Assembly: GCA_030063045.1 (NCBI GenBank)
Contig: JAQSEB010000003.1
Location: 62,001 to 126,000 of the forward strand
DNA length: 64,000 nucleotides
Direction: 5' to 3'
Source: Pratylenchus scribneri
Lineage: Eukaryota; Nematoda; Chromadorea; Rhabditida; Pratylenchidae
Shown here: positions 1 to 64,000 of the stretch, in pieces
Position numbering within the stretch: position 1 is the first letter of the stretch
How the letters are laid out: each line of letters opens with the position of its first letter
Notes under the pieces: generated by a model
What the model was told of the DNA's origin: nothing
The model's database searches: none
The model's input: only the letters and a program-made list of their open reading frames with translations
Made by a program: the position numbers and the translations under genes

Positions 1-345
1 TCGGATTCTTTTTAGGTTCAAAATGCAGTTAAAACCATATAAATCGGTTTTCTTTTTCGGTTCAAAACCATTTAAACCGGTTTCATTTTCGGTTCGAGAC
101 CGTTTAAACGGGCTTTCTTTTTTTTGATTCTAAAGATTTTTAACTGGTTTTCATTTTCAGTTAAAAACCATTTAAACCAATTTTTCTTCAAAATTATATT
201 AGAATTAATTAAACCAAAATATAATCAAAAGAATTGATCTTTACGAGTCTATCAATATATATGGTTTTATGGGTAGCTCCTGAACAGCTATATTTATTAG
301 CAAATTAAATATTTTCGAAATAAAAAGATCCTAAAGAATTTTTCT
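1..345. repeat. Foldback family A fragment (intron of KIAA2013-like gene)
   Basis: Repeated short inverted blocks of the type GGTTCAAAACC / GGTTTAAACCGG fill this stretch, followed by a fragment resembling the conserved arm of family A. It is the left-truncated, degenerate version of the palindromic element seen many times in this window and lies in an intron of the KIAA2013-like gene. Confidence 0.6.
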
Positions 346-372
346 ATATAATTAATTTAAAAAAAATTTAAG

Positions 373-1819
373 GTTGATGGCCTTCGAATTGGAACGGACG
401 ATGCAGTGGTTTCACTCGATTTCCAATTGGACTTAAGTTTGAAGCCATTTGTGATCATCCGAAACCACAATCCCACCCAAACATTGTTCGCATGCACCGC
501 AGGTTTAATTCAAATTTTTATGGATACTATTTAATTTGTAAAAAAAAATTGAAAATGTCGGAAGAGATTTTAGCGGTTCGGTGGTTTGTTTAAGCGGTTT
601 AATGGTTTGTTCTAGACACTCAAACCATATATACCCAATCGATAGATTTAGTCGAAGTCGAGACGCATCGTTTGATAATTATTTGGTTTAGGTTTAACCA
701 ATTTTAAATTGGTTTTGAACCAAAAATCATGAGATGGTTTAAACGGTTTAATACCCTTAATTTTTGATCAAACCATTACAATTACAAATTATATACCAAT
801 CGACATGTCTTGATGAGATCTTTGGGACTTTGGGTATAGGATTTGGAGGTCTAGGACAAACATTGAACCGTTAAAATCTTTTTCGATAATTTCAATATGT
901 TTTTACACATTTTAAATATTTCCCATTTTATAATTTTTTTATATAACATTTTCCATTCAAAAGGTTGCCAAGAATCACCGCATACGATTGGCAAGGAACC
1001 AGTAAAATTGTCCCTCAAAATGACCCAACCTACAACGTCGATTTTGTTCTTGTCCCAACATATTTATGAATTGGAACTACTCAAAAAGACGCTTCATGTT
1101 AATGAGGTAAGATAAATTTAATTTACATATTTAATGATAAAGGGTTTAATCCTTAATTTGGCGTAATGAAAATTATTTAAAATGGCGAAAAGATTTTTAA
1201 CGGTTCAATGGCTTGTTATAGACCCCCAAACCATATACCCAATCGATAGATCTCATCAAGACGCGTCGATTGGCATATAATTTGTCATAGTTTGATCAAA
1301 TTTGAAGGGTATTAAACCTTTTAAATCATCTATGGTTTTTTGGTTCAAAACCAATTTAAAATTGGTTAAACCTAAGCCAAATCATTAGCAAACGATGCAT
1401 CTCGAAGAGAATCTATCAATTGGATATGTGGTTTGAGTGTCTATGACAAATCTTTGAACCACTAAACTTCTAAACCATTATAATCTTTTGGCCTATTTCT
1501 ATTAAGATGGAGTAAAATAAGGACCAAAAATTCTAAATAACCAAAAATTTCACAAAGATATTCGATGCACCGGCCCATGACCAGGACAAAATTGATTTGC
1601 ATAAACATGGACATGCCGGCGAAGGATTGCCCACAATTTTTTGGGTCGTCCTCGTCTTCCTTCTCATTGCTTTTCATCTCTTCCTATTCAAGTAAAATTC
1701 ACTTTTTAATATTTATATTTGAATGTCTTTAATTTTGCAGATTGCTTTATTCCGAATGGAAAAATTCCTCAACAATGCCTTACTCCAAATTCAATAAGAA
1801 GGTGCTTTTCCGAAGATGA
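373..1819 (+). CDS. KIAA2013-like single-pass membrane protein, C-terminal part
   Basis: This is the 3' part of a gene that starts left of the window. Four exons keep one frame: 373-502, 964-1106, 1558-1691 and 1741-1819 (TGA). The third exon encodes a hydrophobic membrane segment ending AFHLFLFK, followed by a short basic tail (KKVLFRR). The order of motifs (FACTAGCQE, then [14 protein letters not shown], then the HLFLFKLLY segment) matches the C-terminus of human KIAA2013 as I remember it (ACKAGC, VMVTQP, HLFLFKLIY). KIAA2013 is a type I membrane protein without an established function. Both complete introns (503-963, 1107-1557) are filled almost entirely by foldback repeat copies. The upstream exons are outside the window. 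Confidence 0.78.
515..960. mobile_element. Foldback family A, copy in KIAA2013-like intron
   Basis: The stretch is an imperfect palindrome. The left arm runs from a TATTTAATTTG-like end through a GGTTTGTT-like block, ATCGATAGA and GACGCATCG. The right arm repeats these in reverse (CGACATGTCTTGATGAGATC, GTCTAGGACAAAC, GAACCGTTAAAATC, AAATATTTCCC). The centre carries GGTTCAAAACC-like units. No coding capacity is seen. Confidence 0.7.
1135..1500. mobile_element. Foldback family A, second copy in KIAA2013-like gene
   Basis: This is the same palindromic family in the next intron: TTTTTAACGGTTCAATGGC, ATCGATAGATCTC, GACGCGTCGATTGG, then the reverse complement arm ending near ACCACTAAAC. It nearly fills the intron between the exons ending at 1106 and starting at 1558. 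Confidence 0.68.
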
Positions 1820-2984
1820 TAGAGACTGACTATTTTTGTGCGCAATTATTTGAATTTTGATGATTATAATTTTTGTTTAGAAACGGGTCAAATATTCAGT
1901 GTACATTGTTGAAATTTTATCACAATTGAATTATAAATCAAATTGATAAAAGATGAATAAAGCAATATCTCATTCAAAAATTTAATATACCAATTTGTAC
2001 ACAATGGCAATGAAATAAAATATCCAAAAAATAATAATTGAGCAATGAGCATGACATTAAATAAGTGAAAAATATCTCCCCTGAATTCAATATTGTCACA
2101 GATTTTTGCCCTCTTGATCCAATGTAAGCTCATCCTCTCCACTTTCCAGGGTTAGTTTGCAGCAGAAATAGCTAATTTAGTAATTTAATTGTAAATTAAT
2201 CGCAAGATTCCCAAAACCTGACTAACTTTTCCCATCAATTATTGATGAAAAATTCGAGTAGAAGGTCCACAAAAATGAAGTGAAGCAAAATGAACTAAAA
2301 TAGAAGAAAATTACTAATCATTTTGTTTTAAGCCTTAATTACTGGTATAAGGCTAGGCAATAGAAGGGCGTAATATCTGCAAAAGAAAAAGCTAAGCTTT
2401 ATCACAATGGTTTTTTATAGTCCACCTATTCGAGCCGTTCAGCAATTCATCCGCACTTTCATCGGTCAAATTAGTTGGAAGCATAATTAATATCAATTTA
2501 AAATAGTCGAAAGCATAATATCAATTTTAAAAGTTAACCCTTGAAAATTAGGAAAAATTTTAAAGAAAATTTTCATTGAGTACAAAATTCTTCAGGTATA
2601 AAGCTTAGCTAAGGTATACTTTAATTATAGACAACTCATCGCTCATTTGTAAATTCCAAATTACCACTCATCATCACTCCCATCCCATGTCCCATGTCTC
2701 ATCCTTTTTTTCATCCATTTTCTTCTTTTTCCAACCAATTTCGATCGATGAGATAATTTTTGGTATGAAAAGTCATTTTAGCATATTTTGCCAATAAAAA
2801 GTAGTTTATGCCCTAAAGCGTAAAGCTTAAGCAAGCCTAAATTACAAGGCAAAGAAGAGCGCCGAAATATAAAGGGCACAGCACATACTTGTGGTTTTTC
2901 TCACAAGAAATTTTGGGTTTTTAATGTTTGGAATTTTAATTAAACTTGAATGAATAAAATCATTTGCTTGTTCAGATTTTATAT
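1820..2984. other. Intergenic region between KIAA2013-like gene and Raf
   Basis: About 1.16 kb of AT-rich DNA lies between the KIAA2013-like stop and the first recognisable Raf exon. The Raf promoter or an additional 5' exon could lie here: a T-rich stretch ending TTCAG at 2971-2975 looks like a cis- or trans-splice acceptor just before the Raf start. I see no other gene or repeat. Confidence 0.4.
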
Positions 2985-5900
2985 ATGCTTAAACAGCAAC
3001 AGCATCCAGCAATAATGGCACAGCATCATTTCTCGCATATCACCATACATTTACCGTTTGATCAACACACAAAATTGCGGGTTGTATCCGGCATTTCTAC
3101 GCGTGAAGCAATCTCAAATATACTCAAGGTTTTTACCGACATTTGGAATCTCTTTTTGACCTAGTAATTTAAGAAACGAAAAATTCAACCCGAAATTTGC
3201 ACTGTCCATCGCGGTGCCGACATTCAAAGCTTACAAATCGATTTACAACTCGACTTAAGCGAACTGGCCCAACAACTGACACGCAACGAACTTTGGGTGC
3301 ACAGTGAATGCATTCAACTGTTCAAGAGCATTCATCACAAATTTGTGCCAACAACTTTTCTGTCAATGGTTTGCTTTTTTGTGTATATTCAATTATTTTA
3401 TCCTATTAGTGTATTCAGACTTATTGCGGTGTCTGTCGAAGGCTGATCCTATTGCAAGGCTATAGATGCGAAAAATGCCAGGTACAATTTAACGCAATTT
3501 ATCAAAAATTTAACAACTCAACAACAAAAATAGGTTCTGGGGAAAATTTCATAATTGGGTTACATTGATTCGATCCATTATTTTACTAGTCTAAATTAGT
3601 GTTGTTCCCTGTGCCCCCGTCGAGCTTTGGAAGCAAAAATGGGTAAGAGTCTCCCCCATGATTTTAATCGCCTCCGACCCAACACAGGCCCCGAAAAACT
3701 CCGATTTCCCCGTTCCCCGAAAATCGTCTCACGAGCGCCTGGGTGCAACACTAGTGGTGCAAACCAAACAGCAAACACCAAAAAAATCATATTATAAGAT
3801 GAAGGCGCGACCAGCAGGCGACCAAATTATAACGAACGTTTTAATAACTTTCGAGTTCAAGGGCAATTCTATTAAAGCTTTCCGAATTAATATTCAATTA
3901 GGTGATAGGTGTCAACTCAAAATCCTAACAAAGGTAAATTTGGGAATACTATTATAATATAAGGCAAGACTTTAGCTCTCACTCGGAGGCTGGTGTGGTC
4001 TCCGGGGCTAGTGGCTTTTGAAAATGTAGGAATTTTTCTGTGTAAGCTGTTAGGATTTCTATTAGACAATGGACATATAATTAAACTATTTTAAATAATA
4101 AAATAACCACTCCACACTCCTCTAATATTCAGTTCAATTTCCACAAACGCTGTTGGGGTCAATTGCCTGCACTGTGCGAACCGGAACACATTTCTGGCGA
4201 AGTGGGCGACCAGCTGCGGAGTGTTTGCGAAAAGTACAGTGGCCCTCATGCAGAAATGGCAACCGAAATTTTGGACATGCAACCTCAAGTTTATCAACAG
4301 GTTTTTGACTTTTAAATTTAATTAAAAAACATTGAAAAAGCATAAATCATTTTTCAATTGCCTAATTAATTATAAGGGTTAACAGTAGGTTTAATTTTCG
4401 ATTTTGGCATTTTTACAAAATGCTGGAAGTTGGATATTGGTCTGCGGTTTATAGATTTTGGCTAGAGCTACGGTTTATAAAGAAGAATACAATTAAAATT
4501 TGTAAGCCTTTGGTCCAGGGGTAACCTTTTTGTTTAGCAAAATTTAGGGGTCACTGGTTCGAATCTTCTCAGAGGACAATAATTTTTTCAAGCTTGATGC
4601 ACACTTATACATTTTTCTTTGTAAATTTTTGCCAAAGTTCTTTGTAAAAAAACTCTAAAAAGTTTTAAGAAAAATTTCAACCCTTAATTTTAGCAAATTT
4701 GGGGGTCTCGGGTTCGAATCCGCTAGGAGAACAATAATTTTTTCAAAACTGGTATTCCTATTTATGCATTTTACGAAAATTTACTGTACATTTTTAGACA
4801 AAAAAACAATGTTTAGTACAAAAAACCTTCCATTAGCCTAAATTTTACCAAAAATTTTCACAGCGTTCCTCGTCTGCATCCGCCTCGCCCTCCTCATCCT
4901 GTTCCAGCCTGTTGGTGCCCAAAAACCAATCGCCCAGTCTGCTGGCACCCAAGAATCATTCTCGACATCATTTGCACCTGATTGACAGTCCTCAAATGCC
5001 CTCCTCCAGCAGTTCAATGCATTTGCCCACTCCAACCACCATTACACCACCTCAATCCGCTCCACCCCAGAAGACATCTTCACATGCATTTTTTATGGAC
5101 CAGCTGCGGGCCAGGAGTAAAAGTAAGCCAACAATTTTTAATTATATTTAAATTGCCCAAAAAAAGTTAGAAATTGACGGAAAAAGAATACATAATAATT
5201 ATAATGGTTTAAGGGTTTGTCCTAGATATACTAACCATTACAAACCATAAACCATTTGATAGAGCTGGTCAAGACGCATCAAATGGTATATAATTTGTAA
5301 TGATTTGGTCAAAAGTTAAATTGATGTTAAACTGTTTAAACCGGTTTTGGTTTTTTGATTCAAAACATTTTAAACAGGTTTTTCGGTTCAAAACTATTTA
5401 AATCGGTTTTGGTTCTTCGTTCAAAACTTTTTAAACCGGTAACCGGTTTTGGATTTTCGGTTCAAAACCTTTTAAACCGGTTTTGGATTTTCGGTTCAAA
5501 ACTGTTTAAATCGGTTTTGGATTTTCGGTTCAAAACTGTTTAACCCATTTTTGGTCTTTGGATTCAAACTGTTTAAACCTCATTTTCGGTTCAAAACCAA
5601 ATTAGAATTGATTAAAATGTAGCCAAATCATTCAAATGATGCGTCCTTGAAAATATTATCGATTGATCAGGTTTATGGGTTTAATTAAGATAAACTTTAA
5701 AACCGGTTACAATTTTTCAATATTTTTAATACTCTTTCGACAATTTCAATATTTTTTTCTATAAATTAAATATATTCCATCAAATTTACAAATAAAATTA
5801 AAATAATTTTAATTCTCAAGGTCCCTGTGATCGAGCATCGAATTTGGCCGCAATTCCCTCCTCCAATGCGGGCAGTGTTGCCTCGCTGGTCAACAAAGAT

Positions 5901-8419
5901 GGGGGTAGCGGTGGCATTGGAATACCGCGTCGGGGCTGTGAACGTTACAATCGCCGGAGGGCTGGCGGCGGTGGGACCATCGAGGATTGGGCCATCAGGC
6001 ATGAGGATGTGATTTTCAAGGAGAAAATTGGCAACGGCTCATTTGGGACCGTCTGGAAAGCGGATTACTTTGGAACAGTCGGTGAGGCTATTTGCTTTTG
6101 TTATGATGAGAAATTAAGGGGAAAAATCTAGGGGGATTTCCTCAAGTTTTCAATTCTTACCATCACCTTTAAATCACCATACCTAAAATCTATATGCCAA
6201 AATCTCTATTAAAAATTTTTAAAAACGTGAAATTTAGCCTTTAATTTTTTCATAGGGACTTTGGGTGTAATAATAATGTTTCTTAACTTCTTTTTTTGTT
6301 CGAATTTCGTTTGGCAATCTACAGAAAGTCTACTTTAAGCCGGACAAAACTAAATTCTAAGTGAAATTGAACCCATGACCTAAATGTTACAAAAACAGAG
6401 TCCACTTTAGATTGAAATTTTTCTAAAAATCTTATTTAATAAAGGCTTTTGGGTTGACGACCTATCAATTCATTATTCCTTTAGAAAATATAAAAAAAAA
6501 TATTCGAGATTAATTATTTTATTGTATCTGGATTTATAGCAAGATTATGAAAGTGTATTCTTTAAAAAAAGGAACATTTTTAAATGGTTTTATTCCCTTA
6601 AAAATGGATCATTACTAAAATTCATCGATTAAAAAATTATTTAAAAATTTTGTTTTGCAGCCGTCAAAAAATTGAACATTGGTAACCCCGGCTCCGACTT
6701 GTCATTGGCATTCAAAAATGAGGTCACTGTGCTGAAAAAGGCACGCCATGGGAATGTTCTGAACTTTTTGGGTGTTATCAAAGAACCTGAATTGGTAATA
6801 ATTTTTGTTTAAATATTTTAAATCTCCTAAATTTAGGCAATTGTGACGCAATGGTGCCAAGGCTCTTCCCTTTATCGACATTTGCATGTGTTGGAGCCGA
6901 GGATTGAATTTGAGCTGCAAACAATTTTGGACATTTGCAAACAGATTAGCCAGGGAATGGACTATTTGCATAGGTGAGTGATAATTTAAGAATAATTGGA
7001 TAAAATATTAGCTAAATTTTGAGTTCAACCCAAAATCCTCTAGAAATTAGAATAATTTAAAGATTTTTGTCTACTTTTTTCCTTAGGCTCCGAAACCCTA
7101 TCATATAAGCCTTTTTAGCCTTCCCCAAAAAAATTTAAAGAATTTTGGGTAATTGGAATTGTGGATTAACTAAATTTTAAGTTAACAAAACAAAATAAAT
7201 TTAATAAATTCGGTTAATCAAGCATTGATTAAAGTAAAAATTTACATTTTAGCCTACCAAATAGCTTTGAAATAAAATATGAACAATTTCTTAAATCAAA
7301 GTTTTTAATTCATATTGTCAAAATAAACCCCAATTTATTCTATTTAAATTACTAATAAATTTATTACCCCTTTTCAGCCGTGGCGTCATTCACAGGTTTT
7401 TTAAAATAATTTATCCTAATTTTAATAAAAATTTTACCAAAAAGGGACCTGAAAACCAACAACATTTTCCTCACGGAAGGGACCACCGTTAAAATTGGCG
7501 ATTTTGGTTTGGCCACTGTCAAATCCCGGTCAAATGCACTGAACGGGGCGCCGAATCCAAATCCGACTGGTTCCATTCTTTGGATGGTAAGCAAATTGAC
7601 GAAAATTAATCAAAATTAAATAATAAATTAATTTAAAAATTAAAATTTAATTTAAAAATTATTTTAAATTTTTAAAAATTTTTCCACAATTTTTTAAAGG
7701 CACCCGAAGTTATCCGAATGACTGGCGAAAATCCATACAGCACAAAATCCGACGTGTACGCCTTTGGCATTTGCCTTTTCGAGCTGTTGAGTTCTCGACT
7801 GCCCTATGAGGAAATTAAGAATCGAGATCAGGCAAAAATATTTTTAGGAATAAAAAAACAATTAATTTTTTAGATTTTGTTCATGGTTGGCAGTGGTCTG
7901 CTAAAGCCAAATATCAAGTGTCTCCGAAATGATACACCGCGTCAATTGCGTCAAATGTTCGAAAATTGCATTCGTTTTCAACGGGAAGAAAGACCCGAAT
8001 TCCAAAATGTAAGGACAAAGGAAAATTTTTAAATTAATTTTATTATGCTAATTAATATTTACCATCCAGCCGTTTTTCGTAAGAAAAATTTTTTTCGGCA
8101 GTTAATTTTAATATTGAGTAAAAATATTTTAAATTTTAACCATTTTTACCTTCTTTAATCCTCATAAACAAAATATTAATTAAAAAATTTTGAAAATTAT
8201 TATTTAATTAATTAATTAAATTATTAATTTAAAATTATTTCAGATTTACAAAATTTTGGATGCAGTGCGTTTACCAAAACTCAAGGTAAATTCCAATTTT
8301 TGTTACGGAAAAATATAAAATATTCCATTTTTTAGAAATCTACCAGTTTACCCAATATCAGTACTCGTCAAACCTTCTCTTCCCACAAATCCAGTACTCC
8401 ACATCGACGACATCAATAA
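2985..8419 (+). CDS. lin-45: Raf-family serine/threonine kinase (LIN-45 orthologue)
   Basis: A MAP kinase kinase kinase of the Ras-Raf-MEK-ERK pathway, recruited to the plasma membrane by Ras-GTP. Fourteen exons sum to 637 aa: 2985-3128, 3174-3368, 3419-3481, 4133-4300, 4864-5122, 5821-6081, 6661-6794, 6837-6973, 7378-7395, 7445-7586, 7700-7831, 7874-8008, 8244-8285, 8336-8419. In order they encode the Ras-binding domain (HLPFDQHTK... NELWVHSE), a C1 zinc finger (TYCGVC... YRCEKCQ... FNFHKRCW), a Ser/Pro linker with [10 protein letters not shown], and the kinase domain ([26 protein letters not shown]). It ends with a C-terminal KSTSLPNIS, the expected 14-3-3 site. It is shorter than LIN-45 (about 810 aa), mainly in the linker. 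ATG 2985 is the first Met after a TTCAG acceptor; Met at 3015 or an unseen upstream exon are alternatives. The intron after 7831 begins GC instead of GT, and exon 7378-7395 is only 18 nt. Confidence 0.93.
3597..3755. mobile_element. Short GC-rich insertion with TAGTGTTG ends (Raf intron)
   Basis: A GC-rich island of about 160 bp sits in an AT-rich Raf intron. It starts TAGTGTTG and ends CAACACTA, a perfect 8-bp terminal inverted repeat, with GC-rich subterminal sequence on both sides. The ends resemble hAT-type MITE ends, but I see no convincing target duplication. Confidence 0.4.
4505..4735 (+). repeat. tRNA-like (SINE-like) relic, two B-box units
   Basis: A TGGTCCAGGGG block resembling a pol III A box is followed about 50 bp later by GGTTCGAATCT, a B box. 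A second B-box unit, GGTTCGAATCCGCTAGGAG, occurs near 4709-4730. No tRNA cloverleaf with a paired acceptor stem forms, so this is better read as tRNA-derived SINE debris in a Raf intron than as a tRNA gene. Confidence 0.45.
5190..5775. mobile_element. Foldback family A with expanded GGTTCAAAAC core (Raf intron)
   Basis: This is the family A palindrome in the intron before the glycine-loop exon. It has a left arm with GGTTTGTCCTAGA and AGACGCATCAAATGG. The centre is enlarged by about six tandem units of the type TTCGGTTCAAAACTGTTTAA. The right arm is degenerate and runs into TTTCAATATTTTT. Confidence 0.65.
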
Positions 8420-9043
8420 TAAAGCAGAAAAATAGCAACAGAAAATTTAAAAAGACACATTTTTATTTTATGTTTCATATATTGACCCACAATCCATAAA
8501 TGAATAAAATTATTGATGGTGATGGTGAAATAAATTTGGAATTATATACATATGTTTTAACAATCCATGATGCTATATCTATTTCTTTTTTAATTTTAAT
8601 ATTATTTTGGTAAAATTAGCACATTTCCCATCTCGTTAAAATTAATATTTCATTTATAAATTATTGTGAAATATGTATAAATAAAAATTGATAAAAAATG
8701 ACAACCAAGAACAAGAAAAATTAATTTCCCTTGAGCGGATTCGAACCCTTGACCCAAACTTTGTAAAAATGGAGGATATAGCCTATTGGACGAAATTTAA
8801 AATCCTATGATATTCTAGACCGAAAAAATTTCCCTCGAGTCGATTCTAACGCGTGACCTAAACTTGGGTAAAAGTAGAGAATGTTTTCCACTGGACCAAA
8901 CTCGATCCTACAAGATTCATAAATTAAAAAACCTAGTTTAGGAAATGCGCTATTATAATAATGACTCGGATAACTTAAAGATTAGATTTATAATAATTTG
9001 AGCAATTTCCAATCATTTATAGATTAATTTTTCCCATTATTGA
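8420..9043. other. Raf 3' flank and spacer with two tRNA-like relics
   Basis: The Raf 3' flank contains AATAAA-type signals around 8500. On the minus strand two B-box-like units occur. One is GGTTCGAATCCGCTCAAGGG (8728-8747); a degenerate one lies near 8833-8905 with a TGGTCCAGTGG A-box-like block. They resemble the relics in the Raf intron. No gene is seen. Confidence 0.45.
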
Positions 9044-9257
9044 ATGCCAGAAAGGCAACAACGTCTGCTTAAATTTGCTGAATTCTTGAGTTCTTGCACA
9101 AAAGAGGTTTCAGTCTTATTTAAAATTATGATTAAATTTTTAAATTTAGGCTAAACTTTACGGACACTGCGTGGCAAAAAGAGCAGAGAAAATCCAAAAA
9201 GACGATTGCCGAGTGGAATTTGAACATTTGATTAGCTGCTTCCGAAAAAATGTTTAA
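9044..9257 (+). CDS. NDUFAF8-like complex I assembly factor (small CX9C protein)
   Basis: Two exons (9044-9106 and 9150-9257) encode a 56-aa protein. The motif LYGHCVAKR followed by KDDCRVEFEHLISCF matches the core of human NDUFAF8 (AYGRCVQA ... KDFCAREFEALRSCF, from memory). Two cysteines are spaced CX9C, typical of small intermembrane-space proteins folded by the MIA pathway. NDUFAF8 stabilises NDUFAF5 during complex I assembly. The start is the first ATG in frame. The 43-bp intron has GT...AG ends. The stop lies 70 bp before the UTP23 start, suggesting co-transcription. Confidence 0.62.
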
Positions 9258-9327
9258 TAAATTTTAATTTAAAAAATTATAAAATTAATTCAGCGCAACA
9301 AAGCAATTGGAAAGTGATTAGTCAAAA

Positions 9328-12300
9328 ATGAAAGTTAAACGGCTGAAGCGAGCAGCCCGTTCCTTGACATTTTTTCGTTACAATTTTGGCTACATCCCGC
9401 CGTATTCCATTTTGTTGGATGGCACATTTTGTCAGGCAGCATTGCAGAATAAAATCAATTTACGCGAACAAATGCCTAAATATTTGGCCGATACCCAGGT
9501 GGAGATGTTCGTCACGGAATGTGTTTTGAATGAATTGGGTAAATCATTTTTTATTAATTTAAAATTTTTGACTTTAAAAATTAAAAATATACTAAGAAGC
9601 ATCGAAAATAGGTAGGTTAAGCTTAAGTTGGAAATTTAATCAGAAAAGAAATGAAAAATTGAACAATAAATCTTCCTAATCCTTTTGGCCCGCATTGGCG
9701 CGTTTTGAAAATCGGACATTTATGCGCGTTTTGAAAATTTGGACATTTATAATTTAAATTTACGCCAAAGTTGAAATGTCATTAAAATTTATTAAAAAAT
9801 GAATAAATGAAATGTAAAAAAAATAAATAAATGCAAAAGCAAACCGATCAACAAACAAAGGCTGTAACCAAATCAATTGTCAATTCCGAAACCAAAACTA
9901 AATAATCATTTACTCATTTATAAAATTAAAATTATGCAAAGTTTCCAGAGAATAAAATCAATTATCAATCAATTCAATAATCAGCAAAAAACAACGGAAA
10001 GCATATGACGGCAAAGAAGCAACGTGGCGAGAAGAAGGCCAAGAGCTCATTGAACAAGGTGGTCACCCGCGAGTACACCATTCACATGCACAAGCTCATT
10101 CATGGAATGTACGGTTTACCTTTTAATTATTCTAATTTTACTGAATCTTTATTGAAAATATTAAAAATGACAGATATATTAAGCATGACGAAAGGATTTT
10201 AAAGGTTTTTAACGGTTCAATGGTTTGTCCTAGATAACAAACCCTATAAAAAATCGATATCGGTAGATCTCTTCACGACGCATCCTTTGATTATTTTGAT
10301 TTGGGTTGGGTTAGACCAGTTATAAACTTAGTTTTGAATCAAAATTGATTTAAACCGTTTAATACCCTTTAACTATTGACCAAACAATCACTAATTATAA
10401 ATATAAACCGTTCCATTCAATACATCTTCGTCTTGACGAGATTTTTCCGATTGGGTTTCGGGTTGGGGGCCTCGGGTCTAGAATAAACCATTGAAGATTG
10501 AACCGCTCTGATCTTTTCTCCATTTTCAATATTTTTATCGTCAAATTAAATAAAATCCATTTTTATTCAGTGGTTTCAAATACCGAGCACCGCGGGCCAT
10601 CAAAGAGGTCAAGAAATTTGCCGAGAAGCAAATGGGCACTCCTGACGTTCGCATCGACACACGTTTGAACAAATTCCTCTATCCTCTGGTCCCAAGGCGT
10701 TCGTATCCATATTTAAATTGTTTTGAATTAATTTATAATTTCCAGCAATGTTCCATACCGAGTCCGTGTCCGCTTGTCGCGTCGACGCAATGATGACGAG
10801 GACTCACCGCACAAACTCTACACCTTGGTATTCTATTAAACATTTATAAGGATTTTCTTAATAAGTTTCGCCATGTGTTCTAATTATTCGCTAGGATAGT
10901 AAGATATTAATTGAGTCGAAACTCGAAACAAAGCGAAAATAATCAATATCAGCTACTATTAATATATTCTAAAAAAATCGAAAATACCACGTAACAGTCT
11001 CAATCTCTACACATTTTTTAATAATAGAATAGACAGCTTAATATAAATAAGTAGCTAGTTTCAAGTTTGCTTAATGTATTTATTGAATCAAAATTCCAAA
11101 TTAGATTTTTAAAAAATGTTATCACACATATAAGTAATTTCCCAATCAATCTTTGACTTGATTTTTTAATCTAATCCAATATGAGTAATAATTTTGATAA
11201 ATCCATCCCCTTCCCTTCCCATTATTGATGATATTTTAAACAATTAACAATTACAACATTTTTTAGGTCACCCACGTGCCAGTGACTTCTTTCAAGCGGC
11301 TGACCACTGTGAATGTTGAAAGCGAAGATTGAAGTAAAATGCTATCGCAATTTGAATTAGAAGATTAAAAGGCAATCCAACAAATTTTGTTATTTATTAT
11401 TTTTTTATGATAAATTATTCAAGATCTTACAAGTTCCAACTTTATTCATAAATCATAGCCCTCTAGAGTTACGAAATTTTAAAATTTAAATTTTTTTACC
11501 AGAAATTATCCAGTAGAAAAATTAAATGCATGCAGCAATTAAAAACATATCAATTTTTACTTTTTTTTTTATAATTTTTATGACATTTCGTCTTTTGGCG
11601 TAAATTTAAATTTATAAATGTACTTTTTTCAAAACGCGCATAAATGTCCGATTTTCAAAACGCTACTCAACCCTTTTGGCCTTCTTCATTTTATAATCAA
11701 AATTCCTTGATTTTATAATTAAATTGGTATTTGATTCAAATCCCTCAGATCAGTACAGGAACCAAATCCTTAATTTTTAACTATCTGCTGGTCCAAATTT
11801 CTAAAGTACCAACAAAACCATTATAATAATTAATTATTCGGTGCTTTTTAATTATCCAGGTTCCAGGACCAGATTATTTTTGAGTGAAGGGTTCTCCTTA
11901 CAGGTGGGGTTAGAGTTAGGGATTTGTGGCTTAAAGACCCTAACGCCTAATCTTATACCGAATGACCCAGGAGGGGTTAACTGTACTTTCTCTAGTTAAC
12001 CCCCATAAAATCTGATCCTGGAATTATTTATATTCCATCAATTTTCATGCAGAACAACTTGGCAAACCACTGCATGGCGCCCATGTAATTGCCCAACAAT
12101 TTCGCATCACAAAATGTCCGCATAGGCCGATGAGAACTGCGGCGGAATGCATTGCACATTTGGCAAGGAGGTCAAAAAGGCCAGGGATGGATGGAGTGCA
12201 TGGCGAAAATGCGAGCAAAGCGGCGACTAAATATTTCGTAGCCACACAGGTTCAAAATTTAAGGAAATATTTTACAAAAATTAATTTTAAGGATGATTCA

Positions 12301-12803
12301 TTGCTTGAAAAATTGCGAGAACTTGGCGGTATCCCGCTGATGTCCATTCGCTTTAATACAATCATTTTGGAGAAGGTAATTGAAAACAAAAATAATTTAA
12401 AAAATAAAATTTTTAGCCTTCGGATCAAAGTCAGTTGGAAGTGGAAAGAAAAAATCCAACGGAATTGGAAAAAGCCCGTCAGATGAAGAAAATGGAATTG
12501 GGCGAAAATGAGGGAATAAAGCATCGGAAAAGGAAGGCAAAAGGCCCGAATCCATTGTCATGTAAAAAGAAGAAAAAATCATCGGTGGGCAATTCCAACG
12601 GTGGAGTGGCCGGCGCATTTGGCAATCAGCGGAAAAAGGTCAACAATCCGCTGAACAAATCAATGGGAGGAAAACATATGGAATCATCTGAAGCAAATTC
12701 ATCAGTTGAAAATGGCAAAAAGAAGAAAAGAAAGAGGAGAAAAATGACCAAAGAAACACAAAATAGCAGCACAATAGGAGAAGTAGAAAATCCTAATGAA
12801 TAA
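9328..12803 (+). CDS. utp23: UTP23 small-subunit processome protein (PIN domain)
   Basis: Four exons (9328-9538, 12053-12249, 12292-12375, 12417-12803) sum to 292 aa. The product is a nucleolar PIN-domain factor of the SSU processome, needed for early 18S rRNA processing (snR30-linked in yeast). The N-terminus reads [15 protein letters not shown] and LLDGTFCQA, as in UTP23/FCF1 proteins. The middle holds ITKCPH, an AAEC cysteine and YFVATQ. The C-terminus carries the family signature [13 protein letters not shown] followed by a Lys-rich tail. Intron 2 is only 42 bp. Intron 1 is 2.5 kb because it contains the complete rpl-31 gene inside a repeat-bounded block. The gene sits 70 bp after the NDUFAF8-like gene and 135 bp before ITFG2, suggesting an operon. 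Confidence 0.92.
9681..9690 (+). repeat. Left 10-bp direct repeat (target duplication) CCTTTTGGCC
   Basis: The exact decamer CCTTTTGGCC lies immediately outside the left inverted repeat and recurs at 11672-11681 immediately outside the right one. A 9-10 bp target duplication is typical of Mutator-like elements. Confidence 0.65.
10005..11332 (+). CDS. rpl-31: Ribosomal protein eL31, nested in UTP23 intron 1
   Basis: Four exons (10005-10108, 10571-10702, 10746-10827, 11267-11332) sum to 127 aa; human eL31 has 125. Diagnostic strings are [56 protein letters not shown] and [20 protein letters not shown]. It is a protein of the cytosolic 60S subunit near the peptide exit tunnel. No stop, frameshift or lost splice site is visible, so it looks functional. 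A CAG acceptor 20 bp before the ATG could be a trans-splice site. The gene lies on the same strand as UTP23, wholly inside its first intron, and between inverted repeats. Its own first intron carries a foldback family A copy. Confidence 0.95.
10203..10560. mobile_element. Foldback family A copy in rpl-31 intron 1
   Basis: This is the palindromic family A: TTTTTAACGGTTCAATGG and GTCCTAGA in the left arm, GACGCATCCTTTGA, a TTTGAATCAAAATTG centre, then ACATCTTCGTCTTGACGAGA and GTCTAGAATAAACCATTG in the right arm. It makes up most of this intron and therefore sits inside the rpl-31-carrying block. Confidence 0.65.
11672..11681 (+). repeat. Right 10-bp direct repeat CCTTTTGGCC
   Basis: This is the exact copy of the decamer at 9681-9690, directly outside the right inverted repeat of the rpl-31-bearing block. 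Confidence 0.65.
11858..12035. mobile_element. Palindromic family C copy (UTP23 intron 1)
   Basis: The arm TAATTATCCAGGTTCCAGGA at the left pairs imperfectly with CTGATCCTGGAATTATTTA at the right. Between them lie GAAGGGTTCTCCTTACAGG and GACCCAGGAGGGGTTAAC. A related palindrome occurs at 24325-24530 (GGGTTCCCCTTATGG ... GACCAATAGGGGCTAC). It is non-coding. Confidence 0.45.
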
Positions 12804-12938
12804 TTTTGTTGCATTTTTTTGAATTATAAATATATTTTATTGATATTTTTGATCAAAATAAATTGTTCACAATCACATTTTTATTTTCACTTTATCCATA
12901 TTTAAATTTATTATTCCGTGAGAGGAAGAGGATCGAGG

Positions 12939-15900
12939 ATGGTCCGTCAAGTTGTGCCCATGACATTTTTTGCCACATTTCTGAACGCCCCATGCACTTC
13001 GCTTAAATTGGCAAAAGGGCATGAATCAACCACCATATATTTGGTGGTTGGAAAATCGAATGGAGAGGTTTTTGAAAAAATTTGGTTCTATTTTCAAAAT
13101 CAGAATTATTTCCGGAATGAAAATCAGAACAATTCTTTCCGGAATGAAAATCAGAATAATTCTTTCCGGAATGAAAATCAGAATAATTCTTTCCGGAATG
13201 AAAATCAGAATTCTTTCCGGAATGAAAATCAGAATTCTTTCCGGAATAAAAATCAGAATTCTTTCCGGAATGAAAATCAGAATTATTTCCGGAATGAAAA
13301 TCAGAACAATTCTTTCCGGAATGAAAATCAGAATTCTTTCCGGAATAAAAATCAGAACAATTCATTCCGGAATGAAAATCAGAACAATTCTTTCCGGAAT
13401 GAAAATCAGAACAATTCTTTCCGGAACGAAAATCAGAATTCTTTCCGGAATAAAAATCAGAATTCTTTCCGGAATGAAAATCAGAATTCTTTCCGGAATA
13501 AAAATCAGAATTCTTTCCGGAATGAAAATCAGAATTCTTTCCGGAATGAAAATCAGAATTCTTTCCGGAACGAAAATCAGAATTCTTTCCGGAATAAAAA
13601 TCAGAATTCTTTCCGGAATGAAAATCAGAATTCTTTCCGGAATGAAAATCAGAATTCTTTCCGGAACGAAAATCAGAATTATTTCCGGAATGAAAATCAG
13701 AACAATTCTTTCCGGAATGAAAATCAGAATTCTTTCCGGAATGAAAATCAGAACAATTCTTTCCGGAATGAAAATCAGAATAATTCTTTCCGGAATGAAA
13801 ATCAGAATTCTTTCTGGAATGAAAATCAGAATTCTTTCCGGAATGAAAATCAGAATTCTTTCCGGAACGAAAATCAGAATTATTTCCGGAATGAAAATCA
13901 GAACAATTCTTTCCGGAATGAAAATCAGAATAATTCTTTCCGGAATGAAAATCAGAATTCTTTCCGGAATGAAAATCAGAATTCTTTCCGGAATAAAAAT
14001 CAGAATTCTTTCCGGAATGAAAATCAGAATTCTTTCCGGAACGAAAATCAGAATTATTTCCGGAATGAAAATCAGAACAATTCTTTCCGGAATGAAAATC
14101 AGAATTCTTTCCGGAATGAAAATCAGAACAATTCTTTCCGGAATGAAAATCAGAATAATTCTTTCCGGAATGAAAATCAGAATTCTTTCCGGAATGAAAA
14201 TCAGAATTCTTTCCGGAATAAAAATCAGAATTCTTTCCGGAACGAAAATCAGAATTATTTCCGGAATGAAAATCAGAACAATTCTTTCCGGAATGAAAAT
14301 CAGAATTCTTTCCGGAATGAAAATCAGAACAATTCTTTCCGGAATGAAAATCAGAATAATTCTTTCCGGAATGAAAATCAGAATTCTTTCCGGAATGAAA
14401 ATCAGAATTCTTTCCGGAATAAAAATCAGAATTCTTTCCGGAATAAAAATCAGAATTCTTTCCGGAATGAAAATCAGAACAATTCTTTCCGGAATGAAAA
14501 TCAGAATTCTTTCCGGAATAAAAATCAGAACAATTCTTTCCGGAATGAAAATCAGAATAATTCTTTCCGGAATGAAAATCAGAATAATTCTTTCCGGAAT
14601 GAAAATCAGAATAATTCTTTCCGGAATGAAAATCAGAATAATTCTTTCCGGAATGAAAATCAGAATTCTTTCCGGAATGAAAATCAGAATTCTTTCCGGA
14701 ATAAAAATCAGAATTCTTTCCGGAATGAAAATCAGAATTATTTCCGGAATGAAAATCAGAACAATTCTTTCCGGAATGAAAATCAGAATTCTTTCCGGAA
14801 TAAAAATCAGAACAATTCATTCCGGAATGAAAATCAGAACAATTCTTTCCGGAATGAAAATCAGAACAATTCTTTCCGGAACGAAAATCAGAATTCTTTC
14901 CGGAATAAAAATCAGAATTCTTTCCGGAATGAAAATCAGAATTCTTTCCGGAATGAAAATCAGAATTCTTTCCGGAACGAAAATCAGAACAATTCTTTCC
15001 GGAATGAAAATCAGAACAATTCTTTCCGGAATGAAAATCAGAACAATTCTTTCCGGAATGAAAATCAGAATAATTCTTTCCGGAATGAAAATCAGAATTC
15101 TTTCCGGAATGAAAATCAGAATTCTTTCCGGAATAAAAATCAGAATTCTTTCCGGAATAAAAATCAGAATTCTTTCCGGAATGAAAATCAGAACAATTCT
15201 TTCCGGAATGAAAATCAGAATTCTTTCCGGAATAAAAATCAGAACAATTCTTTCCGGAATGAAAATCAGAATAATTCTTTCCGGAATGAAAATCAGAATT
15301 CTTTCCGGAACGAAAATCAGAATTCTTTCCGGAATGAAAATCAGAATTCTTTCCGGAATGAAAATCAGAATTCTTTCCGGAACGAAAATCAGAATTCTTT
15401 CCGGAATAAAAATCAGAATTCTTTCCGGAAAGAAAATCAGAATTATTTCCGGAATGAAAATCAGAATTATTTCCGGAATGAAAATCAGAATTCTTTCCGG
15501 AATGAAAATCAGAATTCTTTCCGGAATAAAAATCAGAACAATTCTTTCCGGAATGAAAATCAGAATTCTTTCCGGAATAAAAATCAGAACAATTCTTTCC
15601 GGAATGAAAATCAGAATAATTCTTTCCGGAATGAAAATCAGAATTCTTTCCGGAACGAAAATCAGAATTCTTTCCGGAATGAAAATCAGAATTCTTTCCG
15701 GAATGAAAATCAGAATTCTTTCCGGAATGAAAATCAGAATTCTTTCCGGAACGAAAATCAGAATTCTTTCCGGAATAAAAATCAGAATTATTTCCGGAAT
15801 GAAAATCAGAACAATTCTTTCCGGAATGAAAATCAGAATTCTTTCCGGAATGAAAATCAGAATTATTTCCGGAATGAAAATCAGAACAATTCTTTCCGGA

Positions 15901-18888
15901 ATGAAAATCAGAATTCTTTCCGGAATAAAAATCAGAACAATTCATTCCGGAATGAAAATCAGAACAATTCTTTCCGGAATGAAAATCAGAACAATTCTTT
16001 CCGGAACGAAAATCAGAATTCTTTCCGGAATAAAAATCAGAATTCTTTCCGGAATGAAAATCAGAATTCTTTCCGGAATGAAAATCAGAATTCTTTCCGG
16101 AACGAAAATCAGAATTATTTCCGGAATGAAAATCAGAACAATTCTTTCCGGAATGAAAATCAGAATAATTCTTTCCGGAATGAAAATCAGAATTCTTTCC
16201 GGAATGAAAATCAGAATTCTTTCCGGAATAAAAATCAGAATTCTTTCCGGAATGAAAATCAGAATTCTTTCCGGAACGAAAATCAGAATTATTTCCGGAA
16301 TGAAAATCAGAACAATTCTTTCCGGAATGAAAATCAGAATTCTTTCCGGAATGAAAATCAGAACAATTCTTTCCGGAATGAAAATCAGAATAATTCTTTC
16401 CGGAATGAAAATCAGAATTCTTTCCGGAATGAAAATCAGAATTCTTTCCGGAATAAAAATCAGAATTCTTTCCGGAATAAAAATCAGAATTCTTTCCGGA
16501 ATGAAAATCAGAACAATTCTTTCCGGAATGAAAATCAGAATTCTTTCCGGAATAAAAATCAGAACAATTCTTTCCGGAATGAAAATCAGAATAATTCTTT
16601 CCGGAATGAAAATCAGAATTCTTTCCGGAACGAAAATCAGAATTCTTTCCGGAATGAAAATCAGAATTCTTTCCGGAATGAAAATCAGAATTCTTTCCGG
16701 AACGAAAATCAGAATTCTTTCCGGAATAAAAATCAGAATTCTTTCCGGAAAGAAAATCAGAATTATTTCCGGAATGAAAATCAGAATTATTTCCGGAATG
16801 AAAATCAGAATTCTTTCCGGAATGAAAATCAGAATTCTTTCCGGAATAAAAATCAGAACAATTCTTTCCGGAATGAAAATCAGAATTCTTTCCGGAATAA
16901 AAATCAGAACAATTCTTTCCGGAATGAAAATCAGAATAATTCTTTCCGGAATGAAAATCAGAATTCTTTCCGGAACGAAAATCAGAATTCTTTCCGGAAT
17001 GAAAATCAGAATTCTTTCCGGAATGAAAATCAGAATTCTTTCCGGAATGAAAATCAGAATTCTTTCCGGAACGAAAATCAGAATTCTTTCCGGAATAAAA
17101 ATCAGAATTATTTCCGGAATGAAAATCAGAACAATTATTTCCGGAATGAAAATCAGAACAATTCTTTCCGGAATGAAAATCAGAATAATTCTTTCCGGAA
17201 TGAAAAACAGAATTCTTTCCGGAACGAAAATCAGAATTCTTTCCGGAATAAAAATCAGAATTCTTTCCGGAATGAAAATCAGAATTCTTTCCGGAATGAA
17301 AATCAGAATTCTTTCCGGAATGAAAATCAGAATTCTTTCCGGAACGAAAATCAGAATTATTTCCGGAATGAAAATCAGAACAATTCTTTCCGGAATGAAA
17401 ATCAGAACAATTCTTTCCTTAATGAAAATCAGAACTCAGTAAAGGAAGAGCTGCTTAAAAAAATTTATATTTTTTAAGACAATTTTCTTCCCTACTGACC
17501 GATCGGAATGCATAACAAAATTCGAAAATGAATCAAAAGTGGCTATCAGCGCAATTGCCGATGGGGATATGAGAAATTTGGGCAAGTAAGAAGCAAAATT
17601 GGAAAATTTTATTCGAACATTTTTTCGGTCTGAATTGATCACCATCACTGCACATGGAAATTTAACAGTTTTCATTCATTTTTTATACCGTTCATTCTTC
17701 AATTTCAGTCCCTTTCATTCCCATCCGGAGCCCCAACCGGGCCAGTTCGTCTTTTTAGTCAACAAATTTATGCGAATATTTGCTCCGCTGAAGTGATGTA
17801 AATATCAAATTATTGAAGTAAACTGTCAAAAAAATTTCCTAGTGATATTGATGGCGATGGTCTGGTCGAATTGCTCGTTCTAATGACCGATCGCGTGGTT
17901 CGTTCCTATCGTTTTGTGGAGGAATTGGCCCGGTTGGTGCCATTGAACAAATGGGAAATGCCATCCCAAATTTCTGGATGGTCCATGGGAATTGGCAGGA
18001 AAATTTTTTACAAAAATTCTATTCCAATTTAAAAAAATGCAGCACAAATTTCGCACTTCTCTCCCAGTCGGAAGAGCAGCACTACATTTGGCTGGACTTT
18101 GGTCCAAGCAAAGATGTTCGGGTTTACCAAACGCCCAGTCATCCCGCTCCAAGTCCATGCCAACAAATTCTATGCCCGGCTGAAATTCCTCCCACCATAA
18201 GCTCGCCCCAACTTCCAATCACTCAATTGGTCATTGCCAAACGACTTTCTTCAGTCCATTTGCTTCATTGCATGGTTCGGCGACTGCTTTTGGTCGATGA
18301 AGGTGAAAACACTTATTTATCAACATAAATGAGAGAATTCGTTTATTTCTCGAAAATTTAATTCCATTTTTTAAAATTCATAAATTTATTTGTAATTTAA
18401 TTCCACAAACAAATTTTTAAAAATTTAATTCACAAATTTTTGAAAACTTAAAAATTTATCTCTTTAAATTTTTCAAAAAATTAATTCCTCAAATTTTTTA
18501 AAATTTTTATTTAAGTTCCCACTCAACAAGTTGAATTGGCCAACCCCGGTGGGGCAGATGTGGCCTGTTGCAGTGCAGCAATTTTCCCAAATGGGCTGAG
18601 AACGCTGACCACCTGCGATCCTTGGGGCCAGCTAAATGTTTATGGATGGAGGGATGAAGATGAGGTGAGAAATTTCAATTAATTTTTAAATTTGCATTTT
18701 TTTAGTTGGAAAAAATCAGCAATCCAATAGCGAGCTGTCGAGTCATGCGCGACATCGACTTCATTTGTACATCTCCCGGCCCCCGCCCGAATGATGACAG
18801 AATTTTTGTCGGCATTGTAAACATTTTTAGCCGAATTGCAATTTTTTCAATTGATTTATCACATTTTCTAAACAATAAATTTGAATAA
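12939..18888 (+). CDS. itfg2: ITFG2-like KICSTOR subunit (beta-propeller)
   Basis: Seven exons (12939-13067, 17479-17585, 17709-17792, 17843-17980, 18043-18302, 18516-18664, 18706-18888) sum to 349 aa. NDIDGDGLVELLVLMTDRVVR followed by LVPLNKWEMP matches the FG-GAP/calcium-loop repeat of human ITFG2 ([21 protein letters not shown]... LVSLKKWML, from memory). Later blades read CTNFALLSQSEEQHYIWL and CDPWGQLNVYGW. Human ITFG2 (447 aa) is part of KICSTOR, which anchors GATOR1 at lysosomes for amino-acid control of mTORC1. The nematode protein would be about 100 residues shorter. Intron 1 is 4.4 kb of satellite. The exon-1 frame stays open through all of it to a stop at 17475-17477, one nucleotide before exon 2. 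Intron 4 (17981-18042) is 62 bp. The exon 1/2 join is the least certain. Confidence 0.8.
13100..17435 (+). repeat. 21/24-bp satellite array filling ITFG2 intron 1
   Basis: About 4.3 kb consists of tandem 21-bp units (TTCCGGAATGAAAATCAGAAT with minor variants) and 24-bp units with an extra AAC or AAT. Variant bases include ATAAAA, ACGAAA, AGAAAA and TTCATTCC. Both unit lengths are multiples of three, so two forward frames run open through the array, as does one reverse frame for about 3 kb. A higher-order duplication is visible: roughly 15020-15815 reads identical to 16340-17135, offset 1,320 bp. Other blocks, for example around 13321-13440 and 15901-16020, also recur. It is non-coding if the intron is spliced. 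Confidence 0.95.
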
Positions 18889-18937
18889 ATTATGCCTTTC
18901 AATTCGGGTTATTCGATAAATATAATTAATTTCAATA

Positions 18938-19475
18938 AGAAATGAGAAAAGTTTTTTTTTGCCGAAAGATTTGGGTTCTTTTGCCGTGAGATTGGGTTCT
19001 TTTGCCGAGAGATCAGTTTTTTGGGCATAACTTTTTTGTGTTTGATCCCAGACCCCCAAACCATTTAACCATTTTATAGATCTCGTCAAGGCGCATCGAA
19101 TGGTAAGTATTAAACCGTTTAAACCATATTTTGGTTTTTGGTTTATAACTCTTTTAGTTTTGAACCAAACTTCAACAAACTATATATCAATCGACGCGTC
19201 TCGATGAGCTCTATAAAATGGCTAAATGGTTTGGGGGTCTGGGATCAAGCACAAAAAAGTTATACCCAAAAAACCGATCTCTCGGCAAAAGAAAAAGAAC
19301 CCAATCTCTCGGCAAAAGAACCCAATCTCTCGGCAAAAGAACCCAAATCTCTCGGCAAAAGAACCCAATCTCTCGGCAAAAGAACCCAAATCTCTCGGCA
19401 AAAGAACCCAATCTCTCGGCAAAAGAACCCAAATCTCTCGGCAAAAAAAACCCCACCCATAAGAAATGAGATATT
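18938..19475. mobile_element. Composite palindrome: family A core with GGCAAAAGAACCCAA minisatellite arms
   Basis: The left arm starts with AGTTTTTTTTTGCCGAAAG and TTTGGGTTCTTTTGCCG units. The core is a family A palindrome (GATCCCAGACCCCCAAACC ... ATCAATCGACGCGTCTCGAT). The right arm is a tandem array of about ten 18/19-bp CTCGGCAAAAGAACCCAAAT units. The element lies downstream of ITFG2. A second copy is at 23105-23645. Confidence 0.7.
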
Positions 19476-19825
19476 TCCGTGCCCCTTTTTAACTAAATTA
19501 AAAAACCATCTGAGAGACCCTAGAAATAGAAAAACATTTTTTGTGATACTCAAATATGTATTGTAATAAAAAATAATCATTACATCATTGGACTGGACTG
19601 GACCTCAAAATGAATAGAAAATTGATTTTTACCATTTTATCAGCTACCGAAAACATTATTCCTATTCCTATTGCTGAATACAAAAAATAATATATTATTT
19701 TAATTTTTAATAGTGTGGAGAAGGAGAAGAAATCAAAAATGGAATTATTTATTCAAATAAATCGTTCATTCGTACATCGTACATTCAAAATGAGCGAAAT
19801 AAACATTAGCTTTCAATTTTGTCAC

Positions 19826-20840
19826 CCCTCGGTCACAATAGGGCGTTTGTCTGCCGCGGAGAGCGGAATTTTTGGTCACATTGCAACGGAAAACGCCGAA
19901 CTTTTTTCCGTCGAACGGAAAAACGCATTCCGCCGCGTTTTGTCTATTGACCACCCCAGCAGAAACGCCGAGCGTTTTCGGTCGAACGGAAAAACATCTC
20001 CGCCGGGCGTTTTTTTTATTTTGACCAGTCCAGCGGATTGAGACAGCGGAAAAACGCCCGACGTTTTTCCGCCGATCGGGTTTTCCGCTGATGCTGGTCA
20101 CAGTAGAGCGATTTTGGCCTTTTTTTCCGTCGAACCGAAGACGCCGGCAATTCAAATAATTTGAATTTTTCCGTCCTCCGCCGAGCGGAATTTCTTGTAT
20201 TTTGCCCAAAAACCCTTGACTAGACATTTTTAAAAATAAATAAAAAAATATTAAAAAATTTTATAAGCTTTTCAAATTGATCCTATCCTATGTAAAAAAC
20301 TCAGCTCTATTCAATGATATAAGAATTTATTTATTTGGATGAGGAAAACATTATTAATGAAGATGCAAAATATAAATCATATAATTTTTTATATTTTCAT
20401 TTGATTTTTATATCATTAAAAAGAGGAAATTTTTCTGAATCAGATATACCTGATTTTAGATTTTTATTTAATTTTTGAAATTTTAAAATAATTTTCAAAA
20501 ATAAATTTAATTTTTAATTGAAAGAGCGGAAAACTCAAATTTTATTGTGACCACCTCGGCGTTTTGAGACGACGGAATTGCATTCGATTTCCGTTCGGCA
20601 TTTTCCTGAAAGTCTGAGTGGTCACAAGCAGCGGAATTCTGCATTCCGTCGCCGACAAAAAATTCCGTCCTGTTTTGTGGTCACAATGATTAGGAGGAAA
20701 CTGGTCATGTGACCACAAAATGGGCGGAATTTTTTTCGGCGACGGAATGCAGAATTCCGCTGAATGTGACCAACACTCGGCGGAATGCCAAAACGCTCTC
20801 CGCTTTCCGCGGCGGACTAACGCCCTATTGTGACCGAGGG
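19826..20840. mobile_element. 1-kb non-autonomous element with CCCTCGGTCACAATAGGGCG ends
   Basis: The terminal inverted repeat CCCTCGGTCACAATAGGGCG is perfect at both ends, and similarity continues inward (CTGCCGCGGAGAGCGG versus CCGCTTTCCGCGGCGG). Internally, GC-rich blocks such as TTTTCCGTCGAACGG and CGGAAAAACGCC recur in both orientations, around an AT-rich centre (20230-20520). No transposase reading frame and no clear target duplication are seen, so the superfamily is unassigned. Confidence 0.7.
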
Positions 20841-21855
20841 CCCGAGGGGGTTATTTAGGGGAATTTTAATATAAATAAATTTATTTTATTTTATAGTGGA
20901 ACGGAGAAATTCTTTAAAATAAGAAAATATGAACACATATTATTCTGATAATCTTTACATGGATACTCCTCATTTTTTAATTTACATAGTTTGGATATGA
21001 AACTAATGATAGATAGATGATTCATAGTTCGTCGAGAAGAGTCTCATATGATTATAAAAATTTAATAACATTGAAATTAGTGCATAAATTTTAACATTCC
21101 TTTTATAGCCATGCTGGTGATACAAAATGTCTAGTTTCCTTTTGTTTTTATCAAACTTTTCACATACCAATTCCTGCTGGCTATTTCAATTCATTCATCA
21201 AAAATATGATATAATTCTCTGATATCATATCTTAAATAAAAAGCTGTTTCAATTAAAAAGATGATGGACAGCATATGATTTATATTATATTAAAAATATA
21301 ACTTTGAATTATTCGAATTTTATTTCATTTCCTAATTTTTCTATTCAAATTATTAATTGTTACCATAATGGGAAAAATTTGCTCTGCTGCTCTTTCAATC
21401 AATAATAATAATTATGTGAAGATTAAAAATATTAAAAATTAAATGGAAAGTGAAAAGAGAATAAAGCATGACACAAATGACAAGTCACAATAATCGATGC
21501 TTAAGACAATTCAACGATCTTGCATGTAAATTTAGGCGATTCCATATGTAAAAAATCTTATATTAATTTTTGATTGAATTTGAAATAGTGTTTAAAAAAT
21601 AATTTTATTCTACAAGATTTTTAGTTTTTTTTTTTAAATTCTTCTTTTTCGATCTTCTAATAATTTTTTCCAATATTTTGTTATTCTTAAGAGCAATTTT
21701 TAAGTTTTTATTTTGTGTATTTTATTTTTTTATCTACTCTATTTTAAATTTAAATTAAAAAATTATATTTGCGTTTTCATTAACATGGAATCGCTCATAT
21801 TTACATTTACATTGCTCTTTGTTATGGAAATATCCCAAATGCTATGAATATATCA
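20841..21855. other. Intergenic, PSME4 3' flank
   Basis: About 1 kb of AT-rich DNA lies between the 1-kb element and the PSME4 stop codon. I see no coding sequence and no clear repeat. The PSME4 3' UTR presumably extends into its right end. Confidence 0.4.
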
Positions 21856-24800
21856 TTAAACATAATAGTTAGGGGAAACGATTAAATTGGTCAAAATTTG
21901 AAGTTGATCTTCAGTGAATTCCAATTTGTGTTCATGCCATTCATCCTGATGAGTCCTCTGTAAAAAAATGGTAGAATTTGAGTAGAATTAATTTTAAAAT
22001 TATTTTTTCTTTGTTTTATGCATCTTTGCTCTGCTGATTTGAAAAATGTGTCCAAAAATATTAATTTAATAATACTTTACATCAAATGCTTATAAATTCA
22101 AAATTCTTTAATTAATTAAAGAATAGAATTTTTTTGGTAAGTTATATAGAATAATTTGTGGAATATATTATATCCCCACCTTGAAATCGGAGAGTGCCCT
22201 TTTCACCGTGCCGAAAATTGGTTCCGGCGCCGATGCATGTTTGCACAATTTCATCAAAACATCGGGCAGAAATTGAGGCACCGAATAGGGGTATGCAAGC
22301 ACAATTGCAGCCAACATTAGGACGCCACTATGTTTTTTGGCGGAGTCTGCCGAACTCGTTAATTGTTCGGCACTTTGCAAAAGGCGTTGATCGACCGTAA
22401 TTATGCCAGCTCTAACTATAAAAATAATTAAAAAATAAAAACAGAATTATAAGCAAATTGGATTTAAAATACTATTTAATTATGTTTTTATGAGGAAAAA
22501 TGGTTTAAAAGAAAAAAAAAATAAGAAAAAGCAGAAAAATTAAGAAAAATCAAAAATTATAATATTTAACCAAATTTTATGGATTCAACTTACCTAAGCC
22601 AGAAAGAGTTTCGGCGCTGGCCACTCGGACTTCAAAACGGTTGTCCACAAGAAGATTGAGGATGATTTCCCTCAATTGATCAAAACTGTTAGCATAGTCG
22701 CGTAGGAGAAAAAGATTGGAGAAGGCGAAAACTTGCAGAAAACGAAGCAATCTAGAAAATATCAAAATGATCGATGGAATGTTGAAATCCGTGCGAACGT
22801 GATTTTTGACTTCCACCAATGCGCTTTCGCTTGAATCAATCGACAAGTGGCAAAAAATGTTTCAATTTGCTCCTCGCAAATCTGTGCCAAACCCATCGTT
22901 CGAATCAAATGCGATCCACAACTGCCCTTCAATTCTTCATTACTAAAAAAAATAAAAATTAAATCCTTTTTTGCATAAATAGGATATAGTTATTCATTCC
23001 GAAAAAAGTGTAAAACTATTCTTCCGGAAAAGTGGCATTCCTTCCAGAAAAGGATTAAATCATTCTTTCCCGAAAAAAGGAAGATAACTCTTTCAGAAAA
23101 AAGTGTGTCGTTCAGGATGCAAAAGTGAAGAGAAAAGTTTTTTTTGCCGAAAGATTTGGGTTCTTTTGCCGAGAGATTGAGTTCTTTTGCCGAAAGATCA
23201 GTTTTTTGGGCATAACTTTTTTGTGCTTGATCCCAGATCCCCAAACCATTTAGCCATTTTATAGAGCTCATCGAGACGCGTCGATTGATATATAGTTTGT
23301 TGAAGTTTGGCCAAAATTCAAAGTATTAAACCGTTTAAACCATATTTTGGTTTTTGGTTTATAACTCTTTTAGTTTTGAACCAAACTTCAACAAACTATA
23401 TATCAATCGACGCGTCTCGATGAGCTCTATAAAATAGCTAAATGGTTTGGGGGTCTGGGATCAAGCACAAAAAAGTTATGCCCAAAAAACTGATCTTTCG
23501 GCAAAAGAACCCAATCTCACGGCAAAAGAACCCAAATCTCTCGGCAAAAGAACCCAAATCTCTCGGCAAAAGAACCCAAATCTCTCGGCAAAAGAACCCA
23601 AATCTCTCGGCAAAAGAACCCAAATCTTTCGGCAAAAAAAACCTCACCCAAAAGTGAAATGAAATTGAATCATTTTTAAATAGAAAATTATTTTGATACA
23701 TAAAATTTAATCCGGTAAATCCAAAATCCTCAGTTGAACTTTTGAAATAAACAATCATTATATAAATTTTGCAAAAATTATCCCATAAAAATGAAATTTG
23801 CATAAATCGAAACTTACGTATTATCATTGGTAAAGTGAGCCATCAATGGAATTAACTCGATAACGGACAAATCCATGCCAGACGTGTGTGCGTCCATTGA
23901 GTAGAGGAAATTGATCAGGCTTAAATTAGGGATAATTAACCATGAATTCTAGGTAAATTAATACGTTATCATGCGAAGCTTCTCCTGTTTGTGTTCTTCC
24001 GACGTGATTTCCATCAATTCACTGAGTGACGTGTTCGAATCTATGTGGACAAGTGGTGATTTTGACTGATCCAATGCTTCATTCCATAGTGGTTGCAACT
24101 GAAAAAATACAATTAATTATCATAATTTTCTTATGGGTGACAATTAATTTATCCAAAAAAATCCGTTGAATTTACCCATAAGTTTTCGTATCGAAAAATC
24201 AAACTGATGAGACCATATTTGGCCAAATCAGGCTCTTTTTAAAACCCTATCATGTCTAAAGCCTAGCCCTACTAATTATCTAAAGGTTCGGCATCTCATT
24301 ATGGCCAACTATATGTATTGGGTACTTAATGATAATCTAGGACCACCAGATCGTTTTAAAATGAAGGGTTCCCCTTATGGGTTAGGGATACGGCAGATGA
24401 TAACATATCACTACATGGTACATGACCCTAACCCTATAGCCTATACTGGATGACCAATAGGGGCTACAGTAACCTTTCCTATGTTGATACAAAAAACTAG
24501 TCCTGGATAATCGATAAGTACCATATATTGTCTGAAAAAGATATCACAAAAAGTTATAGAAAATATAGCATGATTTTATGGTTGGCCGACACTTGCGGAC
24601 GAAATGGTCTGGTGCCGAGGGTGGTAAAACTGGAGTGGCATTGTTTATAGGATATTATTAGGCATAAAATTAGCTATAAAATGACATCAAATGGTTTGAC
24701 AAATTTTGAGTATTCACCGAGTTATGGCCAAAAAACCGTTGATTTAATTAAAATTGCGATTTTGACGGTTTTTTGGCCATAACTCGGTGAAACATAGACC

Positions 24801-27800
24801 AAAACCATTTGATGTCATTTTATAGCTAATTTTATGCCTAATAATATCTTATAAACAACGCCACTCCAGTTTTACCACCTTCAGCTCCAGACCGTTTCGT
24901 CCGCAAGTGTCGGGTCCGCAAGTGTCGCAGTACGGATTTTATTGGTAAATTAATATTTTTAATTGCCTTATTAAATAGAGATTTCTGATGTATAAAAAAT
25001 ATGGAACTGATAAGATAATAATAATTATTATTAATATAGAATTTTCTGCCACCTGTGAATTAATTCGCTCCACTATTTCACGCACAGAAACCAATTGATA
25101 TGTTCCGCTAATGCTGGGATCAACGGTCATTCCTGGCAATTCACTAAAAGTGGTTGTGGCCAGGCAGCTTCCAATCCGCAATCGAACATTTTGGAATGTA
25201 TTGTCCGTCATTTTCATGCAATGTTCAGCTAAAGCTCGCCATTCAGCTGGAATTCTCCATTCGCATTGATTCAGTGAACAATGAAGTAGGTAGAGACGAC
25301 TGGAAAAAGTTAAAAATAAATTATATGAATAAATTTAATATTTAATTTAAATATTACGTTTTGATGTGCGAGCTAATTTCCGTTGGAATTTGAACCAGTT
25401 GGAAGAGCATTTGGATCAGCCAACCGGCCTGACGAGGCTCACAAACGCCAAACTAACAAATATAAATCAAATAAAAATATTTCTAAAAATTGGTCACAAT
25501 GGTGGCCAGACTTGTCCCCCAATTTTTCTCGGAATCTTTGGTGATGTCGATGAATGTTTGCAGTAATCGAGGCTCCAGCCATTTGATCAGTTTTTCTTGC
25601 TTGTCGAAACGCCAAAGCTTTGCGCCGCAGACCATGCCGGCCACCATCTCGGATGCCAAACGTTGTTGACTTTCCTCCTGAATATATTTTATATAATTGA
25701 AAATGCGGGTTGAAAATGTGTTATCAGTAGGGTTGCGATAGTTATGTAAATAAAAAGTCCAAAATATGTACATAAAATATGTAGAAAAACTTGAAAATAT
25801 GTACGAAAATATGTAGATAAAATTGATTTTTTATGGCTTTTTAATAATTTTTCGAATTTTTTTTTAGCCATTTTTACTAAATTTTCAAAGAAAAATGCTT
25901 AAAAAAGCATCAAAATCGGTTTTTTCGACCAAAAAAATTATTGAAATGGGGCGGGATTCGAACTCTAGAATCCATTCAAAATAGGCATTCCAAAGAAACC
26001 TCTCTCCTCTATTCGGCCAAAATTTCGGCCATCAAAATCGTCTATTTTTCACATTTTGAAGGCAAAAAAGATCAATTTTCTTGATCCACTCAAGAATTTT
26101 TCGTATATTTTATCTAATTTATCAAATTTTAATTCAAAAATTTTCATTTTTATTGCATTTTTTGTTGAAAATATCCCAAAAAATGGGAAAATATGTAAAT
26201 TATGTAGAAAAATCGCAAAATATGTAAATATGTATGAAAAGTCGAAAATATGTAAATTTATGTAAATAAAACTTCGCGCTAGAAGCTTCAAACCAAGTGG
26301 AAAATGCTTTTTTCATGCTTATTTCAACGTTCTGATATCAGGAAAAAAATATGTATTTACATAACTATCGCAACCCTAGTTATCAGATTCAGTTAGTCCG
26401 TGTTTTCCAAAAATTTATCAATGGTGTTGGCTCTCAGATTCACCTTAAAGACCCCTATGGATAGGATAGGATAGAGCCATCCAGGGTGACCGTTTTACCA
26501 CATAAATGTGGCTTTTGCCACATTTTCGACCATTCTCCCACATTTTTTCCACATTTTTGACTTTCCCCACATTTTTCCACAATTTTGAGATTTAGAAAAT
26601 TATTATTGAAAATCATTAAAATTCCGTAAATACCCTCTAAAAAACTAAAATTTTTCGCTGCGCGGCCATTTTTGACAAAAATTTTCCCCTATTCTGTCAT
26701 TTTTTGGCTAATAATAAGATTGCGAGAAAATTTCTGGCAAGCAAGAATTTCTAAATAGAGTAAAAACATTAGAAAAATAAAAAGAATAAACGGTTTAAAT
26801 AAATTTTAGCGAGTTTTAAAGCTTTTTTAAAAAAAATGCCACATTTTTTGCCACATTTTCGGAAAATTTTCCCACATTTTTCCTACATTTTTTATAGCAA
26901 AAGCCACATTTTTGGTCAAGTCAAACGGTCACCCTGCCCTGGAGCCATCCTATGATTGATAGATATAGCATAGAGTCATTTGGGGATGCTAAAATTAAAA
27001 TACGGTAATCCATAGATAGTGAAGTACACTTTTTAATTAAACAATATTAGGATGGTTATATATTTAACCAATCAAAAAGCTCACCGTCGATTCTTTGAGA
27101 AGTGGATCAAGTATTTCAAAAAATTCTTCCAGCAAAATGTCGTTAAAAGCGCGAAAAATTCGCTGAAATAAAAATTTTAAAAAATCCACAGAATAAATTT
27201 ACATAAAAAAATGTGTAATTTAATGCATCGAATTCCTCACTGCCCTTCTAAAAATCATTTTTCATTTAAATTCAATTGCCAAAATCACTGACCTTCTCCT
27301 CCATCGAATAAAGGCTCACAAATTTTTGGCGGTAATCTTTGTCACGCAATAATTCCACAATTGATTGTTCAATGGGAGTAAATTGGCCGAATTCACGATT
27401 GGCCTATGCGATTAAAAATTTAGTAAAAAAAAAGTTAATTTTAATGAATTCACCCAATCTTGCTTGCCCGGTGGCGCATAACAACGAAATTCATGGGGCC
27501 ATGTGTAAAAGCCCTATTTTGGAAATTTATAAATATATAAACCTTTCAAAGTGAAATTTACCCAATGAGGTTTATGGAAAAATGACGTGGAATTCCATTC
27601 GTTTTCCGTATTTGGTTGTTGCGCTTTTTCATAAAGAAGGAAGCTTAAAAATACATAAATCAGCATGAATTTATTCAAATGGATATAGCATTTAATTTGT
27701 CAAAAAACATTGAAAATGCCAACAAAGAGTGCATAATGACTAATTATAATGGTGTAAGGTTTGTCCTATATTCACAAATTCTATACCTCTAGATAGAGCT

Positions 27801-30800
27801 CTTCAAGACACATCGAATGATATATATTTTTAATGATTTGGTCGCAATTAAAGCATATTAATTATTTAAACCAGAGGTCCCAGATTTTTTTTTCAAAATA
27901 AAGTACAATGGCCTCGAAAAAAGATTTTGGTGTCAAAATAAAGATTTTCTTTTTAGGCTAAAATAAATTGATTAAAATTTTTTAAATTGTTTTTTGAGAA
28001 GAAATTTTTTACAATTTTTCGGGCCGCAGGGGAAAAATTTGAGCCAAAAATAGCCGCGCAGCGAAAAATTTAAGCCAAAAATAGCCGTGCAGCGAAAAAT
28101 TTTACCATTTTTTCATTATTTTGTGAAAAAAAAAGTACAAAAAGTACACCAAAGTCAAAATAAAGTACAAATCTTTAAAAAAAGTACATTTTTATTTTCA
28201 AAGATTCGACCCCTCAAAAAAAGTACAAATCTTTAAATAAAGTACATTTGGGACCTCTGGTTTAAACTGATTTTCATTTTCGGTTCAAAACTAATTTGAA
28301 TTGCTTAAACCCAAGCCAGAAATAATCTAATGTATCGATTGGGTATCGTATAAGGTTGCGGGTCTAGGATAAGACATTTCAATTTTTTTTTTGACAAATT
28401 AAATACTTCCTCTATTTCAAATGCACTGACCGATTGTCCTTTCTCAGCCCATAATTGATTGGCCATTTCGCTCCTGGCCCCAAATTCGAATGGTCCTCTG
28501 CAATTGGCTGGACTATTTTTTGTGCCTTTTCCCTATTGATTTTGGCCCATGATCCACAAAATCCGATGGCCATTTTTCGTGTTTTAATCGAATCCGAAAT
28601 GATTAGCTTGAAAAAGTGAAGAATAACATCATCGGGCATTTTGGCGTCCCGACGAAGCAGCAGGCTTAAAAGAGCCTGGGCAAAGTCCACATGACGCCAA
28701 TGCAATTCCTTATTCACACAAATTTCATATAGGCTCATGATCAAGGCCACATATCGTTCTTTGTTTCTTTCGTTCATTTCCAACTCTCTTTGCTCGCTGG
28801 CCATAATCTCTTCCCGCGTTATGGCCAATGGATTTTTGTGCACATTCCCTTCGTAATCGGCAATGATTGCCTCGGCCAGGGGGAATATTTCCTTAGGGAA
28901 TGTGAACTCAATTTGGAAGGAGGAAAAGTTGTTAATGATGAGTTCTCGGGCAATATCCAAAAGTGAAATTGCCGATTGCTTTCCAGCGTCGGGAGATTGG
29001 GTGAGGCAAAGGGCGGGCCAAATTTTCAAAAGTGCTTCCCAGTCTTGCCGGACCAAAATTGACGTATCCTTTCCATTCACCAAAATATATAGGGCTCCTT
29101 TGAATTGTTCATATGTGTATTTTGTGGGCTCTTTCAAAAGTGGCAGCAAATTATCGATGATCAATTTATAGGAGAATGACCACCAAATGAAGGTGGCGTC
29201 CAACAATTTTTGTGCCTCATATCGAACAATGGAATAGAGAGAGGTGGCAAAACGGAACAGGACATGAAGGGCATCCAAATGGGTGGCAGTCAGTCCAACG
29301 AGAGGCCGGTGAAGGACTCGTTTTGTGTGCATTAGCGTTATCGTTCCATCCATTATCGTTTCAATGGTTTCTTTGATTCCCCTGAGTGGATCGGCCAAAA
29401 TGCGTTTAGTCATTTGGAATGTTGAGGACTGGGCATGGAAAGAGGCAGAATCACATCCACGTCGATGTATTAAAATGCGTAAAATGTGGAGAATTTCAAG
29501 TGAGGATTTTGTGTCATTTTCTCGATCCTTCAAAAATGCGTCGGCCAATTGGCTAATCACATTGAAAATTGCCCTTCGATAATTGCTTCCATCCAATGCG
29601 GTCAGCCTTTTTACGCTATTTGGCAGAGGAGTTGTGTCGAATACGGTATTTGGTACGGTCATTGGTATAAGTGAGAGGATGGGCCCATCAAAGAAAGGAC
29701 AAATGCAGGAGCATCCTTCCAGCGCAAATCGGGCAATTGTCAAAATTTTCAATGCCTCTTTGTCGTTGATTTCTTTCTCAACCTCCAGCAAATGTTGAAG
29801 AGGACGGGTAATGTATTTATCGGCCAATGCCCTGGCAAAATCGACCTCCTCATCCTTTGGAACATGCCAATCAAGCTTCCATTCTTCTCTTTTGACTGTT
29901 TTGGCCCAGTGACGAATTGGGAGGAATTGGTCGAATGGTTGGTCATATTCTTTCCGATAGTCTTTTGGATAAGTATAAAGAGAGCAAATTGAATAGAAAA
30001 CATGTTGAACAAGGATTGCTGCCAATTTGTAGACATTTGGTGATTTGAATGGAATCAGCCGATCAATAAATTCTTCAATTTCTGCTCGGTATCGAAGAAG
30101 TATTTCGCCTGGCACGCCTCGAACAATGTCCGAAACAAAGGAAATGTACCAGATTAAATGGTGGTCAATGTCTTCCTCCTCCTCACAGCCAGCTGTAAAA
30201 ATCATTTTCAAATATCATTTTTAAGTTTAAATTACTTGAATATGATAATGTTTAATTTGGCGAAAAGCTTATACAATATAGAAAAGTTTATCCTAGAACC
30301 CAAATCATATAATAAATAAATCTCTTCGAGCAAGATGCAACATTTGATGATGTTTTGATTTATTAGGTTTAGCCAATTTTAAATTTGTTTTGAACCAAAA
30401 ACGGTTTAAACCGCTTTAATTTTAACCAAATTGTGACAACTTTATTTATCAAAAAATGTGTCTTGATGAACTCTATCCAATGGCATATGGTTTTTATTGC
30501 AAAACATTAAAGGATGGTATTTAATTTGTCGAAAAGAGTATTGAAAATGTCGAAAAGGATATTATGTCTCATTCTCTTTTAGGCCATATAACTTGGCCCA
30601 GTCAGGCTTCATTAAGATTCCCTAGCCCTTAGCCCCTAGCCCCTAATCCCATGCCTGCCCTGAACCTAACCCTAGCCCTAAACCCCTAGTTACAAAAAAG
30701 TTATAAACCAAAAACTGGTTTGAGACATTATATCCTTTTCGACATTTTAAATATTTCCCAAACATTAAATGGAAACATTAAACCAGTAAATTATTTTCGC

Positions 30801-33800
30801 CAAATTAAATATTAAAATTAATAAATTTAAATAATTTTATAATTTTCTTATTCAAAGTTGAATTTAACCCACAATGATAATGCCTATTGAATTGGTCGAC
30901 GGCGAATTTGAAGAAACGGGAAAATTGTTCATTTGGATCGCTGTTGACAATTGAGCTGGCCATCAGCGTGATCGCATTCATTGCTGGCTTTGAATTGTAA
31001 ACCGACTGTTTCGCAAATTCATAGAAACGTTCGGTGATATGCTAAAATTGAAATATTAATAAATATTAAAAAATTAAATACGAATTGAAATAAATTAAAA
31101 TTGAATAAAAATGAACGAGGTATTTTACTGTATAAAATGAGGAGCTGCAATTTCGGATCAACGCCCGGAAGACTGTCAATATGCCCTTTTCAATTACAAA
31201 TTCTTCCATATTCTTGGAGCCAGCCTTTGTTGAAAGTGCATTCCGCTCACTAACTCCACTTCCCAACAGTTCAATCATTGAAAAAATTCGCCCCATCAAT
31301 TGGTCAATGAAACAGTCGAAAGAGGCGGTGGCAGAACACAATTCAGCTTCTTCTTGGCTTAAATCTGCACATTGTTGTGGGGCTTGAGAGCAGTCGACCA
31401 CGGGGATAAGCAAAAGAAGAATTGTGATTATCTTCAATTTATAAATATTTTGGATAAAAATGAATTTAGCAGTTTTCTTGCCTTGATAATTAAATTCCCC
31501 TTTCACTTTTGTAATATATAATAAATTTAGGTCACATTTTCGAATCCTCTCACATTAGGGAATTTTTTCCAGACTTGCTGCAAATTTATAGGCATTTCTA
31601 CATATACTACGTACATTTATATACAAAATAGTGTAATTCCAATAAAAAAACTGCTGGCAAACGTGCTACGCTAATATTAACGCAGAATTTATTAAATGGA
31701 ATACTGTTCTAGTTCAATAAAAAAAACCAATTAGTAATGCGCTAGTATTGCCTCAGAAAGGATTTATCAAAATTGAAAGCTGTTAAAATTCTACTTATTC
31801 TGTGAAAACTAATTAAGTTATTTTATTTAAATGTTTTCTAGGACAATTTCCATGAAAAATGAAAGAATTCTTTAGGCAAAAATTTGTATGAAAGCGGTTC
31901 ACATTTATTGTTTTTACAAGTAAAACAAATAAAATAAATTCCAAATAATTCCACCTGGAATGTGAGAGTACTTTTGGCAATGTCATTGATATCAAGCCCA
32001 GGCAAAATGTTGTTGAGGATAACGATGGCATGCTTTCTGTATGATTTCAAATGTGCCTCCATGTCCTCGACACTTTTGATCGGAAATCGTTGGACTCCGC
32101 AATTGCGGGATGGATTATCACGGACTAGAGGAACACAAATGGATGAGAGCATTTGTAGGGATTGGGTGAGCCGATGCGGCTCCGTGATAGTTTGAAGCGA
32201 TGGATAAACTCTATAAAACATTTTTTGATTATATTTAGATGGAGGGTATTATCATTTAGATGGAGGGTATTATCAAAATTGGTATAATTTTTTTATTAAA
32301 CAGATAAAAATTTTGAGCGTTAAATAATTGGAAAGTCAAATTCCGTTCAAAATATTTTTTTAAAAATTATTTTGGACCACATACAAATCCAATACGAATG
32401 GGATGATAATGCCTGGTGACAAAAATGAGAGGATCCTTATGATTGAAGGCATCAGCTCGCCCCGGACTTTGGAGAATGCGGCATATTCGAGACATGGCAA
32501 AATTGATTTGACAAAGGCGTCCACCTGCTCATCCGTCAGTTGCATTGATTTTGGCACCTATTTGAGTATTTAATTTGTACATTTCTCTTTTAAATCCTCC
32601 ACCGGTTTGCGATATCGATGTGATTGGTGGCGTTCCCGACTGCACCGGTACATGAATGAAGAGCAAAGTTTGAGCAGGAAATTCAACAAAGTTGTTGTGT
32701 GGAGCCCGGTATTTGATGGGTGGAAATAGGACTCCAGTGTCAGAAAAAGTTGTTCAATGTATTCTTGGATTCTTTAAAAGAGATCATAGAAGATGGAAAA
32801 GTGATTTTTACAAATTTTACTGATTTTCCAATTTACCCTTTACAAAAATAAGATTTATCTGAGTATAGACTATTTAAAAACAAAAAGGGCACAATAATAT
32901 ATAAATTAGAGACCGGCACCGGACCGGATTTTTGCCGGATCCGGCCATTTTTGTCAGAATCCGGAATCCGGAGAAAAAATTTTATAACTGGATCCGGTCC
33001 GGAATCCGGCATTTGCTTGATCCGGCTCAAATTTACCCAATCCGAAATCCGGTCCGGAATCCCGCAGATGACATTTTGCCGGTCTCTAATATAAATGCTC
33101 GGATCGTAAAAATTTTATTTCCAAAAAAACCACTTATTTTGGAAAATACTTTGTGGAAAAACTAAATTCCGATTAAACAATTTACTTATTTTCTGCTGTT
33201 CCAAAAGAGTAAGCAATAATTTGTGTCAATGAGCTGAACATGTGCGCGCCGGAACTGAATGGCATGACTTTATCAACGCCCAATTCAAGTTTGAGTGATG
33301 CCAACAAAAGGGTGAATAAATGGGCAAAATGAGGTGAAAAATCGAAATAGCCAGGACAATCTTTTGCCAATCTTGGAAAAAATAATTTTAAACAAATTTT
33401 CTTTTAAATTGGTGCAGAAACCTAGCTAAAATGTACACAAATTTTTCCATGACTTTCTCGTTGACCACTGGATTTGTAATCCAAGAAATCAGCTCCTCAA
33501 TCCACAATTTGGCTCCAAATTCATTGTGCTCTTCCGGATCCAATGCGGTGGGAACAAAAACAGCCAAAATACTGGCACCCCGAATGAAACTGTCGTCGCC
33601 AGGACAAAAATAGGGGCGAACCTAAAAAACATTTTTAAAGCATTCATTCTTCTGTATCCTCTGATTTTTCTCTTTTTCATTTTATGAATTAATTCTTTTT
33701 ACTGTGTGCGGATTGTCTTTTTTTGCTTTTACTGTAAGATCGGAATTTTTGCCCGAAAGCTCGTATCCTTAATGCTTATTCTAAGACCTTTTATTTTAAA

Positions 33801-35585
33801 TCTTATTATACCGATACCAATATATATAGAGCGCTTCTAGATGTGTCGATTGCCTATAGACCTGCGTCAAAATTGAATGTATCAAACGGTCAAAACCATA
33901 TTTGGTTCATAGCTCCTTTTTGGTTTTGATCTGAACTCGACAATCTATAGGCCAATCGAAGCATCTTAATGAGTTCTAACAAATGGTATAAGATATATAT
34001 GGTCTAATATTAGGTATTTAAAAGTTATAAGAGATAGGCAGAATAATCCAATCTTTCAAGGGGATAACTTTTTCGGCAAAAATTGTCTTCTCATTCTTCT
34101 CAATAGGTAATATAGAAGCTATAGAAACAAACTTCATCAAGAATTTCTTGAGTTGCTCCATCGGTGAAAAAATGATTGCATTCAAGTATTGTAGTGTTCA
34201 GCGTTTTCTTCATGTCGATTGGGAGCAAAATTAGGCCATCCTAATTTACATTTTAAATTAATCAAAATTAAAAAAAAGGTTAACTTCTTCCAAATTTTTA
34301 TAAGCAATGTCTATATAAAGGTCATAGAGAGGACGCCATTCGAATTGGAGGTCTTTTCTGGATAACAAGGTTTTTCGAGATAGCAATGTGGACATTGTTC
34401 CAGCGATGACTTTAACCACACGATAGTCCAAATTTTTCATTGTTAATGCTTCATACAGCATTTTGAGAATGTTGATGTGGTCGGTTTTGGTAAAACGATA
34501 TGAATAAAGCTGGATGAACCTGAAGGAATGAGCAAATAGAGAATTATTGACCCAATGATCAAAATTAATGATATCGTTCTCGTTCATATATATTTACATA
34601 TTTTGGGTTTTATGCTACCTAGATAGGCGAAAATTTTAAACTCGGCTTGAATATGCTATATAATTTATAAATAATAATGATAATGAATTAAAAGTCCTAT
34701 AGTCCATTGTTGGTGTGAAGATATATTTGAGGAAGCGACTTATGGATGGGCATGAAACGGTCTAGTGTCGGTGGTGTAATTAATAATGCTGCATAAAAAT
34801 TTGTATAACATTTTATTGGACATAAAATTATTATAAAATGAATCAAAATCATTCAACAATATAGGGTATTTCCTGAATGTGACTAAAGTTTGCTTTAATT
34901 AAAATTGTGATTTTTGGCCATTTTTGCCATAATTGCTAAATATTCAATGCCAGTGCTTTTGATGTCATTTCTAACTAATTATATGTCCAACAAAATGCTG
35001 TATAAATTGACTCAGCAATATTAATATTATCGACACTAGAATAGACAGTTTCAATATTTTGCATCCTTAATTGTTGTAGAATATGGGAAGGATTTCAAGA
35101 GGCCAACCGAAAATTTCAAAGTTTCAGCCCAAAAAATTTCTTTACCGATCCAATTCATGCACCCAATAAATCAGTCCAGGCCTGGCATCACGCATCAATA
35201 CTGAGTAGGCCAGGCCGGCCTTTATATGTGCAAAATATAAATCTGCTTCCTCATTCGATTCCTTATGATATGGGAGCAGTTGATGCTGCCAAATTGTCCG
35301 CTGGAATCTTGTTTCTCCTTCTTCTGTGGAGAGTTTGGGGATTTTGTAGGGCCTGCATTCCTATTATAAACCTGGAATTTCTATCGCATCAATGTCAAAT
35401 TCATCTTCTTCGGCTGTAGCCATTTCTATATCGTTTTGTTGATTGTTAGATGCTTCTTCTTTAAAATTGTAGTCACAATCCTCTTCGTCGATTTCGCTGT
35501 TTTCCTCCGAAATACTTTCCTCGGAAAAATATGAGGAAGAATCGTAAGAATCCACGTTTACTGAACTTATTATGGGATCAATCAA
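21856..35585 (-). CDS. psme4: Proteasome activator PA200/Blm10 (PSME4 orthologue)
   Basis: HEAT-repeat cap of the 20S proteasome, nuclear in vertebrates. Twenty-five exons on the minus strand sum to 1,893 aa (human PA200 1,843): 35585-35372, 35323-35146, 34519-34285, 34240-34133, 33621-33422, 33371-33186, 32771-32603, 32557-32385, 32210-31955, 31431-31129, 31041-30873, 30192-28431, 27643-27562, 27513-27454, 27403-27293, 27162-27085, 25677-25498, 25452-25358, 25299-25053, 24098-23965, 23919-23818, 22942-22799, 22751-22594, 22415-22180, 21957-21856. Similarity runs end to end, for example [43 protein letters not shown] and the C-terminus [15 protein letters not shown]. The final residues YYV fit the YYX tail that docks into the 20S ring. 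The N-terminus is a distinct acidic Asp/Glu/Ser stretch. Several introns are 45-49 bp; others hold at least seven MITE-type insertions. Confidence 0.95.
23105..23645. mobile_element. Second composite palindrome with GGCAAAAGAACCCAA units (PSME4 intron)
   Basis: It has the same structure as 18938-19475: TTTTTTTTGCCGAAAGATTTG at the left, a family A core, then about seven CTCGGCAAAAGAACCCAAAT units at the right. The two copies lie 4 kb apart and differ in the number of minisatellite units. This copy is in the PSME4 intron 22943-23817. Confidence 0.7.
24325..24530. mobile_element. Palindromic family C copy (PSME4 intron)
   Basis: GATAATCTAGGACCACCAGA at the left mirrors CTAGTCCTGGATAATC at the right. 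The internal blocks GGGTTCCCCTTATGGG and ACTGGATGACCAATAGGGGC match the family C copy at 11858-12035. Confidence 0.5.
24573..24925. mobile_element. Palindromic family B copy (PSME4 intron)
   Basis: A near-complete hairpin of about 340 bp. The arm CGACACTTGCGGACGAAATG, TAAAACTGGAGTGGCATTG, TAGGCATAAAATTAGC, ATGACATCAAATGGTTT returns in reverse complement after a short centre (GTTGATTTAATTAAAATTGC). The terminal CGCAAGTGTCG is repeated at the right edge. A diverged copy lies at 34735-35055. Confidence 0.75.
25728..26378. mobile_element. hAT-like MITE, 651 bp, TSD GTTATCAG (PSME4 intron)
   Basis: The ends are perfect inverted repeats: TAGGGTTGCGATAGTTATGT at the left and its complement at the right, extending to about 25 bp. 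The exact 8-bp direct repeat GTTATCAG flanks the element (25720-25727, 26379-26386), as expected for hAT transposition. The interior is AT-rich with repeated AATATGTA blocks and a B-box-like GATTCGAACTC near 25954. There is no transposase. Confidence 0.85.
26482..26941. mobile_element. hAT-like MITE, 460 bp, TSD GAGCCATC (PSME4 intron)
   Basis: The ends are CAGGGTGACCGTTT and AAACGGTCACCCTG, the right one followed by an extra CCCTG. The exact 8-bp direct repeat GAGCCATC flanks the element at 26474-26481 and 26942-26949. The interior is rich in GCCACATTTT units. It contains the minus-strand motif GGCCGCGCAGCGAAAAATT near 26650-26668, shared with other hAT elements here. Confidence 0.85.
27700..28410. 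mobile_element. Foldback family A copy interrupted by a hAT MITE (PSME4 intron)
   Basis: The left arm has CATTTAATTTGTC, GTTTGTCCTATA, ATAGAGCTCTTC and AGACACATCGAATG. The right arm has TTTTCGGTTCAAAAC, AATGTATCGATTGGG and GGTCTAGGATAAGAC. A 388-bp hAT-like element (27872-28259) splits the palindrome at its centre. Confidence 0.65.
27872..28259. mobile_element. hAT-like MITE, 388 bp, nested in family A
   Basis: The ends are CAGAGGTCCCA and TGGGACCTCTG. The flanking octamers ATTTAAAC (27864-27871) and GTTTAAAC (28260-28267) differ at one base, consistent with an 8-bp target duplication. The interior has AAAGTACAAATCTTTAAA units and two copies of a GCCGCGCAGCGAAAAATTT-type motif (28053-28071 and a variant near 28084). 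It resembles the nested element at 52033-52500. Confidence 0.82.
30225..30530. mobile_element. Foldback family A copy (PSME4 intron)
   Basis: TTTAATTTGGCGAAAAGC, GTTTATCCTAGAACC, ATAAATCTCTTCGAGC and the reverse arm AATGTGTCTTGATGAAC are recognisable. The copy is diverged but palindromic, in the intron between the exons starting at 30873 and ending at 30192. Confidence 0.6.
30520..30770. mobile_element. Palindromic family D inside family A-type ends
   Basis: The left end ATTTAATTTGTCGAAAAG and the right end CTTTTCGACATTTTAAATAT are inverted. Between them lies a block starting GGCCATATAACTTGGCCCAG with CCTAGCCC-rich sequence. The same inner block occurs at 43616-43787 and in fragments at 24215-24290, 56385-56450 and 58530-58575. 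The CCTA-rich part is not telomeric. Confidence 0.5.
32907..33088. mobile_element. hAT-like MITE, 182 bp, TSD ATATAAAT (PSME4 intron)
   Basis: The ends TAGAGACCGGCA and TGCCGGTCTCTA are perfect inverted repeats. The exact 8-bp duplication ATATAAAT flanks the element (32899-32906, 33089-33096). The interior consists of GGATCCGG/CCGGAATCCGG repeats. Confidence 0.85.
33790..34060. mobile_element. Foldback family A, diverged copy (PSME4 intron)
   Basis: GAGCGCTTCTAGATGTGTCG, TATCAAACGGTCAAAACC, TTTGGTTCATAGCTCC and the reverse arm CAATCGAAGCATCTTAATGA show the family A plan in degenerate form. Confidence 0.5.
34735..35055. mobile_element. Palindromic family B, diverged copy (PSME4 intron)
   Basis: GGGCATGAAACGGTCTAGTG, AACATTTTATTGGACATAAA, then TTTAATTAAAATTGTGATTT, then TGATGTCATTTCTAACTAAT and TCGACACTAGAATAGAC. 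It has the same order as the family B copy at 24573-24925 but with many substitutions. Confidence 0.5.
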
Positions 35586-36700
35586 AAAATAAGTACAAGT
35601 CTAGCTAGCTAAAAGCTAACTAATATATATACTCATACTCAGAAACAAAACCAACAAAATTGGAAACAAACTACAAAATGCTTTTTGTATTTGCATATTT
35701 ATTTTGCGCTTGTCAAAATTACTAAAGAAAATTCAGCTAATTTTAAGCTAATTTAGCATCACTTATTGTTTGGCAGGAAAGTAGCTCAGCTCAAAAGTCA
35801 AGACTCAATCAGCAGTTTTAAAATTATTTTCAATCTCATAGTGGCCACACCTCAAAAATTGATGAAAAATGTTTGTTCCACAATTTATTAAAATATTACG
35901 CGATATTTTGATGACATATTTGAAAGTAATGCCTAGACCTCTCTACCCACGCCAGTTGGAATTGGAATAGAGAATTTTAATTCAATAATTTATTTATTAT
36001 TCCATAATTTAAAAAAGAAATGCCAGAAAAAATTGGGAAATAATATCAAATAAAATGTCAAATTTGGGGATAGCTAAGACAATGCTCTTATTTTTAAATT
36101 TAAAATAGGAACATTTTTTTACCACCAAAATTTCTCTAGCCACCAAAAATGCTTTGTTTACTACCAAAAGAGTTTTGATTTTTATTAAATCAGAAACCGG
36201 TTTTAGACTCCACAATCCGTATACCATTTTGCAGATCTCATCAAGACGCATCGATTGGTATATATTTTGTCATGGTTTGGTCCAAAATTAAGGTGTTAAA
36301 CCGTTTAAACCCTATTTTCGGTTTTTGGTTTTAATCTCTTTAATTTTGGGCCAAACCATGACAAATTATATACCAATCGACGCGACGCCATCTCGATGAG
36401 ATCTACAAAATGGTATAAGGATTGTGGAGTCTAAAATCGGTTTCTGATAATAAAAGTCAAAGCGGCTCACGAACGCTTGTAAAATATCTAAAAATAAAAA
36501 AATGACAATTTGTCCAATTTTTAAATTATTTAGTTTTTGGCATTGTGTCACATTTCGGACGCACATAATTCGTTTAGTATATTTAGAATTTAGTTTAGAT
36601 GTTGAATAAAATTCTGATGATCCAAAAATTTAATTTATTTGAATTTAAAATTTTATTTAATTGATTTTTAATATTCATTTTTATGAATTTATTTTCGACA
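35586..36700. other. Divergent intergenic region PSME4 / sulfite oxidase
   Basis: About 1.1 kb separates the divergently transcribed PSME4 and sulfite oxidase start codons. It should hold both promoters; a TATATATA-like stretch at 35622-35629 precedes PSME4. A foldback family A copy sits at 36180-36455. Otherwise no feature is seen. Confidence 0.45.
36180..36455. mobile_element. Foldback family A, well preserved copy
   Basis: The left arm reads GAAACCGGTTTTAGACTCCA, ATACCATTTTGCAGATCTC, CATCAAGACGCATCGATTGG, TTTGTCATGGTTTGG. The right arm repeats all of these in reverse complement, ending near TCGGTTTCTGAT. It is a compact, near-symmetrical hairpin of about 275 bp, very similar to 49365-49630. 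Confidence 0.75.
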
Positions 36701-39700
36701 ATGATTTGCCACAATTCCAATCAATTTCTTCGTCGGCTTCACTTTATTCGGCCTCTTTTAAGGAATGGAAATTGTTTAATTTTTGGTAAAATTTACATTT
36801 TTTACTGAATATACATTTAAAATAATTTAAAGAATGCGACCAATCATCGAACAGAAGAAAAATTCATACCGATCACCGGCCTGAAATAATCGAGACATTT
36901 TCCAATGGAAAAACCAACCAACCCACTTCCAATTTTACCAAATTCTGTGCCGTGTTGGCCACGGGGGCTTTTCTTTTTGGCATTTATGATAAAAAACGAA
37001 AGAAGGGAGACGAATCAACTTGGCAACTTCCATTTTTCAAAACTGCCTATTTACAACACGAACAACGGCACCCGAATATTTATACCAAAAAAGAAACAGA
37101 AGATTCGTCATTGAAGCCACCCGAACGACCAGATTTACCCATTCTTAGCTTGGAAGAGGTTGAGAAGCATGGCAAAAATTCAGAACGAATATGGGTCACC
37201 TATAAACAGGTGGGTAATTTGATGAGAATTAATTAGTTTAAAAATAGAATATAAGCTAAATTTTTGGAGAAATCCAAATAAAATCCAGCATTAAAAATTT
37301 ACATAATTTGATAATGATAATGAATTTTGCTTCAGGGTGTATACGACATAACGGAATTTGTGGAATCGCATCCTGGGGGCGATAAAATCCTGTTGGCTGC
37401 CGGTGGATCCATTGTAATCTCAAGGGATGGAAAAATATAGTGTAAATATTTTTAAGGAGCCTTTTTGGATGATTTATGCCCAACATAAAACCGAAGAAAT
37501 CATGGAAATGTTGGAGGAATTGAGGATTGGAAGTTTGGCGGACAGCGACTTGCAACGATCAAAACAACAACAAATGGCAAGTTTTTTTTCAAGTATTTGA
37601 ATATAATTTTTTATGGGATCAACAAAAAAAAATATATAATTAATTTTAATATTTTTTTTAGCTCTCCGAAGATGATCCATTCCGACTAGATCCACCGCGC
37701 CATCCCGCTCTATTGGTCAATTCCCAAAAGCCATTCAATGCAGAAACACCGGCCTCCTTGCTGGTTGACAATTTCATTACTCCTAATGAACTTTTCTTCA
37801 TCCGAAATCATATGCCCGTTCCAAAGGTGAGAAGATTTTATAGGGAAAATAATTGATAAAAATAAGCAAAATCATCTAAAGAATATATTTTTCACAATAT
37901 AACTAAATTCATTTTTAAGTTAATTCTGATATTGTTCTAGTTTTTTAATTGATTTGTAAAATTTTATGATTTGTAAAATTGTAATTGCGATTGTAAAATT
38001 GTAATTGTAATTGCGATTGTAAAATTGTAATTGTAATTGCGATTGTAAAATTGTAATTGCGATTGTAAAATTGTAATTGTAATTGCGATTGTAAAATTGT
38101 AATTTGTAATTGCGATTGTAAAATTGTAATTTGTAATTGCGATTGTAAAATTGTAATTGTAATTGCGATTGTAAAATTGTAATTGTAATTGCGATTGTAA
38201 AATTGTAATTGTAATTGCGATTGTAAAATTGTAATTGTAATTGCGATTGTAAAATTGTAATTGCGATTGTAAAATTGTAATTGCGATTGTAAAATTGTAA
38301 TTGTAATTGCGATTGTAAAATTGTAATTGTAATTGCGATTGTAAAATTGTAATTTGTAATTGCGATTGTAAAATTGTAATTGTAATTGCGATTGTAAAAT
38401 TGTAATTGTAATTGCGATTGTAAAATTGTAATTGCGATTGTAAAATTGTAATTGTAATTGCGATTGTAAAATTGTAATTGTAATTGCGATTGTAAAATTG
38501 TAATTGTAATTGCGATTGTAAAATTGTAATTGCGATTGTAAAATTGTAATTGTAATTGCGATTGTAAAATTGTAATTGTAATTGCGATTGTAAAATTGTA
38601 ATTTGTAATTGCGATTGTAAAATTGTAATTGCGATTGTAAAATTGTAATTGTAATTGCGATTGTAAAATTGTAATTGTAATTGCGATTGTAAAATTGTAA
38701 TTGTAATTGTAATTGCGATTGTAAAATTGTAATTGCGATTGTAAAATTGTAATTGTAATTGCGATTGTAAAATTGTAATTGCGATTGTAAAATTGTAATT
38801 GTAATTGCGATTGTAAAATTGTAATTTGTAATTGCGATTGTAAAATTGTAATTTGTAATTGCGATTGTAAAATTGTAATTGTAATTGCGATTGTAAAATT
38901 GTAATTGTAATTGCGATTGTAAAATTGTAATTGTAATTGCGATTGTAAAATTGTAATTGTAATTGCGATTGTAAAATTGTAATTGTAATTGCGATTGTAA
39001 AATTGTAATTGCGATTGTAAAATTGTAATTGCGATTGTAAAATTGTAATTGTAATTGCGATTGTAAAATTGTAATTTGTAATTGCGATTGTAAAATTGTA
39101 ATTGTAATTGCGATTGTAAAATTGTAATTGTAATTGCGATTGTAAAATTGTAATTGCGATTGTAAAATTGTAATTGTAATTGCGATTGTAAAATTGTAAT
39201 TGTAATTGCGATTGTAAAATTGTAATTGTAATTGCGATTGTAAAATTGTAATTGCGATTGTAAAATTGTAATTGTAATTGCGATTGTAAAATTGTAATTG
39301 TAATTGCGATTGTAAAATTGTAATTGCGATTGTAAAATTGTAATTGTAATTGCGATTGTAAAATTGTAATTGTAATTGCGATTGTAAAATTGTAATTTGT
39401 AATTGCGATTGTAAAATTGTAATTGCGATTGTAAAATTGTAATTGCGATTGTAAAATTGTAATTGCGATTGTAAAATTGTAATTGTGATTGTAAAATTGT
39501 AATTGTAAAGTAATTGCGATTGTAAAATTGTAATTGGACAATTTTGTAGATTTTTCCCAATTCGCTGATAATAAAATCCAAAAATTAATTTAATTAATTG
39601 ACTGAATTATACAGACCAATGAAGAAACGCATCGGTTGGAAGTGACTGGCATTGGAATTGACAAAAATTCGCCCATTTCACTGGACATCAAATATTTACG

Positions 39701-41665
39701 TGAAAATTTTGAATCCGTCAAAATTGTTTCCACAATTCAATGGTTTATCCAAATCCTAGTACTCTTTGTAATTCAATAATTTTGCCCTTTTGAGTGCTGG
39801 AAATCGGCGAAATGATATGAACAAATTCAAAAAAGTGCAAGGATTAATGTGGACTGGCACAGCCATTTCCAATGCTGAATGGACTGGATGTCGATTGAGG
39901 GTAAGAAAAGGGTCGGAAATTATTTTAAATTAATATTACCTTTTTTTGGGCCAAAAATTGAAAGATTTTCATCAAAAAATAAATAAAAAATTCTATTTAA
40001 AATAAAAAATTAATATTGACTTTATTATTAATTTTCCATCGATTTTTAGGATATTTTGTTGAATGCCGGTGTTAAACCCGATGACAAACGAATTAAACAT
40101 GTCCAATTCGATGGAGCCGATATGGATTCAACCGGTCACATTTCCAATTTCCATACATAAAAATTCATATTTAAAAATTTTTCTGCAGGCAAATGTTATG
40201 GCGCTTCCATCCCATTTGAGAAGGCAATGAACCACGAAGTCATCATTGGTATTTTAAATCAATTTTTTGAATTAATCCTCAAAATTTCCATCTCGGATAG
40301 CCTATGAAATGAATGGTCGACCATTGCCTCCGGACCATGGTTTCCCATTGCGAGTGATTGCCCCTGGAATTGTTGGGGCCCGGCAAGTCAAATGGCTAAC
40401 GGCAATTCGGACTAGCGAAGAGGAAAGTGAAAGCCATTGGCAAAGGCGGGATTATAAGGTTGAAATTTGTTCAATTTTTGCCATTGGGATTATTCCGAAT
40501 TATTAATTTTAAGGCATTTTCTCCTTCTGTCCAACTTGGCGATCCACTCCCATTCGACACAACACCCGCAATCCAGGTTTAATTTTTAATTTCAATATTT
40601 ATGGGAAAAATAATTCTAAATGAATAATTTTTAAATTATTTGAAAAATTCAATTTGTTCAAAAATGAAAATAAAATTATTATAAAATTAAATTAAATGTT
40701 TAATTATTAATTCTCTGAGAAATTTAAAAGATATTTCAAAAATGGAAATAAAATTATAATTTTTCGGAAATGAAAATACGGCTACTTTTATCAATTTTAT
40801 GACCAAATCACAATCGTTTTACTAATTAAAATTATTACAAACACAGGAATATCCCGTCCAATCAGCAATTTGCGTTCCATCACCGAATGCCAAAATTCCA
40901 CGCGGTGCAAAAACGATCCATGTCAGCGGTTATGCATGGAGCGGAGGAGGAAGAGGTTTATTTTTAATTGGAATTTTGGGGCTAAATTCCATATTTATTT
41001 AAGGCATAATCCGAGTGGAAGTGTCCCCGGATGGTGGGAAAACGTGGAAATGCGCCGAACTGGAGCAGTGCCCTGACCAAGATTTAGAGCACAGTTATGC
41101 ATGGACCCTGTGGAAGGTTGAGTTGCCAATTACGGAGGAACTTCAGCAGAAAGGCCATTTAGAATTGGTTTGAACTTTTTTATTATTATTAGGAAATATT
41201 TAATTTGGCGAAAAGCCCACTGAAAATGTTGAAAAAATTTTTAATGGTTTAGTGGTTTATCTAGACCCACAACCACCATCCACCACTAAGCATTTACCCA
41301 ACCGATACATTTCTACCCGATTTTGCTATATTTTATTTTTAAACTGGTTTTAAACTAGTTTCGAACCAAAAAATAGTTTAACAAAACCGGTTTAAAAACT
41401 TTTAAAACTCTTTAATTTTAAATCAAATCATGATAAAATATGATTTGTGAATGTGTGAGACAAACACATTTTAATAATTTTGGCGTTATTTATTTCAGTG
41501 TTTTTCGTCATATTATATTATTCTTTATTATTTACATATGGTTTTTAGGTCTGCAAAGCAACCGACCGAGCCTACAACACACAACCTGAAAGTCCAAGCG
41601 GAATTTGGAATGTACGCGGTCTTTTACAAAATGCATGGCATCGAGTGGAAGTGATGTTAAATTAA
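36701..41665 (+). CDS. suox: Sulfite oxidase, mitochondrial (cytochrome b5 plus Moco domain)
   Basis: Oxidises sulfite to sulfate in the intermembrane space, passing electrons to cytochrome c. Fourteen exons sum to 604 aa: 36701-36785, 36833-37209, 37336-37413, 37457-37576, 37662-37826, 39615-39742, 39795-39900, 40050-40134, 40189-40248, 40301-40458, 40514-40576, 40847-40955, 41004-41167, 41549-41665. The start exon gives a basic presequence ([15 protein letters not shown]) and joins in phase to a segment with a short hydrophobic stretch. The cytochrome b5 domain shows [16 protein letters not shown] and the second haem His in YAQHKTEE. The Moco domain shows [10 protein letters not shown] and the ligand Cys in QCAGNRR, split across exons 6/7. 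The dimerisation domain shows [11 protein letters not shown] and [11 protein letters not shown]. Human SUOX has 545 aa. The donor after 37576 is GCAAGT. Intron 5 holds a 1.6-kb satellite. Confidence 0.94.
37960..39535 (+). repeat. 20/26-bp satellite array in sulfite oxidase intron 5
   Basis: About 1.57 kb consists of tandem TTGTAATTGCGATTGTAAAA units (20 bp), often extended by an extra TTGTAA (26 bp) or TTTGTAA (27 bp). The minus strand is open in two frames, coding for repeated [12 protein letters not shown] peptides, but the array lies in an intron. The same unit occurs in opposite orientation at 60035-60275. Confidence 0.95.
41195..41470. mobile_element. Foldback family A, partial copy (SUOX last intron)
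   Basis: The left terminus GGAAATATTTAATTTGGCGAA and the inner blocks TTTTTAATGGTTTAGTGG and CTAGACCCACAACC are preserved. The right arm is eroded, leaving AAATCATGATAAAATATGAT. Confidence 0.55.
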
Positions 41666-42015
41666 AGCAGTGTTTGAAGATGAATAAAAATATTAGATGA
41701 CTGACCATTCCATAGTTTTAGATTTTTTTGCCAATTTTTTTTAGATTTTTTGTGATATTTTCTCGTCAATTTTTTAGTTTTTTTTGTGATATTTTCTTAG
41801 ATTTTGCCTTTTTTGATTAATAAATATTCCAGTTTCTTACATTTTTGTGATATTTTTACCTGATTTTACACAAAAATTGATTCATATTTTGCAGTTAATA
41901 AATATTAAACACTCACAAATTACAATTTATTTTATTCGATGCTGAACGAATGCAATTATTCTTTATATATTTGTTAATTTTATTAAATAATTATGACCAA
42001 TTATAATTAAGCAAA

Positions 42016-45000
42016 ATGTTTCCTTCCAATGCTTCAACATTTTGTCGCCGAATTCCAACAACAACATTTTCTTCTGCCAATTATTTAAAAATTAATTCTG
42101 TTGCTGCCACACTCATTCGGCTACAACCATCCTCACTTCCTCATCAGCATCAGCTACAATTTGGAAATGTACGCAGAATGGGAGGAGTTGGCGGCGGTGC
42201 TGGTTTCATGGAACAATATGTGCAAAATATGGAAATTTACATGACAAACAGTTTTTGTTCACAAGCATTTTTGGAGTCCTATCAAGGTTCACTTGGATTT
42301 GAGGGTGCGCCCCATCTTCTCGTCGCCGTAACTCATCCGGGACTAAACTAATTTTAATGGTTTTAGTATCAAATTAAAGAGTAGACTTTTGGCTATCTAA
42401 ATGTAATAATTTTATTAAAATTGGTTCAAAATTGAAGGAGTTATGCTCAAAAAACCACTGATAATTCCGATAATCCCTAGTAAAAGCCCGTTTTAAATGG
42501 TTTTGTGAGCATAATTCCAAAATTTCTGAACCAATTTTAATAAAATTATTACCTTTGGGTGGCCAAGAGCCTGCTCTTTAATTTGTTACTAAAATCATTA
42601 AAATTGATTCAGTCCTTGATGAGTTATTACGAAAGGCGAGACAAATCGGGCTGTAACCCACTAGGGTTTCGCCGGAAGTTCCTGTTCCCGGTGGCCGGAA
42701 GTTCTGACATTTTTGGGGGTTCCGATTCCGGATCAAAAATTGAGATCCGGTTCCGTGTACCGGATCCCAGAACTCAGCTGAGTTCCGGTTCCGGTACAAC
42801 AGAAAATTTTGCACTCCTAAAAATTGGATTTTGTTTCATAAATTGTTGGTTGGAAAACATTTTAAAATGTCAAATTTATCGCTGCGCCCTACGCGGCCAT
42901 TTTTGGCTTAAACTTTGCCCTTCGGGGCAATTTTTGGAAAAATTTTTTCACCCCCAAAAGATGGATTTCAATAATTCCGGGTTTAGGCTTTTTTGAGTTC
43001 CGGTTCCGGTCAAAATCCTGGTTCCGGCGAAATCCTAGTTCCCACATATTTGATTTTCATAAAAAATATTTTTAGGGCTTGCCTCACTCGGCTTGATCAG
43101 CCCAACAGTTGCCGTTTTAGTCACAGCATTGGGCATTCGTGCGCTTACATTCCCGATTTATGTGCAATCAGAGAAGTTGTTTTCGCGGAGACTAACCACT
43201 GGAAATATAATTAGACGACAAGTTTTAGAGGTTTTAATTTTTTCTATATCTAACGAATTCAACAAAAAATCCTCAAACCAAAAATCACTATACCCAAAAT
43301 CCAAGAAAAGAAAATTTTTTGACCAAAAGAATTTAATTAATTAGCAAATACTCAATACCTATCTTCGAAAGCTAAAACCGCCTAACTTTTAGTCCAAAAA
43401 TTTTTTAAGGATCATATTTGACTGAAAAACAAATTATTTAAATTATTAGCCGGTGGTGGGATTCGAACTTTCTCCCTCTAAAATTTTAGGTCTTAAGCAC
43501 TAACCAACTGAGCAAAGCGAGTTGTTTTTTTGAACTGATTTTTGGGACCATCCCCGTTTTTTAGGAAGTCTATTAATTTACAAAAAAAAATGACTAAATT
43601 TACAAATATTTTTTCTTGTCGAAAAATATTATATTTTTAAGGCCATATATAACTTGGCCAAATCAAACTTTTAAAGAATCCCTAACCTTTAGCCCCCTAA
43701 TCCCATCCTGCCCTGAACCGACCCTAAGCCCTAATACCTAGTGATGGCCAAGTTATATGGCCTCAAAAATATAATATTTTTCGACACTAAAGAATTTGGG
43801 TAAATTAATTATTTTTTTGGGTAAATTAAATTATTCAATTTTTTATTTCCAGAAAATATCAAAACACTACAATGTGCCCATCGCACTCGACGAAACCTCG
43901 GGCCAACCAGTGTTAGTGACCAGCAATGCGGTTGTGCAGGAAAAAGCGCAAGAATTACTTCACAACACATTGAAAGATTATGAGAAACAACACAAAATTT
44001 CATTGGGCATTGGCCGAATTTATTGCCTCAAATTTTGTACATTTCCCATTTGGCTTCAAGCTCATATGGGTTTACTGTCGAATGTTTTCGAAAAAAGTTA
44101 GTTTAATATAAATTAGTAAAAAAATTCATTTACGGGTAAATGAAAATTTTTAATCAAAAATCTTTCATAAAATTGGGTAAAAATTCCAAAAATCATTTAT
44201 TTATTTTTAGTTAATGTTGGCCAACGATTTCCGGATCTTTTTTGGATGGAATCCCTCTCAGTGGCCGATCCTTACTACATTTTGCCCGTCTGCGTCCTAA
44301 CAATCTCATTTCTTAATATTTGGGTGAGTTTGAAAATACCTTTTAAGCAAAAAAATTTTAAAAAAATTTTTTTTTATTTAAAAAATTTTTATTTAAAAAA
44401 TTTTTTAATTACAAAATTTTTAAAAAATTAAAAAATTTTTAAAAAATTTAATTAAAAAATTTTTAAAAAATTTAATTAAAAAATTTTAAAAAATTAATTT
44501 AAAAAATTTTTAAAAAATTTAATTAATAATTTTTTAAAAAATTAAAAAATTTTTAAAAAATTTAATTAAAAATTTTTTAAAAAATTAATTAAAATTTTAA
44601 AAAATTAATTAAAAAATTTTTGAAATTTTTCAGGCCCATAAATGGATGTACATTGTGCCTGAAGGCGGCGGTTTAACAAATACCTACTTCTTTAATGGCG
44701 TCCTTCTTTTCATGAATTTCTACATCTTTTGGATGATGAAGGATATGCCGGCCGTAAGAAATTTTTCAAAATAAAATTAAAATATTAAATTCAAAAAGGA
44801 AAATTAAATTCTGGAAATATTTAAGATGTCGAAAAAAAAGTATAGAAATGGCACGCACGAAAATTTAGTGTTTTAAATGGTTTGTCCTAAATGCCAAACC
44901 TAAACCTATATCGAATCGATAGAGCTCGTCAAGGCGCATCGTTTTATGATGATTTAGCCTAGGTTTAAAAACAATTTTGAATTAGTTTTGAACCAAAAAC

Positions 45001-45452
45001 CATATGATGGTTTAAACGGTTTAAAACCCATTAATTTTTGACCAAACCATAACAAATTATATATCAATCGACGCGTCTCGATGAGATCTATCCATTGGGT
45101 ATACGGTTTGAAGGTATAGGACAAACCATAACCTTTGAACGGCTAAATCTTCGCGCCACTTTCATTATTTTTTGCCATTTTTAATGGTTTTTTTTTGCCA
45201 TTTTCAATATTTTTTTCCACCAAATTAATAAAAATTCTACCAAAAATTTTCATTTTGCAATTTCTTCATCAATTTCAGATTCAATCCATCTTTTGGTTCA
45301 TTGTTCTATCCACAAATTTGGCCCAAACCCTGCTGTTACGGCATCCGAAAGTTAAACAATTCTTTGGCATTGGTCCTCTCCCGACCGATTCCAAAACACC
45401 AATTCGCGATTTATTCCGAGGGCGGCGGGAATTACCGATGAAATTACATTAG
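42016..45452 (+). CDS. cox18: COX18-like mitochondrial inner-membrane insertase (YidC/Oxa1 family)
   Basis: Six exons (42016-42286, 43076-43230, 43853-44096, 44211-44323, 44634-44753, 45279-45452) sum to 358 aa. The N-terminus is Ser/Arg-rich, as expected for a mitochondrial presequence. About five hydrophobic segments follow: ISPTVAVLVTALGIRALTFP, KFCTFPIWLQAHMGLL, YILPVCVLTISFLNIW, FNGVLLFMNFYIFWMM and IFWFIVLSTNLAQTLLL. The first is the YidC-type TM1 with its Arg (GIRALTFP). The ending LLLRHPKVKQF ... DSKTPIRDLF resembles human COX18 (LLRSP... SDSETPYKDIF) more than OXA1L. COX18 helps translocate the C-terminal tail of COX2. OXA1L is the alternative. It lies 350 bp after sulfite oxidase and 176 bp before the next gene. 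Confidence 0.8.
42354..42600. mobile_element. Palindromic MITE-like hairpin (COX18 intron 1)
   Basis: The arms TTTTAATGGTTTTAGTATCA, AATTAAAGAGTAGAC..., TTTATTAAAATTGGTTCA return in reverse complement around a centre near CAAAAAACCACTGATAATTC. The hairpin is about 245 bp and has no coding potential. Confidence 0.65.
42662..43037. mobile_element. hAT-like MITE, 376 bp (COX18 intron 1)
   Basis: The ends TAGGGTTTCGCCGGAA and TTCCGGCGAAATCCTA are inverted repeats with one mismatch. The flanking octamers TAACCCAC and GTTCCCAC match at six of eight positions. The interior has GGTTCCGGTTCCGG-like repeats, similar in style to 32907-33088. It also has a diverged CGCTGCGC...GCGGCCATTTTT motif near 42880-42904. 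Confidence 0.65.
43445..43530 (-). repeat. tRNA-like relic with A and B boxes (COX18 intron 2)
   Basis: On the minus strand GCTCAGTTGGTTAGTGC (A box), a TTAAGAC anticodon-like loop and AGTTCGAATCCCACCACCGG (B box and T arm) appear in tRNA order. The acceptor ends do not pair and the variable region is irregular. This is a degraded tRNA or SINE rather than a functional gene. Confidence 0.5.
43616..43790. mobile_element. Palindromic family D copy (COX18 intron 2)
   Basis: The left arm TGTCGAAAAATATTATATTT, GGCCATATATAACTTGGCCA pairs with the right arm TGGCCAAGTTATATGGCC, AAATATAATATTTTTCGACA. The loop is CCTAA/CCCTGA-rich. At about 172 bp it is the best preserved copy of family D. Confidence 0.7.
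44330..44630. repeat. A/T-only low-complexity intron (COX18 intron 4)
   Basis: About 300 bp are built almost entirely from alternating A5-6 and T5-6 runs (AAAAAATTTTTAAAAAATTTAATTA). It is low-complexity sequence with no other signal. Confidence 0.8.
44815..45235. mobile_element. Foldback family A, near-complete copy (COX18 intron 5)
   Basis: It begins GGAAATATTTAAGATGTCGA, continues TTAAATGGTTTGTCCTAAAT, ATCGATAGAGCTCGTC, AAGGCGCATCG, and returns through CAATCGACGCGTCTCGATGA, TATAGGACAAACCATAACC and TTTTCAATATTTTTTTCC. Both termini are recognisable. Confidence 0.7.
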
Positions 45453-45628
45453 TAGATTAGATAATTTTTGTTTTTTTTTTGTTATTTTTTGTACAATTTA
45501 TTTCACATTTTTTAATAAAAAGTTATAAAATTTTGAATTTTCTTCGACAAAATTTTGAATGGATTTAATTCAATTCCTATTTTCTTAATTTAAAAATTAA
45601 TTAATCCAATAAATTTTAGCCAATTTAA

Positions 45629-46698
45629 ATGCGTTTATCCACTGTTTTGAGGTTCAAGCGATTTCTCAGGAAGAAAGATTTTGTAATACAAGACCCGAAG
45701 AATGTGGCCCCAATCAGTCTGAAGAGATTGGCAGTGAATTTTGGCTTTGTTTTCGCAGTTTTGTCAACAGTGTACGGTTTTTTATGATTCATATTTATTA
45801 AATAATAGGAAAACGTTTGCGGAAAGTTTTAATTCTTTAATATTAGAAGACCTTAGTAATCTTAAAACAGTCCATAGAGCTCGATTATAGTTTGTCACAA
45901 TTTGGGCCAAAAGTTTAAAGGGTATTAAACCGTCCAAACCATACTAGATTTTTGTTTATTAAGCCGCCCAAACCATATTTGATTTTTGGTTATTAAACCG
46001 TCCAAATCATACTAGATTTTTGGTTATTAAACCGCCCAAATCATATTTGATTTTTGGTTATTAAACCGCCTAAACCATATTTGGTTTAAAGTTATTAAGC
46101 TGTTCAAACCATATCTTATTTTTGAACCGTCCAAATCATTTTGGTTATTAAACCGCCCAAACAATATTTCGCCCGCCTAAACCATATTTGGTTTAAAGGT
46201 ATTATACCGTTCAAACCAAATTTGGTTATTAAACCGCCCAAACCATATTTGGTTTTTGATTCATAACTCTTTTGATTTTGATCTAAATCCCGACAATCTA
46301 TAGGCCATTCGATGCGACTCAAAGAGCTCTATCGTGTGGTATACGATTTATAGGGTTTAAAATCAGGCATTAAATTAAGCTTTCTGCAAAAAATCTGAAT
46401 TCTTCCATATATTAAATACCTAATTGTTTCATTTTTGGACAAATTTCAGTCTTCTCAACATTCCGGCGCCGGATATCCGTTTTGATCTACGTTTTTACCT
46501 TTCGCCAACTTTTCGACAATTTGTGGAGTCTCGAGGTTACGAAGGAATTCCATTTGATAGAGCAAAGTAAGAGGAAAAAAACAATTTAAAATCTGATTTC
46601 GCTTTTTAAGGACTCGAATTCGTGTCTACAATGTGAACAGGGAAATTGAAAAGGAATACCACGAATATGAGAGCACTGATTATTCGGATCAATCATAA
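45629..46698 (+). CDS. Small single-pass membrane protein, 115 aa, unrecognised
   Basis: Three exons (45629-45771, 46450-46566, 46611-46698) keep one frame for 115 aa. The N-terminus is basic and amphipathic (MRLSTVLRFKRFLRKK). It is followed by a hydrophobic segment (VNFGFVFAVLSTVLLNIPAP), a conserved-looking block LRFYLSPTFRQFVES and an acidic C-terminus. I do not recognise a family. The N-terminus plus one membrane span, and the position 176 bp after COX18 with a TTTTAG acceptor just before its ATG, suggest a co-transcribed small mitochondrial membrane protein; that is inference. The 678-bp intron 1 is a foldback family A derivative, and intron 2 is 44 bp. Confidence 0.6.
45840..46400. mobile_element. 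Foldback family A with expanded TTGGTTATTAAACCGCC core
   Basis: Family A arms (CCATAGAGCTCGATTATAG; GCCATTCGATGCGACTCAAA and GAGCTCTATCG) surround about nine tandem units of the form ACCATATTTGGTTATTAAACC. It lies in the first intron of the 115-aa protein gene. Confidence 0.6.
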
Positions 46699-47386
46699 AC
46701 GATTGATGTGGTTTTTGGCCTTATTCTAATTAGATGATTTTGTTTTATTTTTGTTTATTCTTTTTTTTGTTATTTTTGCAATTAAGTCAATGAATAAATT
46801 TTAAAGCTTTTCTTTTATGCCATTGTAAAATATACGATTAATTTTTTAATTCATTTTATATCTTTTATTGTGAAGATAAATGCAATTCAACATTTCTTAA
46901 TTCGTTGACACCATATTACAAACTTGATACCATTTTTGGCAAAAACTTGTTGGAAAAACTGGCCAAAACCTATCTAAAATAAGGCAATAGAGCTAGCCTT
47001 ATTAAACAAGAAAAATAATACGGGATTGTTCCAACAAGGGCATGTCTAAAAGATTTTATAAACTTTGGCACCTTATTTTGGCAAAACTTGTTTGTAAAAA
47101 ACTGACCAAAACAACTAAAATAAAGCAATAAGCCCAAACTTAATAAGCGAGAAATATTAGATGGGATTTTTCCATAAAAGCAAGGCTTTTGGCTGTGTGA
47201 CAATCCAAAGATAAACTCATTCACAAAACGATGAATAATAAACCAACAACAAAGCATACAAAAATTAGCCAAAAAATTGATAAATGATAACAAAAAATGA
47301 ATGACTAATTGCTTAAAAAATTACAATTATGAATAATTAAAAGATTTTTCAACTTGAACTTTTTCCTCAATAAATATATATTCAAT
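46699..47386. other. Intergenic spacer with a ~150-bp direct duplication
   Basis: Two similar blocks, about 46930-47060 and 47075-47200, share TTTTGGCAAAA-CTTGTT, AAAACTGGCCAAAACC-like, AAATAAGGCAATAG and GGGATTTTTCC/GGGATTGTTCC-type strings in the same order. This is a diverged tandem duplication. No gene is seen. Confidence 0.45.
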
Positions 47387-50300
47387 ATGAACTCAATTAA
47401 CTCCACAATTTATTCGGCATTAATTGCACTAACATTTCTGATTTCAAATGCACCCATTGTCCATGTGTTTTCAGTGGTGGATCAAAACTGGGATATAAAT
47501 TATGCTTGCCAGAAATACATCAAAGTTTTTTTACATTTTTGATGATTTATCATTAATTCTTTTAAGGATTTTTCCACTCGTACTGCTGAAATGGCACGAT
47601 GTGCTGTTGAAAATTCGGTTTGTTTATTATTGTTTAAATGCTTTGCAAACTTACTTTAAGTTCATACCATAAAGTTCATATTATAATTTACTAATCTGAT
47701 AAATAAGTAACATTTAAGTGTAAATGGTTTGTCGCTAAACATTTACTAATAATATTTTCGTAAACAACATTTAAAAGCACTAATAATAAGCCATATTTTT
47801 AACATTGAATTATGCTAATAATCTGCTGATAACACAGACTTTGATAAACCTTAAGCTAATGACATGAGCATGAGCAATTTACTAAAAAGATAAGACACTT
47901 GATTAGCTTAATGTAGATTATTTAATACTGCTCAATTTGTTTATGCTCATTAATTAAATGTATTATTAACTTACAAAATAAACCATTTAGATGAACTTAA
48001 GCTTCTTCAAATTATGAATATATCACTAGTCTAATTATACTGTAAAAATGATTAATGGTTTGCCCTTAAGTTTCTGGTTTACCAAAGCTATCTAATCTTT
48101 TGTAATACAGTCAAATTCTTAACTAAATTTTCAATGAACTTCTTAAATCAATAAATGAATAAAATTTTATAAATAACTAATGATTCAAATGCAGGCTCCA
48201 CCCAGTGTATGCATAGGTTGCATTGACCAGTACATCAATTTCAAACAGGAGGAATATCGAACTCAACACTTGGTTTCCACTTTTCACTTAATTCATGCAC
48301 CAAAAATCCAAATTTCGCAGGATCATGTCTTCTCGGCGGACAATAAAACGTGCACTACAGTGATTTATGGTTAATCTCATTTTTTCGATCAACATAAAAA
48401 TTAATGTTTTAAGAGAACTATGTGCTCAGCTACAGTCACGAATTGGCATTGGAGTTGACCAACAAAATTTGGGAGGCCTCCAGATGCGAATGTTAGTTGG
48501 TTCATATTTGGGGATGTTCATAAGGCATTAGGAGTAGGGGCTCTATACTGGATGAAGGTCGAGAAAGAAATTGTTAAATTCAAATATACAAGTTGACTTC
48601 TTCTTATACATATTAAAATTTTTAACGAGTTTTGCTCAAAAAAGAAAGGGATTTGTAGACTTCATAGCCAAAAAAAATGGCTAAAGCAAAGGCTTTAAAG
48701 ATAGTGAATAATTCTTTATTAGCTATATTCATGAATGTATCTTGGGTGTCATTTATTTTGGATTGGCCATTATATGGGGGGAGGGGAGGTGTGGGAAGGG
48801 TTACTACCACACTAGGGACTAGGCCGCTTTATTTCTCTTAATTTTGACTGATGAGTCGATCAAAAAAAATTCTTAGTATAGAAAAATTAGGGCAAAGATT
48901 AGGCGTAAGGAATTGGAAGATTTCAAGGCTTTACCTTTTCTCATATAATTTTCTGTTTTGGCTACGGTGAATAGATTTGGACCATCAATTTATAGAAACA
49001 ATTAATTTCATGTTTTCTTCCCTATTTAAGCTTGTCTCAAAATTCACTGGGACTTTGAGCATGAGAATTCCACAGTGCTTGATTTGGACAATAAAACAGT
49101 TTGGTTTTGCTAAATTTCCAATTTAATGTCTCAAAAATTTCAGCAAAAATTCGCCGCACTTCTCCAAAATTGGCGAACATGTGTGGACAATGTGAGCAGC
49201 CAAGTGTTTGAGGAAATTTGCAAAAATTGCACCGAAGAATACAATAAACTTTACAATCATTTTTGGAAAATTTACACCAAACCGGATGTGGATTTTTGCG
49301 TTGATGTGGAAGCAATGGTTTGTTCCATTTTTTAAATGGAAGGCAATTTTAGTTTTTGCCTTTTATTAAATCAGAAACCGGTTTTAGACCCTACAAACCT
49401 TATACCATTTTGTAGATCGCATCGAGACGCATCGATCGGTATATAAATTGTCAGGTTTTGGCCCAAAATTAAAGAGTTTAAAACCAAAAACTGGAAATAT
49501 GGTTTATACAGTTTAATGCCATTTAATTTTGGCCAAACCATGACGGATTATATACCAATCGATGCGTCTCGATGAGATCTACAAATTGGTATTAGGTTTG
49601 TAGGGTTTAAAACCTAGTTTCTGATTTATTAGAAGGCAAAAACTACTTTGGGGTAGAAATTTCCTCCTCTTTTTGAATTAAATATTAAAAATATTCGACT
49701 CCTACTCAATGACGTGTTTAGCCTATTGGTAGAATCGCTGGTAAAAAATCCAATAGGTCGCGGGTTCGAGTCCGCTTGAGAGAGGTTGATTTTATTGAAT
49801 GGCCAATGATGAAATTCATTTGATTTTCCATCTTTCGGGTCTGAACCCATCATGATGGACAAAAGTTTCCTTGGCTGAGGCAGTTCAATAAAATTTAGTT
49901 TTTTTTTGATCGGTTTATTCTCTATTAATCCATAGGGAGGGGATTTTCAGGTCCAAAAATACCAATATTGGGACCAATTTAGTTTTTTTTTCCTAAAATT
50001 AATCAAAAAAGTTTAAGAAACCACAAAATAGGTGATTTTTGGTTTTTTATTGCATTTTTCTAATGAAATTTTCCGTTAAAAAATACCAAAATAAGTAAAA
50101 AAAAGCCAAAAAATTACATCAAAAAAATGAAATTCCTAAAATAAATGTTAAAAAAAATTATTTAATTGTTCTGTTCCATCAAACCTGATTCAAAAGTACC
50201 AAAAAAATTGGTCAAAACCTCTAAATTTGCTCCCAATTAATCCGTTTAAATTTACAATTTTAATTGTGAATTTAAAATTCTTTCCTTTTAAAATTATTTA

Positions 50301-53300
50301 AAATGGCAGAATATTTCCGGAGAGCCACAGTGCGCCTATCCACGATTCGCCTATTGGGGGAAAACCCACGATTCGCCTATTGGAGGGAAAGGACACGATT
50401 CGCCTATTCGGGGAAAACCCACGATTCGCCTATTGGGGTAAAAGACATGATTCGCCTATTGGGGGCAAAAACACGATTCGCCTATTCCCGGATATAAGGG
50501 GATTAAGGTGGATTTGAGGAGATTAAACTGGATTAAGGCCTGGAATCGATGGGAAATGGCCCGAAGAGGTCGGGAAAGTTGGCAGAGGGCCTTTAGAGTG
50601 CGCGGGATATACCTGGATATATGGGGATTAAGGTTGATATAGGGGGATTAAGCCCCGAAATTGATTGGAAATAGTCCAGAGGTCCAGTGGAAGGTTGAGG
50701 AAGTGCCTGAGAGTTCACGGGATATATCCGGATATAGGGGGATTAATCCGGCTTAATCCCCCCAAATCCACCTTAATCCCCCTTTATCCGGATATATCCC
50801 GCGCACTCATAGGGCCTTCCCAGATCTTCCATTGGCCGTCCGGGCCTTTTCCCATCGATTCCAGGCCTTAATCCGGCTTAATCCCCCCAAATCCACCTTA
50901 ATCCCCCTTTATCCGGATATATCCCGCGCACTCATAGGGCCTTCCCAGATCTTCCATTGGCCGTCCGGGCCTTTTCCCATCGATTCCAGTCCTTAATCCG
51001 GCTTAATCCCTCCAAATCCACCTTAATCCCCTTATATCCTGCTGGAATAGGCGAATCATGTTTTTGCCCCCAATAGGCGAATCGTGTTTTTGCCCCCAAT
51101 AGGCGAATCGTGTCCTTTCCCCCAATAGGCAAATAGTGGGATAGGCAAAAAGTGGGATAGGCAAATCGTGGAATTTCCCCCAATAGGCGAATCGTGTGAT
51201 AGGCGAATGATGGGATAGGCGAATCGTGGATAGGCGCATGGTGGGGTTACCGAATATTTCACCCTAAAACCCTACTCACCCTCTAAAATAGTGTAATGTT
51301 TCACCCTAAAACCCTCTGCCCCCACATAGATGAATGACACGTTCAACCTGTGGCAACACGTATGGGGCTGTCCGATCCGAAGGTGGACGATAGGCAGGAC
51401 ATTCGAGTGGTCGCCTTCTCCGCAACAATGCTCATCATCATCATTGGGCTGTTCTACGCCGGTAGCTATATCCAATCGGAACAAGTTCAGGCAAATTTGA
51501 TACAATGTGAGTGAAAATGAGTTAATAAAAATATTGAGATATTAATCATAAACAGTGATATATATTGACTAAGCAAAATTGCAAAAGCGAAATTTTCTAG
51601 TGACTTCCAAGTGACTAAGCAAAATTGCATACGGAAGATTTTACAGTGAAGAAAAATAACAGGAGCAAAATTTTTCTATTTAACAGAAGCAATTTTTCTG
51701 CCAAAACGTGCTTTTCTATGTTATTCGACATAATACAGGGTGCGTAAAAAGTTCCCGGACACGGTTTTTTCGTTATAAAAATTTTTTGGATGAATAAAAT
51801 TTTTTCATTTTTGGTATAATAATAAATTATTATGCCCTTTATTGGAATTATTAAAAGATTTGGGAATTTGAAGACTCTCCTTTGGGAGGCGGACTTGAAT
51901 ACATGTCCTCCTCGGGGTACAAATGTCCGCGGCCCATTTTTACTCCATTTTAATTTTTATCAATGTTTAAAATGAGAATTAAAATTTTTTAAATATATTT
52001 TCTAATATCTCAGATGTAGTGTCAAATAATACCAGGGGTCGGATCAAAAAATTTTCATAATAAGACAAATTACATCAAAAAATAAGATTTTATGGTCAAA
52101 AATAAGATTTTTATAAAAGTGCTTCAAAAAGAATTAAAATCAATTTATTCATGCATAAAATCTTTAAATAAATGTCATATTTTTCACCTCCAATAATTTG
52201 TTTGAGCAATTTTGGGGAGGAAATAATCAAATCATATATTTGTGAACATTCTTGATCATCAAAATTAACTTTCACTTGTGCTAATGGCCGCGCAGCGAAA
52301 AATTAGACTCAAAAATGGCCGCGCAGCGAAAAATTTAGACATTTTTAACGAAAAAATGAAATTTTAGGTAAAATCAGACAAAATAAGACAATTCGTCAAA
52401 AATAAGGACAAATCTTACAAATAAGGACATTTTAATTTTGTAAGATTTGACCTCTCAAAATAAGGACAAATCTTATAAATAAGGACAGATCCGACCCCTG
52501 AATAATACCGAAAGGGAAAATCGAAATAATAAAAATTAACCAAGTTAGCCTAGACGAACTTTTTGATACCAAAATGCAAAAATCGATGATTTGAAAAATC
52601 AAAATTTTCAAATTCTGAATTTCTTTGACCATTTGTGTTCTTTCTGCCTAAATATTACTCTTCTATCTATTTTTATGAAAAAGGCAAATTTTGAGACCAG
52701 CCATCGTATTTTGAGACTATTTTTGAAGGGGATTTTTAGGCCGATTTTTGGGTTTCCTCCAGTCCGCACGATTTTTTCAATATTTTTCAATGCCACTTTT
52801 TTATAATATGAGTGGAGTTCAAGATTTTTAGCAATTTATGAAGCCAAGATGTGGATTTATTAATCCTGTAAATTTGATAAATTTTTATTTTCCCATTCTT
52901 GAGTTATGCCCTAAAGAATTTTTCATCAAAAAAGGGATTTTCAGGATTAAAATGAATGGACCTTTTTTTTAAAAAATTATAAAATAATTTAGTTAATTAT
53001 TAACATGCCTATCATAGTTGATATAAGGGTAAAAAAGATTGGAGAATTTGATTTTAAAAAGAAAATTTTAAAATCTTGAATGTAAAAAGGTAAAATTTCT
53101 TATTAAAAATCTGTCCGGGAACTTTTTACGCACCCTGTAGGGTAGTTTTAGAATTTTCCAGTAGTAGAATCGTGCGCAGTATTTGGAAGGGCTGAACCCA
53201 AACCCAAACAAAGATTTATTCAATAATAAAATAGAGAAATTCTCAAATCTCAACTTAGGATTTGGGAATGACATTGGATCCAAAATATAAATAAAATGGT

Positions 53301-53643
53301 AACAAATATTTAAATTAAGTCGAGTGATCCTTCTTCATTTATTACACAGTGATATCATTGGGCTTTTGCTACCACCAAAAATAGGAGCCATTTAACCTCT
53401 TAAAAAACCGTGACAATTTAATCATTCGTTGCTTATTGAATTATTAAATTGAACTTTTACCAATTTTATTTCTAATTTTTTAAAGATTCCCGAATCCAAG
53501 CGCCCCGTGGTCCTCGCTATCGGCTCCTGTCCTCCTCTACATTGGATTCCTCCACCTATGGCCGTGATGCCCTTTCCACAACGCCCAGTTCCTCTCAACA
53601 CGGTTGGACAACGACACCACGGCGGGCGGACCATCGGCATTGA
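47387..53643 (+). CDS. ostm1: OSTM1-like lysosomal membrane protein
   Basis: Nine exons (47387-47524, 47577-47627, 48195-48369, 48414-48491, 49031-49098, 49144-49317, 51330-51359, 51398-51506, 53486-53643) sum to 326 aa (human OSTM1 334). OSTM1 is the type I membrane beta-subunit of the lysosomal Cl-/H+ exchanger CLC-7. The protein starts with a signal peptide (IYSALIALTFLISNAPIV). It has a Cys-rich luminal domain (IWEASRCESC, CKNCTEEYNKLYN, FCVDVEAM, NDTFNLW). One membrane span follows (VVAFSATMLIIIIGLFYA), directly followed by GSYIQSEQ, like human FYLSSFLHSEQ. It ends in a Ser/Thr-rich cytosolic tail. Exons 7 and 8 are joined here by a 38-nt intron (51360-51397); without it the frame breaks. 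The last three long introns contain a family A copy, a large hairpin and a Tc1-like element. Confidence 0.75.
49365..49630. mobile_element. Foldback family A, well preserved copy (OSTM1 intron)
   Basis: ATCAGAAACCGGTTTTAGAC at the left and AACCTAGTTTCTGAT at the right frame the hairpin. Inside are ATACCATTTTGTAGATCG, GAGACGCATCGATCGG and the reverse arm CAATCGATGCGTCTCGATGA. It is close to the copy at 36180-36455. Confidence 0.75.
49707..49795 (+). repeat. tRNA-like relic (OSTM1 intron)
   Basis: TAGCCTATTGGTAGAATCGC resembles an A-box region, and GCGGGTTCGAGTCCGCTTGA is a strong B box. The acceptor ends do not pair. The B-box flank GTCCGCTTGAGAG resembles the relics at 4709-4730 and 8728-8747. 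Confidence 0.5.
50325..51262. mobile_element. Large foldback element with CGATTCGCCTATTGGGGG repeats (OSTM1 intron)
   Basis: A 940-bp hairpin-like structure. The left arm (50331-50500) has about seven ACGATTCGCCTATTGGGGG-type units. The right arm (51045-51245) has about nine of them in reverse complement, including AGGCGAATCGTGTTTTTGCC. Between the arms lie GGGGATTAAGGTGGATTT blocks in both orientations and a ~136-bp unit tandemly duplicated at about 50745-50880 and 50881-51016. Both arms end near GCGCCTATCCACGATTCGCC. It is GC-rich compared with its surroundings and has no coding frame of substance. Confidence 0.75.
51736..53137. mobile_element. Tc1/mariner-like non-autonomous element, 1,402 bp, TA target
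   Basis: The ends are CAGGGTGCGTAAAAAGTTCC and its exact complement, with matching sequence continuing as CGGACA. TA dinucleotides flank both sides (51734-51735, 53138-53139). No transposase frame is present. A hAT-like element is nested at 52033-52500; without it and one target copy, the host is about 926 bp. It lies in the last OSTM1 intron. Confidence 0.85.
52033..52500. mobile_element. hAT-like MITE, 468 bp, TSD AATAATAC, nested in Tc1-like element
   Basis: The ends CAGGGGTCGGATC and GATCCGACCCCTG are perfect inverted repeats. The exact 8-bp duplication AATAATAC lies at 52025-52032 and 52501-52508. The interior has AATAAGGACAAATCTTA units and two copies of GGCCGCGCAGCGAAAAATT (near 52287 and 52318). 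Confidence 0.9.
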
Positions 53644-53775
53644 AATGGAAATTGCAATAAATTTGAACACATTTACAAAAATTTTCGGGTACAAAAACAC
53701 ATGGAAAATGGAAGAGAAGAATGAAGGAAGGGAGGGCACTTTTCGCTTTACACAATTTTTAAATTTTTTTGTATA

Positions 53776-53974
53776 CCGTAAATCCTCTATTTGTAACCCC
53801 CTCCCCCCCTTCCCACCTTTGTAAAATTTATGTCAAAAATCCACCAATTTTTAGGTGTGAAATTAAAAGCCGAAATAAGCAATTTTTTTTGTTTCAAAGA
53901 ATTCAGAAAAGTTGCCACTCGGAGGGTTTCTGAAAATTAGTAACCCGACGGGGTTACTAATAGAGGATTTACGC
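53776..53974. mobile_element. Tc1/mariner-like MITE, 199 bp, TA target
   Basis: The left end CCGTAAATCCTCTATTTGTA and the right end TACTAATAGAGGATTTACGC are inverted repeats with few mismatches, bordered by TA on both sides (53774-53775, 53975-53976). It lies 130 bp downstream of the OSTM1 stop. Confidence 0.75.
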
Positions 53975-53976
53975 TA

Positions 53977-54343
53977 TTTTAAGATTATTTTCCATTATTT
54001 TCCATAAATTGTTTTTTTTTTGAATATTTGAGCCTTTTTTCCATTTATTTTCATAATTTTTTTTATATTTTATTTTCTTATTTTTTCCTTATAATTCTTT
54101 ACCTTTACCCTGTGATTTAAATGATTCAAAACTATTTTTTATTTTTAAATTTAATTTATCAAATTTTATCGCCATATTTTTTTATACACGAAGAAGTATT
54201 TAATTATTTTAACATTTTTTGAAATTTTATTAATTTGTTGTGAAGAAATTCACCAAAAATTATTTATTTTTATTCATTTTTAATTATTGTTGAATTTATT
54301 GATTGATGATTTCAGTGCCAAAATTCTATAGCACCACCCTCAA
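53977..54343. other. Intergenic, MED14 5' flank
   Basis: AT-rich sequence without visible features precedes MED14. A TTTCAG acceptor at 54310-54315 lies 28 bp before the ATG and could be a trans- or cis-splice site. Confidence 0.4.
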
Positions 54344-57300
54344 ATGATGCCAACCCAAATGCTTCCTCAACATGGCGGCGGCACTGTCGGTGGTGGCCAA
54401 TTTCCAACCCCACCAATGGGAGGAGGAATGGGCGGTGGTGGCGGCGAGCAAAGGGTTTGCGATTTTCATTGATTTTTATAAATATGCTTTTTTACAATTT
54501 GAGAATTCCTGCTCGGATTTTAAAATAGAAATTAAACAAATTAAAATCAATTATTTCGTTATTGAACCATATTAATGGGCTAAAAATTATTTAAACTATA
54601 AAACTACAAAAAAAAATTATAAACTGAATTATTTATCCTATAAAACCAACCAAAAAATTAAAATTAAAAGCTACCGAAAATTATTTATCCTATAAAAACT
54701 GCCAAAAATATTTTGTTATTCAGCAGCAACATTTCAACCCATTCCCAGCCCAAATGGCTCATCAACAAACAGCGGCAGCAGCAGCAGGAATGATGGCAAC
54801 AATGGCAGCGGCGATCAATACAAACTCGGCTACAGCCACAAACAGTCAATCATTAAAGGTTTGTCACGCATTTTTAATAAAAAAAATTCCAGGAGATAGA
54901 CATTTTGCCTTATTAATTTTACATAAACTTAAGGTTTTGGAAAGGAACATTTTGTCAATTTAATAATTTGAAAAAAATTTTCCTCTGCTTTTTTAGCTTT
55001 TAATAAACTAAAAGAATTTTTACCTAGATTTTCCTTATTATAGGGAAATTTCTCATTTATTATTAATTTTGGAAAATTTTTTTCTGTGCATTTTAATTCC
55101 AAATCACAAAACAAAACGATTTTAGGCCCTCCTTCCCTCGGTGCCCGCCAATTGTGGCCCACCGACCGTGGCATTGTCCCTACTCCTCGATTTTGCCATC
55201 CACAAAACCCTCCATGAACTGCACCTTCTCACCGAGTTGAATTTGCGCAAACGTCCGGAGGAGCGCAAACTCAGTGTTGTGCAATTCGCCCATTCCACTC
55301 GTCTCATTTTCGTCCGCATTTTGGCCATTGTCCGTTGGCTGAAAACGTACAAAAAATTTGAGCCTCTTATTTCAATGTGAGTACTTTTATTATTTTTGAA
55401 TTAATTTTTGGCCTTTTTTGAATATTTTGAATTAATTTTTGGCCATTTTTGATTATTTTGAATTAATTTTTGGCCATTTTTTGATTATTTTTAATTAATT
55501 TTTTTGGACATTTTTGATCATTTTTTTTAGTTAATTTTTGGCCTTTTTTTGATTATTTTTAATTAATTTTTTTGGCCATTTTTTGAGTATTTTTGAATTA
55601 ATTTTTTGGCCATTTTTTTGAATATTTTTGGATTAATTTTTTGACCATTTTTTTGAGTATTTTTGAATTAATTTTTAGCTATTTTTGATGATTTTTAATT
55701 AATTTTTGGCTATTTTTGAGTATTTTTTTTTTTTATTAATTTTTGGCCATTTTTTGAAGTAAATTTTTTGGCCATTTTTTGAAGTAAATTTTTTGGCCAT
55801 TTTTGAAGTAAATTTTTTGGCCATTTTTGAGTATTTTTTTAGATTAATTTTGACTATTTTGAATTAATTTTTGCCTATTTTTAGCCGCTATTTGTTGGAT
55901 GAGCAGGCGGCCAGATATGTGGAAACGGCGGACAGATTGGTGGAAATTGCCCGGAATGAATTGCCGAATGCACGGTAATAAATTTTTGAAAAAATATTTT
56001 GAAAAAATTAATTTAATTTAATTGATAATATTTTTTTAAATTTTAGAATATTAAATTATTCAAATTCCCCAAATTTAATAGCTAATTATTAGAATATAAA
56101 ATTTTCTAACAAATATAAATTTTTTAACAATAAGTTTTTTTAATTCAAAAAAATTTTTTTCTTTTCAATTTTAATTAATATTTTATTAAATTTTTAATTC
56201 AAAAATAAGCCATAATATATTTAATTTATTTAAATTTATTCGAATGAATTTTCTAAAATTTTGACGAAAGATTGATTCTTTGAATTTCTAAAAATTTAAA
56301 TACCCTACCCAAAAACAAATTAATGGTAATCTCCTGCAGAAATTTCATGTCGAAATATCAACCGGGGCCCTGAAACTTTACTAAATTAGCTTCCTTTTTA
56401 AAAACCCTATCCTGCCTAAAGCCTAAACCATGTATATACCTAGCCTAGATTTAAACAATAAATTAATATTCCCCCATATTTTGTACAGATTGCCCGTTTT
56501 CCAAGTGCCCCAAGCCGTTGATGTGCTCACTCTGGGCACCTATCCCAGATTGCCGCAGAATATTAAGGTGGTTCGGTCTCACAGAAAATTTTTTTAAAAT
56601 ATTTTCGGAGACTCTTAAAAATATTTTAGGACTCGAAATTAGAGGCTAAAAGGCGATTTTTAAACTTAAAAAGACAAAAATTTTTAGAAAATTTCTTTGC
56701 TAAACCTTTAGAAAATGCAATTTCAAAAATAGCCAAAAAAATATTAAAAATTTTCAGAATAATTTTTTAATTTAAAATATTCAAAAATGCTATTTTTACT
56801 TTCAAAAAGTGCCACCAAAAATTCTAAATAAATTTCTCTTCGAATTATGATTTATTTATTATTTTACTGTTCATTTTCCAGGACCGTTTCATTTCAATTC
56901 CTCCGCTGGAAGGACGCGAACAGCGATTGACCCTGCGGCGATTGAATCGAGTGCTTGAATTCCATTTGGGTCAATCCGCCGAAGAACTGTCGCCTCGGAT
57001 CCAGCAAATCACAATTCGCAATGGAATTGTGCGTTTTTATTTAATAAATTAAATTAAATTTGGATAAAAAATAAAAATATTTTATTCAATTTTTTTTGCA
57101 AAATCTTTAAAAAATGCATACAAAAAAACAATAAAAATTAGAGAAAATTAACTATTTCAAAATCAAAGACAGTTTGATATTTTTTTTATTTGTGAAAAAG
57201 GTTTTTATCAGCCAATTCAAAAGGTGAGAAGACAATGCTCACAAAATTAACATTTTCATTCAGTACAATTTTTATTTTAATTTATGAACTTTTCATTAAG

Positions 57301-60300
57301 AAAAGGAAAATAACGAATCATTTCAGAGAAATAAAATAAAATTATAATTTTTTCAATAAAAATAATTTTCAACAAAATAAAGAAATCCAAAACCAAAATA
57401 AAATAAAGAAATTAAAGTTTATGTAATTTAAAAATATTTACAAATTTATTTAATCAAAAATATAAACATTTATTATTTATTTTTAAAATATTTACAAATT
57501 TATTTAATCAAAAATATAAACATTTATTATTTATTTTTAAAATATTTACAAATTTAAACTAAAAATAATAAAACATTTATTTATTCTAAAAATATAAAAA
57601 AAATAATATATTTAAACCTATAATATTTAAAAAATATATTTAATAATTTTGTTTTCAAAATTCTCATATAGGCCACCCTTGTTGTGCCAAACGAATTCGA
57701 AATAGCGTTGACTCGATTGGGGGATAAACCACAAACAAAATGGTGCCTTTTGAACATTCGAATTCTGGTCGAGAATGCGGAGGTGGGCCAAGGTCAACGA
57801 CTGGTTCATCCTCTTCAGGTAAATGGAAAAAATTTTTAATAAAAATTGATCATTTTTGCACGCAGGTTAATTTCCTTCATCAAATGGTCCAAGAACGGCT
57901 GAACAATGGGAAAAAGGTGGGCCCAGTGCAATAAATAAATAGTCAAATTATTGTTAAAAATCTACTATTTATTCTAAAAATTTATTGAAATTAAATTTTT
58001 AAGTCCTTAAATGATTTAAATCTTAAGTAAAAAAGCATATTTTATTTAATTCAACATAAAATATAATTTTAATTATTGAAAAAATCTAAAAACCAAAAAA
58101 GCATATTTTATTTATTTCAACATAAAATATAATTTTAATTATTGAAAAAATCTAAAAACCAAAAAAGCATATTTTATTTATTTCAACATAAAATATAATT
58201 TTAATTATTGAAAAAATCTAAAAACCAAAAAAGCATATTTTATTTATTTCAACATAAAATATAATTTTAATTATTGAAAAAATCTAAAAACCAAAAAAGC
58301 ATATTTTATTTATTTCAACATAAAATATAATTTTAATTATTGAAAAAATCTAAAAACCAAAAAAGCATATTTTATTTAATTCAACATACATGAAATATAA
58401 TTTTAATTGATTTAAAAATGATCTTAATAATTACATATTCAAAATTTTATATAAGAAATTATTAAATAAATTAACAAAAGAAATAATATTAAATTGCAGA
58501 AAAACGAACTAAATTGACTAAAACCTTTCTTGTCGAAAATAATTTTTTTGAGGCTATATAACTTGGCCATAACAAATTGTTGGGGTTTATTATTAGGCTT
58601 ATAGGTTTAAATTTAGATTCAAACATTAGGCATTATTCATGATAGGTCTTATTTGTCTAAGTTTTTATTAGCCTAAAAATGCAAATTTTTCCACAAAAAA
58701 AAGTTTTCACCAAAATAATACACTTCCTTAATAAAATAAAAAAAAATACAAATTCAACTTTTTAAGCCTTTACTGGAAGCCTACACTCTGCTTCATCATT
58801 TTTGCCGTTCCCTCCAGCTGGATGTGCTCTATTGCCAGGCAATGCAAATGGCCAAACAATCGGCCAACTATTTGCGCGTCGACGAATACGATATGAAGGA
58901 GGGCCGATTGGCCATCAGCTATTGGCTCACTCGGGACACACGGCAACCCCACCGACTCGGCTCCAAGCATAAATTGATCATCTATGGGGAGAAGAGTGAT
59001 TTACATGGAGGGCTGAGGACAAAGCACCGGCCCGATAGTCCGGAATTGCCAAGAATGGATCAAAGGTGGGTTTTTAATTGATGAGATTTTGTTGAAAATT
59101 TGAATTGGTATCATTTGAATTTTTTGCTAATTTTTTGGTTCATTTATTTAAAAATGACCATATTATTTACGGTTCTTCCTCATTAGAAGCGCATGGGCTT
59201 ATAAATTTCGAGTCCTCAAAAAATGGGCAAAATTTGGGTCTAACTCTGTTATTTTTTGATATTTTTGAACAAACTATAATAGCTGGCTAGCTGGCAATAA
59301 AAATTCAATAAAATTTTTTTCAGAAAGTTATTCCAAAGAGTAAGTTTTTTTTGTCAATGCTCATTAAATTTTTATTCTGTCATAAAATCATCATTTTTTT
59401 AAGCCTTTCCCTTCAACGCATTTTGAACGAGACAATCTTCTTCCGATGCCAAGAACGCTTGAAGCAGGCTCAAACAATTTTGGAACAAGCACAGCCAAAG
59501 GGCGCCAAAATTAACCATTCCGGTCATTGCCTACTCTCGTTGAGTTGTCCTCTAATGCTGGTGGATGAATGCCATCCGGACGAATCGCTGACGGTTACAA
59601 CGAACACATTTTTTGGCACAGTCCATTGCCGCGTCCAAATGCTTGGTAAATGAGATTTTTTATATTTTTTAATGCTAATTATTGGATTATTTATATTACA
59701 TTATAAAATTAATTTAAAATACAAAAAATTTCCTTAAATTTTATCCATAAATTTCCAGGACAACGTGATGAAATTCGTGATTTGGAACAACAGCTGAATG
59801 CGGCTGTCCCTTCACTTCCTATAATTTCACGAATTCTCCATCGATTGCGCATTCTCATCTTGATGGAACGATTGCAGCATGCATTGATTGGATTGCAGGT
59901 TAGTTGATGAGTAGAGTGTGGGTAATATATTCTATTATGCGAAACATGAATTAATTTTTTAACAGAAATTCACTTGAATAAGATTATAATCGGAATTAAA
60001 TTACTATCCTGATTACATTCAAAATTAAAATTCCTGAATGAAAATTGCAATTACAATTTTACAATTGCAATTACAATTTACAATCGCAATTACAATTACA
60101 ATTTACAATCGCAATTACAATCGCAATTACAATTACAATCGCAATTACAATTACAATCGCAATTACAATTACAATTTTACAATCGCAATTACAATTACAA
60201 TCGCAATTACAATTACAATCCTGACTAAAAATTACAATCACAATTACAATTACAAATCACAATTACAATTTACTTTCCGGAACGGATAAATCTTTTAAAA

Positions 60301-61085
60301 TAACATTGCTGAAATAAAAGTGTAAACCAATAGATTTCAAGCTAAACTAAACAAACAATTCACAAAAATTTATATTGATAAAAATTCCTTCATCTCTCAA
60401 AGGTCCGAACAATCAGCGATGTGCAGGCAAAGGCAATGCCATTGGTCAACAAACTGGGCTCGTTGCCAGCCGATCGAAGCATTTTCCAATTCATCCGAGA
60501 GGACCAATTTTATTTGGTTGGTTTTGAGGAAGATTAATAAGTCATTTTAAAAATTGAAGAAATTTTAAATAAATTAATTCATTCCATTTCCATCAAGGTG
60601 GTCACATTCCAACCGGATGAGCAGCTGGGCGTTAACATTCAATTCCATTTGTTCTCCGCTGGTGAAGGTCGTTTGACAATGTTGGATTTGGATGCGGAAC
60701 AGGTTGGTTTTTTGATTAAATAAAAATTATTTAGGATAAAATGGGTGGTATTGTATAATTTGCTTTGACTAATAAAATTCACTAAAATTATTGAATATTC
60801 TTTTCGAGAATGGGTAATTTTTTGGACATATCATATTAGCTTAAAAATATTAATCCAGAGCTTATTCTTAGAGTTTTAAGCAAAATTTTATTAGAAATTT
60901 TAAATTTAGAAACTAATTGTTTTATTCTGTTTTTACAGATAATTCGCACTGCCCCTCTTCCTCAACTTCATTCATCTTCGGCAAAATTTGGCCCCGCTCG
61001 CAGCGGAAATACGTTAACCGATTTTTTCCAACGTTTCCAGCGAAAAAAGGAGGGAGGAGAACGGCCACTGCCATTATCCAAATAA
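54344..61085 (+). CDS. mdt-14: Mediator subunit MED14, N-terminal part, ending at an in-frame TAA
   Basis: Scaffold subunit linking Mediator head, middle and tail. Fourteen exons keep one frame: 54344-54454, 54724-54858, 55126-55376, 55885-55974, 56489-56567, 56882-57028, 57672-57818, 57866-57916, 58767-59065, 59404-59645, 59759-59898, 60403-60516, 60598-60702, 60939-61085. A Gly/Met/Gln/Ala-rich leader is followed by the MED14 N-terminal domain ([20 protein letters not shown]) and [44 protein letters not shown] and [14 protein letters not shown], in the family order. The last exon ends LPLSK then TAA. The remaining MED14 homology continues 270 bp later as a separate open block. Alternative donors in this exon could skip the stop, so one full-length gene is also possible. 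Confidence 0.85.
55380..55880 (+). repeat. Degenerate tandem repeat, TTAATTTTTGGCCATTTTTGA (MED14 intron 3)
   Basis: About fifteen diverged copies of a ~30-bp unit, GAATTAATTTTTGGCCATTT plus a TTTGATTATTTT-like spacer, fill the whole intron. Confidence 0.75.
57400..57560 (+). repeat. ~60-bp direct repeat, about 2.5 copies (MED14 intron 6)
   Basis: AAAATATTTACAAATTTA followed by TTTAATCAAAAATATAAACA and TTTATTATTTATTTTT recurs about two and a half times in direct orientation within an A/T-rich intron. Confidence 0.65.
58020..58395 (+). repeat. 66-bp tandem repeat, about 5.5 copies (MED14 intron 8)
   Basis: The unit AAAAAAGCATATTTTATTTA, TTTCAACATAAAATATAATT, TTAATTATTGAAAAAATCTA recurs with an exact 66-bp period (TCT landmarks at 58085, 58151, 58217, 58283 and 58349). 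The middle copies appear identical. Confidence 0.9.
60035..60275 (-). repeat. Small array of the TTGTAATTGCGA satellite (MED14 intron 11)
   Basis: Tandem CAATTACAATCGCAATTACA units are the reverse complement of the sulfite oxidase intron satellite. The array is about 240 bp and less regular. Confidence 0.85.
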
Positions 61086-61355
61086 AAAATGTGATGCCAA
61101 AATGGAAAAAAATGCATTTTAAAATTGTTTTTGTGAATCTTCCACCAAAAAACAATATTTTATTTATTTTAATTGACGATAATATTTTTTATTGGATTTG
61201 CGCATCGAATTTCGTCCACATTTTATAATTTTTGTTATTTCAATGAATTGAATAAATCTTTTAAAATTATAATTATCCATAATTATTTATGTTTTCAATC
61301 ATTTTTATCGAAGAATATTATTATAAATTAATCCACAAATTTAATACATTTTTAG

Positions 61356-63571
61356 GTGGTAATGCCTTCCGCCTCGAGAAAAAGGAAAGCCAGTGTGGAC
61401 ATTGATGAATTATATCGGGGCACTAATAATGCCGCCAAAAAGGATGCAAAATTGCCAAAATCAGAATCAATGGATGAACAAAAGGAAAAAATCGAAGTTC
61501 GGAATTTGGCAATGCACCCGATGGCAGCAAACAGCAGCAACAAAGATGTTGTAATTCGAGAAAAGGTGGGAAATTTTCCGTTTTGGCGAAATATGGATGA
61601 CCAATTCTCTTCATTATTTTCTAGATTTAATGACTTTTAATTTGCATTTTTTTAGCTTAATTAATTTTTAATTCTCACGATCCCTACAAATATGTACAAA
61701 GCAATTTTTATTATACAATAAGACATAAAAATTTTCCAAATAAATACTTTTTTTGAAAATAAATTGCGATAAAAATTATTCTAAATTCAAGTAAAAATTA
61801 ATGGTTAGAATTAATAAATATTAACATTATCCATTTTTAAAGCAAATTTTATCCATTTTTAAAACAAATTCCCCTCATTTTATAGGCCATTAAAGAAGAA
61901 GAAGAACAACCGTTGGCAATGAAAACAGCTCCTATGCTGAATGCCATCCACCCTAAACCTGGTTCACATTGTCCCACATGGCTTGGCACCCATAAACATT
62001 TGCAGGCTGCCATTGCCTCCATCGATGATCGGCTACTTTTCCTACGGATTTGCGAGGAATTGGAGGCCAAAGGTGATAATTTAATTTAAAAAATTATGTT
62101 TTGAATTAAATACAAAAATTAATTGAATTTTTTGAACATTTTTTATCGAAAATTTGTCACAAAAATTAATTAATTGCTAAATAAAAAGTAAAATAAATAT
62201 TTAAATAATTACTTTTTCCAGGAATTCGCTATGAACAAGTTTGCGTTGAGCCTCTCGTCGGAGGACACATGCTCAAATTAATCGAGTCAGTCAATAATTT
62301 TACTTTTTATTTAATCGAAATTAATAGAAGAAAATTCATCAGAAAAACACAAAATTACTAATCAAATTTTCACAAAAAAAAATTAAATTTAAGCCCTTCC
62401 GCCGTGGTGGCCAAACATGGCATTGAATATGGGGATTTCTTTAAAAATTTGCTCCATTGTAATATTCGCCTGAATTTGCCCGACGTTAGCAGGTAAAAAA
62501 TATTTACTTATTTTTTACCATTTTTTTATTTTTTAGCCAATTGGAATGCACTTTCACCAATCCCCCATTGGTCCAGGATTTTGAACGATCCGAAGAGGAA
62601 GTGGAAACGGACAGGCAAAAGGTAAAAAAATTTTTATGGTTTTTAAATTAAGATTTTTCAAATTTTTTTAAGCAATTAAATAATTAATTTGCCCAAATTA
62701 GGCCCCCAAAAATTCAATAATATTTTTTCATATTAACAAATTAAAAATTTCTTTACCATTTCCAGCCACACACTTGGGTGCTCCCAATAGGCAATCAGGC
62801 ACAACGATCTCGATCCGATTTTTCGCCCTCCCAAAGTCAGCTGATCGCCCATCAAATTGAGGACCGAATGCTCACCTATTGCCACATTTATCTTCCTGTT
62901 CGCAAATTTGCCCAAGCCTATCGGCAATATTTCCATAATTTTTGCAGTGTAAGAATTTTTTTAATTTAATTTTAAAAAATTGCAATTTTTTAATTAAAAT
63001 TTTAATTCAATTTTTTTTAAACAATTTTTTCAAAGGTCCGTACATTCACCTACCATAAATTGGTGTTGGCTTACGGCGACAATCGGGATTTGTTGGTGGT
63101 CCTCTCTTGGCGATGGAATTGGCATTCAAAATCGGGCAAATATTCACTTTGCTTTGGTCAATCCCCTGTTCCCAATAATAAAGATGGAGGGCCAAAAAGG
63201 TAGAAAAATATACAATTTTTTGCATCATTTCAAGAAAAAAATTTTAATTTTCTTTAAAGGTCATTTAAAAATGTCGAAAAATTAGAATTTTGAGACCACA
63301 AAATGAGTCAAAATCCAAAATAAAAAATCATAAGTCAAAATAAAAAAATATATTTACTGGAGTAGACATAAAAAACACTTGTAATTTAAAGAGTTTAATG
63401 CAAGACATCAACACATTTTAGGGCAAATAAAACACATTTAATTTAGAAAAACAAAACGTAGCCTTAAAATCATTCTTGAAAATAAATTTTTTTGGTTTTC
63501 CAGACACTGGAATCCGCACGTTTTGGTTAGCCAATTGCTGGTGGAACGTTTCAATCAAGACCAGGATTTGA
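61356..63571 (+). CDS. mdt-14: MED14 C-terminal part (continues past right edge)
   Basis: Eight exons in one frame: 61356-61565, 61886-62072, 62222-62285, 62394-62492, 62537-62621, 62766-62948, 63036-63199, 63504-63571. The next donor, GTAAGT, follows 63571 and the gene runs on. The first exon follows a strong TTTTTAG acceptor and has an ATG six bases in (61362), then a basic, Ser/Lys-rich linker (SRKRKASVDID). Later parts resemble the MED14 middle region, for example HCNIRLNLPDV and VRTFTYHKLVLAYGDN compared with the SFNYTKLVLSYG block of MED14 as I remember it. It is either the downstream half of one MED14 gene or a separately trans-spliced second cistron. The stop at 61083-61085 makes the plain continuous model fail unless an alternative splice is used. 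Confidence 0.75.
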
Positions 63572-63744
63572 GTAAGTCTCCCCCTCCATTCATTCAATCT
63601 ATAAAAGAAGAAGTTATTTTCAAATATTGCTTAAATCATTCACATCAATTCAGAATAATACCTAATTAATAATGCAAATGTCTTAATATGGAATTAACAC
63701 ATATACATTTTCGAAACTAAAATCATAACTGAATTGTAAATTGA

Positions 63745-64000
63745 TTGAAAATCAGAATTGTTTCCGGAATGAAAATCAGAATTGTTTCCGGAATGAAAAT
63801 CAGAACAATTCTTTCCGGAATGGAAATCAGAACAATTCTTTCCGGAATGAAAATCAGAACAATTCTTTCCGGAATGGAAATCAGAACAATTCTTTCCGGA
63901 ATGAAATCAGAACAATTCTTGCCGTAATGAAAATCAGAACAATTCTTGCCGGAATGAAAATCAGAATTGTTTCCGGAATGAAAATCAGAACAATTCTTTC
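63745..64000 (+). repeat. Second array of the TTCCGGAATGAAAATCAGAA satellite (MED14 intron)
   Basis: About ten 21/24-bp units (TTCCGGAATGAAAATCAGAA plus TTG, CAATTC or variants), of the same family as the ITFG2 intron-1 array, run off the right edge of the window, so the full length is unknown. Confidence 0.95.

Follow-up and report, generated by a model that had tools for sequence, protein, structure and literature searches.

A probable Mutator-like element carrying a complete eL31 gene at about 35 loci in the genome of Pratylenchus scribneri

In the window, as we call the whole 64,000-nucleotide stretch of Pratylenchus scribneri DNA analyzed here, a gene for ribosomal protein eL31 lies between inverted repeats inside an intron of UTP23. 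This arrangement raises the question of whether a transposon has taken up a complete essential gene, introns included, and multiplied it. The explanation we favor, with a probability of about 80%, is a non-autonomous Mutator-like element (Pack-MULE) that carries a complete eL31 gene and occurs with three related families of terminal repeats, termed A, B1, and B2, at ~35 loci.

The element in the UTP23 intron

The host gene occupies positions 9328..12803 of the forward strand, and its three exons (9328-9538, 12053-12375, and 12417-12803) form an open frame of 306 amino acids. The joined exons matched Fcf1 (E = 1.6e-17) and the UTP23 sensor (E = 6.8e-6) in Pfam; exon 1 alone gave nothing significant. 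The placement of the element inside a UTP23 intron on the same strand, as given in the preliminary description, was thus borne out. Directly behind UTP23, 173 copies of a 24-bp unit form a 4.3-kb tandem array (window 13096-17434).

The element spans 9691-11672 (1982 bp) in UTP23 intron 1 and is bounded by inverted arms of the A type at 9691..9769 (forward) and 11594..11672 (reverse). The arms pair perfectly over 38 nt (9700-9737 with 11626-11663) and over a second block of 19 nt (9751-9769 with 11594-11612), which confirms the inverted repeats reported earlier around the eL31 gene, and a 26-bp sub-repeat is present in each of them. A chance origin is excluded, since a genome search with the arm, suggested at the outset, gave 40 scored matches, a lower bound, many of them in pairs ~2 kb apart around eL31. 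A transposase of its own is absent from the window element, whose 1982 bp are taken up by eL31.

CCTTTTGGCC stands at both borders of the element (9681-9690 and 11672-11681) and had been regarded as a 10-bp target duplication. Two probes placed UTP23 DNA at five places in the genome, and the element is missing from the four other copies. On contigs C169, C186, and C124 the UTP23 intron is too short for the element, and the exact site is not alignable there. The paralogue on contig C67 (L060) provides one empty site: its intron lacks the element, contains one TCTTTTGGCC, and shows ~90% identity on either side. This single TCTTTTGGCC indicates that the duplication measures 9 bp, namely CTTTTGGCC at 9682..9690 and 11673..11681, with a single copy at the empty site, and that the tenth base is the end of the element. 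An empty UTP23 intron with one target copy, proposed earlier as a check, thus exists in a paralogue of the same genome; it shows that one insertion event took place and excludes two independently inserted arms.

The eL31 gene of the window consists of four exons on the forward strand (10005..10108, 10571..10702, 10746..10827, and 11267..11332, the last including the stop codon) with GT/AG introns and an open frame of 127 codons that matches PF01198 with an E value of 3.1e-38. A leader splice acceptor, TTTCCAG, is predicted at 9943..9949, 56 nt upstream of the ATG. Compared with sister copies, exon 2 has gained 7 bp (a near tandem repeat), and a single G is missing at its end. A frameshift with loss of the splice donor was considered for this copy and rejected: the donor lies one base earlier, and the +7 and −1 changes together leave the frame open, replacing WSQGVR by YPLVPRRS. 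All 120 homologues that were listed, of 2399 found, have the motif W[SH]xG[VI], and the window copy is open yet probably impaired. Where the preliminary description had spoken of an intact, apparently functional cargo gene, the four-exon, intron-bearing structure with its open frame stands, but the words intact and apparently functional suit other copies better, given the replacement of a motif that is invariant in the listed homologues. The closest named homologue among the matches listed is from Meloidogyne enterolobii (90%). Small, differing indels in exon 2, often 4- to 7-bp tandem duplications, occur in 7 of 12 A copies, and none was seen in exons 1, 3, and 4.

eL31 loci in the genome and separate landings

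A second eL31 locus had been suggested as a test, and the search yielded 40 eL31 loci (72 exon matches, grouped by hand), compared with two loci each for the controls eS26 and eL38. Five of them, C140:313k, C63, C86, C90, and C114:381k, have common flanks, which align over at least 1.7 kb upstream (gapped) and ~0.5 kb downstream, and encode one identical protein. A or B arms were not found at these five loci, where only short, weak inverted matches were present (best, 46 bp at 80%). When a 700-bp flank probe was compared with the genome, it matched the five loci at 85 to 100% identity, and other matches were partial or weak. On these features, the five arm-less loci look native. Duplication across the genome is uneven, with UTP23 and the native-looking eL31 at five places and eS26 and eL38 at two.

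Among the other 35 loci, in a tally that leaves out the C140:293k sequence, both arms of one terminal-repeat family were found at 31 (11 A, 16 B1, and 4 B2). One arm was present at L049, and arms were not found at the C42 locus (L038). L050 (C31:510400-514500) has a B1 front, whose arm is identical to that of L015, joined to an A rear, and its eL31 gene is intact. The main point beyond the preliminary description is the presence of ~35 element-borne eL31 copies besides five apparently native ones. Most eL31 elements measure 1.9 to 2.6 kb; those on C91 and C2 reach ~8 kb owing to inserts, the B1 element on C2 (L065, C2:47801-55563) being enlarged by long tandem repeats. On C29 (1114688-1118140), a pair of B2 arms lies 3.5 kb apart with none of the 40 eL31 loci between them.

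Each landing would create a duplication of 8 to 9 bp, and end repeats of this length, different in each case and partly read by eye, were found at 25 of 27 elements examined. Among the A elements with both arms, all 11 show them, 8 bp long in 8 cases (by eye). For the B elements the count was 14 of 16, mostly with 9 bp; L028 and L033 were settled by eye, L010 was cut off, and L022 gave no clear repeat. Shared ends and 8- to 9-bp duplications together support the proposal, already made for the window, that the eL31 gene, whole and with its introns, is the cargo of a Mutator-like element.

Many copies decay once they have landed, and dead copies can still move. L036 and L037 are 99.4% identical and have a nonsense codon in common, and L011 and L013 are 97.9% identical with a common frameshift; in both pairs the flanks differ and the duplications are separate, flank matches being confined to 16 to 45 bp on one side only. 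The movement of these dead copies indicates that working cargo is not required in cis and that selection does not act simply per jump.

The captured gene, selection on it, and known systems

Homology to native eL31 begins at most ~25 bp before the T-rich CAG leader acceptor in A, B1, and B2 alike, and none of the 34 copies that have exon 1 has lost this acceptor, which lies 41 to 56 nt upstream of the ATG. We suppose that a Pack-MULE took up eL31 from just before this acceptor to beyond the stop codon, introns included. In nine pairs compared, the arm-gene spacers showed no match to the DNA upstream of native eL31; the highest z was 2.2, a value that 15 of 300 shuffles also attained. Native promoter DNA was thus seemingly not carried. 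If the copies are transcribed, transcription would begin in the arm or spacer, and the transcripts would be spliced at the retained acceptor.

A capture of this kind could have happened once or several times. It is possible, though on balance somewhat doubtful, that A, B1, and B2 each took up an older native eL31 gene independently at the same leader acceptor. In agreement with this scenario, the B1 spacer has no homology to those of the other families (best z of 2.1), and no homology was found between 3′ spacers in six cross-family pairs. Against it stand the common 5′ edge of homology in A, B1, and B2 and the relatedness of the A and B2 spacers (z of 2.7, 4.5, and 4.7 in three pairs). In an eL31 tree of 33 rows, from which L038, L049, and L050 were left out, native, A, B1, and B2 copies each form one group, and A plus native are split from B1 plus B2 with support of 95/87. 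This four-group tree fits a single capture followed by A and then B1/B2, but it is unrooted, which leaves room for several captures. The longer intron 1 of the native genes was set aside as a clue to the number of captures, because insertion into the native genes explains it equally well.

The encoded protein is strongly conserved. Mean dS between native copies and A, B2, and B1 copies was 0.46, 0.58, and 0.81, with dN of 0.005, 0.005, and 0.017, respectively; among the native copies dS was 0.13 and dN was 0. Most B1 copies are set apart from native eL31 by the residues T12, L98, and T112. Eleven shallow element pairs, hand-picked and, like all these selection counts, including broken copies, showed 12 nonsynonymous and 43 synonymous differences against a neutral expectation of ~3.3 nonsynonymous per synonymous difference (P = 3e-18). 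For 11 deeper pairs, three of which include a native copy, dN/dS ranged from 0 to 0.165. The prevalence of silent differences points to purifying selection on the cargo.

The same conservation might come about with an idle cargo if the protein had been kept through repeated capture from, or exchange with, selected native genes, but we consider this unlikely. Such a passenger would be consistent with the movement of dead copies and with the state of the 31 element copies read, only 12 of which were intact with canonical splice sites (8 of 13 B1, 3 of 12 A, and L050, but none of four B2 and not L038), leaving 19 that were not cleanly intact; the window copy and L025, which has a GC donor, can be counted as open only with reservations. 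The B1/A recombinant L050 also shows that exchange between copies of different element families occurs, which could blur the selection test. In contrast, native copies form a group of their own, separate from the three element families, and the dS values of 0.46 to 0.81 between native and element copies, compared with 0.13 among the natives, argue that the present native genes did not recently overwrite the cargo. The excess of silent differences within the shallow element pairs likewise speaks against a mere passenger.

A selected cargo is the reading we prefer to an idle one, and in its full form we hold it tentatively, at slightly less than even odds: a long-lived animal transposon lineage may have kept a complete, working eL31 gene under purifying selection, the eL31 genes of its three families having diverged, judged by silent sites, well before the five copies of the host. 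The cargo might feed ribosomes or shield the element. Lineages with a working eL31 would then be favored through an extra supply of eL31 to the host, or as bearers of a cargo so similar to an essential gene that it is hard to silence safely. In the shielding case the protection would arise because small RNAs directed against the cargo would also put the eL31 of the host itself at risk.

Most gene segments that transposons pick up degenerate. In the cited parts of PMC8277862, Pack-MULEs are known from plants, contain mostly gene fragments (median, ~305 bp) that rarely code for protein, and were reported in none of the 100 animal reference genomes surveyed. As described there, plant Pack-MULEs share with the eL31 elements MULE ends, duplications of the 8- to 11-bp type, cargo of host sequence, and multiplication by repeated transposition; unlike them, the eL31 elements carry a complete, intron-bearing essential gene that is conserved at the protein level. 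The plant KI-MULE is likewise a MULE with a protein-coding captured gene, but the gene is one for a ULP-like protease, described as likely nonfunctional, and not an essential ribosomal gene (PMC8277862, in the part cited). Drosophila Ssk-FB4 is, according to the same part, an animal Pack-MULE-like case with a host gene that is thought functional and duplications of 9 to 10 bp. It differs in having four copies in fly populations, an X-linked copy without the 3′ end, and signs of positive selection, compared with ~35 loci and purifying selection for eL31 (PMC8277862). Turmoil-1 of Caenorhabditis elegans, a DNA transposon of a nematode, likewise contains coding sequence from its host, but it is of the Harbinger type, holds fragments within its inverted repeats, and is stated in the cited part of PMC2572040 to be free of purifying selection. 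The Meloidogyne family Tm1, in the portion of PMC3169594 cited, resembles the eL31 elements as a nematode Mutator/Foldback family with 9-bp duplications, composite arms, and both MITE-like and transposase-bearing members; it differs in its Phantom transposase with FLYWCH and in its cargo, a histone hairpin motif and no protein gene. A fungal hAT element has likewise captured and multiplied a housekeeping gene, that for histone H3, but its hundreds of copies were inactivated by RIP (PMC6710886, in the part cited). Among the papers listed by searches of the open PMC literature, there was no earlier report of an eL31-carrying transposon. The novelty lies in a transposon that carries an essential gene in complete form at ~35 loci, with the protein sequence conserved; such cargo is very unusual among animal transposons. 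The eL31 elements allow one to test whether a transposon profits when its cargo gene benefits the host or is risky for the host to silence, and they show transposition as a possible route to a changed dosage of a ribosomal protein.

Elements that may supply the transposase

A search for transposase elsewhere in the genome, proposed at the outset, led to larger elements that share the A or B2 ends; they hold transposase sequences, the MULE-type matches being below the Pfam cut-off. Three elements of 5.93 kb have A ends, two on C130 and one on C97; the two on C130 represent one landing, as their flanks are identical. These A-ended elements matched the MULE transposase domain PF10551 with E values of 7.6e-4 and 4.2e-4 and an OTU protease with 1.7e-3 and 1.1e-3, all below the curated Pfam cut-offs. 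Three B2-ended elements of 6.1 kb (two on C251 and one on C57) contain a related transposase, 48 to 55% identical. For B1 ends no transposase partner was established. The non-autonomous eL31 elements would be mobilized in trans by transposase from such larger elements with the same ends. Small A-ended elements (L066 and L067) also exist; L067 (C34, 110-829) is a foldback-like element of 0.7 kb near a long frame that appears armadillo-repeat-like by eye.

The assignment of the A elements to hAT instead of MULE is very improbable: the 8-bp duplications in 8 of 11 A elements (by eye) would suit it, but the B elements mostly have 9 bp and the window element has 9 bp, and MULE but no hAT domain was found in the ORFs scanned (E of 0.1).

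FLYWCH, which marks the Phantom transposase of Tm1, was absent from the seven L051 ORFs scanned at the same threshold. The 8.4-kb B1 element on C91 (L064/L026, C91:1361658-1370040) contains eL31 together with a FLYWCH ORF, which scores above the Pfam cut-off, and a weak match to MULE on the opposite strand. We rejected this element as a unit combining transposase and eL31; its insert is probably nested, since at the corresponding place the long element on C2 carries tandem repeats. A homologue search with the A transposase gave three matches, none of them named. A 200-amino-acid protein from a metagenome contig (P0122) is 93% identical to a piece of the A transposase, which indicates that this transposase family is present in environmental DNA too.
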